Below, in pieces: positions 1-60,026 of a stretch of DNA of 60,026 nt (positions within the stretch are counted from its first letter, which is position 1; every line of letters starts with the position of its first letter). This DNA is from Candidatus Woesearchaeota archaeon. GTDB lineage: Archaea > Nanobdellota > Nanobdellia > Woesearchaeales > UBA10216. The stretch spans positions 1-60,026 of the forward strand of contig JACPTF010000020.1 in assembly GCA_016192915.1 (NCBI GenBank), given 5' to 3'. A program made the translations under genes and the position numbers. The notes under the pieces are model-generated. The model ran no database searches and was not told the origin of the DNA. It was given only the letters and a program-made list of their open reading frames with translations.

Positions 1-372
1 TGCTTTCCCTGCCCTGAGTATCCTGCTATGGGAAAGGGAAAGGTCAGGGTTAACTGCTAGGGCGTAAGGCTGTTTTCCCTCACTTAGCTGGTGAGCAAGC
101 TCTTCCGCAGTCAGCAAGCTTCCATCAGACAGTTGGATAGCTGAATCTTTCCCAACACACTTTCCCGTTCCCGGATCCCCAATAAGCAGCACATGCCTTC
201 TCTGCTTCGCAGCCTTCTTGATAATCTGGACAGCGTCCTCCTGGCCAACAATCTGGTCAATAAGGACCTGGGAAACCTTCAGCTCCTTTGTTGTCCTGAA
301 ATTGAACTCTGCATCAACGGCTTTGGCAGTTGCTGCTGCTCCACTTTTCTCGCGCTTCTTGCCCGTCGCCAT
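1..372 (-). CDS. lonB: LonB-type ATP-dependent protease, N-terminal part interrupted by an intein (partial at window edge)
   Basis: The minus strand from the ATG at 372 reads a typical archaeal LonB N-terminus: IDQIVGQEDAV, then the P-loop GDPGTGK at residues 65-71. Directly after the P-loop lysine, where Ser or Thr is expected, the frame continues with Cys72 and CVGKDSAIQLSDGSLLTAEE. This is the block A signature of an intein (nucleophile Cys, then an acidic-Gly turn). The frame stays open to the window edge. Inteins at this P-loop site are known in Pyrococcus and Thermococcus Lon. The gene follows argS on the same strand, 47 bases downstream of its stop. The mature host protein would be a membrane-bound AAA+ protease. 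The rest of the intein and the protease domain lie outside the window. Confidence 0.85.
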   Translation of the reverse strand, partial: MATGKKREKSGAAATAKAVDAEFNFRTTKELKVSQVLIDQIVGQEDAVQIIKKAAKQRRHVLLIGDPGTGKCVGKDSAIQLSDGSLLTAEELAHQLSEGKQPYALAVNPDLSLSHSRILRAGKA

Positions 373-419
373 ACCTGCAGAACATGCTTTGGTTGTATAA
401 AAGGCTTTGGGTTTGGTTT

Positions 420-2150
420 TCACATCTCTTCCAGCACATCAATCGCAAGAAGCTTCAGGCCGTTCTCAAGCACCTGCTTCACTGCGTTGCAAAGCACCAG
501 CCTTGCATCACTGACATTCGGTTCTGCTGTAAGAATTGGGCAGTCGTTGTAGAAGCCGCTGAACGACTGTGCGAGGTCGAGAAGGTAGCGGGAAAGTAAT
601 GCCGGCTTTACTTGGGCCGCTGCAGCTGCAACAACCGTGGGGAAACTTTTTAGCAGCTTAATCGTCCTCATCTCAACAGCCGTTGCGGTCAGTTGCGAGT
701 AATCAATTTTATTTGGCTGCGGCAGCGGTTTTCCGTATTTGCGGAATACTGAGTGTATCCTTGCAACTGCGTACTGGACATAAGGGCCTGTCTCGCCTTC
801 CAGCTTCATTGCCTGCTCCCAGTCAAACACAAGCTCCTTGTCGTTATCGCGGTTAATCATTCCGAATTTCAATGCGGCGAATGCAATCTTTTTTGCTGTT
901 GCTGAAACATCTGAATCGCCCCAGTCATCGTGGCGCTTTTTGACCTCTCCAGCAGCGATTGACAGCAATTCGTTCCTAAGGTCGTCATAAAACACAACAC
1001 TCCCAGCCCTTGAAGACATCTTGCCAGTTGGCAGCATTACAAGGCCGTAGATGAGATGGAATGACTTGGCAGAGAACTCCTTTTCCCTGCCGCCAATAAG
1101 CTCCAGAGTCTTGAACAGCTGCTTGAAGTGCAGCTCCTGCTCCCTGCCAACAACGTGGACTGACCTGTCCAGCTTGTACTGTGACATCTTTTTGCGGGCA
1201 AGGGCAATGTCCTTTGAGGAGTAAAGCGCAGTGCCGTCTTTTGTGAGCAGAATGAAAACGCCAAGCTTGTAGGGCTTCAGGTCCATTATTATCGCGCCGT
1301 CGCTTTCCTGCGCGATGCCTTCCTTTACCAGTTGCTGGGATATTTTGCGCGCTTCAAGCTCCATTTCGCTTTCAAAGTAGAACTCATTGTATTTTACCCC
1401 AAAATCCTTGTACATGTCATTGAATTCGTCAATGCACCACTGCCTCGTCTCCTTCCACAACCTGTTAAGGTCTTTGTCACCTTCGTAAATTTTAAGCAGC
1501 AGCTGCTTAACATCGCTTTCCAGCTGCTCGTTGCCTTCAACTGCAGTGTTTGCCTGGACATAAACGTTTCCCAACCATCGCAGCCTGTTCTGTGCTGGGG
1601 GCTTGCCAACGTTAAGGTTGCGGATTCCCCAAATGCACTTCGCAACATGAGGCCCGATATCGCCCTGGTAGTTGACCCTGACCAGCTTGTTGCCGCTAAA
1701 TTCGAGGATTCTGCAGATGGATTCGCCTAGGCAGATGTTCCTCACATGCCCAATGTGGACTGCCTTGTGGGTGTTGGCGTGGAAGTATTCAACCATGATA
1801 GTTTTATTGGTTTTGCTGGTGCTGCCATAATTGTGGCTTAATTTGCTAACAGCTTCAATTACAGCTTCTGCTAGTGCTGCCTTGTCCACAAAGAAGTTGA
1901 CGTACGGCCCTGCTGCCTGAACCCTGTCAATCAGCTTGCTTTTGGCCGAGTCGTTGCCAATGGCTGCCGCAATCTCCATTGCAATGGCTGCCGGGCTCTT
2001 TTTCATTGCTTTCGCAAGAAAGAAGCACGGGAAAGCGTAGTCGCCAAGGGCATCGTCTGCAGGGATTTCGATTTTTGGCTCGATTTCTGAAGCATCCATC
2101 CTTATGCGAGGCTGCAGCATCGCAACAATCGCCGCCTTGAAATTGTCCAT
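420..2150 (-). CDS. argS: Arginyl-tRNA synthetase
   Basis: A class I aminoacyl-tRNA synthetase that charges tRNA-Arg in the cytoplasm. At 576 residues it has normal family length. The ATP-binding HIGH motif is seen in HKAVHIGHVRN near residue 132, and the KMSK-like loop is GKMSSRAGS. The N-terminal Arg-S domain (residues 1-90) and the C-terminal DALR anticodon-binding domain, which ends in LLAIDVLEEM, are both present. It probably shares a transcript with lonB downstream. The start ATG at 2150 matches the usual family N-terminus. Confidence 0.95.
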   Translation of the reverse strand: MDNFKAAIVAMLQPRIRMDASEIEPKIEIPADDALGDYAFPCFFLAKAMKKSPAAIAMEIAAAIGNDSAKSKLIDRVQAAGPYVNFFVDKAALAEAVIEAVSKLSHNYGSTSKTNKTIMVEYFHANTHKAVHIGHVRNICLGESICRILEFSGNKLVRVNYQGDIGPHVAKCIWGIRNLNVGKPPAQNRLRWLGNVYVQANTAVEGNEQLESDVKQLLLKIYEGDKDLNRLWKETRQWCIDEFNDMYKDFGVKYNEFYFESEMELEARKISQQLVKEGIAQESDGAIIMDLKPYKLGVFILLTKDGTALYSSKDIALARKKMSQYKLDRSVHVVGREQELHFKQLFKTLELIGGREKEFSAKSFHLIYGLVMLPTGKMSSRAGSVVFYDDLRNELLSIAAGEVKKRHDDWGDSDVSATAKKIAFAALKFGMINRDNDKELVFDWEQAMKLEGETGPYVQYAVARIHSVFRKYGKPLPQPNKIDYSQLTATAVEMRTIKLLKSFPTVVAAAAAQVKPALLSRYLLDLAQSFSGFYNDCPILTAEPNVSDARLVLCNAVKQVLENGLKLLAIDVLEEM

Positions 2151-2267
2151 AGCTACAAGAAGGCTAAAGCCAGCTTTATTAATTTATTGCAACTTTTACA
2201 GGGCTTGGTAATAGCTTGCGTGCTTCACTAAAAATTAGTATCATATAGTGGTAACAAAATCAAAAGC

Positions 2268-2277
2268 TTTTTAAATA
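2268..2277 (+). promoter_or_regulatory. TATA box of the XRE regulator gene
   Basis: TTTTTAAATA lies about 26 bases before the ATG at 2300, with an A/G-rich BRE-like stretch in front. The spacing predicts a leaderless mRNA. It argues that the alternative GTG at 2279, which lies within 2 bases of the TATA box, is not the start. Confidence 0.6.
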
Positions 2278-2299
2278 TGTGCAAATACGCAAAACATAT

Positions 2300-2959
2300 A
2301 TGGCTTACCTAATTTATAGCCCTGAACAGGAAGGGAGGATAGACCTCGTTCCTATTGAACAACGAGTGTTAGTAGCATATAGGCCACCTCTTATTAGTCC
2401 AGAGCACAGCATCTCTCCCCTAAGTTTGCTTGTAAGGGATGAAATGAAAAAAAGGGGTTTGAATCAAGCTCAACTAGCCCAATTTACCGGCATATCAACG
2501 GCCACTATGAGTAATATCTTCTTAGGTCGGAATAAGACCGCATCCATTGACACATTGCACAAATTAAGCAGATATTTTGGAATAAGCCTGGGGGAAATAG
2601 CAGATTTAGCTATCAGTTCGAACAGGAGACCAAGCTTTACATATTTACGACAAACACTTGAAAATTTGGTGACAGGGCTCGAAGGAGGAAATGGTCAAGA
2701 AGAAGTAGTGAAAAGATTAGAGGAGGTTACGGCATTTGTATATTCGTTTTTAATACAGAATCCTGATCTGCCTAAGATAATCGTGGCTGGTTATTTGCTA
2801 AGTAAGGGAAACGCGCTATTTTCTAACTATGCCAGAATAGTGTTTGACCCTGTAGCTGCTGAAGAAAAAGAAGTTATAAGAGAGTTAATGGGACAAAAAT
2901 ACAGGTCTGTTGGCTTTCACTTAGACCTCTTGGATTCGGCAAGGACTACACATATGTAA
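2300..2959 (+). CDS. XRE-family helix-turn-helix regulator
   Basis: A 219-residue protein with a clear Cro/C1-type HTH at residues 44-103 (MKKRGLNQAQLAQFTGIS, then SNIFLGRNKTASIDTL). The C-terminal half is helical with no motif I recognise. A GTG at 2279 would add seven residues, but the TATA box position favours ATG 2300. The gene is more AT-rich by eye than argS next to it. It runs divergently from argS. DNA binding is well supported; its targets are unknown. Confidence 0.8.
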   Translation: MAYLIYSPEQEGRIDLVPIEQRVLVAYRPPLISPEHSISPLSLLVRDEMKKRGLNQAQLAQFTGISTATMSNIFLGRNKTASIDTLHKLSRYFGISLGEIADLAISSNRRPSFTYLRQTLENLVTGLEGGNGQEEVVKRLEEVTAFVYSFLIQNPDLPKIIVAGYLLSKGNALFSNYARIVFDPVAAEEKEVIRELMGQKYRSVGFHLDLLDSARTTHM

Positions 2960-3251
2960 AAATGGAGAATTCAATCATTTAACCCCTCCCATTTTCCGCT
3001 TTATTTTCTTCCGGTTTTGCCGCATAATTTTCGCTTTTTTGGCGCTTTAATGAAAAGCTTCCGATAACTGCCGAAAATCTTCCGTTCTCAACGTAAATTT
3101 TGCTTATTTCTCGCCGAAAGGCATGTTAAAAGTGCCTCACACAGAATGCGGCAGCAACAGCAAAACAGTGCGAAAAGAATGCAATTTCGTGAATTTTGTT
3201 GTTGCTGAGATTGGAAAAAAAGCAGCAAAAGAAACAGATGAGGTGAGGAAG

Positions 3252-3698
3252 ATGGGAATTGGAGCTTTAGTTGTGAGGACAGCAGCGGCAGGGCTGATAG
3301 GGTTAGGTGTGCTTGCTGGAGGCAATGCAGTGCTAGACGGGATAAACGGCAACAGCGCTGTTGTTGAGCAGGGCTACGTGAGCCCAAAATCGCTCTCGAT
3401 TCAGGGCAAGAAGAACGGCACTGGCAACATTGAAACCTATCTGCAATACAAAGTCGGAGATGAGAGTGTTTCGCTGCCGTGCACAAAAGGGCCGTCAGGA
3501 CCGCTGTGCGGCAAGGTTGACTACTGGTGGCAAAGCATCGGAGCACCACAACGCGAAGGGCTTGTTGTTGGCGAATGGCCTGCCATAAGCAATGACTCAA
3601 AGCGCGGAATCCTGGGCAGCGAGCTTCAGGCGCTTATTGACTCGGCTTACGGCACAAAGAATGGCACTCAAAAAACATCACAGCAAAGCCAGAAGTGA
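3252..3698 (+). CDS. Small membrane-anchored protein of unknown function
   Basis: A 148-residue protein with an N-terminal hydrophobic segment (residues 4-28, RTAAAGLIGLGVLAGG) followed by an exposed domain containing two cysteines (LPCTKGPSGPLCG). The frame is open from 3123. The ATG at 3252 is preceded by GAGGTGAGG, a good ribosome binding site, and places the hydrophobic segment at the very N-terminus, so I use it. The gene lies 24 bases before the coiled-coil gene at 3723 and probably shares its transcript. I do not recognise the family. Confidence 0.6.
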   Translation: MGIGALVVRTAAAGLIGLGVLAGGNAVLDGINGNSAVVEQGYVSPKSLSIQGKKNGTGNIETYLQYKVGDESVSLPCTKGPSGPLCGKVDYWWQSIGAPQREGLVVGEWPAISNDSKRGILGSELQALIDSAYGTKNGTQKTSQQSQK

Positions 3699-3722
3699 GC
3701 TTCAGAAAGGGAGTGCATCAAA

Positions 3723-4952
3723 ATGACAGACCTCGGTGTGGTCGTGGAAGTAGCTCAGGCTGTGAACAGTATAGGCAGGCTCAACAAAGAGGTGGGAAGC
3801 ATGGTTAATGGATTCGGAGGCAAAAACAATCATAATGGCCACGGAAAAGGGCTTGCAGCCACAAGGGTAATAGCCAGAGGAAAGGCAGGCGCTGAGCCTG
3901 ATACGGATTTTTCTGACCTATACGAGGAAAGCCACAGAAGAAACCAGTCTGCAGACAGGGCGCCAGCCTGCTACCAGGCAGCGATGGAGCACATGGCTGA
4001 GCTTGGCAGGCTTCAAAGCCTGGTTAATTACCATGCAAAGCTGAACGAAAGCAGCGCCCTGAGAACAGTTGAGAGCGCAAAAGCGGCGCTTTACCAAGCA
4101 ACCTCTCGCGGCCTGCTAACAGCATTTCACGGGCTGTTCCCGCAGCCTGTGCCATCGCTCGAAACGCTCGTTGGCAAAGAGATAGCAGTCATGGCAGCAA
4201 TGCAGAAACAGGTTGGAATGGCCGTAGACCATTCGGAAGGAATAGTAAGAAAGCTTAAGGATTATGACGGCGACCTCCTGAAGGAATTTGACGGCGCCAA
4301 GACGCAACTCGCGGAAGAGGAGGAAAAGCAAGCCAAAATGCAAAAGGCCGTGGAGGCCAAGTCAAACAAGCTTGCGAAAACGCAAATGGGCAGTCCCGAG
4401 TACGTTCCATTGCAGGCAAAGCTCAACAATATGTTAAGGTCACAGAAGGAAATAAAAAATGTGCTGGAAATCCTGGGCCAGCAGGTTGTTGACACTTACA
4501 AGCAAAGCTCGCAGGTAAGGGCAAAGGAAGACGTTGTCCGCATGGGGCTGCATGAGCTTCGGCTGGTGCATTCTTACGTGACAAGGTTCCTGACCTTTGT
4601 CCAGAGAACAAGGCAGGCCGACGATTTGCTGCCACAGCTTGTTGAGACGGCAACAGCTGTTACTGACGCATACCAGATACTTACTGGCGTAGTGCAGGCA
4701 GGAAGCGCAGCAACCACAGAGGCTGTCAAAAAGCTCGTGAGCGTCATAGGAACAGTAGATTACACAATAATGCCCGCTGTTCAGCACGAGGTAAACAAGC
4801 AAAGGTCGCTCCTTGAAAAGGCAGACAAGAAAACAACCTTTTATGAGCAGGCTGTGAAGCTGCTGAGGGGCAAAAATTACCAGGCAGCAAGCGCAAGTGC
4901 GGAAGGGCAGCCAGCAGCGGCTGCACCACCGCTAGCTTCTGCCCTGAACTAG
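3723..4952 (+). CDS. Coiled-coil protein of unknown function
   Basis: A 409-residue, mostly helical, soluble protein. Residues about 185-265 (EEEEKQAKMQKAVEAKSNK and after) read as a coiled coil, and the C-terminus is an Ala/Pro-rich tail. There is no signal peptide. The general build (long helices after a disordered N-terminus) recalls TelA-like proteins, but I see no diagnostic motif and do not name it. It is preceded by the small membrane protein at 3252, which may be its partner. Confidence 0.6.
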   Translation: MTDLGVVVEVAQAVNSIGRLNKEVGSMVNGFGGKNNHNGHGKGLAATRVIARGKAGAEPDTDFSDLYEESHRRNQSADRAPACYQAAMEHMAELGRLQSLVNYHAKLNESSALRTVESAKAALYQATSRGLLTAFHGLFPQPVPSLETLVGKEIAVMAAMQKQVGMAVDHSEGIVRKLKDYDGDLLKEFDGAKTQLAEEEEKQAKMQKAVEAKSNKLAKTQMGSPEYVPLQAKLNNMLRSQKEIKNVLEILGQQVVDTYKQSSQVRAKEDVVRMGLHELRLVHSYVTRFLTFVQRTRQADDLLPQLVETATAVTDAYQILTGVVQAGSAATTEAVKKLVSVIGTVDYTIMPAVQHEVNKQRSLLEKADKKTTFYEQAVKLLRGKNYQAASASAEGQPAAAAPPLASALN

Positions 4953-4963
4953 CAACAAAGCAC

Positions 4964-5107
4964 GTAGAAGGTAAAGAAGGTAGAAAGATTGCGCACAAGA
5001 TGTCCGGGAATAAACTTCTTCTGAGAGTGGTTTTTGAGACCGAAGCATAGGATTATATGGCAATCACGGCGTATTATACCAAACCAAAGAGGTATTTGAT
5101 GAAATGA
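4964..5107 (+). pseudogene. Degraded DUF4258-type gene (C-terminal remnant with an in-frame stop)
   Basis: One frame reads GKEGRKIAHKMSGNKLLLRV, continues with VFETEA, meets a TAG at 5048-5050, then goes on with DYMAITAYYTKPKRYLMK and a TGA at 5105-5107. The pattern V-VFE, then ITAYYT-KP-RY is the C-terminal end of DUF4258 proteins, which are usually encoded just before DUF2283. The TGA overlaps the ATG of the DUF2283 gene (ATGA), as in an intact pair. The N-terminal half is missing. I infer a decayed toxin-like partner. Confidence 0.55.
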
Positions 5108-5307
5108 AAATAACCTTTGACCCGAAGCATAACATAATGCGTATACAGTTCAGAGAAGGCAGGTATGGGGTAAGCAAAGAAGTAGACGAAGGCATAATAA
5201 TTGACAAGACAAAGGACAACAAGGTAATGGCTATTGAAATACTGGACGCATCCCAAAGAATTCCTAAAAAGGAGATTAAAGAAATCACTGTTGGGGTTTC
5301 TGGCTGA
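5104..5307 (+). CDS. DUF2283 family protein
   Basis: A 67-residue protein with the DUF2283 pattern: MKITFDPKHNIMRIQF, then VDEGIIIDKTKDNKVMAIEI and a final EILDASQRIPK stretch. The family is small, beta-rich and often paired with DUF4258 in toxin-antitoxin-like modules. A ribosome binding site (AAAGAGGT, 5085-5092) lies inside the degraded upstream reading frame, and the start overlaps that frame's stop. It appears intact although its partner is broken. Confidence 0.8.
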   Translation: MKITFDPKHNIMRIQFREGRYGVSKEVDEGIIIDKTKDNKVMAIEILDASQRIPKKEIKEITVGVSG

Positions 5308-5310
5308 TTT

Positions 5311-6111
5311 TTAAGCGGTTTTTGAATACGCTGCTGTCCTGTTTAGAGCATCAACTATTCGCACGCGGAGAGTCTCGATGACCACGTGAAGGCTCTCTAT
5401 ACGGTTAAAGGTTTGAACAGAATATGTGTATAAACTGTTCACTTCTTCTTCGGCGAACTGCAGATCAACAGGAACGCCTAATCGAAGCTGAAGCTTTAAA
5501 TCTTCAGCATACCCAAGGCGAACAAGAGTTTTTTTGGGGTGCACTTTCCCAGTTTGGAGGGTGCCTGCTATGCGAGTGGCTGATGCCTGTATAGCCTGAA
5601 CCGACCCTAGTAAAGCTCTAATAACCTTCCCAACATTCTGGCCTACCGATATAGTATATCTTTCATCTGGTACGAGGAGCTTGGAAAGCGGTTCGTCTGC
5701 CCTTCTTCCAGTTATCTTTTTCATTTCTTCCAAAACCTCACCAGATCTTTTGGAAAGGTCATCTTCGTACCTCTCAAAATGCATCAGCCTGCGCCAAACG
5801 TCTAAACAACTATTACTAATCTCTTTAAGTTTGGAGTTGAGATTGTTGCGGATGTCCCTTATAGGCATCCAATTTCCATTGATGCGCACACGGCCACCAG
5901 TATCTTGTTTACCTTGTGCAATTTCGTTTATGCATTCTGATAATAGATTACGAACGTTCCAGATACCCCAATCTATAGACCTAAATTCTCTGCGAACTTC
6001 TTCCCAGTCCATAATCATTTGCTTCCAGTCTTGATATTCAATTTTTTCTAAACGCACGCTAGTTTTCAGTGCGGTAACATCTGCATTTTGCGCTTCTTTT
6101 AGCGAAACCAT
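5311..6111 (-). CDS. Orphan helical protein
   Basis: A 266-residue charged, helical, soluble protein with no motif I recognise. Upstream on the minus strand there is a TATA-like TTTATAAA (about 6140-6147) and GAGGT just before the ATG, so it looks expressed. It is convergent with the DUF2283 gene, three bases away. Codon use is more AT-rich than in housekeeping neighbours. It may be lineage specific. Confidence 0.5.
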   Translation of the reverse strand: MVSLKEAQNADVTALKTSVRLEKIEYQDWKQMIMDWEEVRREFRSIDWGIWNVRNLLSECINEIAQGKQDTGGRVRINGNWMPIRDIRNNLNSKLKEISNSCLDVWRRLMHFERYEDDLSKRSGEVLEEMKKITGRRADEPLSKLLVPDERYTISVGQNVGKVIRALLGSVQAIQASATRIAGTLQTGKVHPKKTLVRLGYAEDLKLQLRLGVPVDLQFAEEEVNSLYTYSVQTFNRIESLHVVIETLRVRIVDALNRTAAYSKTA

Positions 6112-6264
6112 ACGTTAACCTCTTTTGTGGATTACTTTATAAATATTTCGAAAATTTGAGACTGTTACCTTAACTTTGTCTTCGGATGGCATGTTATCTG
6201 CGGACGTTTTGCAACGTTTCTGCAGGATAAAGTTTAATAAGATTCAGCAAATGATATTAGTCAC

Positions 6265-6855
6265 CTAAACCGCAAACTCCCTGACAGTCCTCTGGCTTAG
6301 CTTCACGATGTTCTCCTTTGCCTGCCTGTCCTTGAATGAGCGGTCAAGCGAGATGAACGCGACATCGTTAAGGTAGCGCTTTGTTACAGGCACGCCCTTT
6401 TCAATCATGTTTGTAATGTATCCCCTTATCAGGAATTCGCTCTCTTTCAAAGCAGCCGCGATTTCCCTGTAAGTCAGCGGCTTTTCATCGGATCCGGTGT
6501 AAAGCACAAGGAAGACCTCCTTCTCCTTTTCGTCAAGGTCAATGCAGCTTTGAGCGCTTGCCTGAGCCGGAGAGCCAAGCACATTGGCAAGGGAAAGCTG
6601 CAGATGCTCAAGCTGTTCCTGCAGCCTGTCAACCTTTGATTCGAGCCTGGATACGAGCTCGTAGTTAGCCTCTATCTCATTGGTGCTGTCGTTAATGCTC
6701 TCACGATGATCGTCAAACTCCTCGCGAATGCCCTTCAACGCGGCATCAAACCGCTGCCTCAATGACTCAACGGTGCAAGCATCGGAGCCTGCCAGATTTA
6801 GCGCGCTGCCCAGAGTATTATTTCCACTAATCCCAACTTTCTCCACTTCACTCAC
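6265..6855 (-). CDS. Coiled-coil plus winged-helix protein
   Basis: A 196-residue protein. Residues about 30-90 form a coiled coil (SRLESKVDRLQEQLEHLQ). Residues about 105-180 read as a winged helix: LDEKEKEVFLVLYTGS, then LTYREIAAALKESEFLIRGY and a wing. DNA binding is inferred from this fold. Nothing shows the target. Upstream (6878-6920) the short word CAACAATGA occurs twice, which could be an operator, but this is weak. Confidence 0.6.
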   Translation of the reverse strand: MSEVEKVGISGNNTLGSALNLAGSDACTVESLRQRFDAALKGIREEFDDHRESINDSTNEIEANYELVSRLESKVDRLQEQLEHLQLSLANVLGSPAQASAQSCIDLDEKEKEVFLVLYTGSDEKPLTYREIAAALKESEFLIRGYITNMIEKGVPVTKRYLNDVAFISLDRSFKDRQAKENIVKLSQRTVREFAV

Positions 6856-7064
6856 CCCCTAAAATAAATTTCCCACTAAATTACAACCAACAATGAACAT
6901 TGAATGAGAGTCAACAATGATTTGCAAAAGGAGCCACTGCCAGCCGAACGCACCTTTAAATAGTTTTCTGTGGCTGAAAAGATAGGTTAATGAGGTCATT
7001 CGTTTAAATCTTGAAAAAGCGACATACAAAAATTTAAAAGCGCCATTACGTTCACCAGCACAGA

Positions 7065-8204
7065 ATGGTTATTGCAGTTGGGAATACCTTAAGGATTGGT
7101 CTTGAAAGCATCGTTGATGATTCTTATGATATTGTTTTTGGTGAAAATCTGTTCCCCCAGATTGCAGAAGATTTGGCAAAAGTGAGGCTGGGCTCAAAGT
7201 ATGCCATAATAACAGATTCAAATGTTAACAGGCTATATGGCGCTGCGTTGAAAAGCGCGCTGGAATCCGCAGGTCTTCAGGCAGATATTTTCCCTTTTGA
7301 GGCGGGGGAGCAAAGCAAGAATGCTGTTGTCTTTTTAGGCTTAATGAAAAGTATGCGAGAACTAGACTATGGCAGAGACTCTGCAATCATTGCGCTAGGT
7401 GGCGGCGTGGTTGGCGATATGGCAGGATTAATTGCGGCCATATATCTCAGGGGCATTCCTTACATACAAGTCCCAACTACAACGCTTGCACAGGCGGATT
7501 CCTCAATAGGCGGAAAAACCGCTGTTGACACCGAAGACGCGAAGAACTCAATTGGGGCATTTAAGCAGCCGGCGAGGGTTTACATTGATGTTGCTACACT
7601 GGTAAGTTTGAAAGAACTGGACAATAGGGGTTACGTAAGCGGATTTGCGGAAGCAGTTAAGCACGGAATTATCCGCGACCCTGTTTTCTTTGCATATTTG
7701 CAGAAAAATGCCAAGCTGGTGTTAGAGTGCGATCCGGAAACCATGCTATATGTTGCAAAGCAGAACTGCAGGATTAAAGGCACAGTGGTCGAGCAGGACC
7801 CTAAAGAAAAAGGCTTAAGGCAGATTTTGAATTACGGCCACACAATAGGTCATGCGGTAGAAACGCTAAGCGGCTACAGGAGACTGCACGGTGATTGCGT
7901 GTCAATGGGCATGATGGTGTCTGGGAATATATCTGCCAAGTTGGAGGGCCTTTCAGAGCAGGAGCTGGAGCAGCAGAAGGAATTGCTGCAACTGCTTGGC
8001 TTGCCAATATGGATTCCTCCTGAAATATCTAACGAATCAATAATTCAAGTCACTTTAAAAGACAAAAAGGCTAGAGGCGGAGCTGCCAGATACGCCCTGC
8101 TAAAGCACCTGGGTGAAATGCACGATTTTGCCGGGAAATACACAACTCCTGTTGATAACGCCATAGTTATTGCTGCTCTTAACGCAACAAGAATGCAACA
8201 CTAA
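7065..8204 (+). CDS. aroB: 3-Dehydroquinate synthase (AroB-type)
   Basis: NAD- and metal-dependent conversion of DAHP to 3-dehydroquinate in the shikimate pathway. The family motifs are all visible: GGGVVGDMAGLIAA (NAD loop), PTTTLAQADSSIGGKTAVD, and the metal ligands in NYGHTIGHAVE and RLHGDCVSMGM. At 379 residues it is close to the bacterial AroB length; many euryarchaea use a different enzyme instead. A TATA-like AAATTTAAAA (about 7031-7040) precedes the ATG at 7065. Related sugar cyclases such as 2-deoxy-scyllo-inosose synthase share the fold, and no other shikimate gene is nearby. Confidence 0.85.
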   Translation: MVIAVGNTLRIGLESIVDDSYDIVFGENLFPQIAEDLAKVRLGSKYAIITDSNVNRLYGAALKSALESAGLQADIFPFEAGEQSKNAVVFLGLMKSMRELDYGRDSAIIALGGGVVGDMAGLIAAIYLRGIPYIQVPTTTLAQADSSIGGKTAVDTEDAKNSIGAFKQPARVYIDVATLVSLKELDNRGYVSGFAEAVKHGIIRDPVFFAYLQKNAKLVLECDPETMLYVAKQNCRIKGTVVEQDPKEKGLRQILNYGHTIGHAVETLSGYRRLHGDCVSMGMMVSGNISAKLEGLSEQELEQQKELLQLLGLPIWIPPEISNESIIQVTLKDKKARGGAARYALLKHLGEMHDFAGKYTTPVDNAIVIAALNATRMQH

Positions 8205-8209
8205 ACAAA

Positions 8210-8854
8210 ATGAAAAGGCAGCAGCTTCCGCAAAGCAAGTCCAAGCTTGCAATAGTTCTTTCAAAGCTGGCAGTGTTTGAAAAGTTCGGGAAGCAACAGC
8301 TGCTGAAAGAGCAATACGCAACAGACTCCGAAGCCGCAGCTGAAGCAATATGGTTCGCGTACATGAACGGCGACATCGAAAAGAAAGTGGTTGCTGACTT
8401 TGGGTGCGGCACCGGGCTGCTTGGAATAGCAGCGCTGCTTCTTGGAGCCGGAAAGGTTTACTTCGTTGACAGCGACAAAGATGCAATCGTTAGCTGCGGC
8501 AAGAACATCGCAGAGGCTGCCGGCAAGGAAGATGCTGCCAAGGCCATGCTAATGGCTGCTGATATCGCGGATTTCCATAGCAGAGTTGACACTGTCGTGC
8601 AGAACCCGCCTTTTGGGACCAAGACAAAGCATGCTGACAGGCAGTTCCTACTGCAGGCATTCAAAGTTGCGGATACTGTTTATTCTTTTCACAAGATAGA
8701 AACAGCTGATTTTGTCAAAAAGATTGCCGCCGATAACGGCTTTAATGTCACTAACATCTTGCCGCTGCAGCTGCAACTTAAAAGAACATACGATTTCCAC
8801 AGCTCAAGAATGAGACTGGTTGAAATTGGACTATTCAGGATAGAAAGGGCCTAA
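8210..8854 (+). CDS. METTL5-like RNA adenine methyltransferase
   Basis: A 214-residue Rossmann methyltransferase with the SAM loop DFGCGTGLLGIAALLLGA (residues about 64-81), the acidic strand end VDSDKDA and the catalytic NPPFGT of N6-adenine methylases. The C-terminus (QLQLKRTYDFHSSRM) also fits the METTL5 family, which modifies rRNA in eukaryotes. The role in archaea is inferred. It starts six bases after aroB and is probably co-transcribed. Confidence 0.8.
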   Translation: MKRQQLPQSKSKLAIVLSKLAVFEKFGKQQLLKEQYATDSEAAAEAIWFAYMNGDIEKKVVADFGCGTGLLGIAALLLGAGKVYFVDSDKDAIVSCGKNIAEAAGKEDAAKAMLMAADIADFHSRVDTVVQNPPFGTKTKHADRQFLLQAFKVADTVYSFHKIETADFVKKIAADNGFNVTNILPLQLQLKRTYDFHSSRMRLVEIGLFRIERA

Positions 8855-9030
8855 AGTTTCCTGCCAAGCCGCACCAGGTTGTCAACGCTTCTTCTCACCC
8901 TGGCTTCCTCCCTTTCGGCTTTTCCAATGTTCCTCATCCGGGCAAACTGCAAGGCTGCAAAAAGCTTCCCTGTTATGAAGCCAACCAGGAAAACAAGCAG
9001 GAAAGTAAGCATCTCAGATGGACTTGCCAT
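8851..9030 (-). CDS. Small single-span membrane protein
   Basis: A 59-residue frame: MASPSEMLTFLLVFLVGFIT gives one membrane span, then a basic, arginine-rich helix ending in RLGRKL. It overlaps the stop of the methylase gene by four bases on the opposite strand. No ribosome binding site is obvious. I do not recognise the family; the clean span-plus-basic-tail design supports a real gene. Confidence 0.5.
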   Translation of the reverse strand: MASPSEMLTFLLVFLVGFITGKLFAALQFARMRNIGKAEREEARVRRSVDNLVRLGRKL

Positions 9031-9113
9031 ACGGGCTGCAGAAGCCGCCCGGTTTTAGAACTCACCCCAAGTTTTTTACCTAGCAATCTTAATCTGGGGA
9101 TGAAGCCGTAATT

Positions 9114-9126
9114 TACGGATAATAAA
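9114..9126. promoter_or_regulatory. Short inverted repeat CCGTAATTTACGG
   Basis: CCGTAA-T-TTACGG is a perfect inverted repeat around one central base, in the gap between the small membrane protein and the PhoU-like gene. It could be an operator or a short hairpin. No function is shown. Confidence 0.3.
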
Positions 9127-9175
9127 GCTGAAAAAATGGAAACCGTAAACTAATTAGTAGCTATCGCTTGTTCCC

Positions 9176-10057
9176 TTATTTTTTGGATTCAACTTCATTG
9201 GTAACTGCCCAGTCAATGAGCGTTTCGGAAAGCTGCTGCAGAAGCGCCTTAATCCTGTGGGCGTGGATATCCTTGTCGTCAAACCTGTCGGCAGCTGAAA
9301 GCACTTCAGTCGCGAACGCAGCTGCCGAGCGGTAGTCAAGGGCGTCAAGGCACTTCAGAAGGCTGAACAGCAGGGCATGAACAGGCTCTGCCAGGCTTCT
9401 GGTTTGCTTTGAGGTTAGCAGGATGAGATGGTCAGCCAGCCCTTCCAAGCTCTTTGAGAGCATAGCAGTGTAGAACAGCTCGATGTGCCTCAGCTTTGAA
9501 GAGCGCTTGAACATGAGCGAGCTTATTGCCGACTTCTGGATGAGGGTGTTACTCCTGTCTATCTCTTCCTCATACCTCTGGACAAGCTCTTTTGCCTCGT
9601 TGGTCTGCATGACACGGGTCATGTTTATCACCTTTCTTATCATTGTCTTAAGAATGATGTCCGGGTCTTCTACTGAGACGGTTGACTCGCAGCTTATGAA
9701 ATCCTCGCCGAACTCAACAAGCTCAATGCTGCTCATCATACGCTTCTGGTCAAGGATATCCAGCGATGAGATTGGCTTGTTCAGCTTGATTTTGAAGGAC
9801 CTGACAGGATTAAGGTAAGAGGCGACTATGAACATGTTAATCAGCCTGCTGTCGAGCTTCCCGCCATTCTCCGAGAAGGACAACATAAGCTGCTTCTCCT
9901 CGCCTGACTGTGGATTGGTTGAAACAACAAGGTTGCCTTCAGAGGACATGTCAAGAATAAGCTGCGAGTCATTCCCGATTAGGTTAGCCTTGCACCACGA
10001 AGCAGGCAGGTAGAGGTAGAACGTGCTTCCCGAGCGCTGAACCTTACGAACCTCCAC
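9176..10057 (-). CDS. AbrB/PhoU-like phosphate regulator
   Basis: A 293-residue protein with an N-terminal AbrB/SpoVT-type swapped-hairpin (MEVRKVQRSGSTFYLYLPAS, then W) followed by two helical PhoU-like segments (about residues 115-285). This two-part build is the archaeal PhoU-like regulator, generally tied to phosphate uptake control. No Pst transporter genes are in view, so the link to phosphate is by family only. TATA-like sequence lies in 10105-10130. Confidence 0.75.
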   Translation of the reverse strand: MEVRKVQRSGSTFYLYLPASWCKANLIGNDSQLILDMSSEGNLVVSTNPQSGEEKQLMLSFSENGGKLDSRLINMFIVASYLNPVRSFKIKLNKPISSLDILDQKRMMSSIELVEFGEDFISCESTVSVEDPDIILKTMIRKVINMTRVMQTNEAKELVQRYEEEIDRSNTLIQKSAISSLMFKRSSKLRHIELFYTAMLSKSLEGLADHLILLTSKQTRSLAEPVHALLFSLLKCLDALDYRSAAAFATEVLSAADRFDDKDIHAHRIKALLQQLSETLIDWAVTNEVESKK

Positions 10058-10210
10058 CCAAAATCACCCTTCTCCCAGTCTATACAGGTGGCAGAAAGTA
10101 CGCCCACTTATAAACATTTTGGTTTATATAAAATTAATAAAAAAAGGATTTTTCGCTTTAGCCATCTCCCACAGAAAACCTTTTAAATAAGCCCTGATGA
10201 CGCAAAGCTT

Positions 10211-10489
10211 ATGGAGCTTTCTGTAGTTGAGGAAACGCCGAAAAGGCTTGTCTTTGAGATAAAAGGGCAGGGCCACACATTGTGCAACATACTAAAGTCC
10301 AAGCTGTGGGCGAACAAGCATGTAAAGATAGCAACGTACAACATCGCACACCCGCTTGTCGGAGTGCCCAGGATGACTATTGAAACAGACGGTGAGGCCA
10401 AGCCAAGAAAAGTGGTCACTGATGCTGCAGAATCGCTGCGAAAGGACGTTGCCGAGCTCAAGCAGGAGCTCAAAAAGTTCAGGTGGTAA
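10211..10489 (+). CDS. rpoL: DNA-directed RNA polymerase subunit L (Rpo11)
   Basis: A 92-residue Rpb11/Rpo11 homologue that pairs with Rpo3 in the polymerase platform. The hallmark GQGHTLCNILKSKLW and the strand AHPLVGVPRMTIETDG are present. A TATA box TTTTAAATAA at 10181-10190 sits about 25 bases before the ATG, which predicts a leaderless mRNA. Confidence 0.95.
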   Translation: MELSVVEETPKRLVFEIKGQGHTLCNILKSKLWANKHVKIATYNIAHPLVGVPRMTIETDGEAKPRKVVTDAAESLRKDVAELKQELKKFRW

Positions 10490-10574
10490 GGCAACAGAAG
10501 CCAGGGCATTTGAGAACACTCCTTTAATGCCAAAAAATTTAAATACACAGACGCTTCCGGGTACAAGGGAAAAA

Positions 10575-11720
10575 ATGAGGGCAAAATCTTATCTGGTCAT
10601 TTTGGGTGTGGTTCTGGTAGTTTCATCATTAGCGTTGGCAATCGCCGCACAAGCAGGAGGAAATGGCAAGGCAAGGGTTATTGCCCATACTGATAAAGAG
10701 GTATCAGATGCCGTGGAAAAGGGCTGCAAAGTGGTCAGGGAAGCCAAGACATTGAAAGCGTTGCTATGCTCAGAGGACGTTGCCTCTTCATTAGGGCTGC
10801 AGGAGGACTTGCAGGTATTCGCAATGGATTCCGGAGCCAACGCGCAGATAAAGGCCGATTTGGTGCAATCATCAGGAAATTCCGGCGAGGGAAGGAAGGT
10901 GATTGTGCTGGACACAGGATACAATTACAACCATGCAGAATTAAGCTCAAGCTACCTTGGAGGAAAGGACTTTGTTAACAGCGATGGCGACCCGCTTGAC
11001 GATAACGGCCACGGAAGCCACGTAGCCGGAATCATAACCGCGGACGGCGTTGATGCCAGGGCAAGGGGCGTTGCGCCAGCAGCGGGAATAATCGCAGGGA
11101 AGGTCCTCAGCTCAGACGGCTCAGGGTACTTCAGCGATGTTGTTGCCGCAATTTACTGGGCAGTAGACGGCCCTGACGGAATTGCCAACACATTTGACGA
11201 CTTCAATGCCGATGCTATAAGCCTGAGCCTAGGAACTTCACAACCTTATACTTACAAAGGATTTTGTGATACCATCTTGCCAGATTTGACAAATGCAATT
11301 AAATACTCAAGGGATAGGAATGTAATTGTTGTTGTGGCGGCAGGCAACAGTGGCGGATCAGGAGTTTCAATTCCGGGGTGCATAAGCTATTCCACAACAG
11401 TTGGTGCAGTAGACGGCAAGGATAAAATTACCACATGGTCCGGAAAAGGAAATGCGGTTGATATCTCAGCCCCGGGCGTTAACATATATTCATCTTGGCT
11501 TGGAACTTCTTATAAGACGGCAAGCGGAACAAGCATGGCAACTCCAATGGTAAGCGGGACAGTAGCTTTAGTCAAGTCCGCCCATCCCGAATATACTGCT
11601 GCCCAGATAGAAAGCGCATTGCTCAATACAGCAAAAGATTTAGGAAAGAGCGGCAAGGATACAAGTTATGGCTGGGGCAGGATAGACGCTTACGGGGCAG
11701 CAAATTACGCAGCACCCTAA
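10575..11720 (+). CDS. Secreted subtilisin-like serine protease
   Basis: A 381-residue S8 protease. The catalytic Asp is in VIVLDTGYNYNHAE, the His in DNGHGSHVAGII, the oxyanion Asn in VVAAGNSGG and the Ser in ASGTSMATPMVSG. Residues 6-28 (a hydrophobic stretch ending in AIAAQA) form a signal peptide, followed by a pro-region. The frame is open from 10380, but the ATG at 10575 follows a TATA box at 10538-10545 and puts the signal at the N-terminus. It is likely exported to degrade protein or to process surface proteins. Confidence 0.92.
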   Translation: MRAKSYLVILGVVLVVSSLALAIAAQAGGNGKARVIAHTDKEVSDAVEKGCKVVREAKTLKALLCSEDVASSLGLQEDLQVFAMDSGANAQIKADLVQSSGNSGEGRKVIVLDTGYNYNHAELSSSYLGGKDFVNSDGDPLDDNGHGSHVAGIITADGVDARARGVAPAAGIIAGKVLSSDGSGYFSDVVAAIYWAVDGPDGIANTFDDFNADAISLSLGTSQPYTYKGFCDTILPDLTNAIKYSRDRNVIVVVAAGNSGGSGVSIPGCISYSTTVGAVDGKDKITTWSGKGNAVDISAPGVNIYSSWLGTSYKTASGTSMATPMVSGTVALVKSAHPEYTAAQIESALLNTAKDLGKSGKDTSYGWGRIDAYGAANYAAP

Positions 11721-11768
11721 AATTTTAAGGCAAAAGTTTTATAAGCAACCTCGCTTTAAGGTAGGAGC

Positions 11769-12236
11769 ATGAAAAAAGGTACAATTATGCTCATTCTTTT
11801 CGCCATAGCTGCCGCTGTGCTAATCAGCGGCTGCTCACAATACGGCACTAATGAGGGAGCTAAACAGGCTCCTGCCGCCACAGAATCTCCGGCAGCGCTA
11901 CCTCCACCTCCGCCACCACCCGCGGCAGGGCAAGCGGCATCGGCGAATACGATCGAGATAACAGCTTCAGGATTCAGCCCTAACACTTTGACAGCCAAGT
12001 CTGGAGACACTGTAATGTTTGTTAACAAAGACACAGCACAGCACTGGCCCGCATCAGCAGTCCACCCGACTCACGTGGTTTACCCCGAGCCCGGCGGCTG
12101 CATAGGAAGCAAGTTTGACGCATGCAAAGGGCTGGCACAGGGCGAAAGCTTCACATTCGTCTTCAACGAGAAGGGCAGCTGGAAATACCACGACCACCTG
12201 AATCCGAGCCTGTGGGGAACTATAGTGGTAAATTGA
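11769..12236 (+). CDS. Cupredoxin-like lipoprotein
   Basis: A 155-residue secreted protein: signal peptide with lipobox LISGC, a Pro-rich linker (eight consecutive prolines near residue 47), then a plastocyanin/azurin-type beta domain (GFSPNTLTAKSGDTVMFVNK). His residues are present in the first ligand region (HWP and HPTH). In the last loop, where type 1 copper proteins have Cys, His and Met, the sequence is KYHDHLNPSLWG, with no Cys and no Met. It may bind copper in another way or serve another role. GGAG precedes the ATG, and a TATA box is at 11737-11745. Confidence 0.8.
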   Translation: MKKGTIMLILFAIAAAVLISGCSQYGTNEGAKQAPAATESPAALPPPPPPPAAGQAASANTIEITASGFSPNTLTAKSGDTVMFVNKDTAQHWPASAVHPTHVVYPEPGGCIGSKFDACKGLAQGESFTFVFNEKGSWKYHDHLNPSLWGTIVVN

Positions 12237-12282
12237 GTGCAACAATACTTAACTTTTTCTCTTTTTGCTCCATATTGCCTAT

Positions 12283-12711
12283 CTACCAACTCCTACTAAC
12301 ACTCTCTGCCTTGTTTACCACTCTCTGCCTGATTAGCTCGTAGGCTCCCAAGATCGTGTTGCCTGCAAGAGCTGCTAGTATAGGCGCTGGGCCCGCAAGA
12401 GTTGATAGTATAGACGTGGGTTTTTCAAATGCAAGGGAACCTTGCACCGCATAACTAAAAATTGAGTCTATAGAACTTACGCCCAGTATAATTAAGTTTG
12501 TTCCAAATCCTAAACGATATCCTGCACTTTCTAGCTCAGCGCCTTCGAGAGAGTAGGAGTCTGCATCAAACTTCCTTGAAGCAGTCGGTATCGCGTACAG
12601 CAGAAGTCCGCCACAAATAGCTCCCCTAACACCCCTTAGAGTTTGTCTACCAGCTTGCTTCAAGATACTACCAGTTTCCTTCAAGATATCTGTTAGGGAT
12701 GGTGACGTCAT
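12283..12711 (-). CDS. Orphan membrane protein
   Basis: A 142-residue protein with hydrophobic stretches around residues 28-44, 68-82 and 104-124. No family motif is seen. On the minus strand ACATTTATATAC lies about 25-30 bases before the ATG, so a leaderless transcript is likely. The same promoter core occurs before the orphan gene at 35562-36419. Confidence 0.5.
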   Translation of the reverse strand: MTSPSLTDILKETGSILKQAGRQTLRGVRGAICGGLLLYAIPTASRKFDADSYSLEGAELESAGYRLGFGTNLIILGVSSIDSIFSYAVQGSLAFEKPTSILSTLAGPAPILAALAGNTILGAYELIRQRVVNKAESVSRSW

Positions 12712-12783
12712 AAACGCTACGTAATCACAAGACGTATATAAATGTTTTCATTCTTATCACTTGGTAGTGAAAATAATAACGTA

Positions 12784-13587
12784 TTACGCGGGTTTATTAA
12801 CATGGTTTTTTGCAAAAAAACCGTTTCTATGCACGGAATAAGCCAGGTTCCCGAGCAGCAGTGCAATGAAGAACGGGAACCTGACGTGGCTGAAATCAAG
12901 CAGGAAGTACACCACCGCGACTGCTATGCCAAAAACAACCTGCTGTCCTGGGGGGTAAGGCGATGTCTTCGGCTCGGAGAGCATGATGAAAGCAAAGTAA
13001 AACGGCATGCTGGTGAAAAAGCTGAGCAGTCCGGAAGCAGTGAACGGGACAGCCACGAATTGGGTTATTGCATAAAGCGCAGAGGTTGCCAGGAGAAACG
13101 GAATTGCAGCCATAAGCTTGCCTGCCGTGTAATTTGCGATGATAAGGAAAAGTGTCAGTGGAAGGAAAAAATCGCTGATTCTGATTCCGGCTTCCGCAGC
13201 CCACCATACATCGCCAAGACCGAACACGAAAAGGGAAACCAGCAGCCCAAGTGTTGCGGGGTTGAAGATGTGGTGGCCCTTAAGCCTTATCGCATACTTT
13301 GATGCTATGGCAATGGCAGCAGCCACTAAAATTGCAGCTGCCGGGGCATTCATTGGCGCTATCGAGCCGATAATAGTGCCGCTGATAACTGCAGAGGAAG
13401 GGAAAGTAACAGGCTTTTTGAGAAACGCAACCTTAACCACAACATCAAGCAGAGAGCACGCTGCAATGGCTATCAAAATACCAGTCGGGAACACCTTCAG
13501 GTTATAGCTGGCAACAGCTGCTAACAGCAGCAGAAGAGCGCCGGTGACAGCGTACATTGATTTGAAGTATTCTGGCAGGCCTTTCAT
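12784..13587 (-). CDS. RnfD/NqrB-like membrane protein
   Basis: A 267-residue multi-span membrane protein with the RnfD/NqrB pattern: SGTIIGSIAPMNAPAA, then the GHHIFNPATLGL loop whose Thr corresponds to the covalent FMN site, and MPFYFAFIMLSEPKTSPYPP. In complete systems this subunit carries electrons or flavin in an ion-pumping complex. No RnfC, RnfG, RnfE or NqrF gene is nearby, so it stands alone here. It may serve another flavin-linked redox protein. Confidence 0.7.
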   Translation of the reverse strand: MKGLPEYFKSMYAVTGALLLLLAAVASYNLKVFPTGILIAIAACSLLDVVVKVAFLKKPVTFPSSAVISGTIIGSIAPMNAPAAAILVAAAIAIASKYAIRLKGHHIFNPATLGLLVSLFVFGLGDVWWAAEAGIRISDFFLPLTLFLIIANYTAGKLMAAIPFLLATSALYAITQFVAVPFTASGLLSFFTSMPFYFAFIMLSEPKTSPYPPGQQVVFGIAVAVVYFLLDFSHVRFPFFIALLLGNLAYSVHRNGFFAKNHVNKPA

Positions 13588-13688
13588 GCAACTGCCGCCC
13601 TGAATTTGATTCTTTATTAATTTTTGTATTGCTTACTGCGTGCAGGAGGCAAATTATTTTATATCCAACAAAATTTCTTCCCCTTAAC

Positions 13689-14522
13689 GTGACTCTTGAG
13701 AGCATATTCGGCGTGAAGAAGCCGATAATAGGAATGGTTCACCTTGCCGACCTCTACCCGCCGCAGGGGCTGGACTACGTAATTTCCAGAGCATTGGCCG
13801 ATGCGCGCAGCCTGCACCTCGGAGGCAAAGGCGTTGATGCGCTTCTTGTCGAAAACCTGAAAGAAGAGTCCAACAACTCGTTTGTTGCTGAAGAAACGGT
13901 AAAGAGAATGTCGTCAGTCATAGACGCAATAGTCACCGAGGTAGACGCGGTCATAGGCGTGAATGTCCCCCCCAACGACTACAGGGCGGCATTCAGGATT
14001 GCGCGAGAGCAGGGCTTGTCCTTCGTGCAGTTGGACGTCTACACCGATAGGGCAATGACGTACTTCACACAAACCAAAGGCGTGCAGTTTGACGTGGTGG
14101 TAGACCCTGCCGACGTCAGGAAATACCGCGAGGGAACCAGTGCCGCTTTGTTCGTCAACATACACACGAAGGGCGACAAGCAATTGACATTGGAAGATTC
14201 GGGAAGATACGAGCCACTCACAGAATCTGCAAAGAGAGCGGTGGACTACGGCGCTGATGGCGTAGTTGTAACCTATGCAACCGGATCTGCCCCAACCTTG
14301 GCAGCAGTTAATGATGTGAAGAGATTCGCAGAAACCTCCAGCCACGTCTTTCCAGTCATTGTCGGGAGCGGCATGACGCCAAGACTGGTTCCAGAGTTTC
14401 TGAGGCATGCTGACGGCGCAATAGTTGGCAAATATTTCAAAGCTGGCGGCATCACAGACAATCCTGTTGACGGTAGGCGTGTAGAAGAGTTCATGAGAAC
14501 CGTACGCGCACAATTCAGGTAA
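13689..14522 (+). CDS. BtpA family TIM-barrel protein
   Basis: A 277-residue protein with the BtpA/SgcQ pattern: KPIIGMVHLADLYPP near the N-terminus, VDALLVENL, then VIGVNVPPND and VIVGSGMTPRLVPEFL. The family is named after a photosystem I biogenesis factor, but its general biochemical role is unclear. The start is the GTG at 13689. A TATA-like TTTTATAT at 13657-13664 puts the transcription start there, so I reject the ATG at 13629, which lies upstream of the TATA box. Confidence 0.8.
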   Translation: MTLESIFGVKKPIIGMVHLADLYPPQGLDYVISRALADARSLHLGGKGVDALLVENLKEESNNSFVAEETVKRMSSVIDAIVTEVDAVIGVNVPPNDYRAAFRIAREQGLSFVQLDVYTDRAMTYFTQTKGVQFDVVVDPADVRKYREGTSAALFVNIHTKGDKQLTLEDSGRYEPLTESAKRAVDYGADGVVVTYATGSAPTLAAVNDVKRFAETSSHVFPVIVGSGMTPRLVPEFLRHADGAIVGKYFKAGGITDNPVDGRRVEEFMRTVRAQFR

Positions 14523-14563
14523 GCCCAAAACATATTTAAACAGTTTCTGCAAAGTGAGCACGC

Positions 14564-15118
14564 ATGCTCACAAAAGCCCAGGGTAGTGTGCTGCTGAAGC
14601 TCGCAAGGAAAGCCGTTGAGGAAGCGCTTAAGCACAAAACAGTCAATGTTCCAGTTGCTGTAAGAAAGCAAAAAGCATTTTCGCAGCAGCCAGGAGTGTT
14701 TGTCACTATTCTTAGGACTGGGGAGCTGAGAGGAAGCATGGGCTATCCTGAGCAGACTTACCCTTTGATTGATGCCGTAGTAAGGGCGGCAAGGGATGCG
14801 GCATTCAACGACCCAAGGTTTAAGGCGGTGAAGAAAAGCGAATTGCGGCATCTTCGGATAAGGATAGACGCCTTGTCAAAATTCAAGGCCGCTGCCGTGA
14901 AAAGCATAAAGCCCGGAAGGCACGGCATCTACGTCGAGTACGGCGTGTTCAAGGGGCTGCAGCTGCCCGAAGACGCAAGAAAGTTCAAGTGGACCGCAAG
15001 GGAGATGGTTGAAAACGCGCTTCGCAAAGCAGGACTGGCTCCTGAGATGTGGAAAGACAAGAATGTCAGGATTTACACTTTTACGACAAAGGCATTTGAG
15101 GAGAAAAGGCAGCCATGA
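14564..15118 (+). CDS. AMMECR1-domain protein
   Basis: A 184-residue protein with the AMMECR1 hallmark LRGSMGYPE (usually LRGCIG) and the C-terminal TFTTKAFEE. The Cys of the hallmark is Ser here. The family is widespread in archaea and eukaryotes; its molecular role is not settled. Its stop overlaps the start of the Gdt1 gene (ATGA), so the two are translationally coupled. Confidence 0.85.
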   Translation: MLTKAQGSVLLKLARKAVEEALKHKTVNVPVAVRKQKAFSQQPGVFVTILRTGELRGSMGYPEQTYPLIDAVVRAARDAAFNDPRFKAVKKSELRHLRIRIDALSKFKAAAVKSIKPGRHGIYVEYGVFKGLQLPEDARKFKWTAREMVENALRKAGLAPEMWKDKNVRIYTFTTKAFEEKRQP

Positions 15119-15684
15119 TTCAGGACTTTCTTATTCCATTCGTGACCATAGCCGTTGCGGAAATTGGCGACAAGACACAGCTTGCGATGATGGCGATGGC
15201 TGCGAGGCACAGGCACACCACGCAGATATTCCTTGGAGCCATAGCTGCATCAGCAATTGTTGACGGCTCAGCGGTTGTGCTGGGCAGCTACATATCAAGA
15301 TACATTCCCAAAGTTCCCGTTGCTGTTGCAGCAGCGGTAATATTCATGGCGTTTGGCATTTACACACTGCTGCGGAAGGAGGAGGAAAAGAAGCCGCGCC
15401 TGTTATCAAAGAGGTCAGTGCTTATCGCTGCCTTCGTGCTGTTCTTCGTCAGCGAGTTTGGCGACAAGTCGCAGTTCGCAGCCCTTCTCTTCGGAACCCA
15501 GTACAACCTGCTGCTGGCGCTCTTTGGGGCGCTTGCAGGGATAGCTGCTGTGCTGGTAATCATGCTCAGCATTGGCAAATACGTCAGCAAGCACCTGAGC
15601 GAGAAAACAATCAGGCTGCTGTCAGGGTTGCTGTTTATCGGGATTGGGTTATTCACGCTGCTGAGGGCGCTGGGTGGCGTCTGA
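15115..15684 (+). CDS. Gdt1/TMEM165-type (UPF0016) cation transporter
   Basis: A 189-residue protein with about six membrane spans and two copies of the signature: AEIGDKTQLAMMAMAAR at residues 15-31 and SEFGDKSQFAALLFGTQ at residues 110-126. UPF0016 members move Mn2+ or Ca2+ out of the cytoplasm. It starts inside the last codon of the AMMECR1 gene. Its 3' end overlaps the convergent gene at 15649 by 36 bases. Confidence 0.88.
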   Translation: MIQDFLIPFVTIAVAEIGDKTQLAMMAMAARHRHTTQIFLGAIAASAIVDGSAVVLGSYISRYIPKVPVAVAAAVIFMAFGIYTLLRKEEEKKPRLLSKRSVLIAAFVLFFVSEFGDKSQFAALLFGTQYNLLLALFGALAGIAAVLVIMLSIGKYVSKHLSEKTIRLLSGLLFIGIGLFTLLRALGGV

Positions 15685-16047
15685 AGAAGACCAGTAATCA
15701 AACTTTATGTTTTCAGGGAGAAAAAGGCCTGACAGCGTGACCAGATTAAACCATACAAGCCTTTCAAAGCCCGGCCTTAAAGGTTCGCCGACAGGGTTAA
15801 CCAGCGAATATTCATTGCCATTCCCATCCCTCCTGTACCTTTCCTTGGTCACAATTCCCGGCACGACAACGCTTTGAAGCGTTCCATAGCTGTCTATACG
15901 CCAGAAATAGACAATCCTAGCCTCGCCCAGCTTGGCTATACTTTCCCCAGCAATGTGCGAGTCAATAGTATCTGGAAACTGTGGCCTGTTGGGGTTAAAA
16001 TGCATGTATTCTAGCTCTACCGCTTGTTCCAACCTATGCTGTTCCAT
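15649..16047 (-). CDS. Hypothetical protein
   Basis: A 132-residue soluble protein with no motif I recognise. The frame is open up to a GTG at 16098 that would overlap the copA stop. A TATA box (TTTTAAAC on the minus strand, 16069-16077) fits a leaderless start at the ATG at 16047, which I choose. The 3' end overlaps the Gdt1 gene convergently. Confidence 0.5.
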   Translation of the reverse strand: MEQHRLEQAVELEYMHFNPNRPQFPDTIDSHIAGESIAKLGEARIVYFWRIDSYGTLQSVVVPGIVTKERYRRDGNGNEYSLVNPVGEPLRPGFERLVWFNLVTLSGLFLPENIKFDYWSSSDATQRPQQRE

Positions 16048-16094
16048 AACAACAGCGAATGCAGCCGCGTTTAAAACCCTTTTGCCGCAGCTTG

Positions 16095-18188
16095 TCACTT
16101 TACCTTATACCTGTTCAGAAGCAGCGAGTTGCCAACAACGGTTATGGAGCTAGAAGCCATCGCTATCGCAGCGAAGATTGGATTAAGGAGCAAGCCTGTA
16201 AAGGGATAAAGAACACCAGCAGCTACCGGGATTAAGGCAACGTTGTAGAAGAACGCCCAGAAAAGGTTCTGCTTCATCTTGCTCACAGTCTTTCTGCTGA
16301 GGTCAATCGCTGCCACAACATCCCTGAGGTCATCCTTCATCAGCACTATGCCGCCGGTTTCCTTCGCAACATCAGTGCCGGCGCCAATCGCAATTCCAAC
16401 ATCGGCCTGTGCCAGCATCGGAGCGTCATTTATCCCATCGCCCACTGCTGCAACAACTTTGCCTTCCTGCTGCAGCTCTTTCACCTTCGCTGCCTTTTCT
16501 CCAGGCAAAACGTTAGCTAATACGCGTTTTATTCCCAGCTGCTGCGCTATGGCCGCTGCCGTCCTTTCATTGTCGCCAGTCATCATTATCACTTCCCTGC
16601 CCATCCTCTGAAGCTGCCCAATGGCTGGCCTTGAGTTCTCCTTCAGAGTGTCAGCAACAGCTATCACGCCAATAAGCTGCTTGCCAAAAGCTACAATGAC
16701 CGCGGTTTTGCCTTCTTTTTCCAACCTTGCAACTTTTTCTTCCGCTACAGCTGTTATGTTAACAGCGTTGTCTTTCATGAATGTCCTGTTGCCAACAAAA
16801 ATCCTTTTGCCATTGTAATCCGCCTTTATGCCCTTGCCGGCAACTGTCTGGTGGAGCTTCCCCTGCGGCAGCTTTATGCCCAACGCTGCCGCCTTTTCCA
16901 CTATTGCAGTGCCAATCGGGTGCTCAGAGCCCTTTTCAGCCACTGCAGCAAGCTGCAAGATTTTGCCTTTATCGTAGCTGCTGGCTATCAGCACTACGTC
17001 AGTCACTGCCGGCTTGCCCTTTGTCAGGGTGCCTGTCTTGTCAAAAACAATTGCCTGAATCTTCCTTGCCTTCTCCAAAACCTCTCCTGTCTTGATGAGT
17101 ATGCCGTTCTGGGCGCCTTTGCTCGCGCCAATCATTATCGCTGCGGGGGTTGCGATTCCGAGAGCGCAGGGGCACGCAATGATAAGGACGGCAATGAGGA
17201 TTGACAAAGCCAGAGGGAAAGAAAGACCATAAATAAAATACCAAAAGGCAGCAGCCGCCAAAGCGATCACGATGACGGTCGGGACAAAATAAGCTGAGAC
17301 AACGTCAGCAAGGCGCTGCATGGGAGCCCTCGCCGCAATTGCCTCCTGCACCATCTTCACAATATTGGCTAATGCTGTATCGCTGCCAACCTTTGTTGCC
17401 TTGAACTTCAGCAGGCCGCTCTTGTTGATTGTGCCCCCAATTACTGCGCTGCCCGGCTTTTTGGCAACAGGCATCGACTCGCCAGTAATCATAGACTCGT
17501 CAACAGCTGACTGCCCTGATATAACAACGCCGTCAACAGGGATGCTTCCTCCGGGCTTGACAACCACTATATCGTTGACAGCCACTTTCTCAACAGGAAT
17601 GGTTAATTCGCTGCTGTTACGGACTACTGCTGCCATTTTCGGCTGCAAATCAAGAAGCTTCCTGATTGCGGCAGACGCCTTGCCCTTCATGTTATGCTCC
17701 ATGTACTTGCCAAGAAGGATAAAGCCGATAATCAGCCCTGATTCAGTAAAGTAGACGTGCTCTGACTGGAATAGCTGCGGCCAGAGAATGCCCTGGAAAG
17801 TGACTATTGTGCTGTAAAGCCACGCTGCCGAGGTGCCAAGCGCAATGAGGCTGTCCATGTTTGCCTGCCTCGCCTTCACTGCATCAACAGCTCCCCTGTA
17901 AAACCTCCACCCAGCTATAAACTGTACTGGTGTTGCAAGAAGGAACAGCCAAACATTGTGCGGCAGCAGCCAGCTGATTTTGTAAAAATACTCGAAAATT
18001 GCTGTCGGGATGCCAAGTGCAAACGCGAAAGCCGTGAGCAGCTTCAGCTTTTTCAGCTCCTTTTGCGGAGCGAGGAAGGTTTCAAGGCACTTGCCGCTGC
18101 AAAAAAAGTATTTCGCGCTGTCCTGCTCTGTATGGAATGGTGTTTTACCTTCATCCACGTACATGCCGCAGATTACGTCTTTTGCCAT
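16095..18188 (-). CDS. copA: Copper-transporting P1B-type ATPase with N-terminal YHS domain
   Basis: A 697-residue pump that exports Cu+ with ATP. An N-terminal YHS/TRASH-like metal domain (DVICGMYVDE at residues 4-13, then FFCSGKCLETF) replaces the usual CxxC heavy-metal domain. Then come TGES (actuator), the membrane CPC in IACPCALGIATP, the phosphorylation site DKTGTLTKGK, the SEHPIG loop, GDGINDAPM, and FYN plus MASSS in the last spans. The last features match the Cu+ class. Its regulator gene ends 10 bases upstream on the same strand, so the pair is an operon. Confidence 0.93.
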   Translation of the reverse strand: MAKDVICGMYVDEGKTPFHTEQDSAKYFFCSGKCLETFLAPQKELKKLKLLTAFAFALGIPTAIFEYFYKISWLLPHNVWLFLLATPVQFIAGWRFYRGAVDAVKARQANMDSLIALGTSAAWLYSTIVTFQGILWPQLFQSEHVYFTESGLIIGFILLGKYMEHNMKGKASAAIRKLLDLQPKMAAVVRNSSELTIPVEKVAVNDIVVVKPGGSIPVDGVVISGQSAVDESMITGESMPVAKKPGSAVIGGTINKSGLLKFKATKVGSDTALANIVKMVQEAIAARAPMQRLADVVSAYFVPTVIVIALAAAAFWYFIYGLSFPLALSILIAVLIIACPCALGIATPAAIMIGASKGAQNGILIKTGEVLEKARKIQAIVFDKTGTLTKGKPAVTDVVLIASSYDKGKILQLAAVAEKGSEHPIGTAIVEKAAALGIKLPQGKLHQTVAGKGIKADYNGKRIFVGNRTFMKDNAVNITAVAEEKVARLEKEGKTAVIVAFGKQLIGVIAVADTLKENSRPAIGQLQRMGREVIMMTGDNERTAAAIAQQLGIKRVLANVLPGEKAAKVKELQQEGKVVAAVGDGINDAPMLAQADVGIAIGAGTDVAKETGGIVLMKDDLRDVVAAIDLSRKTVSKMKQNLFWAFFYNVALIPVAAGVLYPFTGLLLNPIFAAIAMASSSITVVGNSLLLNRYKVK

Positions 18189-18198
18189 TTTTTCTGAA

Positions 18199-18615
18199 TT
18201 AACTCTTTTTAAATGCGTCTGCGCATCTGCTGCAGCAAAATATGAGCACTTTCCCTTTCATTTTTTCTTTGTGCCAGCCCTCTATGATTTTGCAGTGGCA
18301 GTGTGCGCATGTTTTTATATTGTGAGTTATGCTTAATTCCACCAGTTCAGCAAATTTATCTATCAGCTCTTGCGCAAACTGATTCCCGGCTTTTGTAAGC
18401 TCATATTGCTTTTTTTCCCTTTTGCCGGATTCTTTTAAGCTTATGAGCTTGCTTTTTTGCAACATTCTTAGGAATGGATAAACATGAGCCGCGCTTATCG
18501 CTCTCAACATGTAAGCTTCAAGTTCTTTGATAATCTCATACCCGTGCATCGGCCTTTTTTTCAGAAGCAGCAGGGCATAAACTTTCACAAGATTAGTAAT
18601 TTTAACCGGTGCCAT
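18199..18615 (-). CDS. PadR-type regulator with C-terminal TRASH metal-sensing domain
   Basis: A 138-residue protein. Residues 8-95 form a PadR winged helix (LLLKKRPMHGYEIIKEL, then AAHVYPFLRMLQKSKLI). Residues about 102-136 are a TRASH-like metal site: CAHCHCKII, then IFCCSRCADAFK. Such fusions sense copper or other soft metals and repress pumps. A start at ATG 18615 is set by the TATA box at 18637-18646; the longer frame to 18714 would cover the promoter. It heads the copA operon and probably binds the palindrome at 18657. Confidence 0.85.
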   Translation of the reverse strand: MAPVKITNLVKVYALLLLKKRPMHGYEIIKELEAYMLRAISAAHVYPFLRMLQKSKLISLKESGKREKKQYELTKAGNQFAQELIDKFAELVELSITHNIKTCAHCHCKIIEGWHKEKMKGKVLIFCCSRCADAFKKS

Positions 18616-18636
18616 GAGTATCCATATGACCGAAAC

Positions 18637-18668
18637 ATTTAAATACTTTTGCATTTTTGATATATCAA
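18637..18668. promoter_or_regulatory. Promoter of the copA operon with operator palindrome
   Basis: On the minus strand a TATA box (TATTTAAATG, 18637-18646) stands about 26 bases before ATG 18615. Just upstream is the perfect 12-bp palindrome TTGATATATCAA (18657-18668), followed by a related imperfect copy (TTGATGTATTGA, 18672-18683). The paired sites are good candidates for binding by the PadR-TRASH regulator and could control both directions. Confidence 0.5.
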
Positions 18669-18689
18669 TTTTTGATGTATTGAAAAATG

Positions 18690-18815
18690 ATAGGAGGAGG
18701 AGCGTGGGTAGCAACCCAGACTGGCAGCCTTTTTGGACTGGGGCAAGCCCACCTGTTTAGCGACGCGACGGTTTTTAGCCTATTGAGCATAGGCTTTTTG
18801 TCAGATGCACGGTTG
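18690..18815 (+). ncRNA. Candidate structured RNA with terminator-like hairpin
   Basis: The gap between the copA operon and the YHS gene can fold. GTGGG (18704-18708) pairs with CCCAC (18748-18752) around inner complementary words (CCAG/CTGG). A hairpin AGCCTA-7-TAGGCT (18777-18795) is followed by a T run. The operator region lies directly in front. A 48-codon frame from ATG 18687 to TGA 18833 also crosses this stretch; it has no ribosome binding site and looks less convincing than the RNA. Neither reading is proven. Confidence 0.3.
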
Positions 18816-18862
18816 CATGCAGGAAAAGTATGAGCCTTGTTAGCATTTTTTCTATTTTTGAT

Positions 18863-18997
18863 TTACATTTTGTTTTTCAAGAACTTGTCCCTGCACTCGT
18901 TGCTGCAAAAATAGTTTTTCTTTCTGTTAACAACTGCAATTATCGCATCGCTGCTGCTTTCATCGACTTCCATTCCACATACAGGGTCACTCGCCAT
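18863..18997 (-). CDS. Mini YHS-domain protein
   Basis: A 44-residue protein that is only a YHS/TRASH metal site: SDPVCGMEVDESS, then NYFCSNECRDKFLKNKM. It matches the N-terminal domain of the copper ATPase at 16095 in pattern and is probably a free metal carrier or donor. The ATG at 18997 lies six bases after the stop codon of the ZIP transporter gene, with GTGAAGG in between as a ribosome binding site, so it is translated from the ZIP transcript. Confidence 0.8.
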   Translation of the reverse strand: MASDPVCGMEVDESSSDAIIAVVNRKKNYFCSNECRDKFLKNKM

Positions 18998-19000
18998 CCT

Positions 19001-19777
19001 TCACTCAAACAAGCTTATAATAAAGAAGATGAGCGCAATTCCTCCAAACATGCAGCCAAACTGCGCGACAGACTTGACAATGCCACGCTCCTTGTGAAGC
19101 TCTGGTATGAGGTCGGCAGTGGCTATGTAAAGGAAGCCGCCGGCTGCAAACGCAAGCAAGAACATGGCTGGATGGGCGAGTCTGTTGAGAAAGAAGTAAC
19201 CGGCAATTCCGCCAGCAACAGCTGTAAGGGCGGACAGAAAGTTGTAAAAGAGCGCCTTCGCCTTGCTAAGGCCGCCGTAGACGAGAAGGGCAAAGTCGCC
19301 AATCTCCTGGGGAATCTCATGCAGGGCAATGGCAATTGTCGTAGTGATTCCAAGCTGGGTGTTAGTCAGAAAACCTGCTGCAATTATCGTTCCGTCAAGG
19401 AAGTTGTGCACACCATCCCCTATCAAGCTGAGGTATGTAAAGGCGTGCACTTCCTTATGCGATTCGCCCTTAAGCTCGCGGTGGTGATGGTGGTGCCACA
19501 GGATGAAGCGCTCAATAGAGTAAAAAACGAGGATTCCGCCAAGAACATAAATAAGAACTGTAATCAGCTCAACACCGGCAGCTTCACCTGCAGTGATAGC
19601 TTCAGGCACAAGGTCAAGCAGTGCAGCGCCCAGCAAAGTGCCTGCCGCAAAAGCGGTGAGCGCGAAAAGCACATTGTTAAGAAGCGCCTGCCGTATTATC
19701 ATGGTGAGCGCGCCAACAAACGAGATAAGGCTAATGATTAGAACGCTCAGCATGATAAGGCCAAACTCGTAAGCCAT
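19001..19777 (-). CDS. ZIP family metal transporter
   Basis: A 258-residue protein with about eight membrane spans. The metal path is visible: a His-rich cytoplasmic loop (HHHHHREL at about residues 96-103), then span IV SLIGDGVHNFLDG and span V ALHEIPQEIGDFALL. ZIP proteins import Zn2+, Fe2+ or Mn2+. The ATG abuts the stop codon of gdhA (TAGATG), and the mini YHS gene follows, so the three form one transcript. Confidence 0.92.
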   Translation of the reverse strand: MAYEFGLIMLSVLIISLISFVGALTMIIRQALLNNVLFALTAFAAGTLLGAALLDLVPEAITAGEAAGVELITVLIYVLGGILVFYSIERFILWHHHHHRELKGESHKEVHAFTYLSLIGDGVHNFLDGTIIAAGFLTNTQLGITTTIAIALHEIPQEIGDFALLVYGGLSKAKALFYNFLSALTAVAGGIAGYFFLNRLAHPAMFLLAFAAGGFLYIATADLIPELHKERGIVKSVAQFGCMFGGIALIFFIISLFE

Positions 19778-21058
19778 CTAAATTCCCCCTCTCAGCTCTA
19801 TTGCCCTTGCCACCTTGCTTAGTGCCAGCAGATATGCTCCTGTTCTAATATCAACATTGTGCTCCCCTGACTCCGCAACTGCTTTCGCAAAGGCGGCTGT
19901 TACAAGCTTTGAGAGCTTGTCGTGCACTTCATCATCAGTCCAGTAATAGCCGTAATTGTTCTGCACCCATTCAAAATAGCTCGCAACAACCCCGCCAGCA
20001 TTTGCCAGCACGTCAGGAACAACGGTTGTTTTTTTCTGCTGCAGGATTTTGTCGGCCTCGGGAGTTGTTGGGCCGTTGGCAAGCTCAACTACAACCTTAG
20101 CTTTAATGCTGTTGGCGTTCTTTGCTGTTATCTGGTTCTCCAGAGCAGCTGGAATGAGTATGTCAACGTCAAGCTCAAGAAGCTCATCGTTGGATATTAC
20201 ACCCGACTTGCTGCCGTTAACCACAGAGCCGCGGTAGTAGCACTCTGCAATCTTGCCCTTCTCAAGCTTGCAAGTCATGGCAGCTGCCGGGTTAAGCCCC
20301 TTCTTGTTGTAGATGGCGCCCTGCGAGTCGCTAAGCGCAACTATTTTGTAGCCGGCATCAAAAAGAAACTGCGCCGCGTTGTGGCCGACGTTTCCAAAGC
20401 CCTGAATGGCAACAGCGGTAGACTTCGGCTTTAGCTTCAGAAGCTTTGACACCTGCTGCACCGCCACAAAGCCGCCGTAGCCCGTAGCCGATTCGCGAGC
20501 CCCAATTCCGCCAAGCTCAACTGGCTTGCCAGTAAAAGCGGCAGGCGCATGATGGCCGGTAAGCTTCTCATACTCATCAAGCATCCATGCCATTACCTGG
20601 GCATTCGTGTACATGTCCGGAGCCGGAATGTCCTTGCCAGGGCCAAGGTGCTCAACGAACTGCTGCACGTAGCCCCTGCTCAGCCGCTCAAGCTCGCCCT
20701 TCGAGAACTTTTTCGGGTCGCAGATGACACCACCCTTAGCCCCCCCAAAAGGCAGGCCAGCCAGCGATGTCTTCCACGTCATCCACATGGCAAGGGCCTT
20801 TACTTCGTCCAAGGAAACCCCAGGCCCAAACCTGATGCCGCCCTTAAAGGGGCCTAAAGCATCATTGTGCTGAACCCGGAGAGAATTAAAGTTCTGGGTA
20901 CTGCCGTCATCCATCTTGACAGGAATGTCATCAGTAAGCTCGTTCTTTGGCTCGGACAGCACGGCAAGGACCTTAGGCTCAATCTTCAGAATCGCGGCAG
21001 CAGCACGCAGCTGCTTCCTTGCAGAATCGAGAGGGTTAATTGCTGAAGTGGCCATCAA
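19778..21058 (-). CDS. gdhA: Glutamate dehydrogenase
   Basis: A 426-residue hexameric Glu/Leu/Phe/Val dehydrogenase that interconverts glutamate and 2-oxoglutarate plus ammonia. The substrate region GPFKGGIRF and the catalytic stretch LPFGGAKGGVICDP are seen. So are DIPAPDMYTN and the Rossmann motif GFGNVGHNAA. The length is normal. The start can be the first or second Met of MMATSAINP. It stands first in a transcript with the ZIP and YHS genes, an unusual partner set. Confidence 0.95.
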   Translation of the reverse strand: MMATSAINPLDSARKQLRAAAAILKIEPKVLAVLSEPKNELTDDIPVKMDDGSTQNFNSLRVQHNDALGPFKGGIRFGPGVSLDEVKALAMWMTWKTSLAGLPFGGAKGGVICDPKKFSKGELERLSRGYVQQFVEHLGPGKDIPAPDMYTNAQVMAWMLDEYEKLTGHHAPAAFTGKPVELGGIGARESATGYGGFVAVQQVSKLLKLKPKSTAVAIQGFGNVGHNAAQFLFDAGYKIVALSDSQGAIYNKKGLNPAAAMTCKLEKGKIAECYYRGSVVNGSKSGVISNDELLELDVDILIPAALENQITAKNANSIKAKVVVELANGPTTPEADKILQQKKTTVVPDVLANAGGVVASYFEWVQNNYGYYWTDDEVHDKLSKLVTAAFAKAVAESGEHNVDIRTGAYLLALSKVARAIELRGGI

Positions 21059-21110
21059 AGGCTATAGCCGCAGCGGTGTCTTTTATATTTATTGTTTTCA
21101 CTGCCACTAA

Positions 21111-21176
21111 TCATTTCTTCTTCTTGCCGCCCTTCTTTTCCTTCATCTCATCGCTGCATCCGCACGTTCCGCACAT
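21111..21176 (-). CDS. 21-residue Cys/Lys peptide
   Basis: Directly after a strong ribosome binding site (GGAGGTGACT, 21181-21190) the frame reads MCGTCGCSDEMKEKKGGKKK plus one more Lys, then stop. Three cysteines in the first seven residues and a basic tail suggest metal or cluster binding. A very similar layout (Lys-rich, Cys-x2-Cys) is seen in the small frame at 34916. A real translated peptide is plausible because the ribosome site is the best in the neighbourhood. Confidence 0.5.
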   Translation of the reverse strand: MCGTCGCSDEMKEKKGGKKKK

Positions 21177-21291
21177 TGGTAGTCACCTCCACGCTAATTG
21201 AACTTCATTGAACCCTGCCTGAAACAAGCAAGCAAAGGCAAATATGCTGCAGTTGCTTAAATATTTTTTCTTTGAACCTCCAAGTTTCTCT

Positions 21292-22056
21292 TTAGTGATT
21301 CTTGGCGAAATCCGTTACAGAGTCAAGCTCAGACTGGGCATCTGCTCCTGCGCTGCCATAGCTGATAAGTATTTTGTCCAGATCGTTAAAGACGTAGTCT
21401 CCAAATTCGCTGTTAGGCTTTCCATTAACATAAAACCTTAGCCTTTTGCTTTCGGAATCACAAAATTGCCGATTGTTTGGCAAAGTAAGGCAGGTTTCAT
21501 TAAAGTCCCCGCCTATGCTCCTGAAAAACAGCCATAAGGGAACGCCCTTGGCGTGCATGTGAAGAGCATCGCTTGTTTTTTCAGGAGGCTGCGCGCCTTT
21601 ATCAACGTGAATAAAACTGCTGGTTGCATTGGCATCCATCTTTGACATGTCCATCGCAAAAGGCTCAAAATCAAAAGCTACGCCGTCAATGTAGGCCTTC
21701 CAGTCAGCATGTATGTGCTGCGAACCCAACACGCCAATGGTTGATTGAGGGTCCATGTTGCACTGAAGCTGGCCAGAGCCGATGCACATCTCAACAGGCA
21801 TGCCGCATGCGTCACATTTGCCATCACCATCTTTATCCATAAACTGCTTTGCTAACATCACGTCAAAGCCTGTTAAGGACATACGGCTTAAACGGCTGCC
21901 CATTTTATTCGTGTCAACCTCACTTGGCTTGCTTGTTGCTTCGCCACCAGCTTCTTTTTGAAAATTGACAAACGAGGAAATGCTAAAAATCAGAGCGACG
22001 AAGACGATAGCTAAAACTCCATATATCAAATAGTCCTCCTTAACTTTCACTTTCAT
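21292..22056 (-). CDS. Membrane-anchored HxH-family protein 1 (with DxDGDGKCDACGM metal loop)
   Basis: A 254-residue protein with one N-terminal membrane span (residues about 11-31). An EF-hand-like, Cys-containing loop DKDGDGKCDACGMPVEMC follows at about residues 74-91. The family domain starts with HIHADWKAYIDG, continues with ALHMHAKGVPLWLFFRSIGG, and ends with an acidic LDKILISYG strand. The domain is shared with 24797 and 34040. His, Cys and Met content suggests an exposed copper or soft-metal protein. The next gene (22067) lies 10 bases upstream on the same strand. Confidence 0.7.
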   Translation of the reverse strand: MKVKVKEDYLIYGVLAIVFVALIFSISSFVNFQKEAGGEATSKPSEVDTNKMGSRLSRMSLTGFDVMLAKQFMDKDGDGKCDACGMPVEMCIGSGQLQCNMDPQSTIGVLGSQHIHADWKAYIDGVAFDFEPFAMDMSKMDANATSSFIHVDKGAQPPEKTSDALHMHAKGVPLWLFFRSIGGDFNETCLTLPNNRQFCDSESKRLRFYVNGKPNSEFGDYVFNDLDKILISYGSAGADAQSELDSVTDFAKNH

Positions 22057-22066
22057 TTTTCCAACC

Positions 22067-22546
22067 TCATTTAGTCTTTGCCACTCTCGCTTTTGTTTTC
22101 CTAGCTAACTTGTCCTTGATTAATAATATAACACTCAATGCCACTAGTGCCCCACCTGTTGCCCAGAAAACCAGCGAAAAGTGCTGCGCAGCCTGAAAAG
22201 GAGTGCCTGCAACTATCAGCCCTGCGTTAAGCGTCAGTGCCTTGCCGGAGAGGCAGCCCATTTTTCGCATTTTCAATACAAGCAGAACAGCAAAAAGGAT
22301 AACTGCGGCCGTCCACAAAGGAACAGCCACTTTCTGAAGAAAGAGAAGGGGCATGCCAACAACTGTTATTCCTATTATGGCAAGCAGAGCAATTGTAGCA
22401 GTGCATACGTTATGGCAGACTGTCCATGAGCTGAACACGCCCATAAGGCCGCTTGCGCTGCTGGTTGCGCTCATGATTCTTTCCTTCAAACCCGTAGCCG
22501 CTGGCGCCGGCTTTGCTGCTGCCTTGCCCTTTGCCTTATTTGCCAT
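22067..22546 (-). CDS. Four-span membrane protein with paired cysteines
   Basis: A 159-residue protein. A Lys/Ala-rich N-terminus is followed by four likely spans. The first span begins with SSWTVCHNVCTATIALL (Cys-x3-Cys); a loop contains MRKMGCLSGKAL. The layout recalls small mercury or copper carriers such as MerT/MerC, but I see no decisive motif. It overlaps the 3' end of the Met-rich gene upstream by 11 bases, so it belongs to the metal operon. Confidence 0.6.
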   Translation of the reverse strand: MANKAKGKAAAKPAPAATGLKERIMSATSSASGLMGVFSSWTVCHNVCTATIALLAIIGITVVGMPLLFLQKVAVPLWTAAVILFAVLLVLKMRKMGCLSGKALTLNAGLIVAGTPFQAAQHFSLVFWATGGALVALSVILLIKDKLARKTKARVAKTK

Positions 22547-23138
22547 GCTTTCTCCTCACAATAGTATGAATAGTATGGCTTTGGCCTTTTGCAGCCTTCC
22601 ACATCTTCAGCAGCCAGAAATATACCAGCCCTACAAGGCCGAGCAGCAGTATTACGTACAAAATATTTGTCAAAGTCCAGTAGCTGCTACCAAAGCCGCC
22701 ATAGCCGAACCTTCCCACCATGCCCTGCGTGTTCTGCTCTGTTCCGAAGTTCATCATTTGCATCATGTTCATCATAGGCATCACCCCGCCTGCTCCCATC
22801 ATTCCGCCGCTGCCAATTGCTGTGCCTGTGCTTGTGCCGCAGTACATCGCCTGTGCAAGATTAACATGGAACTGGTCGTGGTAAGCGGTTCCCTCATCAA
22901 TCCCCATCATCCTGTGCATCGCATCATGCGCATCGCCAGGATGCATCTGCCCCATCAGGTATTCGCCAATAGCTTCAAGCTGCTCGTTGCCAAGCTTGTC
23001 GCAGGTTACGCCGCTGTCAAAAAGCTCCTTGCCCTCGGCAATCTCGTTTTCGTCTTCGTGAGCAATTGCGGTTGCCGTCATTAGCAAAAATGCCACTAAA
23101 ATAACGCCAACAACTTTACACTCGCCAAGAATTTTCAT
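22536..23138 (-). CDS. Exported Met/His-rich protein, likely copper binding
   Basis: A 200-residue protein with a signal peptide (residues 1-27, ending TAIAHE). Then comes a domain with the pattern EGKELFDSGVTCDKLGNEQL, GQMHPGDAHDAMHRMMG and LAQAMYCG. A Met/Gly-rich stretch (MMNMMQMMNFG) leads to a C-terminal membrane span and a basic tail. The MHPGxAHxxMxxMMG element recurs in archaeal and candidate-phyla proteins. The ATG at 23138 follows GGAGGTGAAATC, so I reject the longer start at 23168. It probably buffers copper outside the membrane. Confidence 0.7.
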   Translation of the reverse strand: MKILGECKVVGVILVAFLLMTATAIAHEDENEIAEGKELFDSGVTCDKLGNEQLEAIGEYLMGQMHPGDAHDAMHRMMGIDEGTAYHDQFHVNLAQAMYCGTSTGTAIGSGGMMGAGGVMPMMNMMQMMNFGTEQNTQGMVGRFGYGGFGSSYWTLTNILYVILLLGLVGLVYFWLLKMWKAAKGQSHTIHTIVRRKHGK

Positions 23139-23154
23139 GATTTCACCTCCTAAA

Positions 23155-23625
23155 CTAGCCCGTGTCAATGTTCTGGCCGTAGGGATGGATGAGCTTCCAG
23201 CCGTTATGCCTCTTCCTCAGCGTAAAAACGCTGTCCAGCTCCCTCTCGCCTGTGTTAAGCTGCAGCACTACCCTGTAGCCAACCACTGCCGTGTCACCGT
23301 CAACTTCCGGCTCTTTCATCTCAAGCACCTTCATGCCCCTGCCGCTTTTGAAATATTTGCCCATTTCCGCAGCAAAAAGGCCATAGGTCTTCGCTGTCGG
23401 CTCAATCTCCTTAAAGCCGTCAGAGATTAACGCGTACATTGCCGCATAATCCTTTTTGTCGAACGATTCGTAGTAAAGCCTCACAACCTCTGCCGGCTGC
23501 AGCAGTGAAACGTCAATTTTACCCTGTTGTTGCGGCTGCTGCTGCGGTGGAGCGCAAGATGCTAATGCAACAGCCGCGGTTAACAGCAACAGGAGCAATG
23601 GCGGCGGCAAAGCGGTTGATTTCAT
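23155..23625 (-). CDS. Lipoprotein with NTF2-like domain
   Basis: A 156-residue protein: signal peptide with lipobox ALASC, a Gln-rich linker, then a domain starting EVVRLYYESFDKKDYAAMY and ending WKLIHPYGQN. This fits the SnoaL/NTF2-like fold of extracellular sensor or ligand domains. It overlaps the CcdA-like gene by four bases (ATGA). Its lipobox is one of two in this window that the LspA at 53639 could process. Confidence 0.65.
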   Translation of the reverse strand: MKSTALPPPLLLLLLTAAVALASCAPPQQQPQQQGKIDVSLLQPAEVVRLYYESFDKKDYAAMYALISDGFKEIEPTAKTYGLFAAEMGKYFKSGRGMKVLEMKEPEVDGDTAVVGYRVVLQLNTGERELDSVFTLRKRHNGWKLIHPYGQNIDTG

Positions 23626-24794
23626 TTCTTCCCACCTTTGAGCTGCCTTTTGATGAAATAAGCAAGCACCGCAATGAACAGAACCAAAATTGCAGCAGCC
23701 ACAAAATTGAATTTTGCCGTGTTCTCAAGCACGGCATCGCTCAGCCGCTCGGCCAGGCCGGTTGTGCGGACAGCGTAGTGCTTCGTGATGTAAGCGAAGG
23801 CGGCAATCCCTGCAAGGATTTCGGCAACGGCCGCAATTTTCCTTGCGTTATTGCCGCTTATAAGCCTGGATACTATGAATTTGTGAATCAAAGCCGCTGC
23901 CGCAAATATGGCTGCAAGCAGGGCTATCATTCCGAGCAAATCCGCAGCGGTTATGGGAGTGGTGCCCCTGTTTAATACGAAGAAAATACCCAGAAACATC
24001 ATCAGCAGCCCTGACACCATGTTGGCGCTTGTCAGCACCAGCTCGCTTTTGCCTATCTTCAGCGTAAGGTTGAATCCCTGCAGCAGCCTGCTTCCTGCAA
24101 TGTTGAACTTATCGTAAGCAAACGCTGCTGCAAAAAGCGGGATTGCCAGTCCGAGGGCGTAAAAGAAAAGCAAAAGAGCTGTGTATGCGTAATTGTGGAA
24201 GACAGCTGCCATGGTGAATATGCCAGCTATTATGGGACCGATGCAGGCGGACCAGCCGACAGCGAACAGCGCCCCAAACAGGAACGTTCCTGGAGAGTCC
24301 TTCGGCAGCCTTGTTCTGAGATGGATGAATGAAAAGCCCTTGCCGAAAAACATGAGTAAGCCGAGGAACACCAGAATTACCCCTGCAGTCTGAACCAGGA
24401 GAGCGGCGTCCTGCTGGAATGTCGTGAAGGAAATCTTGCCCAGCGAAGTCAGGGCAATGCCGATAATGACAAAGGTTAAGGAGAACCCTGCGAAGAACAC
24501 AAGCATCTCAAGCGTCAGGCTCCTGCGGCTCTTAGCTGTTGTCGCAAGAAATGCGGGGAGAAGGGCTACGGTGCACGGCGCGAGAAAGCTCAGGATGCCG
24601 CCAAGGAAAGCAATAAGGAAGGAAACGTTCCTAAGCGTTGACTCAGCCGTAAAGCGGTTGTAGTCCTGGAGCTTTTCAAAGATGCTGAGCTGCTTCTCTA
24701 TGCCGGAATTTTGCTCATTTTGGGCAGCAGCATAAGTGGTAGCAAGCAGCAGGAAAAGCAATAATGGTGCGGTGATGCGCAAGGCTGCAACCAT
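23622..24794 (-). CDS. CcdA/DsbD-type thiol-disulfide transporter
   Basis: A 390-residue protein with a signal-like N-terminus and about eight to nine spans. The two redox cysteines are visible in FLAPCTVALLPAFLA and VGWSACIGPIIAG, the pattern of CcdA. Such proteins carry electrons across the membrane to outside thioredoxin-like partners. Candidate partners here are the three-CxxC protein at 27688 and the Cys-containing HxH proteins. It is two bases from the HxH protein gene at 24797. Confidence 0.85.
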   Translation of the reverse strand: MVAALRITAPLLLFLLLATTYAAAQNEQNSGIEKQLSIFEKLQDYNRFTAESTLRNVSFLIAFLGGILSFLAPCTVALLPAFLATTAKSRRSLTLEMLVFFAGFSLTFVIIGIALTSLGKISFTTFQQDAALLVQTAGVILVFLGLLMFFGKGFSFIHLRTRLPKDSPGTFLFGALFAVGWSACIGPIIAGIFTMAAVFHNYAYTALLLFFYALGLAIPLFAAAFAYDKFNIAGSRLLQGFNLTLKIGKSELVLTSANMVSGLLMMFLGIFFVLNRGTTPITAADLLGMIALLAAIFAAAALIHKFIVSRLISGNNARKIAAVAEILAGIAAFAYITKHYAVRTTGLAERLSDAVLENTAKFNFVAAAILVLFIAVLAYFIKRQLKGGKK

Positions 24795-24796
24795 TT

Positions 24797-25417
24797 TTAC
24801 TCGAACACGATTTTTATCTCGTCACCATCACGGGGCATGTAATGGTCAAACTCGGCATTTTCAACATCGTTGACGAACATCTTCAGCGTGCCATCGGGTC
24901 CGTTGCAGTAGTCAAGAAGGCATTCGCTGCTGAGCTTCTTCTTCCAGACATCGTTGAAGAAGTAGCCGAGCTGCATGTTCTTCACTGTAGGGCTTTGCAC
25001 TTCCCAGTGCAGGATATTGTCGGTTTCATGCGTGTGCACAGGCTTATGAACGGAGCCTTCAAGGCCAAGGTTTGCAGGAATCGTTACTGGCTTGCCCTTA
25101 ATCAGTATTGTAACGTGCGGGTGCCAGTGTATTGCCCCTTTCGGGATTTTGGCTGCGAACGCCTTTTCGTCAAAGCCAGCGCTGCCGCCGTCGTCAGGCG
25201 TTATTAATGGCTTGTCACCGCCGCCTTTGTTACCGAGGACAAAGTAACCGCCAACTACGAGAAGCAAAACAACAACTGCAAGGATTATTTTCTTCTTGGA
25301 GCCGCTCTTCTTCGGTACCGCTTTCGGCTGCGCGGTGTGCTTCGCCTGCCTGTGCTGCTCCAGGCTCTCAGCAGTGCTGAATTCCTTGTCGCAACCGCTG
25401 CAAAGGTGCTTCTCCAT
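24797..25417 (-). CDS. HxH-family protein 2 with N-terminal C2H2 zinc finger
   Basis: A 206-residue protein. Residues 6-27 form a C2H2 finger (LCSGCDKEF, then LEQHRQAKH). A basic linker leads to one span (IILAVVVLLLVVGGYFVLG), and then the exposed HxH domain: HWHPHVTILIKGKPVTIPA, HTHETDNILHWE, LGYFFNDVW, SSECLLDYCNG, and an acidic end DGDEIKIVFE. The order of elements matches 21292 and 34040. The gene sits directly before the CcdA-like gene, with which it is surely co-transcribed. Confidence 0.7.
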   Translation of the reverse strand: MEKHLCSGCDKEFSTAESLEQHRQAKHTAQPKAVPKKSGSKKKIILAVVVLLLVVGGYFVLGNKGGGDKPLITPDDGGSAGFDEKAFAAKIPKGAIHWHPHVTILIKGKPVTIPANLGLEGSVHKPVHTHETDNILHWEVQSPTVKNMQLGYFFNDVWKKKLSSECLLDYCNGPDGTLKMFVNDVENAEFDHYMPRDGDEIKIVFE

Positions 25418-25419
25418 TC

Positions 25420-26199
25420 TTAACCCTCATTAACCCTAACACTGCGGCTGCAGTTGCTGTAATCAGTTACCTTTGCCTTTGCAGAATTCAGATGCCTGCA
25501 AGTGCGCTGCACCCTTGCAGCATAATCGTCAGCTGCCGCTTCTTCCCCTGCAACGCTGCCCCCTCCCAAAAAGTTCGCAAGCCGGGCAAAAGGCGACAAA
25601 AGCCGGGCAACGTGGCCAGACAGCCTGAGCAAAGAAGCGCCGTTCTTTATGTGGGCAAGCTCGTGCAGCATTATCGCCTCAATCTCTTTTTTTGCCAAGA
25701 TGTCAAACATCCCTGCGGACAGGAAAATCTTAGGGCTCAGGAACGAGAACGAAAAAGCAACAGGAGCGGCTGTATTCAGCACATATATCTTAGGCTGCCT
25801 GATTGAGAGCGCTTCAGCCTGCTTCCCAACAAACCTGTTCCAGTAGCTGTTTTGCAAGAGCGCGCCTTTCTTTGCCTGCCTTTTCACAAAAACAATAGGG
25901 GCAACAGCCGCTGCCACCAGTGTTGAAATCAGGGCAGTAAGCGCAAGCATTGCGATGATTGCCTTCGCCTTGTCACAGCCGCTGAAATACGACTGGCATC
26001 CCCTGAAAAAGATGAAGAACAGGAACGGGAAAACAAAGGCGAAGACGTGAACGTACAAAAGTGTAAGGCGCTTCTTCGTGTCGGAAGTTTTAAGCCTTCT
26101 CAGCATAACAAGCGCAGCAATCGCTATCAAGAACGAAAAGGCAACTATGCCAGACTTCAGCGGGCTCAAAAAAAATGCGATGGTACATTCTGTGCACAT
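25420..26199 (-). CDS. M56/M48-type membrane zinc protease
   Basis: A 259-residue protein with about four spans and the zinc site HELAHIKN, followed about 40 residues later by the third ligand region GEEAAADDYAA. In bacteria, M56 proteases of the BlaR1 type cut their BlaI-type repressor. Here a BlaI/CopY-type repressor gene lies 53 bases upstream on the same strand. The protein lacks a large sensor domain. The Cys in MCTECTIAF at the N-terminus may be functional. It ends two bases from the HxH gene. Confidence 0.78.
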   Translation of the reverse strand: MCTECTIAFFLSPLKSGIVAFSFLIAIAALVMLRRLKTSDTKKRLTLLYVHVFAFVFPFLFFIFFRGCQSYFSGCDKAKAIIAMLALTALISTLVAAAVAPIVFVKRQAKKGALLQNSYWNRFVGKQAEALSIRQPKIYVLNTAAPVAFSFSFLSPKIFLSAGMFDILAKKEIEAIMLHELAHIKNGASLLRLSGHVARLLSPFARLANFLGGGSVAGEEAAADDYAARVQRTCRHLNSAKAKVTDYSNCSRSVRVNEG

Positions 26200-26252
26200 T
26201 TGCCTTATACCTCGGGTAAAGCGAAGATTTGCCCTTTTTTATTCTTTTGCAA

Positions 26253-26603
26253 CTATCTCTTGCCCTTCACAAACCTCTCGTTGAAGTAGGCAACGGCAAC
26301 ATCCCCAAACTTGGCAATGAGCTTGTTAACTGCTTCCTCTACAACAGACTTCTCGAATTGCTTCCTGTCCTTCTTCGGGAAGTAAACGTAGCGCAATCCC
26401 CCCCGGGCTGTTTCAATCTTTCTGTCAACAACGCCCTTCCCAAAAAGCCTGTCCAAAATCACTGCAACGCTGGTAAGGGCAACCTTCCTGCCTTTCTTCA
26501 GCTTTTGGTAAATCTCCCTTACCCTGAGCGCCCTGCCCGGCCAGAGCTCATTCAGGACGTCGTTCTCGAGAGGGCTCAGCACAGTATCAAAAAGCTGCTT
26601 CAT
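26253..26603 (-). CDS. BlaI/MecI/CopY-family repressor
   Basis: A 116-residue winged helix with the family pattern LSPLENDVLNELWPGRALRV, REIYQKLKKGRKVALTSVAV and RLFGKGVVDRK. CopY members respond to copper; BlaI members are removed by a partner protease. The C-terminus lacks the CxC pairs of true CopY, so protease control by the neighbour at 25420 is the likelier model. The mRNA looks leaderless: a TATA box at 26627-26634 stands about 25 bases before the ATG. Confidence 0.85.
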   Translation of the reverse strand: MKQLFDTVLSPLENDVLNELWPGRALRVREIYQKLKKGRKVALTSVAVILDRLFGKGVVDRKIETARGGLRYVYFPKKDRKQFEKSVVEEAVNKLIAKFGDVAVAYFNERFVKGKR

Positions 26604-26645
26604 TGAGCAGATAGCTCACGCTGCAGTTTAAATATTTTTCTACTT

Positions 26646-26661
26646 TTGTAAAGCTTTACAA
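26646..26661. promoter_or_regulatory. Operator palindrome TTGTAAAGCTTTACAA in a divergent promoter
   Basis: A perfect 16-bp palindrome with the TGTA and TACA half-sites known for BlaI/CopY operators. It lies between two divergent TATA boxes: 26627-26634 for the repressor operon and 26669-26676 for the 26705 operon. A degenerate second copy (TTAC-7-GTAA, 26684-26698) overlaps the predicted rightward transcription start. Binding would shut both directions. Confidence 0.65.
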
Positions 26662-26704
26662 CGAAAGATTTAAATATGTGTCCTTACGATAATTGTAAAA
26701 CAAA

Positions 26705-27388
26705 ATGGTTCTCCAAAAAGACAGAAGCACAAAACTGCTTATCCTTGTTGCTGTAGCTGCAGTTGTCCTTGTTATAAACCAGTGGCAGATAATGGCCATT
26801 TCCGACCTGACAGGAGGCAGCGGAGGGTCATCAAAAGGAACAAAGCTCAGCGTCAAGCTCTCGGGCGATGTTGTGCAGGACGCAATAAAGGCAGTTGTGC
26901 CCACCGGAACACCGATTTACGGCGCAGAGCTGGGAGTCAGCTTTGACGACCCCGTGAACAGCCTAGACATACTTGCCAACCTTGACAGCCAGGTGCCAAC
27001 AAACTCACTGACTGAGGAGGAAATGACAAGGTTTGTGAATGTTGGAACAAAAATCAGCTGTGAATTCTGCTGCGGCGCGCCTGCTGTCATTGATGAAAGC
27101 GGCAGGAGCCTGTGCGGGTGCTCACACGCAGCATCATTCAAGGGGCTGTCAAAATACCTGATAAAAAACCACCCAAGCGAATGGACAGACGACCAAGTCC
27201 TGCTTGAGCTAACAAGATGGAAATCTTTATACTACCCCAAAAACATGGTGGAGAAGGCAGTAGCAGCGTTAGAAAACGGACTTGAGCTGACGCCTGCTGT
27301 CCTTAATGACAGGGACCTGCTGAAGAAGGTAAAGGCCGGTGATACAACAAGCATCGGAGACCTGCCAACAATGGTCGGCGGCTGTTAA
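26705..27388 (+). CDS. Membrane-anchored PCYCGC-like protein with LPTMVGGC tail
   Basis: A 227-residue protein. One N-terminal span (residues about 10-28) is followed by an exposed domain with a Cys cluster: SCEFCCGAPAVIDESG, then LCGCSHAASFKGL, and a helical end with RWKSLYYPKNMVEKA. The arrangement resembles PCYCGC-type metal or redox domains of Gram-positive lipoproteins. The protein ends in GDLPTMVGGC, an ending repeated exactly in the next gene. Its promoter faces the CopY/BlaI gene across the palindrome. Confidence 0.65.
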   Translation: MVLQKDRSTKLLILVAVAAVVLVINQWQIMAISDLTGGSGGSSKGTKLSVKLSGDVVQDAIKAVVPTGTPIYGAELGVSFDDPVNSLDILANLDSQVPTNSLTEEEMTRFVNVGTKISCEFCCGAPAVIDESGRSLCGCSHAASFKGLSKYLIKNHPSEWTDDQVLLELTRWKSLYYPKNMVEKAVAALENGLELTPAVLNDRDLLKKVKAGDTTSIGDLPTMVGGC

Positions 27389-27409
27389 AATATGATGAGG
27401 TGAACAAGA

Positions 27410-27655
27410 ATGGTTAACGCAAGCAAGATTCTGCCAGTTGTGCTCGTAGCACTGATATTAGTCTCAGCGGTACAGGCCTTCCAGCTTAACGCGCTGAAAG
27501 AAAAGATTTCGGAAGGAAAGATTTCTGTTTCAACCAACTCTGGCTCAAAAAGCCAGGTAAGCTCCGGAAGCGCAGTGGCAAGTTCCGGAAGCGGTGGGGC
27601 AGCGCGCAGCGCTAGCAGCATACAGGACCTCCCAACAATGGTTGGCGGGTGCTGA
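27410..27655 (+). CDS. Short membrane protein with LPTMVGGC tail
   Basis: An 81-residue protein: one N-terminal span (LPVVLVALILVSAVQAF), a Ser/Gly-rich linker of about 40 residues, and the C-terminal QDLPTMVGGC. There is no other domain, so the tail itself appears to be the functional end, displayed outside the membrane. It lies 21 bases after the previous gene, with GATGAGGTGAAC as ribosome binding site. The eight-residue ending is identical to that of 26705. Confidence 0.65.
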   Translation: MVNASKILPVVLVALILVSAVQAFQLNALKEKISEGKISVSTNSGSKSQVSSGSAVASSGSGGAARSASSIQDLPTMVGGC

Positions 27656-27687
27656 GCCGAAAGCAGGGAGATGGGGGGGTTTCTCAA

Positions 27688-28923
27688 ATGGCTGAACAAA
27701 AAGAGGCGCGAAAAGAAACAAAAGAGCATCATTCTACGCACCAGTCTCATCATCCTGAATCAAAAAAAAGTAAAGAAAAAGAAATCAGGATAACGCTGCC
27801 GTTTCCGGAGATACGCGGACTGAACCTGTCAACAATCACAACCGTTGCTGCTGTCGCGTTGCTTGCCATAGTTGTTCTACAGGCGTTCCAGGCTTTTACG
27901 CTTTCGCAAAAGCTTGATGCCATGGCAGCAGAGGCACAGGAACTTAACAGGCCAGCGGTTATTGAACTAACGACAATTGGCGCTGATTGTGAAGAATGCG
28001 CACCCCTGCAGCAGGCTATAAGCATGGTTGAAGGTGCGAAAGTCAGCATAACAAAAACAACCACGCTAGGGTCAAAAGATTCAGAGGCGCAGGAGCTGGT
28101 AGTGAAGTACTCCATTAAACGGCTGCCAACCGTTGTTATAACTGGCGAAGTCGACAGAATCAGTCTAACTGGCTTCGCAAAAGCAGATGATGCACTTATT
28201 TACTCACAGCAGCCACCCTATGTTGACGCCGCAACAGGTGATGTGAAAGGCCTTGTCAGCTTAACGTACGTGAACGTTTCCAGCTGCAAGGAGTGCCCTG
28301 ACCTGATGGGTGTTGTGCAGCAGCTAAGGGCGCAAATAAAAGTGGCAGATTTCAAGGCTGTTGACAAGGACAGCGAGGAAGGCAAAAAGCTTGTTGTAGA
28401 TTATGAAATGGCACGATTGCCAGGCATTCTCATCTCAAGTGATGTCAACGAATACCCTTTAGCAGACCAGCTTGCGCAGGTTGGCACTGTTAAGAAAGGC
28501 GGTGCCATAGCGCTTGGCTCAAATGCCCCCTATTACAATACATCAACCGGAAAAGTTGACGGGATTGCAAGCCTCATCCTGCTGAATGACAGCAGCTGCA
28601 CGGGCTGCTATGACGTCACTATGCACCTTGCAATAGTCAAGAACAGGTTCCAGGTCTACTTTGAATCCATAAAATCCGTTGATGCAAGCAGCGAGGAAGG
28701 CAGGGAGCTAGTTTCAAAATACAGCATAAAAGCAGCACCAACCATTATCCTCACAGGGCAAGTTTCAGCTTACACGCAGCTCAACGCCATCTGGCCAAGC
28801 GTTGGAACTGTAGAAAAAGACGGCGCCTACGTCTTCAGGCAAATGACACAGATTGCGGGAAGCCCCTACAAGGACCTAACCACCGGGAAGGTTGAGCCCA
28901 ACATTCCGAAACAGAGTGGGTAA
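27688..28923 (+). CDS. Membrane protein with three thioredoxin-like CxxC repeats
   Basis: A 411-residue protein: a charged His/Lys-rich N-terminus, one span (residues about 50-70), then three repeats of about 110 residues. Each opens with a beta strand and a CxxC (DCEECAPL, SCKECPDL, SCTGCYDV). Each continues through a helix and KYSIKRLPT-like segment, and the repeats share GKV-L/GDVKGL boundaries. A thioredoxin-type cis-Pro is present in repeats 1 and 3 (LPTVV, APTII). Electrons may come from the CcdA-like proteins. The ATG at 27688 is chosen because it follows the previous stop; the frame is open from 27649. Confidence 0.7.
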   Translation: MAEQKEARKETKEHHSTHQSHHPESKKSKEKEIRITLPFPEIRGLNLSTITTVAAVALLAIVVLQAFQAFTLSQKLDAMAAEAQELNRPAVIELTTIGADCEECAPLQQAISMVEGAKVSITKTTTLGSKDSEAQELVVKYSIKRLPTVVITGEVDRISLTGFAKADDALIYSQQPPYVDAATGDVKGLVSLTYVNVSSCKECPDLMGVVQQLRAQIKVADFKAVDKDSEEGKKLVVDYEMARLPGILISSDVNEYPLADQLAQVGTVKKGGAIALGSNAPYYNTSTGKVDGIASLILLNDSSCTGCYDVTMHLAIVKNRFQVYFESIKSVDASSEEGRELVSKYSIKAAPTIILTGQVSAYTQLNAIWPSVGTVEKDGAYVFRQMTQIAGSPYKDLTTGKVEPNIPKQSG

Positions 28924-28976
28924 GAGCGGGTATGGCGGCAGTGAATAACAAATAAGGCTAATAGAAGTTAACAGAA

Positions 28977-29147
28977 CTAAGTCTCAAACCTGCCTTTTAC
29001 CTTGTACTTGTCAGAATTCAGGATTTCCTCAACCTCCTGCTCGTAGCGCGTCAATGACGCATCCTTGGGAGAGAAGAAAATCCTGTACGCCACATAGGCA
29101 ATAATGGCAGCCAACACAGCAATTGCAACTTTTTGGTCGACAACCAT
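28977..29147 (-). CDS. Small single-span membrane protein
   Basis: A 56-residue frame: MVVDQKVAIAVLAAIIAYVA gives one span, followed by a charged tail with YEQEVEEILNSDKYK. A TATA-like GTTTAAATAT on the minus strand (about 29186-29195) could drive it. It is convergent with the three-CxxC gene. I do not recognise a family. Confidence 0.5.
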   Translation of the reverse strand: MVVDQKVAIAVLAAIIAYVAYRIFFSPKDASLTRYEQEVEEILNSDKYKVKGRFET

Positions 29148-29279
29148 GGCAATTCACTTTTACGGGTGTGCTATGGTGCTGCACATATTTAAACCTTCGC
29201 TTTGGTACCAAATGCAGCGAAAGATTTAATTACTCTGGAAGGATAGTATGCTAAGGGTAAGAAAGGAGGGAGATTTGCC

Positions 29280-29501
29280 GTGGCAGCCAGAAAAAGGAAG
29301 CAGAAGCAGCTTGACGTGGGCAAAAACAGCAAGCTTGACGAATTCTTAAAGGCGCTCAGGATTGAGGGCGAAAAAAGGGACAAGATAGTTGCCTTTGTTG
29401 AAGAGCTCACGTTCAAGCAGCTCAAAGCGCTGAGCACAGGCATCAAGGACGACGAAGAGAAAAAGCCAAAACTCAGGCTGAGGATGCCGTGGCAGAAGTA
29501 G
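29280..29501 (+). CDS. Small basic helical protein
   Basis: A 73-residue protein starting at GTG 29280 after the strong ribosome binding site AAGGAGGGAG. It is Lys-rich at both ends with an amphipathic helical middle (LDEFLKALRIEGEKRDKI). No family is recognised. A TATA-like GATTTAATTA lies at about 29222-29231. Confidence 0.5.
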   Translation: MAARKRKQKQLDVGKNSKLDEFLKALRIEGEKRDKIVAFVEELTFKQLKALSTGIKDDEEKKPKLRLRMPWQK

Positions 29502-29531
29502 AGAAGCACTTGTACTAAAAGGCAAATCCCG

Positions 29532-31613
29532 TTAAGAGTAAGGGCGTGTCGTTGTTTCTGTTCTTGTAACGGTTCTCCAGCGTAGCTCTTTAACGAAGTA
29601 GTCTATTGGGGAGTCTACTGTGGAAAACTTATCAAATGTTCTTTTTAGCCCCTCAGGGGATGGCAGGGCATTCAGCCTTATAAGAGCCGAACTACCATCG
29701 ATTGATGGAGCGCTTAAGGGAGTGACAAGCGGCTGGTAGGGCTCTGACGTGTAATAATGGTTCAGTAGCATGCCTGCTATTCTGTTAAGGTCCTCTTCCA
29801 AAATCTGCTTGTCAGGCTGCGAATCAGGTTTGTCAGGGATGATAACCAACTGGGGCCCGCCTTCGCTTAGCTCGTAACGCACAACAAGGTGCGTATTAGA
29901 AGGACTAATGACTTTTATAGTTGCGCCGCTAATACTCTGGGGCAAAGTTGCCTCTAACAACTCTTCAGGCATATAATTAGTTGAGACCTTTTCCTTAATA
30001 ATCGCCACTTCGCGAGAAGGCAGCACGCTGTTTGCAAGTTCTTCGCTGCTTAAGTTGTCGTAGCATACGTCTACATGCGCTCGTTCATAACCGGCAGCCC
30101 TAGCCCTTGAAGCAACGTAACGCAGCACATTGTCAACCGAAAAGTTGGCACTAACGCTAACAAGCGCAGTCGGCAAGTTTTTTGTGTGTGCGCAGTAAAA
30201 GACGCCAGAGCTGCCGCCACCTTCAGCAGTAAACTCTTCCGGGTTCAATCGCGTTACCGAGCCGTTAAAAAACTTGGCAACTCTGGAAGCTGCCGCTTTG
30301 ACAGCTTTTGCTTTCGCTGGGTCTGCATCGCTTCCGTCGCCTTTGAACACATATATACGGTTGGATGTGGGCTTCTGATTCTTATCGAAGCTAAAAACGT
30401 AAGTCTCTTTACCATCTTTCTTTGGAACCTCAAGGGTTACGTGCCTAATTTTGTTCCCGGGTAGGTTGGAAAGCATGACCTCTCTGGCTGTTAAGCTTGT
30501 CCAGGTTGCGGCCACAATTGTTTCCATGTCGCTTTTTTCTTGAGCCGCTTCAAGAACAAATTCTAATCTGGACTTGGTGGCTGCCCCATAAGCTCTCCTT
30601 GTTGCTTCGCCAGCACTTAAAACGTCAACAAAAACACCTGCCAATGTACCTGCCGTTAAGCGCCTTGTCTCGAGCAAGTAAAGCTCCGCATCCGCAGCAG
30701 CCTGAATTGCAGCGTTATCCAGCAATAAGTTTATCTTTACAGCGTCATAGCCGAGAGACTTTGCGAGCGCATTAGGAAGCCTTAACGCTGTCGCAGCATC
30801 GCCTTCTATGAAAGGGAAAATGTAAGGGGGAGACTTTGGCCCTCCTTCGTCCAGAACAATCATGAAGCCGCGGTCAACGCCATTTTGCCTTATTAAAAAC
30901 GCTTGCTCGGGCATTAGCTGATCTATTTTTATGCCTAATTTCGAAATAACAGGCGAAAGGCGCACTACTTCAGAAGCACTGAGAGTTTGACGAACAAAAT
31001 ATCCTTTTCCGGAAACTGCCTCGTTCACTAGAACTTCTAAGTAAGCTGTATCAGTACGAGAGAAGGAAATTCCACGAGTTGTTGAGAGGAACTCAGCTAC
31101 GCTTGGTGTTTTGGTCTGTGCCAAAAAGAGTAGCAAAGGGGCAAGAGCCTTTGTCTCTTCATCAGGCAATGTGCCAGCTATAGCGCTTAATTCCGCTTCA
31201 ACATGTGAAGCTAACTGCCCAACTGTTCTTTTAAGGTACTCGCTATGTGGCGGCTTGTATAGGCGCATTAGCGTGTAATCATCCAACTCGCTTAATCCGC
31301 TTAGGTCTAGTTCGGCCTTCCTTAAAAAGCGAAGTCTCCTAAGCTCAGACAGCCACAGCCTTGACAAGCCTGCGATAAGGCTGTTCGTTGACTGAGAATA
31401 ATTTCCAATTCCAGCAGAAATTCTGGCAGAAAAGTTTCTGGCGATGTAATTTTCAAGGTCTCTTGTTGCTGCTTCTGCCACCTTCGTTGCTTTACTCAGC
31501 TCTATCAATAAGTCCTCAGGTATAGCGTCAAAATACCTTTTGTTGATTTTTTTGGCGGCAGTCCTAAATCTTCCAAATCCTCTCGACCCTGTTGCCAAAT
31601 CTTCAATCCCCAT
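29532..31613 (-). CDS. Large orphan protein
   Basis: A 693-residue soluble protein starting at the ATG at 31613; a TTG nine bases upstream is also open. It has no span, no signal and no motif I can name. The first 200 residues are helical; the rest mixes strands and helices. It is flanked by small genes and a toxin-antitoxin pair, and looks lineage specific. Confidence 0.5.
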   Translation of the reverse strand: MGIEDLATGSRGFGRFRTAAKKINKRYFDAIPEDLLIELSKATKVAEAATRDLENYIARNFSARISAGIGNYSQSTNSLIAGLSRLWLSELRRLRFLRKAELDLSGLSELDDYTLMRLYKPPHSEYLKRTVGQLASHVEAELSAIAGTLPDEETKALAPLLLFLAQTKTPSVAEFLSTTRGISFSRTDTAYLEVLVNEAVSGKGYFVRQTLSASEVVRLSPVISKLGIKIDQLMPEQAFLIRQNGVDRGFMIVLDEGGPKSPPYIFPFIEGDAATALRLPNALAKSLGYDAVKINLLLDNAAIQAAADAELYLLETRRLTAGTLAGVFVDVLSAGEATRRAYGAATKSRLEFVLEAAQEKSDMETIVAATWTSLTAREVMLSNLPGNKIRHVTLEVPKKDGKETYVFSFDKNQKPTSNRIYVFKGDGSDADPAKAKAVKAAASRVAKFFNGSVTRLNPEEFTAEGGGSSGVFYCAHTKNLPTALVSVSANFSVDNVLRYVASRARAAGYERAHVDVCYDNLSSEELANSVLPSREVAIIKEKVSTNYMPEELLEATLPQSISGATIKVISPSNTHLVVRYELSEGGPQLVIIPDKPDSQPDKQILEEDLNRIAGMLLNHYYTSEPYQPLVTPLSAPSIDGSSALIRLNALPSPEGLKRTFDKFSTVDSPIDYFVKELRWRTVTRTETTTRPYS

Positions 31614-31669
31614 AACAATCAACCCTTACCCGTCCTTACTTGTCCCAATACTATTAGCCCTTGCTTATT

Positions 31670-31830
31670 TTAGCTCGCTTTCAGCTCACCGTAAGCCTTC
31701 TCTGCCCATTTAACGCTGAGCCCTATCAGGTCTGCAAGGTCGCCCAAGGCATAAACTGGCAAGCCCTCGGCAGCAAGCGCTGCTGCAACGGCCCCCCTCG
31801 CCTTATGGCTTCAAGGGTTTTGGCGTCCAT
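31670..31830 (-). pseudogene. Small gene broken by a one-base shift in a G run
   Basis: From ATG 31830 the frame reads MDAKTLEAIRRGG and then runs into an early stop. One more G in the six-G run would continue as AVAAALAAEGLPVYALGDLA, then DLIGLSVKWAEKAYGELKAS and a stop at 31670. The whole would be 53 residues. A TATA-like sequence (CTTTTATAGT on the minus strand, about 31855-31864) precedes it. It is either a real frameshift or a homopolymer error. Confidence 0.45.
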
Positions 31831-31887
31831 CAAGCCACAAGGAAACAACTTTTACTATAAAAGTTTTATCACTATAATGCAATTTTT

Positions 31888-32022
31888 ATGGCTGAAACTA
31901 CGTTGACCCTGAAATTCAGAGGAGCGGAAGCGAACCTGCTCAATGAGATGGTAGGCAGCGGACTGTTCAAATCAAAGGCTGTCAATATCATTCAACATTG
32001 CTGCATAGACTTCATTGCTTAG
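31888..32022 (+). pseudogene. Truncated ribbon-helix-helix gene
   Basis: The frame from ATG 31888 begins MAETTLTLKFRGAEANLLNE, then MVGSGLFKSKA. That is the start of an archaeal ribbon-helix-helix repressor (strand, then the GLFKSK helix turn). After residue 31 it loses similarity (VNIIQHCC) and stops at 32022. The break coincides with the 3' end of the DUF3368 toxin gene at 31972, so the second helix and tail seem to have been replaced when the toxin-antitoxin pair arrived. Confidence 0.5.
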
Positions 32023-32463
32023 CCGCATTCCAGACTCAATCAAATCAGAAAGCGCTTGCTTTGCCTCCCTTTTTGAAAGCAGCCCCTTCTTTAGGCACCG
32101 AAATAGGAAACCGGTTATCCACCAGCAAATGATGCCTTTGCTCCTGGCTGCTGTTATAAGGGCATAATCGTTGCAGAGCAGGATGGCGTTCTCCTTTTGC
32201 GCCAGCAACAGCACTGAAGCGTCAGCTTGCTCGATTCCCTCCAGCCTGCTTAACTCGTCACGCTTGCCCGTAGAATATTTTGATACTTCAATCCATGTTT
32301 TGCATGCCTCATCTATTTCGCTTGCGCCTCTCCCTTCCTTAGCCTCGTCATAGACCTCCTTCGTAATCATGATTTTTCCAAAAAACTCTTTAAGCAAGGA
32401 CAGCTTACTAATCCTGCCCAAGTGTATCAGTGCAGAAGAATCAACAACAGCCATATCCCGCAT
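31972..32463 (-). CDS. DUF3368 PIN-type toxin
   Basis: A 163-residue PIN-fold protein: the first acidic site is AVVDSSALIHLGR, then KEVYDEAKEG, QADASVLLLAQ and LLCNDYALITAA with the later acidic residues. DUF3368 proteins are toxic RNases paired with UPF0175 antitoxins. The antitoxin gene lies 13 bases upstream on the same strand. The start may be the Met three codons in (32454), which has better spacing from GGGG. All core acidic residues look intact, so it should be active. Confidence 0.85.
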   Translation of the reverse strand: MRDMAVVDSSALIHLGRISKLSLLKEFFGKIMITKEVYDEAKEGRGASEIDEACKTWIEVSKYSTGKRDELSRLEGIEQADASVLLLAQKENAILLCNDYALITAARSKGIICWWITGFLFRCLKKGLLSKREAKQALSDLIESGMRLSNEVYAAMLNDIDSL

Positions 32464-32476
32464 CCCCTTTTTTGAG

Positions 32477-32776
32477 CTATGCGCTGATCTCTTCCAAGTC
32501 CTTTCTCAAGTCTTTTAGAGTGTAGCCAATGTCTATGTCTGATTTAGACATTAAGTCAAACATCTCTAAGTATGAAATCCCTGCCAGAACTGCAGCTCTC
32601 CTTATTGTAACCTTGTGCTCTTTGAGCAAATCCAGAGACCTCTTTAACTTCCAGTCCTCAATAGCTTTAGCCAACAGTTTTCTAACAACTTCAGCCCTTT
32701 CTGTATGTTCATCTTTTTCTATTTCCTTTAGAGCATCAAAAAACTCATCATCAATCCTAGCAGTGATAACTTTCAT
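32477..32776 (-). CDS. UPF0175 antitoxin
   Basis: A 99-residue protein: an N-terminal ribbon-helix-helix (MKVITARIDDEFFDALKEIE) followed by the UPF0175 helix-turn-helix (TIRRAAVLAGISYLEMFDL). It neutralises the DUF3368 toxin encoded next. Upstream, GTTAC (32780-32784) and GTAAC (32799-32803) form an inverted repeat over the transcription start, with a TATA box (GTTTAAATAG) behind it. This is a likely autoregulatory operator. Confidence 0.85.
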   Translation of the reverse strand: MKVITARIDDEFFDALKEIEKDEHTERAEVVRKLLAKAIEDWKLKRSLDLLKEHKVTIRRAAVLAGISYLEMFDLMSKSDIDIGYTLKDLRKDLEEISA

Positions 32777-32779
32777 AGC

Positions 32780-32812
32780 GTTACAAAAATATACAAAAGT
32801 AACTATTTAAAC
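32780..32812 (-). promoter_or_regulatory. Promoter and inverted repeat of the toxin-antitoxin operon
   Basis: GTTAC-14-GTAAC (32780-32803) overlaps the predicted leaderless start. The TATA-like TTTAAATA on the minus strand lies at about 32804-32811. Binding of the UPF0175 dimer here would give the usual self-repression. Confidence 0.45.
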
Positions 32813-32862
32813 CTTTCGGTTTCAGCCTGCAACAAACACTTCGGAACTCCCCATCTGCCATT

Positions 32863-32960
32863 CTAAGCCAAATCCCTGTGCGTCTCGTACATGCAACCTT
32901 TTTAGGAAACCAAATCGCTGTTGCGATTGGTCCCATCGCATTGGCGATGTGGAAAGGTTG
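32863..32960. repeat. Duplicated gene 3' end plus paired-hairpin element
   Basis: At 32863-32892 the minus strand encodes MYETHRDLA and stop, a diverged copy of the MYETHRDLS end of the neighbouring gene (32969). Between the two ends lies an element with terminal inverted repeats CAACCTTT (32894-32901) and AAAGGTTG (32953-32960). These enclose two hairpins: AATCGC-TGTT-GCGATT (32913-32928) and CATCGC-ATTG-GCGATG (32934-32949). The outer motif recurs in altered form at 35023 and within a tRNA intron at 41155. Confidence 0.5.
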
Positions 32961-32968
32961 ATCAAAAA

Positions 32969-33325
32969 TTAAGATAAATCTCTATGAGTTTCGTACATAA
33001 AAGCTGCGTGAGAGTTGTGCCTCTTCAGCTCCCTTGCAACAAGCCTGGCAAGGTCCTTCGAAGCAACTTCCTTCCTCTTATGGACGTGCTTCGTGATGGT
33101 CCTCGCGACAGCATTAGCTATCCGTTCGCAGTCCTTCTCCTTCATCAGCACAACATAGCAGGCAGCGTAGGCAGAGCCGTAAACCTTCTTCTCATCGTAG
33201 CCCTCGCACACATTGCTGCCACGCTTGACAATGCAGTGCACGCTCTCGCTGTGGCCATGCCTTCGCTTTCGCGGCTTTTGCCTTTTCGCATTCATTCTCG
33301 CCCTGTAAATTGCCATTTTCACCAT
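32969..33325 (-). CDS. ATP-cone-like protein
   Basis: A 118-residue basic protein. After an Arg/Lys-rich start, residues about 30-110 resemble an ATP-cone: IVKRGSNVCEGYDEKKVYGS, then a helix pair with VARTITKHVHKRKEVASKDL and YETHRDLS at the end. ATP-cones sense nucleotide levels in NrdR and ribonucleotide reductase; stand-alone ones occur in archaea. The ATG at 33325 is preceded by GGTGGTTTGA, the same leader seen before aIF2-gamma. Confidence 0.6.
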   Translation of the reverse strand: MVKMAIYRARMNAKRQKPRKRRHGHSESVHCIVKRGSNVCEGYDEKKVYGSAYAACYVVLMKEKDCERIANAVARTITKHVHKRKEVASKDLARLVARELKRHNSHAAFMYETHRDLS

Positions 33326-33339
33326 TCAAACCACCTGCG

Positions 33340-34059
33340 CTAACCAAAGTTTATCGTTCCATTGGCTATCAGCATGAGCAGCCAGCCCATAGCCACAAGC
33401 AGCAAGCCTATAAGCAGCCGCATTGTGCCCCGGCTTTCCTGCTTCCATTTTTTAACTTCATGAAGCCGCTTGCCGCCTGCCACCATCAGGAGTATGACAA
33501 TCAGCGGGGCGACAAATATCACGTTGTAAAGCACAAGCATAAGGAAGGCTGAAAAGTCAAAATACTGGGAGAGAAGCATGATAATCGCGAGGTAAGGCGC
33601 ACCTGTGCACGGCAGCTCAACGCCTGCAACAAAAGCGCCAAGCAGCATAATCCCCGGAACTGTCACTTTGGAAGCGTAGTCGTGAAGCTTCTTGGCAAAA
33701 TACCCGGGAATAGTAAGGGAGAACCACTTTCCGTACCAAAAATAGTCCTTAATCTCAAACAGCCCTGCAATGATTATCAGGATGCCAACAGCAATTGCGA
33801 CGTATTCGCTCAGGTAAAGCGGCAGCCCTGACAGGAAGTAAATAAGCCCCAGCCCGGCCAGAAGGTATGTCATGAAGACTGCAAAAATGTACAATCCGCC
33901 AAGGAGCAGCATCTTTTTCGTGGACTGGCGTGTGGTAAGAAGCACCGAAATCATCAGTATCAAAACGCCTATGGCGCACGGGTTAATGGAGTCAATTGCC
34001 GCAGCGCCCACAACGGTTACAAGGGTTGGAAGGTAGGCCTCAACCGCCATTTGAATCAC
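33340..34059 (-). CDS. Second CcdA-like thiol transporter
   Basis: A 239-residue protein with about six spans and two conserved cysteines in DSINPCAIGVLILM and GVELPCTGAPYLAI, the CcdA pattern. It overlaps the HxH protein gene at 34040 by 20 bases, so here again a CcdA-like gene is paired with an HxH gene. It probably moves reducing power to the outside domain of that partner. Confidence 0.8.
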   Translation of the reverse strand: MIQMAVEAYLPTLVTVVGAAAIDSINPCAIGVLILMISVLLTTRQSTKKMLLLGGLYIFAVFMTYLLAGLGLIYFLSGLPLYLSEYVAIAVGILIIIAGLFEIKDYFWYGKWFSLTIPGYFAKKLHDYASKVTVPGIMLLGAFVAGVELPCTGAPYLAIIMLLSQYFDFSAFLMLVLYNVIFVAPLIVILLMVAGGKRLHEVKKWKQESRGTMRLLIGLLLVAMGWLLMLIANGTINFG

Positions 34060-34906
34060 CTGTTACCTTTCCAAGCTTCAGCGCGACCTCGTAGCTTTCG
34101 CACATCCTTTCGGTTTTTTCCTTCACCGCGCTGTCAAACTCGAAAATTATGCAGTCGCCAGGAGGAACGTTGCCGTGAGGAGAAGGAACGTAATCCACGT
34201 AGCTGTCAAGCTTCTCCTGCACTGCCCTGCCATCAGCGGTTTTCCACACAAAAACCTGAAGCGTCCCGGAGCCGTCACCGCAGCTGTCGCCGTCCTTCAT
34301 GGTGGAAAGGCCGTGGCTTGTTGGAAGCGCAAGCCAGCCATTGCGCAGCTCACCTCCAACGCTCCTGAAAAAGCTGCTGATGCTCACGTCCCCGTAGTCA
34401 ACAACCACGCCCTCGATGTGCATGCGGTTGTCGTTGTGCTCGTGCAACACTGTTTCGCCAACCCTGTTGGAAAATCCTTCAGGGTCAGCAAGCTGGTGCT
34501 GCTCACCGCATTTCCATATCTCGTAGTCAGCGTGCCAGTGCACAGGGCCTCCTGTTTCAGAAACAACATTAAGGTAAATGGTTGAGCCGGCAACGTAAGC
34601 GGTAACACACACAATGATTCCAATAATAGGCCAGAACAGCAGGTGCAAAAGTAAAGGGCTGGCTTTTCTTTTTTTCCTTTTCACGAAGATTGCAGCAGCG
34701 ACAAGGATTGCCAGAAGGGCAGACCCGGCAAAAACAGCCAGAAGCGTGTTTTGCCTGATGGATTCGTCAAGCATCGTTCCCACCTCTTCTTCATGGCCGT
34801 CGGGAGCATCGCCGTGGGCAGCGGCAAAGCCGACAAGCGTGAGGATGAAACTAGCAATTAGAACTGCAAATAAACCACCGTTAAGCAAACGCCCTCGCTT
34901 TAGCAT
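34040..34906 (-). CDS. HxH-family protein 3
   Basis: A 288-residue protein with about three N-terminal spans, then the exposed domain: HWHADYEIWKCGEQHQLADP, VLHEHNDNRMHIEGVVVDYG, ISSFFRSVGGEL, a Cys in DGDSCGDGSG, and an end GDCIIFEFD. The order HxHA, HxH, FFRSVGG, acidic strand matches 21292 and 24797. It is translationally coupled to the CcdA-like gene. I infer metal or thiol chemistry outside the cell. Confidence 0.7.
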   Translation of the reverse strand: MLKRGRLLNGGLFAVLIASFILTLVGFAAAHGDAPDGHEEEVGTMLDESIRQNTLLAVFAGSALLAILVAAAIFVKRKKRKASPLLLHLLFWPIIGIIVCVTAYVAGSTIYLNVVSETGGPVHWHADYEIWKCGEQHQLADPEGFSNRVGETVLHEHNDNRMHIEGVVVDYGDVSISSFFRSVGGELRNGWLALPTSHGLSTMKDGDSCGDGSGTLQVFVWKTADGRAVQEKLDSYVDYVPSPHGNVPPGDCIIFEFDSAVKEKTERMCESYEVALKLGKVTGDSNGG

Positions 34907-34915
34907 CTTGACGAC

Positions 34916-34996
34916 TCAGCAAAACTCGCACACGTTCCTGGTGTTCCTGATGACCTTCTTCTTGCCATTGCCAGAAGAGCTTTTCTTGGCTTTCAA
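34916..34996 (-). CDS. 26-residue Lys-rich peptide ending in CEFC
   Basis: A short frame starting at TTG 34996 after GTGAGGTG: MKAKKSSSGNGKKKVIRNTR, then NVCEFC and stop. The Cys-x2-Cys end and Lys-rich body recall the peptide at 21111, which has the order reversed. The non-ATG start lowers confidence. It lies just upstream of the HxH protein gene at 34040 on the same strand. Confidence 0.35.
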   Translation of the reverse strand: MKAKKSSSGNGKKKVIRNTRNVCEFC

Positions 34997-35022
34997 ACTA
35001 CAGCACCTCACAATCCTTTTTT

Positions 35023-35055
35023 AGAAAAGGGTTGATCCAAAACCCCTTTTCTAGT
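35023..35055. repeat. Inverted repeat, terminator-like hairpin
   Basis: TTTAGAAAAGGGTTGATCC followed by AAAACCCCTTTTCTAG forms a long, nearly perfect hairpin (AGAAAAGGGTT against AACCCCTTTTCT). It lies upstream of the Lys/Cys peptide on the minus strand. The core resembles the tRNA-His intron at 41155-41186 and the end of the element at 32953. Confidence 0.45.
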
Positions 35056-35151
35056 ATACAATTCTGTATATTAGTGGTATAAATAGTTTTTGGTAATCCA
35101 AGCCGAATTTCAGCATCAGCTTTAAATATCCGCAGCAGCAAAAACTCACAA

Positions 35152-35553
35152 ATGCTCAAGCACATCATGGACAAGTGGGATTCCTACCTGTCAATCCTGC
35201 TTGGAGTTTTTCTAGCTGCGATAGCTGCAATGAGCATCACAAACCCGAAGCTGATGATGACCTTCAAATACTATGTCTTCCTGATGATCGGCGTCGTGAT
35301 ATTCGATACGGTAAAAAACTTCGGGCAGCACGAAAGCGCGCTGTGGAAAATGGCAGCAATACTCTCAAACGGCATCGTGCTCGTCAGCTGCGCAATCATA
35401 CTGCAGCAGATGTTCAGCATGCTGACGGCAGCCAAAATCTCCTCGCTGCCGCTGCTCTCGAAGCTCATGGCAATGCCGAACTTCATGCTTTACCTAGGCA
35501 TATTCCTCATAATTGAGAACGCGCTGTGGGTTTATGTTTATGACCACTTCTGA
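35152..35553 (+). CDS. Small four-span membrane protein
   Basis: A 133-residue hydrophobic protein with about four spans and no recognised motif. A TATA-like CTTTAAATAT lies at about 35120-35129, about 27 bases before the ATG at 35152, so the mRNA is nearly leaderless. A second Met is at residue 6. It faces away from the metal island and is convergent with the orphan gene at 35562. Confidence 0.55.
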   Translation: MLKHIMDKWDSYLSILLGVFLAAIAAMSITNPKLMMTFKYYVFLMIGVVIFDTVKNFGQHESALWKMAAILSNGIVLVSCAIILQQMFSMLTAAKISSLPLLSKLMAMPNFMLYLGIFLIIENALWVYVYDHF

Positions 35554-35561
35554 GAAATTCC

Positions 35562-36419
35562 TTACCTGTACAGCACTAGCCCTCGGGCAGTCTGAGACTT
35601 CAGTTGTGCAAGCGCCTGCCTCACGAGCCTGCCGTTTTCAGGGGCTTCGTAGCCATCCACAAGATAGTTCTTGACCATTTCACCGGCCTTGTCCAGAGGC
35701 ATCCCTTCAACGTAAGCCCTATTCGGCTTTACAAGAAGAGTGACAGTGTTCGCTGCAGTGTCGAACATACTTTTTCTCTTCTCTGGCAAGCTTGAAACTG
35801 CGACCTTCTCAAGGAGAACTTTAAAGCCATGACTCCCGACGAGTTCACCAATGCTTAAGGTGCACTGGTCGTCTGAAAACACCACAACATCCCTGCCAGC
35901 TACGGGCATCATCCTCTCAATAGCCGCGTTCACTAAAAAGTCTGCCACTATTGGAGTTCCACTCATAGTTAAGTACGCTCTGTTTAGGTGTGGGCTGTGG
36001 TATGCTGGGTGCATTAACGCATTGAACCACAGCTTGATATGCGGCTCGCCATCCTCAAAGTAAACCACGTCAGGCCTGATTATGCCTAATGTTTTGATAC
36101 CGCGGCTATGCCTCGGTGAAGGAACAATTATTCCCATGACGCTGTAGTTGTCGTCTTTAGGGTCATTTCCACGAAGCAAATCAAGTGCGAAATGCGGGGG
36201 CAACGCAGAATCTTTCTTTATTACGCCAGCCGCAATAGCAGCCTTCTGAACACCGTAATCCTTCATGACGTGGGCCTTCCAGGGCACGCCCTTTGGGTCA
36301 ATGGCTTCAGGATCGGTTAAGTCGGAAACCGCAACAAGCTCAGCCTCGCCAAGATTTCTGACATCAACCATGCCCACTATGGCGTCAAGCGATTCCCTAA
36401 CATTCTGAAGCTTAGCCAT
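35562..36419 (-). CDS. Orphan soluble protein
   Basis: A 285-residue protein of mixed structure with no motif I can name. The ATG at 36419 is preferred; a GTG three codons upstream is open. A TATA box ATTTATATAC (about 36447-36456) precedes it, inside the same 12-base core AACATTTATATA seen before the orphan at 12283. It follows aIF2-gamma on the same strand but has its own promoter. Confidence 0.5.
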   Translation of the reverse strand: MAKLQNVRESLDAIVGMVDVRNLGEAELVAVSDLTDPEAIDPKGVPWKAHVMKDYGVQKAAIAAGVIKKDSALPPHFALDLLRGNDPKDDNYSVMGIIVPSPRHSRGIKTLGIIRPDVVYFEDGEPHIKLWFNALMHPAYHSPHLNRAYLTMSGTPIVADFLVNAAIERMMPVAGRDVVVFSDDQCTLSIGELVGSHGFKVLLEKVAVSSLPEKRKSMFDTAANTVTLLVKPNRAYVEGMPLDKAGEMVKNYLVDGYEAPENGRLVRQALAQLKSQTARGLVLYR

Positions 36420-36462
36420 TGTAATCACTACTGAGTAAATAACTTGTATATAAATGTTGCTC

Positions 36463-37803
36463 TTAATTCTCCGCCTTTATTATCCCGTAGCCGATTAATC
36501 GCCACCTGCTGCCGAGAAGCCTTGACAGAGTGACCCTTGAGCCGGCTTCTGCGCAGACGGGCAGCTTAAGCCTCAGAAGGACCATGTTTTTCTTCAGCTC
36601 GGCAACTATGCCCACTGTTGCTGAGGAATTCACGTTAAGCATAAGCGTCTCACCCACCTTGAGCGGCTCAACTACAAGCTCGTCCCTTGCGCCGACAACC
36701 CTTTCCAGCAGGTGAATCTCAACCCTAAACTCATTCCATACGGGAGGAAGCTTCCCAGGAATGCCAACAACAGTGCCTGCCAAAGCATCTGCCTTCACAA
36801 TGCCGGGATCAAGCGTTGTTGAAATTCCAACAGAGCCGCCTGGAGATACCTCAGCAACAGATGCCCCGCCTGTCCTGAGGCCAACTATTTTTGTTGTGAT
36901 TGGCAGCCAGGATGCCTTGCCTGACTTCTCAACCTTCCTGCCAGGCCTAATCTCAATTTCTTGCCCATTCCTAAAAACGCCCTGCTTAACAGCGCCGCCC
37001 AAAACACCGCCCTGCAGGTCCTTTGGCAAAGCGCCTGGCCTGTTCACGTCAAAAGACCTTGCGACAAGCATCATGGGCACCGCATCCCTTTCGCGCTGTG
37101 GCACATGTATTGTTTCTATGATTACGTCAATAAGAACGTCAATGTTTACCTTGCGCTGCGCTGAAATGGGAACAATAGGAGCGCTCTCGTAATGAGTTCC
37201 CTTCACAAACTCCTTAATCTGCCTGTAGTTCTCGAGGGCCTGCTCCTCGCTGACCAGGTCAACCTTGTTCTGCACAACCACTATGTTCTTGATGCCGACA
37301 ATCTGAAGAGCAACAAGGTGCTCGCGGGTCTGGGGCTGAGGGCATGCCTCATTCGCTGCTATCAGAAGAAGGGCGCCGTCCATAATTGCTGCGCCTGAAA
37401 GCATTGTCGCCATAAGGCTCTCATGGCCTGGAGCGTCAACAAAGCTGACCTTCCTTGCCAGAACGGTTTTTTCACCGCAGCCGCTGTTGCCACAAATATC
37501 CTTTGTTGTATAACACGTTGGCTTAGGGCACTTCGGGCACTTCCTGAACTCTGCATCGGCGTAGCCAAGCCGTATGGTAATTCCCCTTTTGATTTCCTCG
37601 CTGTGGGTGTCCGCCCATCTTCCTGTAATGGCCTCCACCAAGGTCGTCTTGCCGTGGTCAACGTGGCCCACCATGCCGATGTTTATTTCAGGCTGGGCAG
37701 CTTCCTTTTTCTTCCCGCCTTCAATATCCTTATCTTCTTCCGCAGCTGCCGCAGAAACTGAAGAAACCGCAGCCGATTCTGCTTTACTGGCCTTTTTAGT
37801 TAT
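36463..37803 (-). CDS. eif2g: Translation initiation factor aIF2 gamma, probable AUA start
   Basis: The GTPase subunit that carries initiator Met-tRNA to the ribosome. Motifs: NIGMVGHVDHGKTT (G1), KRGITIRLGYAD (switch 1), a zinc knuckle with four Cys (CPKCPKPTCYTTKDICGNSG region), DAPGHESLM, and NKVD. The first in-frame ATG (37674) would cut off the first beta strand (EINIG). Upstream the frame runs to a TGA at 37804-37806 with no ATG, GTG or TTG. The first codon after that TGA is ATA (37801-37803), placed right after GGTGGTTTGA. The ATP-cone gene has the same leader before its ATG at 33325. The N-terminal extension is Ala/Glu/Lys-rich. Confidence 0.8.
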   Translation of the reverse strand: MTKKASKAESAAVSSVSAAAAEEDKDIEGGKKKEAAQPEINIGMVGHVDHGKTTLVEAITGRWADTHSEEIKRGITIRLGYADAEFRKCPKCPKPTCYTTKDICGNSGCGEKTVLARKVSFVDAPGHESLMATMLSGAAIMDGALLLIAANEACPQPQTREHLVALQIVGIKNIVVVQNKVDLVSEEQALENYRQIKEFVKGTHYESAPIVPISAQRKVNIDVLIDVIIETIHVPQRERDAVPMMLVARSFDVNRPGALPKDLQGGVLGGAVKQGVFRNGQEIEIRPGRKVEKSGKASWLPITTKIVGLRTGGASVAEVSPGGSVGISTTLDPGIVKADALAGTVVGIPGKLPPVWNEFRVEIHLLERVVGARDELVVEPLKVGETLMLNVNSSATVGIVAELKKNMVLLRLKLPVCAEAGSRVTLSRLLGSRWRLIGYGIIKAEN

Positions 37804-37808
37804 TCAAA

Positions 37809-37844
37809 CCACCAAAGAATCCGAAAACTCAGAAGGTATATAAA
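37809..37844 (-). promoter_or_regulatory. Promoter and ribosome binding site of aIF2 gamma
   Basis: On the minus strand a TATA box TTTATATA (37837-37844) predicts a transcription start near 37814, so the leader is only about 10-15 bases. It contains GGTGG (37809-37813), five bases before the ATA codon. Transcription therefore begins right at this unusual start and not near the ATG at 37674. Confidence 0.6.
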
Positions 37845-37905
37845 GTTAATTGCGGTCGTATCAGACTAGATTTTGCTGCATCAGCATCACATTCGATGCC
37901 CAGAA

Positions 37906-38730
37906 TCACTTGATATTGAATACGCCTATCGGGAGTCTAGAGGCTGGCGTCATCGAGGAAACAATAGAATTACAGTCTCTCATGAACTTAGTAACCACAT
38001 CTCCCAAATCTTCAAAACCTGGAGGTAGGGCATCTTTACTGGCATTATCTATTGTTGAAGGGAGGAGTTGGAAAGGCAGCTCTGCTATGTCAATAATAGG
38101 CTCGCCACCTATAGGTTCTTTAAATGATTCAAGTTCTGCCTCTGTTGGCTGATAAAACTCAAGTACACTAGTAAAGTAATCACGGATTTTCACTGCCAGC
38201 TGGCCAAACCGCTGTCCAATATGCTCATCTTTGCTATCTAAGGGGAAAAGTGCTTTTATCATCTGTTCATAACGCGATTTGGCTGTTGCTACACTCTCCA
38301 TAAGCTCATGATTGTCATTATTCGTGCCCTTATAAGGCTGGCCTGAAGTTGAGAGATTAACATAATCACTTAAGTTTTTGAGGATTAAACGGCCTTGGTT
38401 TCTCTTCAGTTCAACACGTTGCCATTCAGCAGACTTGCATGCATCAATAAAAGACTGCCATGCAGAACCATTCAAACTTAAATAAGTGGCAAGCCCACCG
38501 CTACCACCCAAAGCACTACTCACTTCACCCCTCTTTTCTGGAGAAAGATAAGCTCTAACCCGCTCCACTGTGCTAGAACTGCCATACTCACCTGTTTGGG
38601 CATTCTGCAAAGCTTTTTTCTGGACATCAGTCAGACCCTCAATTTGGACTCTATGCAGAAATGGCACCCTTATTTCAGTGACTGCTAGTCTGTAAACTTC
38701 AAGTCTGTAAACTTCAGGCGTGTAATCCAT
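37906..38730 (-). CDS. Orphan protein with N-terminal tandem duplication
   Basis: A 274-residue soluble protein with no recognised motif. A 15-base exact tandem duplication (38687-38716) produces EVYRLEVYRL near the N-terminus. A TATA-like ACTTAAATAA (about 38754-38763) gives a leaderless start at 38730. Base composition is more AT-rich than the ribosomal neighbours. Probably a recent or lineage-specific gene. Confidence 0.5.
   Translation of the reverse strand: MDYTPEVYRLEVYRLAVTEIRVPFLHRVQIEGLTDVQKKALQNAQTGEYGSSSTVERVRAYLSPEKRGEVSSALGGSGGLATYLSLNGSAWQSFIDACKSAEWQRVELKRNQGRLILKNLSDYVNLSTSGQPYKGTNNDNHELMESVATAKSRYEQMIKALFPLDSKDEHIGQRFGQLAVKIRDYFTSVLEFYQPTEAELESFKEPIGGEPIIDIAELPFQLLPSTIDNASKDALPPGFEDLGDVVTKFMRDCNSIVSSMTPASRLPIGVFNIK
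38687..38716. repeat. 15-bp exact tandem duplication
   Basis: AGTCTGTAAACTTCA occurs twice in direct succession inside the orphan gene, in frame, doubling five residues. It looks like a recent slippage event. Confidence 0.9.
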
Positions 38731-38867
38731 AAGAAAGGAGTAACATCCACTGTTATTTAAGTCTTTATGTTTTTAACAACTGTTTAGTGATTATAATACG
38801 TGGTATTGGGGTTGTAGAAAAAGCCATAACAAATTTGTCCTGAATGCATCAGATAATTAGAATTAAA

Positions 38868-39362
38868 TTAAGCCGTAGCCACAACAGGCGCTTCTTCCTT
38901 CGTTGCAGAAGCGGCAGCTTTTTTGGCGCCGCCTTCGCCCTCGCTTTTCTTGGCAGCCCTGTCCGCTTTTGTTGCGTCTGCCTTGGATTTCACTGTAGAA
39001 AAAATGTCTGTCGGGCCAACCTTGACAGCCTTGAGGTTCACCTGCGCTATTTTAGCATGAATAGTGTTGCCGCAAACTGTCTTGCGCTGAAGCATGCCCT
39101 TTTCCTGCTTCCTCACGCCAATTCCTGAATATGCGAGAATCTTCTTTCTTCCAACGCCAAGAACGTCCTTGCGCATCGGGAAGCCGCAGAAGTCAGAGCC
39201 CCCAGTGATTTCAAACTCGTAGCCCTGCAGGTCAATTGTTTCCCCTTTGATGCTGTCGCCTATCTTCAAGCCGAGAAAAGCCTTTGCGGCAGGGTCCTTA
39301 ACCTCCCTCTGCACACTAAGACCTGTCTTGGGGTCTGAAATCACAACCTTGAACTCTGCCAT
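38868..39362 (-). CDS. rps6e: Ribosomal protein S6e
   Basis: A 164-residue small-subunit protein with the S6e core: FKVVISDPKTGLSVQREV, IGDSIKGETIDLQGYEFEIT, then GGSDFCGFPMRKDVLG. The C-terminus after residue 125 is an Ala/Lys/Glu-rich extension not needed for the core fold. In many archaea it lies next to the aIF2-gamma gene; here an orphan gene separates them. Confidence 0.95.
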   Translation of the reverse strand: MAEFKVVISDPKTGLSVQREVKDPAAKAFLGLKIGDSIKGETIDLQGYEFEITGGSDFCGFPMRKDVLGVGRKKILAYSGIGVRKQEKGMLQRKTVCGNTIHAKIAQVNLKAVKVGPTDIFSTVKSKADATKADRAAKKSEGEGGAKKAAASATKEEAPVVATA

Positions 39363-39416
39363 GAAAAATTTGGATTAGACGGAGGTTTAAAAAGGTTGCG
39401 ATTTCAAAATTGCTGC

Positions 39417-40079
39417 CTAACTCAGAATCACTGGCGTTCCTCTGGCTGGAGAGGCACGCTGGTAAGCTATCACGGCATTGCCGCCGGCGAGGTAAGTTGC
39501 GACCTGCAAAACTGCTTGGCTTACGCCTTCAATGAACTGTTGAGGGCCACGCAACTCAACGAAACTTACTTGTTTTCCGGTTTGCACTTTGACAGTTTCG
39601 GGATCGCCCAAATATACTTGCACAGATTCAAGAACTGCTGCAACTTCAGCTAAATTCTCAGAACGCGCATTTTCGGCGGCTTTCATTATTTCATAAAACC
39701 GGTTTCTAGACTGTTGTCCCTTTAACCATCTTTCTTCTCTCTGCGCAGCAGATAGCGAAAAACGGTCATGCCAAGTGGTGCGAGGTGGATCACGTTTGCC
39801 AGTTTCGCTAGTAAGTTGTCCCGTTGTATAAGAGAACATATGACGTGTAATGCCAAATATATCAATATAATGTATATACGTCTCCCTATCCATATATTTT
39901 ACGAATAAGTCTATCCCCTGCTCAGAAGCATGTACAACAGAATAACGTAACTCCCCTAATTCACTCGCAACACGCTCCAGCGCCTCGCTAGTGATTCTTC
40001 CGTCATGTAGTGCAAGAGGTATATTGGTAAAACCTTGAACCAAATTATCCAAACCAGCTGCCGCAAGTAAAAATGCCAT
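39417..40079 (-). CDS. Orphan soluble protein
   Basis: A 220-residue protein, helical in the first two thirds, with no recognised motif. A TATA-like CTTTATAAGC (about 40103-40112) precedes the ATG. It lies between S6e and the M50 protease, on the same strand as both. Confidence 0.5.
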   Translation of the reverse strand: MAFLLAAAGLDNLVQGFTNIPLALHDGRITSEALERVASELGELRYSVVHASEQGIDLFVKYMDRETYIHYIDIFGITRHMFSYTTGQLTSETGKRDPPRTTWHDRFSLSAAQREERWLKGQQSRNRFYEIMKAAENARSENLAEVAAVLESVQVYLGDPETVKVQTGKQVSFVELRGPQQFIEGVSQAVLQVATYLAGGNAVIAYQRASPARGTPVILS

Positions 40080-40139
40080 TGTCTTAATGGATTCTTTTAT
40101 GCTTATAAAGTTTTACAATTTTTGATGCAAGCTTCTATG

Positions 40140-40763
40140 CTACATAGCGTAAGTGAGCACCATCGCTGCGATGGCCAACGTAAGAAGCGCACCGTAAACT
40201 TTCATGTTCCAAAAAAGCACCTTTGAGCCATCCAGGCCCATTAACGGGAGCATATTGAAAACAGCAAGCCACGCGTTTACGGAAGCGCCAAAATCGGCAA
40301 GGTAATACAAAAGCCCTGACGGGAAAATCGGCACCAAGAACACCTTAACGCCCAAAAACAAGACCGCCAAGACTATGTTTGTCATGGGTCCTGCCGCTGA
40401 AATGCGGCCGTTCCTTGCCGGGTTGACGTTGCCCTGGATGAAAACAGCGCCTGGAGCTGCAAAAAAGATGGGGCTCTTAAACAAAGCCATAAGGAAAGCG
40501 ATTATCAGCATCAAATCAAAAGCCCTGAACTCAGCCCTGCAGCCATACTTCTGGGCAAAATACTTGTGCATAAGCTCATGAAGAAGGAAGCCAATCCCGA
40601 CTGTCACAGCGGAAATGCCGGCAATAACAAAGAAAACAGGCGTCAGGGAAAAGCTGCCATTCTTCATTATCGCAAACGACAACGAAATAACCAGCCACGC
40701 CCTCACAAGGTGCTGGACTTCAACGTGCGAGAACCTCATTCTGAAGGGATGCATAACTGGCAC
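40140..40763 (-). CDS. M50-type membrane zinc protease
   Basis: A 207-residue rhomboid-sized site-2 protease with about five spans. The zinc site HELMHKY follows a span (GIGFLLHELMH), and the third ligand is in MGLDGSKVLF, the analogue of LDG. The conserved NPARNGRISAAGPMTN element is present. It cleaves membrane-bound substrates such as anti-sigma-like or regulator proteins; the substrate here is unknown. Confidence 0.85.
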   Translation of the reverse strand: MPVMHPFRMRFSHVEVQHLVRAWLVISLSFAIMKNGSFSLTPVFFVIAGISAVTVGIGFLLHELMHKYFAQKYGCRAEFRAFDLMLIIAFLMALFKSPIFFAAPGAVFIQGNVNPARNGRISAAGPMTNIVLAVLFLGVKVFLVPIFPSGLLYYLADFGASVNAWLAVFNMLPLMGLDGSKVLFWNMKVYGALLTLAIAAMVLTYAM

Positions 40764-40833
40764 AGAACTGGCTGAGGTTTAAATTGGTTGCGGTGCAAAG
40801 GTTTATAGGCAGAAGAAAAATTACGCAAATAAA

Positions 40834-41088
40834 ATGGCAACTGAAGCTAAACAGATAGACATTTTTGACAGGAAGGTGTTTGAATTGGCAAGAAAAATGC
40901 CAAACAAAACGCCAGAGCCCTTCTTTGCCTTGGAAGAATATGACCGCATCGGAAAACTGCGGATAAACTTTACATTAGACCCGGCCTTATACAAAGACTT
41001 CAAAGAATACTGTGAAAAGCACGGCCGCCAAATGAGCAAGTTCTTGGAAAGCGCGATGAAGAGGCGCAGGCAGCGAATATTTAAATAA
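40834..41088 (+). CDS. Ribbon-helix-helix-like small protein
   Basis: An 84-residue protein. Residues 41-78 read as a ribbon-helix-helix: LRINFTLDPALYKDFKEYCE, then KHGRQMSKFLESAM and a basic end. A TATA-like GTTTATAGGC is at about 40800-40809. It may be a stand-alone repressor or an orphan antitoxin; no toxin gene follows, because the tRNA gene comes next. Confidence 0.6.
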   Translation: MATEAKQIDIFDRKVFELARKMPNKTPEPFFALEEYDRIGKLRINFTLDPALYKDFKEYCEKHGRQMSKFLESAMKRRRQRIFK

Positions 41089-41113
41089 TACCAGTTGCCT
41101 TCAAACACGTATC

Positions 41114-41292
41114 GGCTGCCGTAGTGTACTGGTTGCATGCGGCCCTGTGGGTGACCCTTTTAGAAAAAGGTTCAATCCAAAAACGGATTAAATGTCACTA
41201 GACAGGCTTAGGACCGGGTTCGATCAGCCCTTTTGTTCGCTATCGCTCACAAAAGCGCTGGCGGAAAAGGCTCGAAAGTCCCGGCGGCGGCC
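41114..41292 (+). tRNA. tRNA-His (GTG) with two introns
   Basis: G-1 at 41114, then the acceptor GCTGCCG (41115-41121) pairs with CGGCGGC (41285-41291), discriminator C at 41292. The D stem is GTGT/GCAT. The anticodon stem is CGGCC/GGCTT with one C-T mismatch at 27-43, and the anticodon loop CTGTGGA carries GTG. Intron 1 (41151-41203) lies at position 37/38 and closes on GTGAC/GTCAC. Intron 2 (41225-41278) lies in the T loop at 59/60. There TTCG pairs with CGAA between the 3-base bulges ATC and AGT, and AGCC(C)TTTT pairs with AAAAGGCT, a canonical bulge-helix-bulge. Splicing leaves a seven-base T loop (TTCGATT) and a CCGGG/CCCGG stem. Confidence 0.85.
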
Positions 41293-41300
41293 CTTATCTC

Positions 41301-42068
41301 TTACCTACTCGTCGCAAGCTTGATGCATGAATAGAAAATGACTGCCCAAAGCACCATTCGCATGTTGAGCCTGTAGGCCTGGTCAACGCCTTCCCCGATG
41401 AGATTTATGCTTGCGCTTATGTCCTCAGCCTCTTTCAGCCTTTCTGCCGGAATCCTTTTTTTAATGTCAGCAAAGGTCGCTTTCTTGAGCTCCTCCTCAA
41501 GCGTAACGTGGAACAGGTAGCCGTTCCTAAAGCTCTCAGCCAGGTCACGCACCATCCCGGTATGCGCCTCGAATATAATGCCCTGATGGCTGAAGGAAAA
41601 GCCCTTGCTTCGCAGGACCTTCTCAAAATAAGCGCTTATCTCAGCGTTCACCCTTAACTTTTCCTCAGCTGTGCACAAGGTTGGGATGGCATTCAGCAGC
41701 CCTGCTGCCTTGCCAATGAATTCCTGCTGCAGAGCGATGACTTCCCGCCCGTACTGTAGATTATTAGCAAGAGGCAGGGCAAGCGACTTCAGGCACTCCA
41801 TTGTCCTTTTCAGGTCAACAGGCTCGTGCACAGGATCGTTCCTGGCCAAAAACTCGCCCAGCTTGGCAAGCACCGGGCCAAGCAGGTTCAGTGCGCGCTC
41901 AATAAGCGCAGTGTCATCATCAGAAACAATGCACTCGGCAAATACTTCCGAAACTTTTTTCTGGGTGAACGGAAAGCTGTCGGACATGTTCATGCCCCGC
42001 ACAAAAGGCACAGATTCAATCTCGGCTGATTTCGGGTTCAAATCAGAAAGCTTGTGGATGTAAAGCAT
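41301..42068 (-). CDS. Orphan helical protein
   Basis: A 255-residue, mainly helical, soluble protein. A short hydrophobic stretch near the C-terminus (MVLWAVIFYSCIKLA) may touch the membrane. No motif is recognised. It ends nine bases from the intron-bearing tRNA-His gene on the opposite strand. Confidence 0.5.
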   Translation of the reverse strand: MLYIHKLSDLNPKSAEIESVPFVRGMNMSDSFPFTQKKVSEVFAECIVSDDDTALIERALNLLGPVLAKLGEFLARNDPVHEPVDLKRTMECLKSLALPLANNLQYGREVIALQQEFIGKAAGLLNAIPTLCTAEEKLRVNAEISAYFEKVLRSKGFSFSHQGIIFEAHTGMVRDLAESFRNGYLFHVTLEEELKKATFADIKKRIPAERLKEAEDISASINLIGEGVDQAYRLNMRMVLWAVIFYSCIKLATSR

Positions 42069-42104
42069 AGTTTCACTCTACATAATTCAGCACAAAAAGG
42101 TCAA

Positions 42105-42283
42105 TCAACTAATTTCTTTTAATATGCCTGATTTTATCGCTTTAACGAATGCTTCTTCATACTCTTCCCGCAAACCACCCCTCATTAAGCTCAGATAAAC
42201 CGCACTGCGAAGTGTATTCCTGCATCTTTGGTTTCCTTTGCCTCTTCGAGGTCATATTCAAAAAAGGTTTTCATTCCTCTCAT
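42105..42283 (-). pseudogene. Small gene split by a frameshift
   Basis: From ATG 42283 the frame reads MRGMKTFFEYDLEEAKETK and stops soon after. Another frame continues with NTLRSAVYLSLMRGGLREEY, then EEAFVKAIKSGILKEIS and stop at 42105. Together they make a plausible 59-residue helical protein. A TATA box (CTTTATAAAT, about 42308-42317) fits a leaderless start at 42283, which suggests the gene was once used. Confidence 0.4.
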
Positions 42284-42493
42284 GGATTATACAACATATA
42301 GAAAAGATTTATAAAGATTCCTGTGATTCCAGCCAATGATTCACATGAAACGAGTTGGTTGCCTTCACGGAAAGTGAAAAGAGTTCTGAGGTAGCCGCCG
42401 CATTACAATTTTCGTTCTGGGATATGAAGGCAACTGCAAACTGCGGTGATTGTCTTCATCGGCTTACTTGATTCTCTTGTTACTTCTCAAATT

Positions 42494-42565
42494 GGCCGTA
42501 GTGGTGTAGAGGCAGCATTCGGGTCTGTGGCACCTGAGGGCAGGGTTCGAGCCCCTGATGCGGCC
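42494..42565 (+). tRNA. tRNA-His (GTG), no intron
   Basis: G-1 at 42494. Acceptor GCCGTAG (42495-42501) pairs with ATGCGGC (42558-42564) except at 7-66; discriminator C at 42565. D stem GTGT/GCAT, anticodon stem CGGGT/ACCTG, loop CTGTGGC with anticodon GTG (42527-42529). T arm CAGGG-TTCGAGC-CCCTG. It has the same anticodon as the gene 1.3 kb upstream, the same D stem and a four-base variable arm (AGGG against AGGA). It precedes the HisG-HisI-HisRS genes. Confidence 0.9.
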
Positions 42566-42689
42566 CTGACAAGGCTTTCTGAAGTGGAAATTCATCATCG
42601 CTGATGCCGTTGACGCTGCGGTTAAACGTCGTGGTGCAATATTTCTATTGAGATAAAAATTGCAGCGAGAGCTGCGGAGGATGGTTGAG

Positions 42690-43652
42690 ATGACCGATTC
42701 AGTAACAATTGCAATACCAGAAACAGGAAGGATGGCTCAGGAAACGCTTGAATGGCTTGCACAAAAAGGGGCCGTAAGCCAGGAATGGGCGGCAAAGGCA
42801 GCGGAAGCCATAGGGAATGTGCGAAAGCGTGATAACGAGACTGCTGCAAAAGATGACCTGCTTAAAAGATGGTCTGAAGGGCTGGAGGGCATTACCATAA
42901 AATATGACCTGAGAAGCGGCTGGCGGGTCGCGGTTTCAGCGGCACAAAGCAGGGTTGGCACAACACCTGTTGTTGTTTACGGCAGCTCGCCACCCACCAT
43001 TACAGGCATACGTGAAGGGCTTGCAGAAGTAGCTGTCATAGGGTTTGACGACCTAGTGGCAACGATGGTTCCTTACTTCGCAAACCGCACTGCTGACGGC
43101 GAAACTGCCGTAGCTTTAAGCATCCTTGCCAACCCTTGGACTACAGTTAACTACAAGCTATCATCTAAAAATATTACTGACGTCAGGGTGCTTGGGGCAA
43201 CTGGAATGAATGACTACGCAGGGCTGTGCTTGCTTGTATCAGAAAAAAGTAAAAGCCCAGAGCAGGCGCTCAATGAAACCAAGGAAGGCAAGCTACCTGT
43301 TTACGTCAAAGGCCGCTATCAAGGACTGGCTTACTACCTACTTGGCGACAAAATTGATGCCCGTGCCACCGAACGCATTGAAGAGGCGGTTAACGCTGAT
43401 AATGCGGCAGCAATTGACATTGTAAGGACAGGGGAGACTGTTCTCAAAAACCAACTGCTCGTTATTGGCAGGCAGCTTATGGTGACAAAGTCAGTTGTTG
43501 CAGTGGACATTACAAGATATAACGCCGACAAAAATGTGAAAACAGTTGCCGATATGGTTGTGCGAAACAGCCCAGGAGCTGACTTGGACTCCGCAGTGGC
43601 TTGGAGAAGAGCACTGGAAAACAAGCTCGGCAGCTCGTGGGTGAGAGAATGA
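42690..43652 (+). CDS. HisG-like ATP phosphoribosyltransferase homologue
   Basis: A 320-residue protein of the HisG fold: [20 protein letters not shown] at the N-terminus, then [12 protein letters not shown] in the position of the GITG-D region. The phosphoribosyl-phosphate loop follows as [16 protein letters not shown] (HisG: D-V-TG-TL). HisG joins ATP and PRPP in the first step of histidine synthesis. Similarity is weak outside these motifs, so the substrate is uncertain. ATG 42690 is chosen because GGAGG lies nine bases before it. Its stop overlaps the hisI start (ATGA). Confidence 0.6.
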
Positions 43653-43981
43653 GCCTTGACCAGAAAGTTGAGCCCGACTTTGCAAAGCGAGGCGGACTGG
43701 TCGTTGCAATAGCACAAGATACCGCAACCAAACAAGTGCTGATGCAGGCTTACATGAATAAGCAAGCATGGGAAGAAACCCTGAAAACCAGGAAAGCGAC
43801 ATACTGGAGCACAAGCCGCGATGAGCTATGGCCCAAAGGAGCCACGTCTGGCGACTGGCAGCTTGTCAGGGAAATTTACGTTGACTGTGACAGCGACGCA
43901 GTTTTACTAGTGGTTGAACAGCAAGGAAAGGGGGCATGCCACACTGGCAACTACAGTTGCTTTTACACAAAAGTTTTTTAA
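43649..43981 (+). CDS. hisI: Phosphoribosyl-AMP cyclohydrolase (HisI)
   Basis: A 110-residue enzyme that opens the adenine ring of phosphoribosyl-AMP in histidine synthesis. The zinc and magnesium sites are clear: [16 protein letters not shown], the Asp/Cys cluster in [15 protein letters not shown], and [11 protein letters not shown]. The length equals the stand-alone archaeal form. It is coupled to the HisG-like gene by the overlap ATGA. No HisE, HisA, HisF, HisH, HisB, HisC or HisD gene is in the window. Confidence 0.93.
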
Positions 43982-44005
43982 AACAGCAATCGGAAGGTGG
44001 GAATT

Positions 44006-45283
44006 ATGAAACTAGAACGAGCCAGGGGAACAAGGGACTTCGCGGCAGGGGATGCTTTGCTGCGGCAGCAGATAGTTACAACTCTCCGCAGCGTTTTTGA
44101 GCTTTACGGCTACAACCCTCTCGAGACTCCAATTTTGGAAAGGTTTGAAACCCTGGCTTCCAAGTATGCCGGCGGGGAGGAGATTCTGAAGGAAACTTTC
44201 AGGCTGAAGGACCAAGGAGGGAGGGAGCTGGGCATGAGGTATGATTTGACTGTGCCTATGTGCAGGTTCATTGCAACGAATCCAAACCTGAAGATGCCTT
44301 TCAAGAGGTACCAGATTGGCGTGGTGTTCAGGGACGGGCCACTCAAAACAGGGAGGTACAGGGAATTCATGCAGTGTGATGTTGATATTGTCGGGGTAAA
44401 GTCAATGGAGGCAGACGCGGAAATGGTACAGATTGCGCTTGCCGTATTTGAAAAGCTTGGGCTGGAAGTTGTGGTAAGAATAAATAGCAGGAAAATTTTA
44501 GATGCCACATTTTTAAAGAGTGGCATACCAAAAGATAAATTTGAAACAGTGATTCTGAGTTTGGATAAACTCTTAAAAATTGGAAGAGACGAGGTTAAAA
44601 AAGAGCTAGAAAATAAAGGAATAAGTAAAAAAGAAGTGGACAAGCTGTTTGGAGCATTCATTGGGTGGCAAGGTGGTGGAAAAAGCAATATAGAAGAGTT
44701 GAATAATCTTAGGAAGATATTGGGCAATAATGAAGGAATAGAAGAAATAAATGAGATACTAAATGCCGTTAATGACGAAAGAGTGTTGTTTAGTAGCACT
44801 TTGGCGCGAGGACTAGCATATTATACGGGAACTGTTTTTGAGGTTTTCTTAAAAGGTAAAGCAGGGATCACATCCGCTGTCGCAGCCGGCGGAAGATATG
44901 ACAAGATGATTGGGAATTTTGTTGGCGGCAATCGGGAGTACCCTGCGGTTGGGATTTCGTTCGGGCTTGACGTCATTACCGATGCCCTGAAACTCACAAA
45001 AGCGGAAAGGACAGTAACTATTACTAAGGTTCTAATTGCCTCAATTGGAAAGGACAAGGAAGCTGCTGAAATTGCTAAAAAGCTCAGAGACGCCGGCGTT
45101 AATTGCGCCACCGATTTTAGCGGAAAAGCAGGCAAAGCAATAGAATATGCCAACTACTATCTGATACCTTATGTTGCGTTTGTTGGCGCAAAAGAGGGCA
45201 AAGAAAAAGCAACGCTAAGGAACATGGAAAGCGGAAAGGAGGAATTACTTGCCGCCAATGACTTAATCAGGAGATTGGGTTAA
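44006..45283 (+). CDS. hisS: Histidyl-tRNA synthetase
   Basis: A 425-residue class II synthetase. Motif 1 is near residue 40, motif 2 in FKRYQIGVVFRDGPLKTGRYREF, and the histidine loop is LARGLAYYTGTVFE (usually RGLDYYTG; Asp is Ala here). Motif 3 is in YPAVGISFGLDV, and a C-terminal anticodon domain follows. ATG 44006 is chosen over 43997 because of GGTGGG upstream. By eye the middle of the gene (about 44470-44860) is much richer in A and T than both ends. The 3' end overlaps the map gene by 21 bases. Confidence 0.93.
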   Translation: MKLERARGTRDFAAGDALLRQQIVTTLRSVFELYGYNPLETPILERFETLASKYAGGEEILKETFRLKDQGGRELGMRYDLTVPMCRFIATNPNLKMPFKRYQIGVVFRDGPLKTGRYREFMQCDVDIVGVKSMEADAEMVQIALAVFEKLGLEVVVRINSRKILDATFLKSGIPKDKFETVILSLDKLLKIGRDEVKKELENKGISKKEVDKLFGAFIGWQGGGKSNIEELNNLRKILGNNEGIEEINEILNAVNDERVLFSSTLARGLAYYTGTVFEVFLKGKAGITSAVAAGGRYDKMIGNFVGGNREYPAVGISFGLDVITDALKLTKAERTVTITKVLIASIGKDKEAAEIAKKLRDAGVNCATDFSGKAGKAIEYANYYLIPYVAFVGAKEGKEKATLRNMESGKEELLAANDLIRRLG

Positions 45284-46165
45284 AACCTCACACCCATACT
45301 TCTTCACAAGCACCGTCTTCTCAGACTGGCTGACAATGCCCCTTGCCTCCTCGATGAGCGGCGGGAAGCTCTGGACGATGCCCTGCTGCTCAAGGATTTT
45401 AAGGGCTAAGGCAACCTTGACTGGAGGAAACTCCTTAAGTAACCAGCGCTTCGCAAAAGGCAGCTTTTCGTAGCTTCTGATTTTCTCAAGAATCTTCCTC
45501 ACGCTTGCATCCCTGGCTTGCCTGTCAGAGGCCTGCATGAAAACTTCGGCGTTTGAAGACTCGTAAATGACGCCTTTTCCGGTTGTTGCGAACGGCTCTA
45601 TGGCGATGACCTCGTTTTCCTGCAGCACTGTTTTGTCGCTGTTGTCAAAGTTTGGCACTGTCGGCTTGGTGTGAATCTCAAACTTTCCCAGGCCATGGCC
45701 GCTAAGGTTGCGAATCGGGGAGAACCCGTAAGCAGTTATTTCCTCCTGGATAGCCCTGCCAACTTCTCCTAAAGTAATGCCGGCTTTTACAACTTCTATG
45801 GCTGCAGCGAGCGCTTTCTCGGCAGCAGCAACCAATTCAGAACGGTTGCCGCTGAGGTCGACTGTGGCAGCATTATCACCCATCGCGCCATTGACGCAGG
45901 CGCCAACATCAAGCTTGCACACCTGCGCATCAAGAATTGTCCTGTCATCAGCAGCCGGGCAGTAATGCGCAGCAACGTGGTCAAGGGAGATTTGCGAAGG
46001 GAATGAAGGCTTGGCGCCAAGCTCAACTATTTTTGCATCCACAGCATCGCAAACTTCCAGCAAGGGCGAACCTTTCCTAATCAGTTTTTTGCCATAGTCA
46101 AGAGCGGCAGCTGATATTCGCCCAGCTTTTCTCCAGTTTTGTAAGTTCGATTCTTCGATTATCAT
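45263..46165 (-). CDS. map: Type 2 methionine aminopeptidase
   Basis: A 300-residue protein that removes initiator Met. The metal ligands are visible: VCKLDVGACVNGAMGDNAAT (two Asp), SGHGLGKFEIHTKPTVPN (His), then AIEPFATTGKG (Glu) and a final Glu in the last residues. The archaeal insertion is present. It follows the S27ae gene on the same strand with a 68-base gap and is convergent with hisS. Confidence 0.95.
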   Translation of the reverse strand: MIIEESNLQNWRKAGRISAAALDYGKKLIRKGSPLLEVCDAVDAKIVELGAKPSFPSQISLDHVAAHYCPAADDRTILDAQVCKLDVGACVNGAMGDNAATVDLSGNRSELVAAAEKALAAAIEVVKAGITLGEVGRAIQEEITAYGFSPIRNLSGHGLGKFEIHTKPTVPNFDNSDKTVLQENEVIAIEPFATTGKGVIYESSNAEVFMQASDRQARDASVRKILEKIRSYEKLPFAKRWLLKEFPPVKVALALKILEQQGIVQSFPPLIEEARGIVSQSEKTVLVKKYGCEVLTQSPD

Positions 46166-46233
46166 TGTAGCAACTGTGGTGAAAAAGATTATTTAAAAAA
46201 GTGTTGGTAAAGGAATAGCGCAGTTGAACAAAT

Positions 46234-46419
46234 TTACTTCTTATGCATCTCGGTATAGCCGCACTTTCCGCAATTGGAACGGTCCTTATGCTTTGCGAGG
46301 AAAATGCCGGGCCCGCACTTAGGGCAGCTGGTAGTTTTTCTGGCAAGAGTGCCGCTTTTAGAATCGTAAACCTTCCAGACCTGCATTGGCTTGCGGGGCT
46401 TCTTTTGCTTCTTTGCCAT
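46234..46419 (-). CDS. rps27ae: Ribosomal protein S27ae
   Basis: A 61-residue zinc-ribbon protein: SCPKCGPGIFLAKHKDR then NCGKCGYTEMHKK, the four-Cys S27ae pattern. It follows S24e after an 11-base gap, the usual archaeal order. Confidence 0.95.
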   Translation of the reverse strand: MAKKQKKPRKPMQVWKVYDSKSGTLARKTTSCPKCGPGIFLAKHKDRSNCGKCGYTEMHKK

Positions 46420-46430
46420 TTAAATTCCTC

Positions 46431-46748
46431 TTACTTTTCAGCTGCGGCGGCAGCGACTTTCTTTACTCTCGGCTTGTTCCTTGCAACAATGACCTTTGAT
46501 GCGAATGAGCTAATAGCGTCCTTTGACTTGTAGATGTGTGCTTCCATTGATGACCTCCCCATCCCGAAAACAGGGTTAAGGTGCTGAACAACAACCAGGG
46601 ACTCATCAACCTTCATAGCAGATGCAAAGTGCTTCTTCAGCTCCACAAAGCTTGGGGGCGCAGCATCGTACACGACAACGCCTTTCAAGACAGTCCGTGA
46701 CATTAGCGGCTGCTCAACCTTTTCTGAAACTTCAACGTTAAAAGCCAT
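46431..46748 (-). CDS. rps24e: Ribosomal protein S24e
   Basis: A 105-residue small-subunit protein with the S24e pattern: FNVEVSEKVEQPLMSRT, then VVQHLNPVFGMGRSSMEAHI. It is slightly extended by a Lys/Ala tail. It stands in the archaeal order Rpo7, Spt4, S24e, S27ae; the DUF359 gene often found here is absent. Confidence 0.95.
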   Translation of the reverse strand: MAFNVEVSEKVEQPLMSRTVLKGVVVYDAAPPSFVELKKHFASAMKVDESLVVVQHLNPVFGMGRSSMEAHIYKSKDAISSFASKVIVARNKPRVKKVAAAAAEK

Positions 46749-46768
46749 AGAAACTACACCGTTACCAG

Positions 46769-46951
46769 CTACCTTATCCTAATCGCGTAATCCCCTTCCC
46801 TGGACACGCCCACCTTTTTGCTAATAAATGAATTTTCAGGGTCAATAACAGCAATCCTGCCCTGCCAGGCAGTTGCAAAATCAGCATTATGGCATATGGA
46901 GCAATTGCCCTCCTCAACAAATACCCTGCACTGCCTGCAAACGCGTTTCAT
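46769..46951 (-). CDS. spt4: Transcription elongation factor Spt4 (RpoE2)
   Basis: A 60-residue zinc-binding factor that pairs with Spt5: CRQCRVFVEEGNCSICHNAD gives the four-Cys site, then AVIDPENSFISKKVGVSREG is the family C-terminal strand set. It starts 13 bases after the Rpo7 gene. Confidence 0.95.
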   Translation of the reverse strand: MKRVCRQCRVFVEEGNCSICHNADFATAWQGRIAVIDPENSFISKKVGVSREGDYAIRIR

Positions 46952-46964
46952 TCAGTCTTCACCA

Positions 46965-47615
46965 TCACCTGGCACTCTTTCTTTCCTTCTTTGCTGCCGG
47001 CTTTTCCTTACTGTCCCTTCCTACCTTCTTTGCTGCTTTCTCCTCGCCCTTTTCCTCCTTCTTGCCGCCTTCTTTCTCCTTAGCAATGTCCTCTTCAATC
47101 CACTCAAGCTTGCCAAGGCCGGCCTGCCTCATCGTGAGGCCAATCTTCGGGTTGGCGATGTCCTTGAAGCTCACAGCGATTACCCTTGCCTTGCACTTAT
47201 CCCCAACCTTCAGCGAGCGCTTGCTTTCCTTGCCAAGCAGGACCTTGTCAGAGCCAAAGCTCACAAAATCGTCCATGGCCTGGCTTATGTGAATCATACC
47301 GTCAACAACGCCCACGTTGATGAAAGCGCCAAAGTCTGCAACATCCTTGATTTTGCCGAAAGTAACCTCCTGAAGCTCAGGCTTGAAAGTGATAAGCTCG
47401 AAATCGCAGTCATAGTATGCGGAGCCATCACCTGGAATGATAACGCCTTCCCTGTGCTCTTTAAGGCCTGAAACGCCAAGGACTAGCCCCAAGTCCTTTG
47501 AGATATAGCCCTCGTAGCCTTTCTTGACAGTTGCCACAATGGCTTCCTGGGAAGGAAGGCCAAAAAGGCCCGGGGTAACCCTTACATGATCCCTGACATG
47601 AACACGGTAAAACAT
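46965..47615 (-). CDS. rpoE: DNA-directed RNA polymerase subunit Rpo7 (RpoE1)
   Basis: A 216-residue stalk subunit. Residues 1-80 form the RNP-like domain, residues 80-160 an S1/OB domain (VADFGAFINVGVVDGMIHI). A Lys/Glu-rich tail of about 45 residues follows that normal Rpo7 proteins lack or have shorter. It binds RNA as it leaves the polymerase, with Rpo4. Confidence 0.95.
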   Translation of the reverse strand: MFYRVHVRDHVRVTPGLFGLPSQEAIVATVKKGYEGYISKDLGLVLGVSGLKEHREGVIIPGDGSAYYDCDFELITFKPELQEVTFGKIKDVADFGAFINVGVVDGMIHISQAMDDFVSFGSDKVLLGKESKRSLKVGDKCKARVIAVSFKDIANPKIGLTMRQAGLGKLEWIEEDIAKEKEGGKKEEKGEEKAAKKVGRDSKEKPAAKKERKSAR

Positions 47616-47628
47616 TCTTAACTAACAC

Positions 47629-48057
47629 CTATTGCAGCACCAGATATTGCCTTTGCCTCAGAACGACAACTGAAACGCCCTTGGCGCGCAGCTTTTCCCT
47701 AAGCTCCTTGTCCTGCGTTGCCACGACAACCGAATCCCGGTTTGCAGCAGCAAAGTCAAGAATGGCTTTATCAGTGCTTTTAAAAACTTTTCGTTCCACT
47801 TTAATCACCTTGACGGCCTTCGCCTTTAAAAGCTGCAGGCCCAGGCCGGCTGCCCTTCTATTTTTGGCAGATGCCTTTTTATCAGATGCTATGCCATCGA
47901 GTTCAGCTAAAGTAGCGTCTAAAACGCAAACCTCGTACTGAAAGCTGCAAATTCCGTAAAGCCCGGCAAAGATATCAACGCCGAACTGCCCAGGAATGAG
48001 CAGGAAGTTGGTGTCAAGCAGTACTGTTTTCCTGAGGATTTTGCTGTGAAGACTCAT
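47629..48057 (-). CDS. FCF1-like PIN-domain protein
   Basis: A 142-residue PIN protein: RKTVLLDTNFLLIPGQFGVD gives the first Asp, then CVLDATLAELDGIA, FKSTDKAILDFAA and VVVATQDKELREKL, with the family ending VVLRQRQYLVLQ. Archaeal genes of this type lie beside Rpo7 and are related to FCF1/Utp23 of pre-rRNA processing. The ATG at 48057 is supported by a TATA box (CTTAAATA, 48083-48090); the longer frame to 48240 covers the promoter. Confidence 0.85.
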   Translation of the reverse strand: MSLHSKILRKTVLLDTNFLLIPGQFGVDIFAGLYGICSFQYEVCVLDATLAELDGIASDKKASAKNRRAAGLGLQLLKAKAVKVIKVERKVFKSTDKAILDFAAANRDSVVVATQDKELREKLRAKGVSVVVLRQRQYLVLQ

Positions 48058-48138
48058 GGCGGAAGGCGCTGCTGAAGCCGCGTATTTAAGCGTTGCTGCC
48101 AAAAACTTTAAATTGGCTGCGCAGAAACCAGCTTCGGA

Positions 48139-48633
48139 ATGGATAATACAGCGAGCGAGCTTCTTGGAATGGAAATTCACAAGGTTGGCCCCCTTGAAGA
48201 GATTGCGGCAACCGGTGGAAGTAACGTAAACAAGGACCACGACCTTTCAAGAGACACCTACGACTACATTCTCAAGCACAAGAGAGATGGGCTGGAAATC
48301 CTTGTCCGAACTGTAGAGGCAGACGATGATAGCATCCACGTCACTATGGTAGAAACACAGTACAGCTTATTGCCAAAAAGAGGCTCCCGCTTTGTTGCCT
48401 CTTCAACAGCCCAGAAAAGAGGCAAGCCATCGCTAAAGCTCAACTGGATGCCGTGGGTTCAGGAAAGAACAGTTACCGTTTCAGTGGCTTCCCCGTACGA
48501 CAGCGAAGAGATTGTAGACGCTGCTGAAGCGGCAGCGGGCAGGATCAGGGAAGCGTACTTCTCACTGTATAAAGACGCGATGAAGTACGCGCCGCTTGAA
48601 GACATGGTGCTGGCGCAGCTGATCAGACCGTAA
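48139..48633 (+). CDS. Orphan protein, paralogue of the next gene
   Basis: A 164-residue soluble protein. The C-terminal half (QERTVTVSVASPYDSEEIVD, then REAYFSLYKDAMKYAPLED) matches the same region of the protein at 48700, so the two share a domain of about 65 residues. The start region has a TATA-like CTTTAAATTG at about 48106-48115, divergent from the PIN gene. Function unknown. Confidence 0.55.
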   Translation: MDNTASELLGMEIHKVGPLEEIAATGGSNVNKDHDLSRDTYDYILKHKRDGLEILVRTVEADDDSIHVTMVETQYSLLPKRGSRFVASSTAQKRGKPSLKLNWMPWVQERTVTVSVASPYDSEEIVDAAEAAAGRIREAYFSLYKDAMKYAPLEDMVLAQLIRP

Positions 48634-48699
48634 GCTGTCAATTCCCCGGGACTATTTGGAAAATTATTTAAATAAACTAATGAGTAAGAAACGCCTAGC

Positions 48700-49107
48700 A
48701 TGGGAAGTTTGGATGACTTGTTTCCAGGCACGGTGGAGATCTGGAGTTCTGAAAGCCCTTTGGGTGGATTCGGGTATGAAATAGGAAAAAACAAGCACGT
48801 ATATGTCGATATTGATGACGGACGGGATGGCTTCTCAGTAGAGGTTCAGGAGCTTGTCACAGGGCTAACTGCCAAGCCGTCTGCCAGAATAAGAAACCTG
48901 AGAACAAGGCAGCGGGAAAGAGCCGTATGGGCAACAGTCGCGCCAATTGACGACTACAACACCATTGCAGACGCCGTAAGCGCACTTGCTGCAAAACTGC
49001 GCGAAAATTATTTCACAAGGTACGCAGACACACTCGAAGGGCCCCTGGAAGAAGCCATTACTGCGGCGCTCGCATACCTTCGCGTGCAGCCGCATGGCGA
49101 AGCCTAA
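48700..49107 (+). CDS. Orphan protein, paralogue of 48139
   Basis: A 135-residue soluble protein whose C-terminal half (RERAVWATVAPIDDYNTIAD, then RENYFTRYADTLEGPLEEAI) aligns with the end of the 48139 protein. The N-terminal part differs and is rich in Gly and acidic residues. It has its own TATA box (TTTAAATAAA, about 48664-48673). The 3' end overlaps the convergent gene at 49104. Confidence 0.55.
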   Translation: MGSLDDLFPGTVEIWSSESPLGGFGYEIGKNKHVYVDIDDGRDGFSVEVQELVTGLTAKPSARIRNLRTRQRERAVWATVAPIDDYNTIADAVSALAAKLRENYFTRYADTLEGPLEEAITAALAYLRVQPHGEA

Positions 49108-49877
49108 GCCTCAAGGAACTTAACCAGCTTCTGGTCCTTGGAGATTTCCTCCTCAATGGCAGTCTTCACTTCCTTCTGCTGAAGCAGAACGTTGAGGAAC
49201 CTTGTGGCGGTGCGCTTCGTGAGGATAGTTTCAAGGGCGGCAGCAAGCCTTTCCGGCTGCTTCAGGGTTGAATTCTTCAAAATGCTTACGATAAGCTGCT
49301 CATTTTCCCTTTTCCCAAAAAGCTTCAAGGCAACATCCTGCTGCAGCATCTGCCTAAGAAGCTGCTCCTTGTTGTGATAACTCATTGGCTTGTGCACGTC
49401 TCCCTTAGTCACCAAAGCTGCAATCGTTTCAGGATTTGCCATAAGGACAAACTTCACAAGCTGAAGAGCCCTGATTATAGGGCTGCGGTAATTCTGCCTG
49501 TCAAGCTCCGAAACAACCTCCTTAATCACTTCCTGAAACCTGACCACCGTAATTTCTGGAAGGGAAACATTTGAAGTAGACACAAGAACCTTCTCATACT
49601 CGCAATCCCTGCCAAGATAGCTCCTTATCGTCCTTTCCACAGTTGCAATGACGTTAGCATCATTAAACTTCCTCAGCAGGTCGGCCTTTTCCTTCTCGCT
49701 CACAACAGCAGCTGCCGAAGAAACAGAGCAGTGCAGCTCAACATGCTGCACAGAAAGCTGGCTCTTCTGCCTGATTGCAATAATATCAACAACGCGGTTA
49801 TTGGCGTTTATGTCAGAAACAGTGAAAAAGCCCTGCCTGTTAAGCCACAAGTTAACAATATCATTTTCAGGACTCAT
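49104..49877 (-). CDS. Restriction-endonuclease-fold protein
   Basis: A 257-residue protein. Residues 1-50 follow the PD-(D/E)xK nuclease pattern of archaeal Mrr-like or Holliday-type proteins: DIVNLWLNRQGFFTVSDINA, then VVDIIAIRQ and HVELHCSV. In active enzymes this is D-xn-E-V-K; here the last part is ELHCSV, so the catalytic Lys is not seen. The rest is helical with repeated Leu/Lys/Glu stretches. It may bind DNA without cutting. Confidence 0.55.
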   Translation of the reverse strand: MSPENDIVNLWLNRQGFFTVSDINANNRVVDIIAIRQKSQLSVQHVELHCSVSSAAAVVSEKEKADLLRKFNDANVIATVERTIRSYLGRDCEYEKVLVSTSNVSLPEITVVRFQEVIKEVVSELDRQNYRSPIIRALQLVKFVLMANPETIAALVTKGDVHKPMSYHNKEQLLRQMLQQDVALKLFGKRENEQLIVSILKNSTLKQPERLAAALETILTKRTATRFLNVLLQQKEVKTAIEEEISKDQKLVKFLEA

Positions 49878-49971
49878 GAAGCATCACCCGCAACTGATTA
49901 AGAAGCGGGAAGCAAACTTTACTTATAAATGTTTTGCACCGACGACAAGAAAGCAAGAAGATGTAAGATGG

Positions 49972-51084
49972 CTATTCTGTTGCGGCAGAAACCGGCTGCT
50001 TGGGCATTTTCAGCTGGAACAGCGGCTGTTCGATATTTTGCACGGCAGCAGCAACTGGTTCGCTAATCCGGTGAATAACTGTTTCTGTTGCTGCTGCCCT
50101 GCTAAACGCATCAAGCTCGCCTATCTGAATCGGGCTTATTTCTTCATTTTTAAGGAATCTCTCTGGGCCATCCTTCTGCATCATCAGCACAACCCTGCTT
50201 TCCTCCTGTTCATCAATTAAGTTATAGCCGCAGCTGGCACCCACCAGCTTTGCAAATTCCCTTATGTCCTCATGGGACGCCATGCTGTCCTTTTCCAATT
50301 TCTCACGGGAAGTCCCAACCCACATGTAGCTCTTGCATTCAAGAAACATCGGGTTGCCGCGCTTAATCATCGCAGCGAACTGCTGCGCGCACTGAGGCAG
50401 CATCGTCACCCCTTTAACTAGCGTGAGCCTGATGACTGTCCTTGTTTTGCCCTGCTCCCTGAACTGCCGCATCAAATCCAAGCTTCTCAGCAGCCGCTGC
50501 CAGCCGTCACGGTACATTGGCTTGTCAACACCATTGAAAAGGTCCTCGCTGGGAGCGCTTACTGAAATGTAAAGCTGCGTAGGAGGAGGGATTTTTGCAA
50601 GGACTTCCGGCAACTGCCCGTTAGTCACCAAGAAGCTGGTGTAGCCGCGGCGGTTCAGCTCTGAAATAAATTCACCCAGCCGCGGGTAAGCCGTGTTTTC
50701 GCCATTCAGCGAGATTGCGAAGTGCAGCGGCTGCTTTGACTCAATAAACTTCTGCCTGTCAGCACTTGGATTGCCGCCAAAGCCCGAAAGCATCTTAAGC
50801 TGCGCCTCAACCGCCCTGTCAACAAGCTCAACAGGGTCATCAATTTTCCCAAAAGGGGAGTTGTTGCGCTTCCTCCAGCAGAACACGCAGTCCATGTTGC
50901 AGAAGTTGGCAGCAACAGTCATCTGCACACACCTGTGGCTCTGGATGCCGTAGAATTTTTGCTTGTAGCAGCTGCCTTTGCCGGCAATGCTCGATGCCGT
51001 ATAGTGGCAGGTCTTGCAGGCAGAGTGCTCGCCAATGAACCTGTACCCTTGCTTCTCAAGAAGCTTCCTGTAAGCAGAGTCCAT
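49972..51084 (-). CDS. taw1: tRNA 4-demethylwyosine synthase (Taw1)
   Basis: A 370-residue radical-SAM enzyme that builds the tricyclic wyosine base at G37 of tRNA-Phe from pyruvate. The radical-SAM cluster is NFCNMDCVFCWR (C-x3-C-x2-C). Further cysteines in CKTCHYTASSIAGKGSCYKQ match the extra cluster region. LHFAISLNGENTAYPRLGE is typical of TYW1. The ATG at 51084 is supported by the TATA box ATATTTAAAA at 51106-51115, so the longer start at 51123 is rejected. It diverges from the Dph2-like gene. Confidence 0.93.
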   Translation of the reverse strand: MDSAYRKLLEKQGYRFIGEHSACKTCHYTASSIAGKGSCYKQKFYGIQSHRCVQMTVAANFCNMDCVFCWRKRNNSPFGKIDDPVELVDRAVEAQLKMLSGFGGNPSADRQKFIESKQPLHFAISLNGENTAYPRLGEFISELNRRGYTSFLVTNGQLPEVLAKIPPPTQLYISVSAPSEDLFNGVDKPMYRDGWQRLLRSLDLMRQFREQGKTRTVIRLTLVKGVTMLPQCAQQFAAMIKRGNPMFLECKSYMWVGTSREKLEKDSMASHEDIREFAKLVGASCGYNLIDEQEESRVVLMMQKDGPERFLKNEEISPIQIGELDAFSRAAATETVIHRISEPVAAAVQNIEQPLFQLKMPKQPVSAATE

Positions 51085-51197
51085 GGCGTGTGATGGCTGC
51101 ACGAGATATTTAAAATTTTGCACGAGGCATCTATAGCAGCTATTACAGTTTTGGGAAGGTTTTTTAAATCACTACAGAATACCCTGGCATAAGCAAA

Positions 51198-51917
51198 ATG
51201 AAGATGTTTTTCATCGAGACAAAAGCGAAAGTGGGCGTTGAGCTGCCGGCACGGCTAATCAAAAAGCTGCCGAAGCGGTTGTGCCTTGCCACAAGCGTGC
51301 AATTCAGCGACCAGCTTCCAAAGCTGCAGCAGCTGCTGGAGAAAAATGGGAAGGTTGTATCGCTGCTGAAGGCAAGGCACTCCAAGCATGCTGGCCAGAT
51401 ACTGGGCTGCGGCTACAGCAAGATGGAGTTTGATGCTGTGAATACGGACGCTTTCCTTTATGTCGGGGACGGGATATTCCACCCTGAAGCGCTGCTGCTG
51501 GGCTCTGACAAGGAAGTTTACTGCTTTGACCCTTTTACAAAAGAGTTCAGGAAGCTCGGCAGGGAGTGGGCTGAGAAAATCCGGAAGAAGGAGAAAGGCG
51601 CGCTTCTTACTTTCCTGTCATCTGATAACATTGGCGTTGTTGTAACTGTAAAGCCCGGGCAATTAGGGGTTCAAGTCAGCCTCAAGCAGATTTTTTCGCT
51701 GCAGCAGAAGTTCCCGGCCAAAAAGTTTTATTACCTGGTATGCGATACCGTTGACTTCACACAGCTGCGGAATTTCCCGTTCGTGCAGTGCTTCGTTAAC
51801 ACGGCATGCCACAGGATGCTGGACGACTACGACAAGTTCCCGAAGCCGGTAATTAACATTGAGGAAATGCTGAAGCTCGCATCTGCTGAAATCCCACGCG
51901 CTACGCCATCAAAATAG
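51198..51917 (+). CDS. Short Dph2-like protein
   Basis: A 239-residue protein related to the diphthamide radical enzyme Dph2: the region GQILGCGYSK keeps one cluster Cys, and FVNTACHRMLDDYDKFPKPV keeps the C-terminal Cys and DDY motif. A typical archaeal Dph2 has about 340 residues and three cluster cysteines in three domains. Here the N-terminal domain with the first Cys is absent. It may be an altered or partner subunit. A TATA-like TTTTTTAAAT is at about 51159-51168. Confidence 0.65.
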   Translation: MKMFFIETKAKVGVELPARLIKKLPKRLCLATSVQFSDQLPKLQQLLEKNGKVVSLLKARHSKHAGQILGCGYSKMEFDAVNTDAFLYVGDGIFHPEALLLGSDKEVYCFDPFTKEFRKLGREWAEKIRKKEKGALLTFLSSDNIGVVVTVKPGQLGVQVSLKQIFSLQQKFPAKKFYYLVCDTVDFTQLRNFPFVQCFVNTACHRMLDDYDKFPKPVINIEEMLKLASAEIPRATPSK

Positions 51918-51982
51918 TCCTTTTATCTGCTTCTCATATGTCATAAAAACATTTATATAACAAGCCAAAGGATGCAAATGAC

Positions 51983-52327
51983 ATGGGCGTAAAGAAAGCG
52001 CAGGAGGAAAGGCAGGAGCAGCTTGCCGAGGAAATCAGAAGGGTGAAGATGCCAAGGGGAAGGCAGGTGTTCGGCATTGTTGACCAGCTCCTCGGTGGAA
52101 CAAGGATGAGGGTCAAGTGCTTTGACGGCAAGCTGAGAATCTGCAGAATCCCGGGCAGGTTCAAGCGCTTCCTCTGGGTCAGGGCCGGTGATATGATCCT
52201 GGTCGAGCCATGGGAGCTTTCAGGCGATGACAGGGGTGATGTGCTGCACAAGTACAGCAAGGCACAGCTCCAGTATCTCAGGAACAAAGGCATGCTCAAG
52301 GAGGCCCAGGCGTTTGAGGAGTTCTGA
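51983..52327 (+). CDS. eif1a: Translation initiation factor aIF1A
   Basis: A 114-residue OB-fold factor that binds the A site: RMPRGRQVFGIVDQLLGG-like start (PRGRQVFGIVDQLLGGTRM), then RCRIPGRFKRFLWVRAGD region and LVEPWEL. A TATA box (ATTTATATAA, about 51951-51960) gives a leaderless start at 51983. Confidence 0.95.
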   Translation: MGVKKAQEERQEQLAEEIRRVKMPRGRQVFGIVDQLLGGTRMRVKCFDGKLRICRIPGRFKRFLWVRAGDMILVEPWELSGDDRGDVLHKYSKAQLQYLRNKGMLKEAQAFEEF

Positions 52328-52375
52328 AAGAAAGGTTTAATAATCAGAGGGATATAACAGCCGTTGTGGTGAGTT

Positions 52376-52585
52376 ATGACTAGCAAAGAGTTTGAATTTT
52401 ACATTAAAACGGACTTAAGCAAATATACTGGAAAGTACGTTGCAATAGTGGACGATAAAGTGGTTGGTAGCGGCGAAAATGCCAAGACCGTGTGGGAAGA
52501 AGCAAAGAGAAAAACCGGGAAAATTCCCACCATAGCAAAAATTCCCAAGGAAGAAGCCCTGATTCTAGCGATAAAATGGAAATAG
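52376..52585 (+). CDS. DUF5678 protein
   Basis: A 69-residue protein with the DUF5678 pattern: DLSKYTGKYVAIVDDKVVGS, then ENAKTVWEEAKRKTG and a final acidic-hydrophobic stretch. GGTGAG precedes the ATG as ribosome binding site. It overlaps the next gene by 10 bases. DUF5678 genes are often found beside retropepsin-like protease genes; the pair is present here. Confidence 0.8.
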   Translation: MTSKEFEFYIKTDLSKYTGKYVAIVDDKVVGSGENAKTVWEEAKRKTGKIPTIAKIPKEEALILAIKWK

Positions 52586-52977
52586 AATTTGATTTTAAAA
52601 AAGAGCAAAGCAGACTTTTAGGCCCTGTTTTAAGGCCCGTAGCAAGGATAACGCTGGTGAATCAGGAAATTGAGGTGCCTGAACACCTTTATGTTGATTC
52701 TGGAGCGGACTTAACACTAATCCCGAAGTCTGTTGGCGATTTATTAGGCTTTAAGGTCAGCCAAGGCGATTCTATCGAAGAAATAAAGGGTGTTGGGGAA
52801 AGGGGCATTCCCGTAGTAATTAAAAAAGTAGAAATGAGAATATGCAAAAAAGCGTTCGAAGCGAGAGTGGCATGGGCACTTATAGAGGAAGTGCCTTTGC
52901 TGCTGGGAAGAGCAGACGTATTTGCCCTGTTCAACGTCTGCTTCAAGAAAAACACGAAGACAGTATTTGAAGATTAA
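52576..52977 (+). CDS. Retropepsin-like aspartic protease
   Basis: A 133-residue protein with the retropepsin core: the catalytic YVDSGADLTLIP and the flap-like stretch IEEIKGVGERGIPVVIK, followed by VPLLLGRADVFALFNV (the second signature, LLGR). Such small proteases act as dimers. ATG 52576 lies inside the end of the DUF5678 gene; the longer frame to 52492 is not needed. Substrate unknown; DUF5678 may supply or regulate it. Confidence 0.82.
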   Translation: MEIEFDFKKEQSRLLGPVLRPVARITLVNQEIEVPEHLYVDSGADLTLIPKSVGDLLGFKVSQGDSIEEIKGVGERGIPVVIKKVEMRICKKAFEARVAWALIEEVPLLLGRADVFALFNVCFKKNTKTVFED

Positions 52978-53113
52978 AACGCGGGCTTTGGTTTCCAAGG
53001 TTGTGAAGCCTGAACAGCTGCCAAGATTTTGTCAGGGCAGGTGACAATTATTACTACTTTAAAATAGATATCAATCAAAAAATTTATATAGTTGCGGCTT
53101 CTGGAAAATCCGC

Positions 53114-53614
53114 ATGATGGGCTTTGACCGCACGGCTATTGGCATGATAGCCATTGTCACTTTTCTTGCATCCATTCTTTCAGTGGTGAGGGGAAATTTT
53201 GCATACCCTGTTGAGCTTTTCCTTCTTGCACTGCTTGGCATACTCCTTGTTGCTTTGCTTGCATCATCGGATGGCGATGCTGTTTCCCTGCTCCTGCTCA
53301 CCGTTTTTTTCCTTACAGCTCTGGCAAATATGGCTTACCTCTATACTGTTGCAAAATACCTCAGCCTAGTTAGGATTGGCACAATCGGCATAGCGGTTGT
53401 CGGGCTTCTTCTTTCAGCAACCAGCACGCTGTCACAGCCCGTCCCTGGCAGGCTGAAAACAGAGGTCAAAAAGCTGATTGCAGCTGGAAAAAAGCTGAGC
53501 GATGCAAGGCAGAAGCTCGAGATAGTCAAGGAAGCGATTCCGGCTGGCGCAAAGCGCATAGCAAAGCGGAGCTCAGGGAGCTCAAAGGCAGCAGCGAAAC
53601 GAAGAAAGCGCTAA
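53114..53614 (+). CDS. Membrane protein with basic helical tail
   Basis: A 166-residue protein with four likely spans in residues 5-105, then a Lys-rich helical tail ending KRSSGSSKAAAKRRKR. A TATA box (AATTTATATA, about 53080-53089) fits the start at 53114; a second ATG follows at 53117. No family is recognised. The basic tail may bind DNA or the ribosome. Confidence 0.55.
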   Translation: MMGFDRTAIGMIAIVTFLASILSVVRGNFAYPVELFLLALLGILLVALLASSDGDAVSLLLLTVFFLTALANMAYLYTVAKYLSLVRIGTIGIAVVGLLLSATSTLSQPVPGRLKTEVKKLIAAGKKLSDARQKLEIVKEAIPAGAKRIAKRSSGSSKAAAKRRKR

Positions 53615-53638
53615 AGCTCACTAAAGCTTGCCACAAGC

Positions 53639-54208
53639 TCATTTTCTGTTCTTTCTTTGCCCGCTGCGCCCGCTGCGCATGGCAGCAACCGCCAGCAGCC
53701 ACCGCGGTAGTGAAGGCAGCGAAATGAGTGATAAAAGCAGAAGCGCTGCCCCAAAGAAAAGAAACGTGTCTGCAAGGTTGAATGCAGGCCATGGGCGCAG
53801 GTAAATGAAGTCCGTAACCATGCCGAATAGCAGGCGGTCTATTGTGTTGCCAACCGCACCGGCAATTATCAGGAGCGCACCAAGCCTCTGAAGCTTTTTG
53901 TCCAGTTTTCTGTAAGCCATAATGAGAAAGGCAACAACAGCCACTGATAAGGCGCTAATAAGCAGCTGGGTCCCTTTCAGCACGCCAAAGATTGAGCCTG
54001 TGTTGGTTATGTGCACGATTTGCAGCAGGCCAAGAGAAGCAGGCAGGTCTATGCCGTATGAACGGGCAAGGGAGCCCCTGATAATCGCTTTTGTAAGCTG
54101 GTCAAGTGCGGTTAACGCTGCCACGCTGATAAACAGCGGGATGTAACCTGGAGAGGCCGCTGCAGCCGCTAGCGCTTTTCCCTTCCTTATGACTGCCGTA
54201 TTAGCCAA
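53639..54208 (-). CDS. lspA: Signal peptidase II (LspA-type)
   Basis: A 189-residue protein with four spans and the LspA catalytic pattern: GAVGNTIDRLLFGMVTDFIY (first Asp) and FNLADTFLFFGAALLL (second Asp), plus DQLTKAII and the NTGSIFG loop. In bacteria it cuts prolipoproteins before the lipid-bearing Cys. Archaea are generally thought to lack LspA although they have lipoproteins. The start is taken as TTG 54208, one base after the upstream stop. A stretch of Arg/Lys ends the protein. Confidence 0.88.
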   Translation of the reverse strand: MANTAVIRKGKALAAAAASPGYIPLFISVAALTALDQLTKAIIRGSLARSYGIDLPASLGLLQIVHITNTGSIFGVLKGTQLLISALSVAVVAFLIMAYRKLDKKLQRLGALLIIAGAVGNTIDRLLFGMVTDFIYLRPWPAFNLADTFLFFGAALLLLSLISLPSLPRWLLAVAAMRSGRSGQRKNRK

Positions 54209-54209
54209 T

Positions 54210-54671
54210 CTACCATCCGCGCTTCTTGAAGTCCTGCTCGGTTTGCATGTACCTTTCGATTGATGCAAGCCTCTGGTTGAGCGTTTCAAGCGCTGCCCTT
54301 ATTGCATCAAGCTTTGCCGAGACAACCTCAATCTCCTTGCCAGTTGCATAAGACTGCTGGTAAGCCTGGTTGCTTTGGAATGATTCCATCTGGGGAGTTT
54401 GCTGAGCCGTGCCAAACCCGCCAAATTGCTGCTGGGGCTGGGAAGGGTATTGCTGCGCTGTGCCAGGCATTCCACTGGGCATGCCAGCTCCTGGCCCCGG
54501 TGCCCCTCCAAAGCCAAGGTCCATCCCTGGCATTCCACTTGGCATGCCAGGACCGCCAGGGCCTCCTCCGCCAAAGCCGCCGCCAAGGCCGAGGTTGTCG
54601 TTCAGCCCGAGGCCGAGCTCATCCTTCTTTTTCCACGGAAGCACCTTCCCCAAAATCCCAAAAATACCCAT
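54210..54671 (-). CDS. Gly/Pro/Met/Gln-rich protein with C-terminal coiled coil
   Basis: A 153-residue protein: a short hydrophobic start, a charged patch, a long low-complexity region (GGGFGGGGPGGPGMPSGMPG, then Gln-rich), and a C-terminal coiled coil (SAKLDAIRAALETLNQRLAS). Together with LspA and the large surface protein it forms one transcript. The start and the coiled coil suggest attachment to the membrane or surface. Confidence 0.6.
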   Translation of the reverse strand: MGIFGILGKVLPWKKKDELGLGLNDNLGLGGGFGGGGPGGPGMPSGMPGMDLGFGGAPGPGAGMPSGMPGTAQQYPSQPQQQFGGFGTAQQTPQMESFQSNQAYQQSYATGKEIEVVSAKLDAIRAALETLNQRLASIERYMQTEQDFKKRGW

Positions 54672-54673
54672 CC

Positions 54674-57600
54674 TTAACCACCTCGTTTCCAGGTCAATAC
54701 TTTCAGCAGCGCATCAAGCAGCGCGCTTATGATGCCTTTCTTTTTCCCTTCTTTTTCCTTTTCAGCCAGCTGCCCGGTTTCGTTTACTGCAGGCCCAGGC
54801 TCCAGGAGCGTAAATTCGGGCTGCCGGGAGGTCGTTGTCAGCTGCTGGCCTTTAAAAGTGTATGTTGCGCTTGCAGGTTCCTCTGTCGCCTCGTCTGCCA
54901 GTGCATCATAACTTACGTTCTTTTCTTCACCAGGCTTAAGCTCAACAGTAAAGGTTTTCTTCGCGTCAGCTATGATAACCCCAAGGACTTCAGCGTGCAG
55001 GTTTCTTGCTTTTATTTCCACCTTTACCTTCTCAGCCGGCTTTGCACTACTCGGGCTTATTTCCTTGCTGATTGAGACCAGCTTTTTCTCCTCAACTTCC
55101 AGGTCAGGCGAGTTGGACGCAACTTTGTAAAGACCGCTTCCATAGCTGTATAATGCTATTGCAGCTGCCAATTTTTGCGCGCCTACTGCCTTGGTCATCT
55201 CCTCATAAGTCAGATTAGCGTGGCCCTCCGCAGGGATTGACTTTATTGCCCAGCTTCGCTCACCGTCCGATATTGTTATGTTCTCTACTGGCGTCCGGGC
55301 ACTGCTTTTAAGCATCAGCATCACAGTGTAGAGCTCAACATCGGTAACTTTCGGCGGCACAATTTTTTCTATGCTCAGCACAGGGTTATCCACTATTTCC
55401 ACTGAGCTAGCCTTTGATACGGTCTTGTAAACTGTGTCCTTGTATCTGTAGGTTGCCTTTGCCTGTGGCAACTCCAGCTTCCCTGGCGTCGTGTGCCTTT
55501 TGCTGAAGTTGAGTGCGTATTCCGTGCCATTAGCAAGTGATATTCTGAACTCGTTCCCATCGTCTTCAAGAAGAACATCAGCGGGCATTGTTCCGATATT
55601 TTTTGCCTTTAATTCAACGGTAAACAAGTCTGTGTTGTTGGCTTTTTTAGGCACGCTCTTTTCAACAAGTATCGCCGGGCCCTGCAGGTAACTGTCCTTT
55701 ATTACTAATATTGCTGAAGTGCCGTTAACCGTGTAGCGGTCGCCATAAGTATTTTCATACTCTAGAACAGGCTTTGAAAATTCGACATCACCTGAAGACT
55801 TTGCCCTTCTCCTATCAAAGTTTGCAACAACAACACTTTCACCAGGCCCAAGAAGCTGGACGCTTGTGTTCTCTTCTTTGCCAATCAGGTCAAGCCCGTA
55901 ATCAAGCGGCAACTTCAGCACTATGTTTTTAGCCACCATATTGGTGGCGGTATTGGCTATTCTGTATTTTACATCAAATTCTTCTCCCACATAAATGGAG
56001 GAATCTTCTATCACAGTGCTTAAGCTCAGCGGAAGGCTTTCGGGTTCCACTTTTACTTCAGTTATTCTGTTCATCACATGATCTTTCTGTTCAGCGTACA
56101 GGTCCGCGTTATATTTGTCGGAATAGAGCAGCGTGGTGTTAGAGTACAGCACCATTGCCTTGCTGACATGAGGCACTTTCAGCTTATAGGTAAAAGCAGT
56201 TTCATCGCTCTTGCTTTTTACTTCTATAATTGCAGATGTTTTCCCCACCACCGTGAATTCCCCTGAAATGTTGTCAGAAACGTATACGCCTCTGAGCTTT
56301 GTAAGCCGGGAATTCTTCACATATACAGTCACGTCAATTTCATCACCTGACTTTGCTTCGCTTGCCGATACCGTTTTGACCAAAGTAACGCCCTGTTCAG
56401 GCAGAACAGTGGCCGTATCTCTGGACGATGCAGAAAAGTTGTCACCAAACTCTGACAAATAGCTTACGTTTGTTGCAATAACATAGCCTGTGCTCTTATC
56501 AACAACAGGGGCGTAGAAAAACTTATCAGCCAGCAGCACTTGTTCTTTCGGCTCCATCCTTTCAATAAACCCGTCTGGCAAATAGAGCATGTCTGTGCTT
56601 ATATTCACATATACGTTGCGCAGGCCTGCGTAGGAATTAAGGTTTTGCAGCCATACTTTCGCTCTCCTGCCCTGATTCGACTCCAATGTGACTTCCTTTA
56701 ACGACATCCTCACTATTACTCCTTTATTTGTTACTAAAACGCTTTGCGCGCTTACAGGAAGCACCTTAACAGCGCTTGCATTCCCCTCGCCCTGTGGCCT
56801 GTAATTGGCCTTTACCTGTATTTTTGAATTCCCTGTGTTTGTTGCTTTGAATTCAAAAAACCACGCTTTCGATGTGTTAAGCCAGCCCGTGAGGTTGCTG
56901 GCGTTTGTAGTCTGGTTGTACACTCTCGGAATCTCGCTGCTCAGTACGTAGTTAAACTGTGAGCTGTTTTTTGCGCCATAAGGCCATGACACGACTTTAA
57001 GCCCGGGATCGAATATCACCTCAATCCCGACCACTGCTGTTTCAGGAAGCCTGCTGCTGAGGTTAATCGTGATGTTGTTCCCTTGGCCAATGAAAACTTC
57101 ACTTTTGCCTACGATTGTCGCCAATGTCAGCGGGCTGCTCGTTTTGAGGGCTAACTTTGTGCTGTAAACGGTCTTGAGTTTCAGCCCGTCAAAGTAGGTC
57201 ATGGATGGGATAAGCGAGCCATCAAAAGCCTCCTTTGCCTTGACAGTGTAGCTGAAGCTTACGGTCCCTGATTCGTCAAGGTTGCCGTTCCAGACAGCAG
57301 TATCCTGGTTAAGCGGAATCCCGTAAGCCTCTGTCATTTCAAACTCTTTCGGAATCCTCTCCTCAAAAGTCACGTTCCTTGCAAAGCCGCCTGTGTTCTT
57401 CAGCGTAACCGTGAACGTTGTTGTATCACCGACAAGAAATTCCGACTTTGATGTCTCGCGGGCTATGCTGATTACCGGGGCCAGCGATATCCCCCTTATT
57501 TTTATCTTGTAAACCCTGTCAGTGATGTCGTATTGCACGTTATCAAGGCAAATCCTGGCAATGCCGGCAGCATCGCAGCTGTTGTTTTTCACAAATAAGC

Positions 57601-57868
57601 TGCCCTTGCCGTAATCAGCCGCTATCTCGTTTGCTCTTGAACTCAGGTAAATGGCAAAGGACTGCCCCTCCACATTAATTGTCTGGCCGGAAATGACCCA
57701 CGTATCAACTGCAGTTGTCAGGGCAAGTGCATCCTCACTTGCGGTTAGCGCTGCGACAAGGAAGACAAGGAAGGATGCTGCCACGACCGCTGCAAGGAAC
57801 GCTAAATGCTTCACCCCCCCGACAGCTTTCGCGCTCCTTTCACTTGAACTTATGCCTGGCGTTTCCAC
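54674..57868 (-). CDS. Large repeat-rich surface protein
   Basis: A 1064-residue exported protein. An N-terminal span near residues 22-48 serves as signal anchor. The rest consists of repeated beta-sandwich modules of the CARDB/DUF11 kind, with the recurring pattern FTVTLKNTGGFARNVTFEER or VELKAKNIGTMPADVLLEDD. Asn-x-Ser/Thr sites are frequent (NNITINLSS, NLTGWLNTS), so it may be glycosylated. The C-terminus has a Lys-rich segment and a short amphipathic helix (ALLDALLKVLTWKRGG). It lies two bases before the Gly-rich gene. Confidence 0.8.
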   Translation of the reverse strand: METPGISSSERSAKAVGGVKHLAFLAAVVAASFLVFLVAALTASEDALALTTAVDTWVISGQTINVEGQSFAIYLSSRANEIAADYGKGSLFVKNNSCDAAGIARICLDNVQYDITDRVYKIKIRGISLAPVISIARETSKSEFLVGDTTTFTVTLKNTGGFARNVTFEERIPKEFEMTEAYGIPLNQDTAVWNGNLDESGTVSFSYTVKAKEAFDGSLIPSMTYFDGLKLKTVYSTKLALKTSSPLTLATIVGKSEVFIGQGNNITINLSSRLPETAVVGIEVIFDPGLKVVSWPYGAKNSSQFNYVLSSEIPRVYNQTTNASNLTGWLNTSKAWFFEFKATNTGNSKIQVKANYRPQGEGNASAVKVLPVSAQSVLVTNKGVIVRMSLKEVTLESNQGRRAKVWLQNLNSYAGLRNVYVNISTDMLYLPDGFIERMEPKEQVLLADKFFYAPVVDKSTGYVIATNVSYLSEFGDNFSASSRDTATVLPEQGVTLVKTVSASEAKSGDEIDVTVYVKNSRLTKLRGVYVSDNISGEFTVVGKTSAIIEVKSKSDETAFTYKLKVPHVSKAMVLYSNTTLLYSDKYNADLYAEQKDHVMNRITEVKVEPESLPLSLSTVIEDSSIYVGEEFDVKYRIANTATNMVAKNIVLKLPLDYGLDLIGKEENTSVQLLGPGESVVVANFDRRRAKSSGDVEFSKPVLEYENTYGDRYTVNGTSAILVIKDSYLQGPAILVEKSVPKKANNTDLFTVELKAKNIGTMPADVLLEDDGNEFRISLANGTEYALNFSKRHTTPGKLELPQAKATYRYKDTVYKTVSKASSVEIVDNPVLSIEKIVPPKVTDVELYTVMLMLKSSARTPVENITISDGERSWAIKSIPAEGHANLTYEEMTKAVGAQKLAAAIALYSYGSGLYKVASNSPDLEVEEKKLVSISKEISPSSAKPAEKVKVEIKARNLHAEVLGVIIADAKKTFTVELKPGEEKNVSYDALADEATEEPASATYTFKGQQLTTTSRQPEFTLLEPGPAVNETGQLAEKEKEGKKKGIISALLDALLKVLTWKRGG

Positions 57869-57924
57869 ACCTCTTTTTGTGCTGAATTCATTATCAACGT
57901 TTTACGCGGCAGCAGCTTTGGCGG

Positions 57925-58584
57925 TTATAGGCCCTTAGTCACATCCGCGCCCTGCCGGAAAGCCTTTCCTGCAGCTTTCCTGAAAAATGAAAGTGGTATC
58001 AGCTTTATCGCCTTGAAAACAGGCGTTTCCGGATAAACAAGGACATTGCCTTTTTTGTATTCTGAAATGATGAAGACGGGGTCCCGGCTGGCCTTTAGGA
58101 TGAGCAGCGCTGCAAGCGTTGCCGCCCTTTCCTCACTCTTGCTTCCTGGGAGCTCTTTGCCCCCGCTGCCGGGAACTGAGCCTGTCACAGAGCTTTCCCT
58201 TACTATGATAAGCTTATAGTTTTTGCCGCGCATCGCGACATAATCCTTTTTTGCAAAGTGAGCGTTCAGTTCTTCCAGCTCTGCCGCCGTAAGCGTCTCA
58301 GCACTGCCTTCCTTGCCATCTGCTGCCAGCCCATTTATCGTGATGCCAGCAGTCAGCTTTGCCCAGTTATCATCTGAAAGCAAAAGCGTGTTGTTGCCTT
58401 TCTGGAAAGTGTCCTTCAACTCAAGCGCGTCCTTTACGACAAACCCGCCAGCAACCGCGGCAAGTATCGACACAATAGTGCCTGCAAGGAGCAACCCCTG
58501 AATCATGCCCTTGGCAACCTTAAAAATGACTAGCGCTGAAACTACAACTATGGTTAATGTAATGACCAATGAAGCATCCGGCAT
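57925..58584 (-). CDS. Membrane protein with exposed domain, unknown
   Basis: A 219-residue protein with two N-terminal spans (residues about 5-25 and 32-50), then an exposed domain with an alternating strand-helix pattern (LTAAELEELNAHFAKKDYVA, then YKLIIVRES). No family is recognised. It lies upstream of the surface protein gene on the same strand, so it may be part of the same envelope operon. Confidence 0.55.
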   Translation of the reverse strand: MPDASLVITLTIVVVSALVIFKVAKGMIQGLLLAGTIVSILAAVAGGFVVKDALELKDTFQKGNNTLLLSDDNWAKLTAGITINGLAADGKEGSAETLTAAELEELNAHFAKKDYVAMRGKNYKLIIVRESSVTGSVPGSGGKELPGSKSEERAATLAALLILKASRDPVFIISEYKKGNVLVYPETPVFKAIKLIPLSFFRKAAGKAFRQGADVTKGL

Positions 58585-58637
58585 TCTTATATTCCTTTTT
58601 ACATCTCTTTTTCGTCTACCAAAATTTCTGCTGCAGT

Positions 58638-59336
58638 TTATTTAAAGCTTGTTGTTTTTAAACTGCTCTTGCCGTAGCGGCAGCAGCCAAGCAATGGACA
58701 GGCATGGCAAAGCGGGTTTCGTTTAATGCACGTCCCTTTCCCAAGCTCCACCAGCATGGCATGGTACTGATTAAATACGGCAACTGTTCTCATTTCCGCC
58801 GGCAAACTTTCGGTTACCAGCCGCTGCAGTCCGTGATACGAAATCCGTTCATCGCAGGTGCCAATTCGTGAAAAAATCCTTTTTGTATAAGCATCAATAA
58901 CAAACGCTTCTTTACCGCCAGCGTACAAAAGAATCGAGTCAGCCGTCTCAGGACCGATGCCTTTCAGCTGCAGCAATTCAGCCCTTAGCTCATTAACGCC
59001 TTTCTCCAGCAGCAGTTTAACATCCCCATTATAATTGCTGCAAACGTGCTGGGCAAAAAGCCGGAGCCATTCGGCCTTCTGGTTGAAGTAGCCTGATGAC
59101 TTTATCAGCCCCGCAATTTTTTCTTTTTTAGCAGCTGCTATTTTCCTGAAATCTACCATGCCTGCAGCCGCAAGGTTGGCAATGGCTTTCTCAACATTCT
59201 TCCAAGAAGTATTCTGGGTCAGGATAGCACCGATAATTACCTCCGTTTCCCTTGCTGCTGTAGTGGTCGGCCACCAGTTCTGGGGGCCCAATTTTGACGC
59301 CAGAAGCTCATATGCAACTGTTACAAGCTCGCCCAT
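58638..59336 (-). CDS. Endonuclease III-like DNA glycosylase (MagIII-type)
   Basis: A 232-residue HhH-GPD protein: GAILTQNTSWKNVEKAIANL, the helix-hairpin-helix LLQLKGIGPETADSILLYAG, the catalytic Asp in FVIDAYTKRI, and a C-terminal iron-sulfur site CIKRNPLCHACPLLGCC. The Lys used by bifunctional enzymes (GVGRKTA) is replaced (GPETA). The NT-W-NVE pattern is typical of the MagIII-like group, so it is probably a monofunctional base-excision enzyme. Confidence 0.82.
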   Translation of the reverse strand: MGELVTVAYELLASKLGPQNWWPTTTAARETEVIIGAILTQNTSWKNVEKAIANLAAAGMVDFRKIAAAKKEKIAGLIKSSGYFNQKAEWLRLFAQHVCSNYNGDVKLLLEKGVNELRAELLQLKGIGPETADSILLYAGGKEAFVIDAYTKRIFSRIGTCDERISYHGLQRLVTESLPAEMRTVAVFNQYHAMLVELGKGTCIKRNPLCHACPLLGCCRYGKSSLKTTSFK

Positions 59337-59409
59337 TGAAAGCAGATAGAAGCCGGCTTAATTTATAGTTTTTGCGGCTGGTAAGCAGTTATATTTGCTC
59401 AGTATTTGC

Positions 59410-59790
59410 TCACTGCACAAGAACCGCATTAACCTGGCCTTCCTGCCCCGGCCTGTTCGTGACCCTGGCTTTCCCGAGCTCGGTATCAAGTACTGCACCC
59501 TTTGTGATTATGTTTGCCCTTGTGAAGTAGCGGTTCGCCGGGTTGTTGCTGACTGTCTTGATCTTTGCAACGGCATACTTCTTTGTTGCTGGATTGTAAA
59601 CATTGGCGACTGCCGCCTGCAAAACCCTTTGCTTAACTGCACCGCCAGTTATCCTGTCTACCCTTGACCTTCTGCTGCTGCCAAGCTTACCCGTAGTTGG
59701 CTGCGCGCCCCTTTCGTAAAGCCTTTTCTTCCTGTAAGGCTTCTTAAGCCCGCCGCTTGGTTTCACCAGTGACCTTCCCTGCGTTATCAT
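59410..59790 (-). CDS. rps8e: Ribosomal protein S8e
   Basis: A 126-residue small-subunit protein with the S8e pattern: PSGGLKKPYRKKRLYERGAQ at the N-terminus, then SNNPANRYFTRANIITKGAV and VTNRPGQEGQVNAVL. The length is normal for archaea. Confidence 0.95.
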   Translation of the reverse strand: MITQGRSLVKPSGGLKKPYRKKRLYERGAQPTTGKLGSSRRSRVDRITGGAVKQRVLQAAVANVYNPATKKYAVAKIKTVSNNPANRYFTRANIITKGAVLDTELGKARVTNRPGQEGQVNAVLVQ

Positions 59791-59943
59791 TTTAGTATTG
59801 CTGCAGCAACTGCGGCTGCTTTATTAAGGTTTCGAATTTGCACTTGGCTTGCGTTTCAATTTCCAGTTCCACAACCTTTATATATTAGCAAGAACTAATA
59901 TTTATTACGGATTTATCACAATATTTTTGTTGGGGGAACTGTT

Positions 59944-60026
59944 GTGGCAGAAGCAAATTACGAGGCAAGGCCGCTTGATGCGCTTAACAACGCGAGAAAC
60001 AAGCGAGTCATTGTTGAGCTCAAGAA
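59944..60026 (+). CDS. LSm/Sm-like RNA-binding protein, N-terminal part (partial at window edge)
   Basis: From GTG 59944 (after TTGGGGGAAC) the frame reads MAEANYEARPLDALNNARNK, then RVIVELK to the edge. RPLDALNNARNKRVIVELK is the first helix and strand of archaeal SmAP proteins, which form heptameric rings on U-rich RNA. TATA-like sequence (TTTATATATTAG, about 59878-59889) lies upstream. Confidence 0.8.
   Translation, partial: MAEANYEARPLDALNNARNKRVIVELK

Follow-up and report, generated by a model that had tools for sequence, protein, structure and literature searches.

A tRNA-His gene interrupted by two introns from multi-copy repeat families in a Woesearchaeal archaeon

The twice-interrupted tRNA-His gene

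The window, i.e. the whole stretch of 60,026 nucleotides analysed here, contains a tRNA-His(GUG) gene (41114-41292) interrupted by two introns, of 53 nt at position 37/38 and of 54 nt at position 59/60, and, 1.2 kb away, a second, intronless tRNA-His(GUG), which was absent from the original prediction. The features are:

41076-41089, + strand: TATA-like promoter element aatatttaaataat, about 31 nt 5' of G-1, kept in six sister species
41114-41150, + strand: exon 1 of tRNA-His(GUG), G-1 to position 37 (sequence reading, ARAGORN, blind splice search)
41151-41203, + strand: intron 1, 53 nt, position 37/38 (bulge-helix-bulge, BHB, with 11/12 pairs; junction uninterrupted in sister genome G006)
41152-41185, + strand: core of the R1 hairpin repeat within intron 1 (R1 model, 57 bits)
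41204-41224, + strand: exon 2, positions 38 to 59 (ARAGORN, blind splice search)
41225-41278, + strand: intron 2, 54 nt, position 59/60 (perfect hBHBh', 12/12; T loop uninterrupted in G007 and four other sisters)
41225-41268, + strand: core of the R2 repeat within intron 2 (R2 model, 70.4 bits)
41279-41292, + strand: exon 3, positions 60 to 73 (C73) (ARAGORN, blind splice search)
42494-42565, + strand: second tRNA-His(GUG), intronless, paralogue of the split gene (ARAGORN, Rfam)

As read, exon 1 (G-1 GCUGCCG UA GUGU ACUGGUU GCAU G CGGCC CUGUGG) is followed by the intron at 41151-41203, exon 2 (A GGCUU AGGA CCGGG UUCGAU) by the intron at 41225-41278, and exon 3 reads U CCCGG CGGCGGC C73; the intron boundaries originally proposed are exact to the base. 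Both G-1 and C73 are encoded, and CCA is not. The irregularities of the gene are a C27.U43 mismatch in the anticodon stem and a short D loop. Both introns have the two 3-nt bulges and the 4-bp helix of a BHB. In intron 2, which folds into this motif with z = -3.45, the helix UUCG/CGAA lies between the bulges AUC and AGU, just as had been claimed from the letters, and all 12 tested pairs form. Intron 1 forms 11 of the 12 pairs, with a single U.C mismatch in the 4-bp helix, and its orthologues in G005 and G007 form all 12.

The same junctions emerged from a blind search, in which all BHBs with at least 11/12 pairs in 40901-41500 were collected, spliced singly and pairwise, and passed to ARAGORN, with the splice sites withheld. 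These 600 bp yielded 5 BHBs and 14 splice variants, of which one, the predicted double splice, was called as a tRNA, namely tRNA-His(gtg) with a score of 114.2; this search, which like the check suggested along with the original prediction allows for non-canonical introns, picks nothing else. The same BHB and ARAGORN procedure with a looser single-intron threshold gave no tRNA call in the remaining window (286 pieces, 31,452 spliced variants) and none among 11,222 spliced variants of shuffled sequence; a chance origin of the double splice is rejected on these nulls. Unspliced, the gene is detected neither by ARAGORN nor by Rfam, which returns sub-threshold noise only.

Orthologues in sister species and the second tRNA-His gene

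We compared eight metagenome-assembled genomes of one Woesearchaeal genus, i.e. the genome of the window (G000) and seven sisters. Orthologous split tRNA-His genes are present in six sister species, each with a TATA-like element upstream, the spacing of which deviates in G002 from that in the other sisters. Both introns occur in G000, the 37/38 intron alone in G002, G003, G004, G005 and G007, and the 59/60 intron alone in G006. The T loop of G007, ...GGGTTCGATTCCCGG..., shows exactly the predicted junction in uninterrupted form, and in the anticodon loop of G006, ...CTGTGGCTCC..., there is no interruption either. At the level of sequence, the natural presence and absence of introns in these orthologues proves both splice junctions, and the reading of the locus as a tRNA-His with one intron in the anticodon loop and one in the T loop is upheld both by the double splice and by the sisters that lack one intron or the other. 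The 37/38 introns have different contents: the R1 repeat in G000 and G007, an R1 variant in G002, an R3-type sequence in G004 and G005, and a 19-nt remnant in G003.

In ten tRNA-His genes from the genus and one relative, the cloverleaf is 95.9% paired, with 8 pairs changed on both sides, and the G-1:C73 identity pair is invariant; when the partners are slid by 1-3 columns as a control, pairing falls to 39-54%. The intronless paralogue at 42494-42565 scores 112.5 in ARAGORN, against 114.2 for the spliced split gene. It lies just 5' of an uncharacterised ORF, hisI and hisS (window 42494-42565 and 43601-45283); a by-eye guess that the ORF at 42660-43652 is HisG was unsupported by Pfam. The paralogue may be an ordinary isodecoder or may play a part in the regulation of the his genes.

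Since this second tRNA-His could cover decoding, the split gene might be dispensable, and it could then be regarded as a pseudogene, i.e. an old tRNA-His decaying by insertions and replaced by the intronless gene, whose proximity would fit such a history, as would the C27.U43 mismatch. However, the mismatch is common to all orthologues, the exons and the promoter are kept in seven species while the introns vary, both introns retain their BHBs, the stems show compensatory changes, and the two types of tRNA-His coexist in G000, G005 and G007. We consider decay very improbable.

The R1 and R2 repeat families

When used as a DNA query, the gene finds many other matches through its introns alone. 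The core of intron 1 is R1, a 34-nt hairpin repeat described by a covariance model. With E-values that are rough, as the models are home-made, R1 has 41 copies in G000 at E<=0.01, and the counts for the seven sisters are 84, 5, 1, 46, 29, 44 and 17; among 51 genomes that represent different genera and families within the order, no match reached E<=1e-5. The hairpin is dispersed outside genes, and R1 is dispersed in all eight genomes of the genus. Among 22 copies of G000 read by eye, about four are located within tRNA introns, four directly adjoin the end of a tRNA and one lies in carA, the rest being intergenic or at gene ends. The carA copy (L171:1023-1056, G000:C6:1722-1755) is inserted in frame between the two domains and encodes VTFLEKRSIKK. 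It occurs in this genome only: carA of G001, G004 and G007 has no R1, the matching stretch of G006 is too short to contain it, and the normal protein is also free of the insert. Other sites outside tRNA genes are filled in some species and empty in others, with alignments that are less exact in non-coding flanks.

Some R1 sites are common to several species, which would agree with R1 being immobile and its old sites having been lost independently in different species; presence and absence alone, moreover, give no direction without a tree. Against such a history stand the confinement of R1 to one genus, the near-identity of its copies, the range of copy numbers from 1 to 84, and the carA insertion itself, and we judge it unlikely.

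Several R1 copies have noteworthy surroundings. Copies in reverse orientation are often found next to the 5' end of a tRNA, from which a leader of 0-2 nt separates them, and copies in forward orientation adjoin tRNA 3' ends (L161, L163, L174, L227, L142, L150 and L281; L169, L254 and L206). At L044, L158, L141, L164 and L278, R1 is found at start codons, flanked by direct repeats of 12-28 bp that partly duplicate the first codons of the gene, and L259 (G001:C75:4869-5008) contains three tandem R1 units with a period of 53 bp.

Around 85 R1 copies we found no target duplication of fixed length. About 8% have flanking repeats scoring >=12, of varying length, and as these few repeats are often partial copies of gene starts or tandem arrays, there is no clear signature of target duplication. 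An origin of R1 from RAYT/IS200 elements was rejected, as G000 and G001 (84 copies) possess no Y1 transposase; this search, in the genomes with most copies, revealed no mobilising enzyme. At R1 copies outside tRNA genes, BHBs with at least 11/12 pairs are not clearly enriched, with a frequency of 0.23 versus 0.17 in shuffled flanks, so that R1 as a pre-mRNA intron was not adopted; this test has little power, because it is weak even on tRNA copies (0.33 versus 0.23).

The core of intron 2 belongs to a second family, R2 (44 nt), with 26 matches in G000 in a model search. At least ten tRNA genes of G000 carry an R2 intron at 59/60; the tRNA inventory was drawn from stretches around the matches and is incomplete. 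The introns interrupt tRNA-His, Asp, Lys-UUU and Glu-UUC, by-eye assignments add Tyr, Ile-UAU and Val-CAC, and three isotypes are unsettled. Over ten R2 introns, pairing reaches 100% in the T stem and 97.5% in the 4-bp BHB helix, where the exon/intron pair at position 57 covaries, G-C replacing A-U in His and Val. Other tRNAs carry T-loop introns outside the R2 family, of 25, 23 and 122 nt. In line with many interrupted genes, only 20 tRNA genes reach the Rfam cut-off in this 93%-complete genome. The assertion that double introns with one at 59/60 are rare outside thermophilic crenarchaea and some DPANN needs qualifying for this lineage, in which a related intron occupies at least ten tRNA genes and such introns are common. 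A second qualification is that the original prediction could not reveal both introns as members of multi-copy repeat families.

Other repeats were observed alongside these families. At L225 (G000:C3:17322 onward), GGCTGGCGGAAAAC units in tandem follow an R2-like element. Several tRNA introns and intergenic elements (L048, which is the T-loop intron of G006, L163, L220, L222 and L230) have a further hairpin repeat, CCCAAATCG-hairpin-CGATTGGGCCCAGTCG-hairpin-CGACTTGGG, nested in their loops, and a third intron core (..AAAAAGCTTGACCAAAAAACG) is likewise multi-copy.

The varied contents of the 37/38 introns among the sisters leave room for R1 having landed in an older intron at that position, in which case the repeats would be passengers and not the origin of the intron; the other hairpin repeat nested in the T-loop intron of G006 points the same way. 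Yet R2 sequence spans the entire T-loop insert between its two splice sites, in tRNAs whose sister counterparts have no intron at this position, and R1 units are themselves about the size of an intron. The passenger explanation has, in our opinion, a real chance of being right, if somewhat short of even. Both inserts of the tRNA-His gene belong to families repeated in its own genome and in sister species, and the interruptions therefore look recent and are possibly still spreading.

Splicing machinery, a model, and known systems

One gene for a tRNA-splicing endonuclease was found in seven of the eight genomes of the genus, its best solved relative being the catalytic subunit from N. equitans (3IEY); the enzyme of G000 (G000:C1:143582) has 199 aa. 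A divergent second subunit may have been overlooked. One-subunit endonucleases of the alpha-4 type have a reported preference for strict BHBs. The ligase RtcB was likewise found in seven of the eight genomes.

The rtcB gene itself has an insert of 31-32 nt after DAHEG in G000, G002, G003, G004 and G006, and a second one, of 32 nt, in the motif GIG|YDVNC in G000 and G003, while both sites are uninterrupted in G005 and G007. Unspliced, the frame stops at residue 67-70; spliced at the BHBs (4/4 central pairs), it encodes 473-474 aa. The two predicted junctions in L322 are GGAT|ACGG and GGAT|ATGATG. The helix h' of the inserts shows compensatory changes (CUAA/UUAG, CUGA/UCAG, CCAG/UUGG). Similar inserts occupy the same sites in other genera of the family (G008, G013, G014, G016 and G017), and G084 has a different one (loci: L322 at G000:C3:12300-14100, L323, L324, L325, L326, L356, L360, L361, L362 and L364). 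Given the early stop, full-length RtcB would be made only after splicing of its mRNA by RtcB itself; if these putative introns are real, the cells are capable of BHB splicing and the ligase is self-dependent. BHB introns in archaeal pre-mRNA are known from crenarchaeal cbf5 (PMC2738675), and the rtcB inserts look alike in calling for BHB splicing of a protein gene, with the difference that rtcB encodes the splicing ligase and that the cbf5 introns are crenarchaeal. We found no description of BHB introns in rtcB in open-access full text. In G005, rtcB (L327, G005:C15:47850-51100) is a single frame of 974 aa with an insert after DVNC that is probably an intein, and similarly long frames exist in G015, G044, G094 and G095.

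We infer that the tRNA-His precursor is spliced and that the repeats spread by copying. The locus very probably encodes a functional tRNA-His of a Woesearchaeal (DPANN) archaeon, the precursor of which would be cut twice by the BHB-specific endonuclease and its exons joined by RtcB to give a tRNA with the GUG anticodon, the encoded G-1:C73 pair and a seven-base T loop, its introns being drawn from multi-copy repeat families. R1, a dispersed hairpin repeat peculiar to this genus that occurs within protein genes and in the DNA between them as well, and R2, mainly at 59/60 in the T loops of many tRNAs, would arrive by a copying process; copies in tRNA genes would be spliceable wherever a BHB can form, and only such arrivals would persist there. 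The broader proposal, to which we give about an even chance, is that short hairpin elements spread in this DPANN genus as intergenic and intragenic repeats and, where a BHB forms, as tRNA introns, the split tRNA-His being a snapshot of ongoing gain and rtcB being spliced by its own product.

N. equitans has split tRNA halves and ARMAN a three-unit endonuclease, whereas in the present genome only one endonuclease gene was found. The present system resembles Nanoarchaeota and ARMAN in the non-canonical position 59/60, which is among those listed for Crenarchaeota and Nanoarchaeota (PMC4090602), and in its endonuclease, which is closest to 3IEY. Thermoproteales are known for multi-intron tRNA genes and transposition of tRNA introns (Sugahara 2008, Fujishima 2010; reviewed in PMC4033280, PMC4090602). 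They share with the Woesearchaeal genus several introns per tRNA at canonical and non-canonical positions, the recurrence of near-identical introns in unlike tRNA species and rapid gain between relatives; here too, similar introns recur across isotypes and their presence differs between close relatives. Unlike the thermophilic Crenarchaeota, however, the host is a groundwater Woesearchaeal DPANN archaeon, and the core of intron 1 is a dispersed repeat mostly outside tRNA genes, an arrangement of which we found no description in open-access full text. In Caldiarchaeum populations, intron gain in tRNA-Thr(GGU) has been linked to mobile DNA (PMC3293823), with presence and absence between close relatives as here. 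That case concerns one locus and an integrase-type element, whereas dozens of short hairpin repeats, with no evidence of an integrase, are found in this genus.

R1 is comparable to REP/REPIN sequences, MITEs and Rickettsia-type palindromic elements, which likewise are short hairpins in tens of copies that lie in intergenic DNA and now and then in frame within protein genes. It differs from all of these in its presence inside BHB tRNA introns, from REP/REPIN in the lack of a REP-associated (Y1) transposase in G000, and from MITEs of DDE transposons in the lack of a fixed-length target duplication.

Taken alone, the split tRNA-His belongs to a known class, as the 59/60 position and multi-intron tRNAs with transposed introns were known before. 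What goes beyond this class is the core of intron 1, a genus-specific dispersed hairpin repeat mostly outside tRNA genes; the picture is one of intron spread of the Thermoproteales kind in a Woesearchaeal genus, in combination with a dispersed repeat. For archaeal tRNA intron gain in general, transposition has been inferred in Thermoproteales, and a review calls the mechanism unknown (PMC4090602). In this genus the same short repeats turn up between genes, inside introns of tRNA genes and in a protein gene, and sites that are filled in one species are empty in close relatives. The origin of BHB introns can therefore be tested by site comparison and by an endonuclease/ligase assay.
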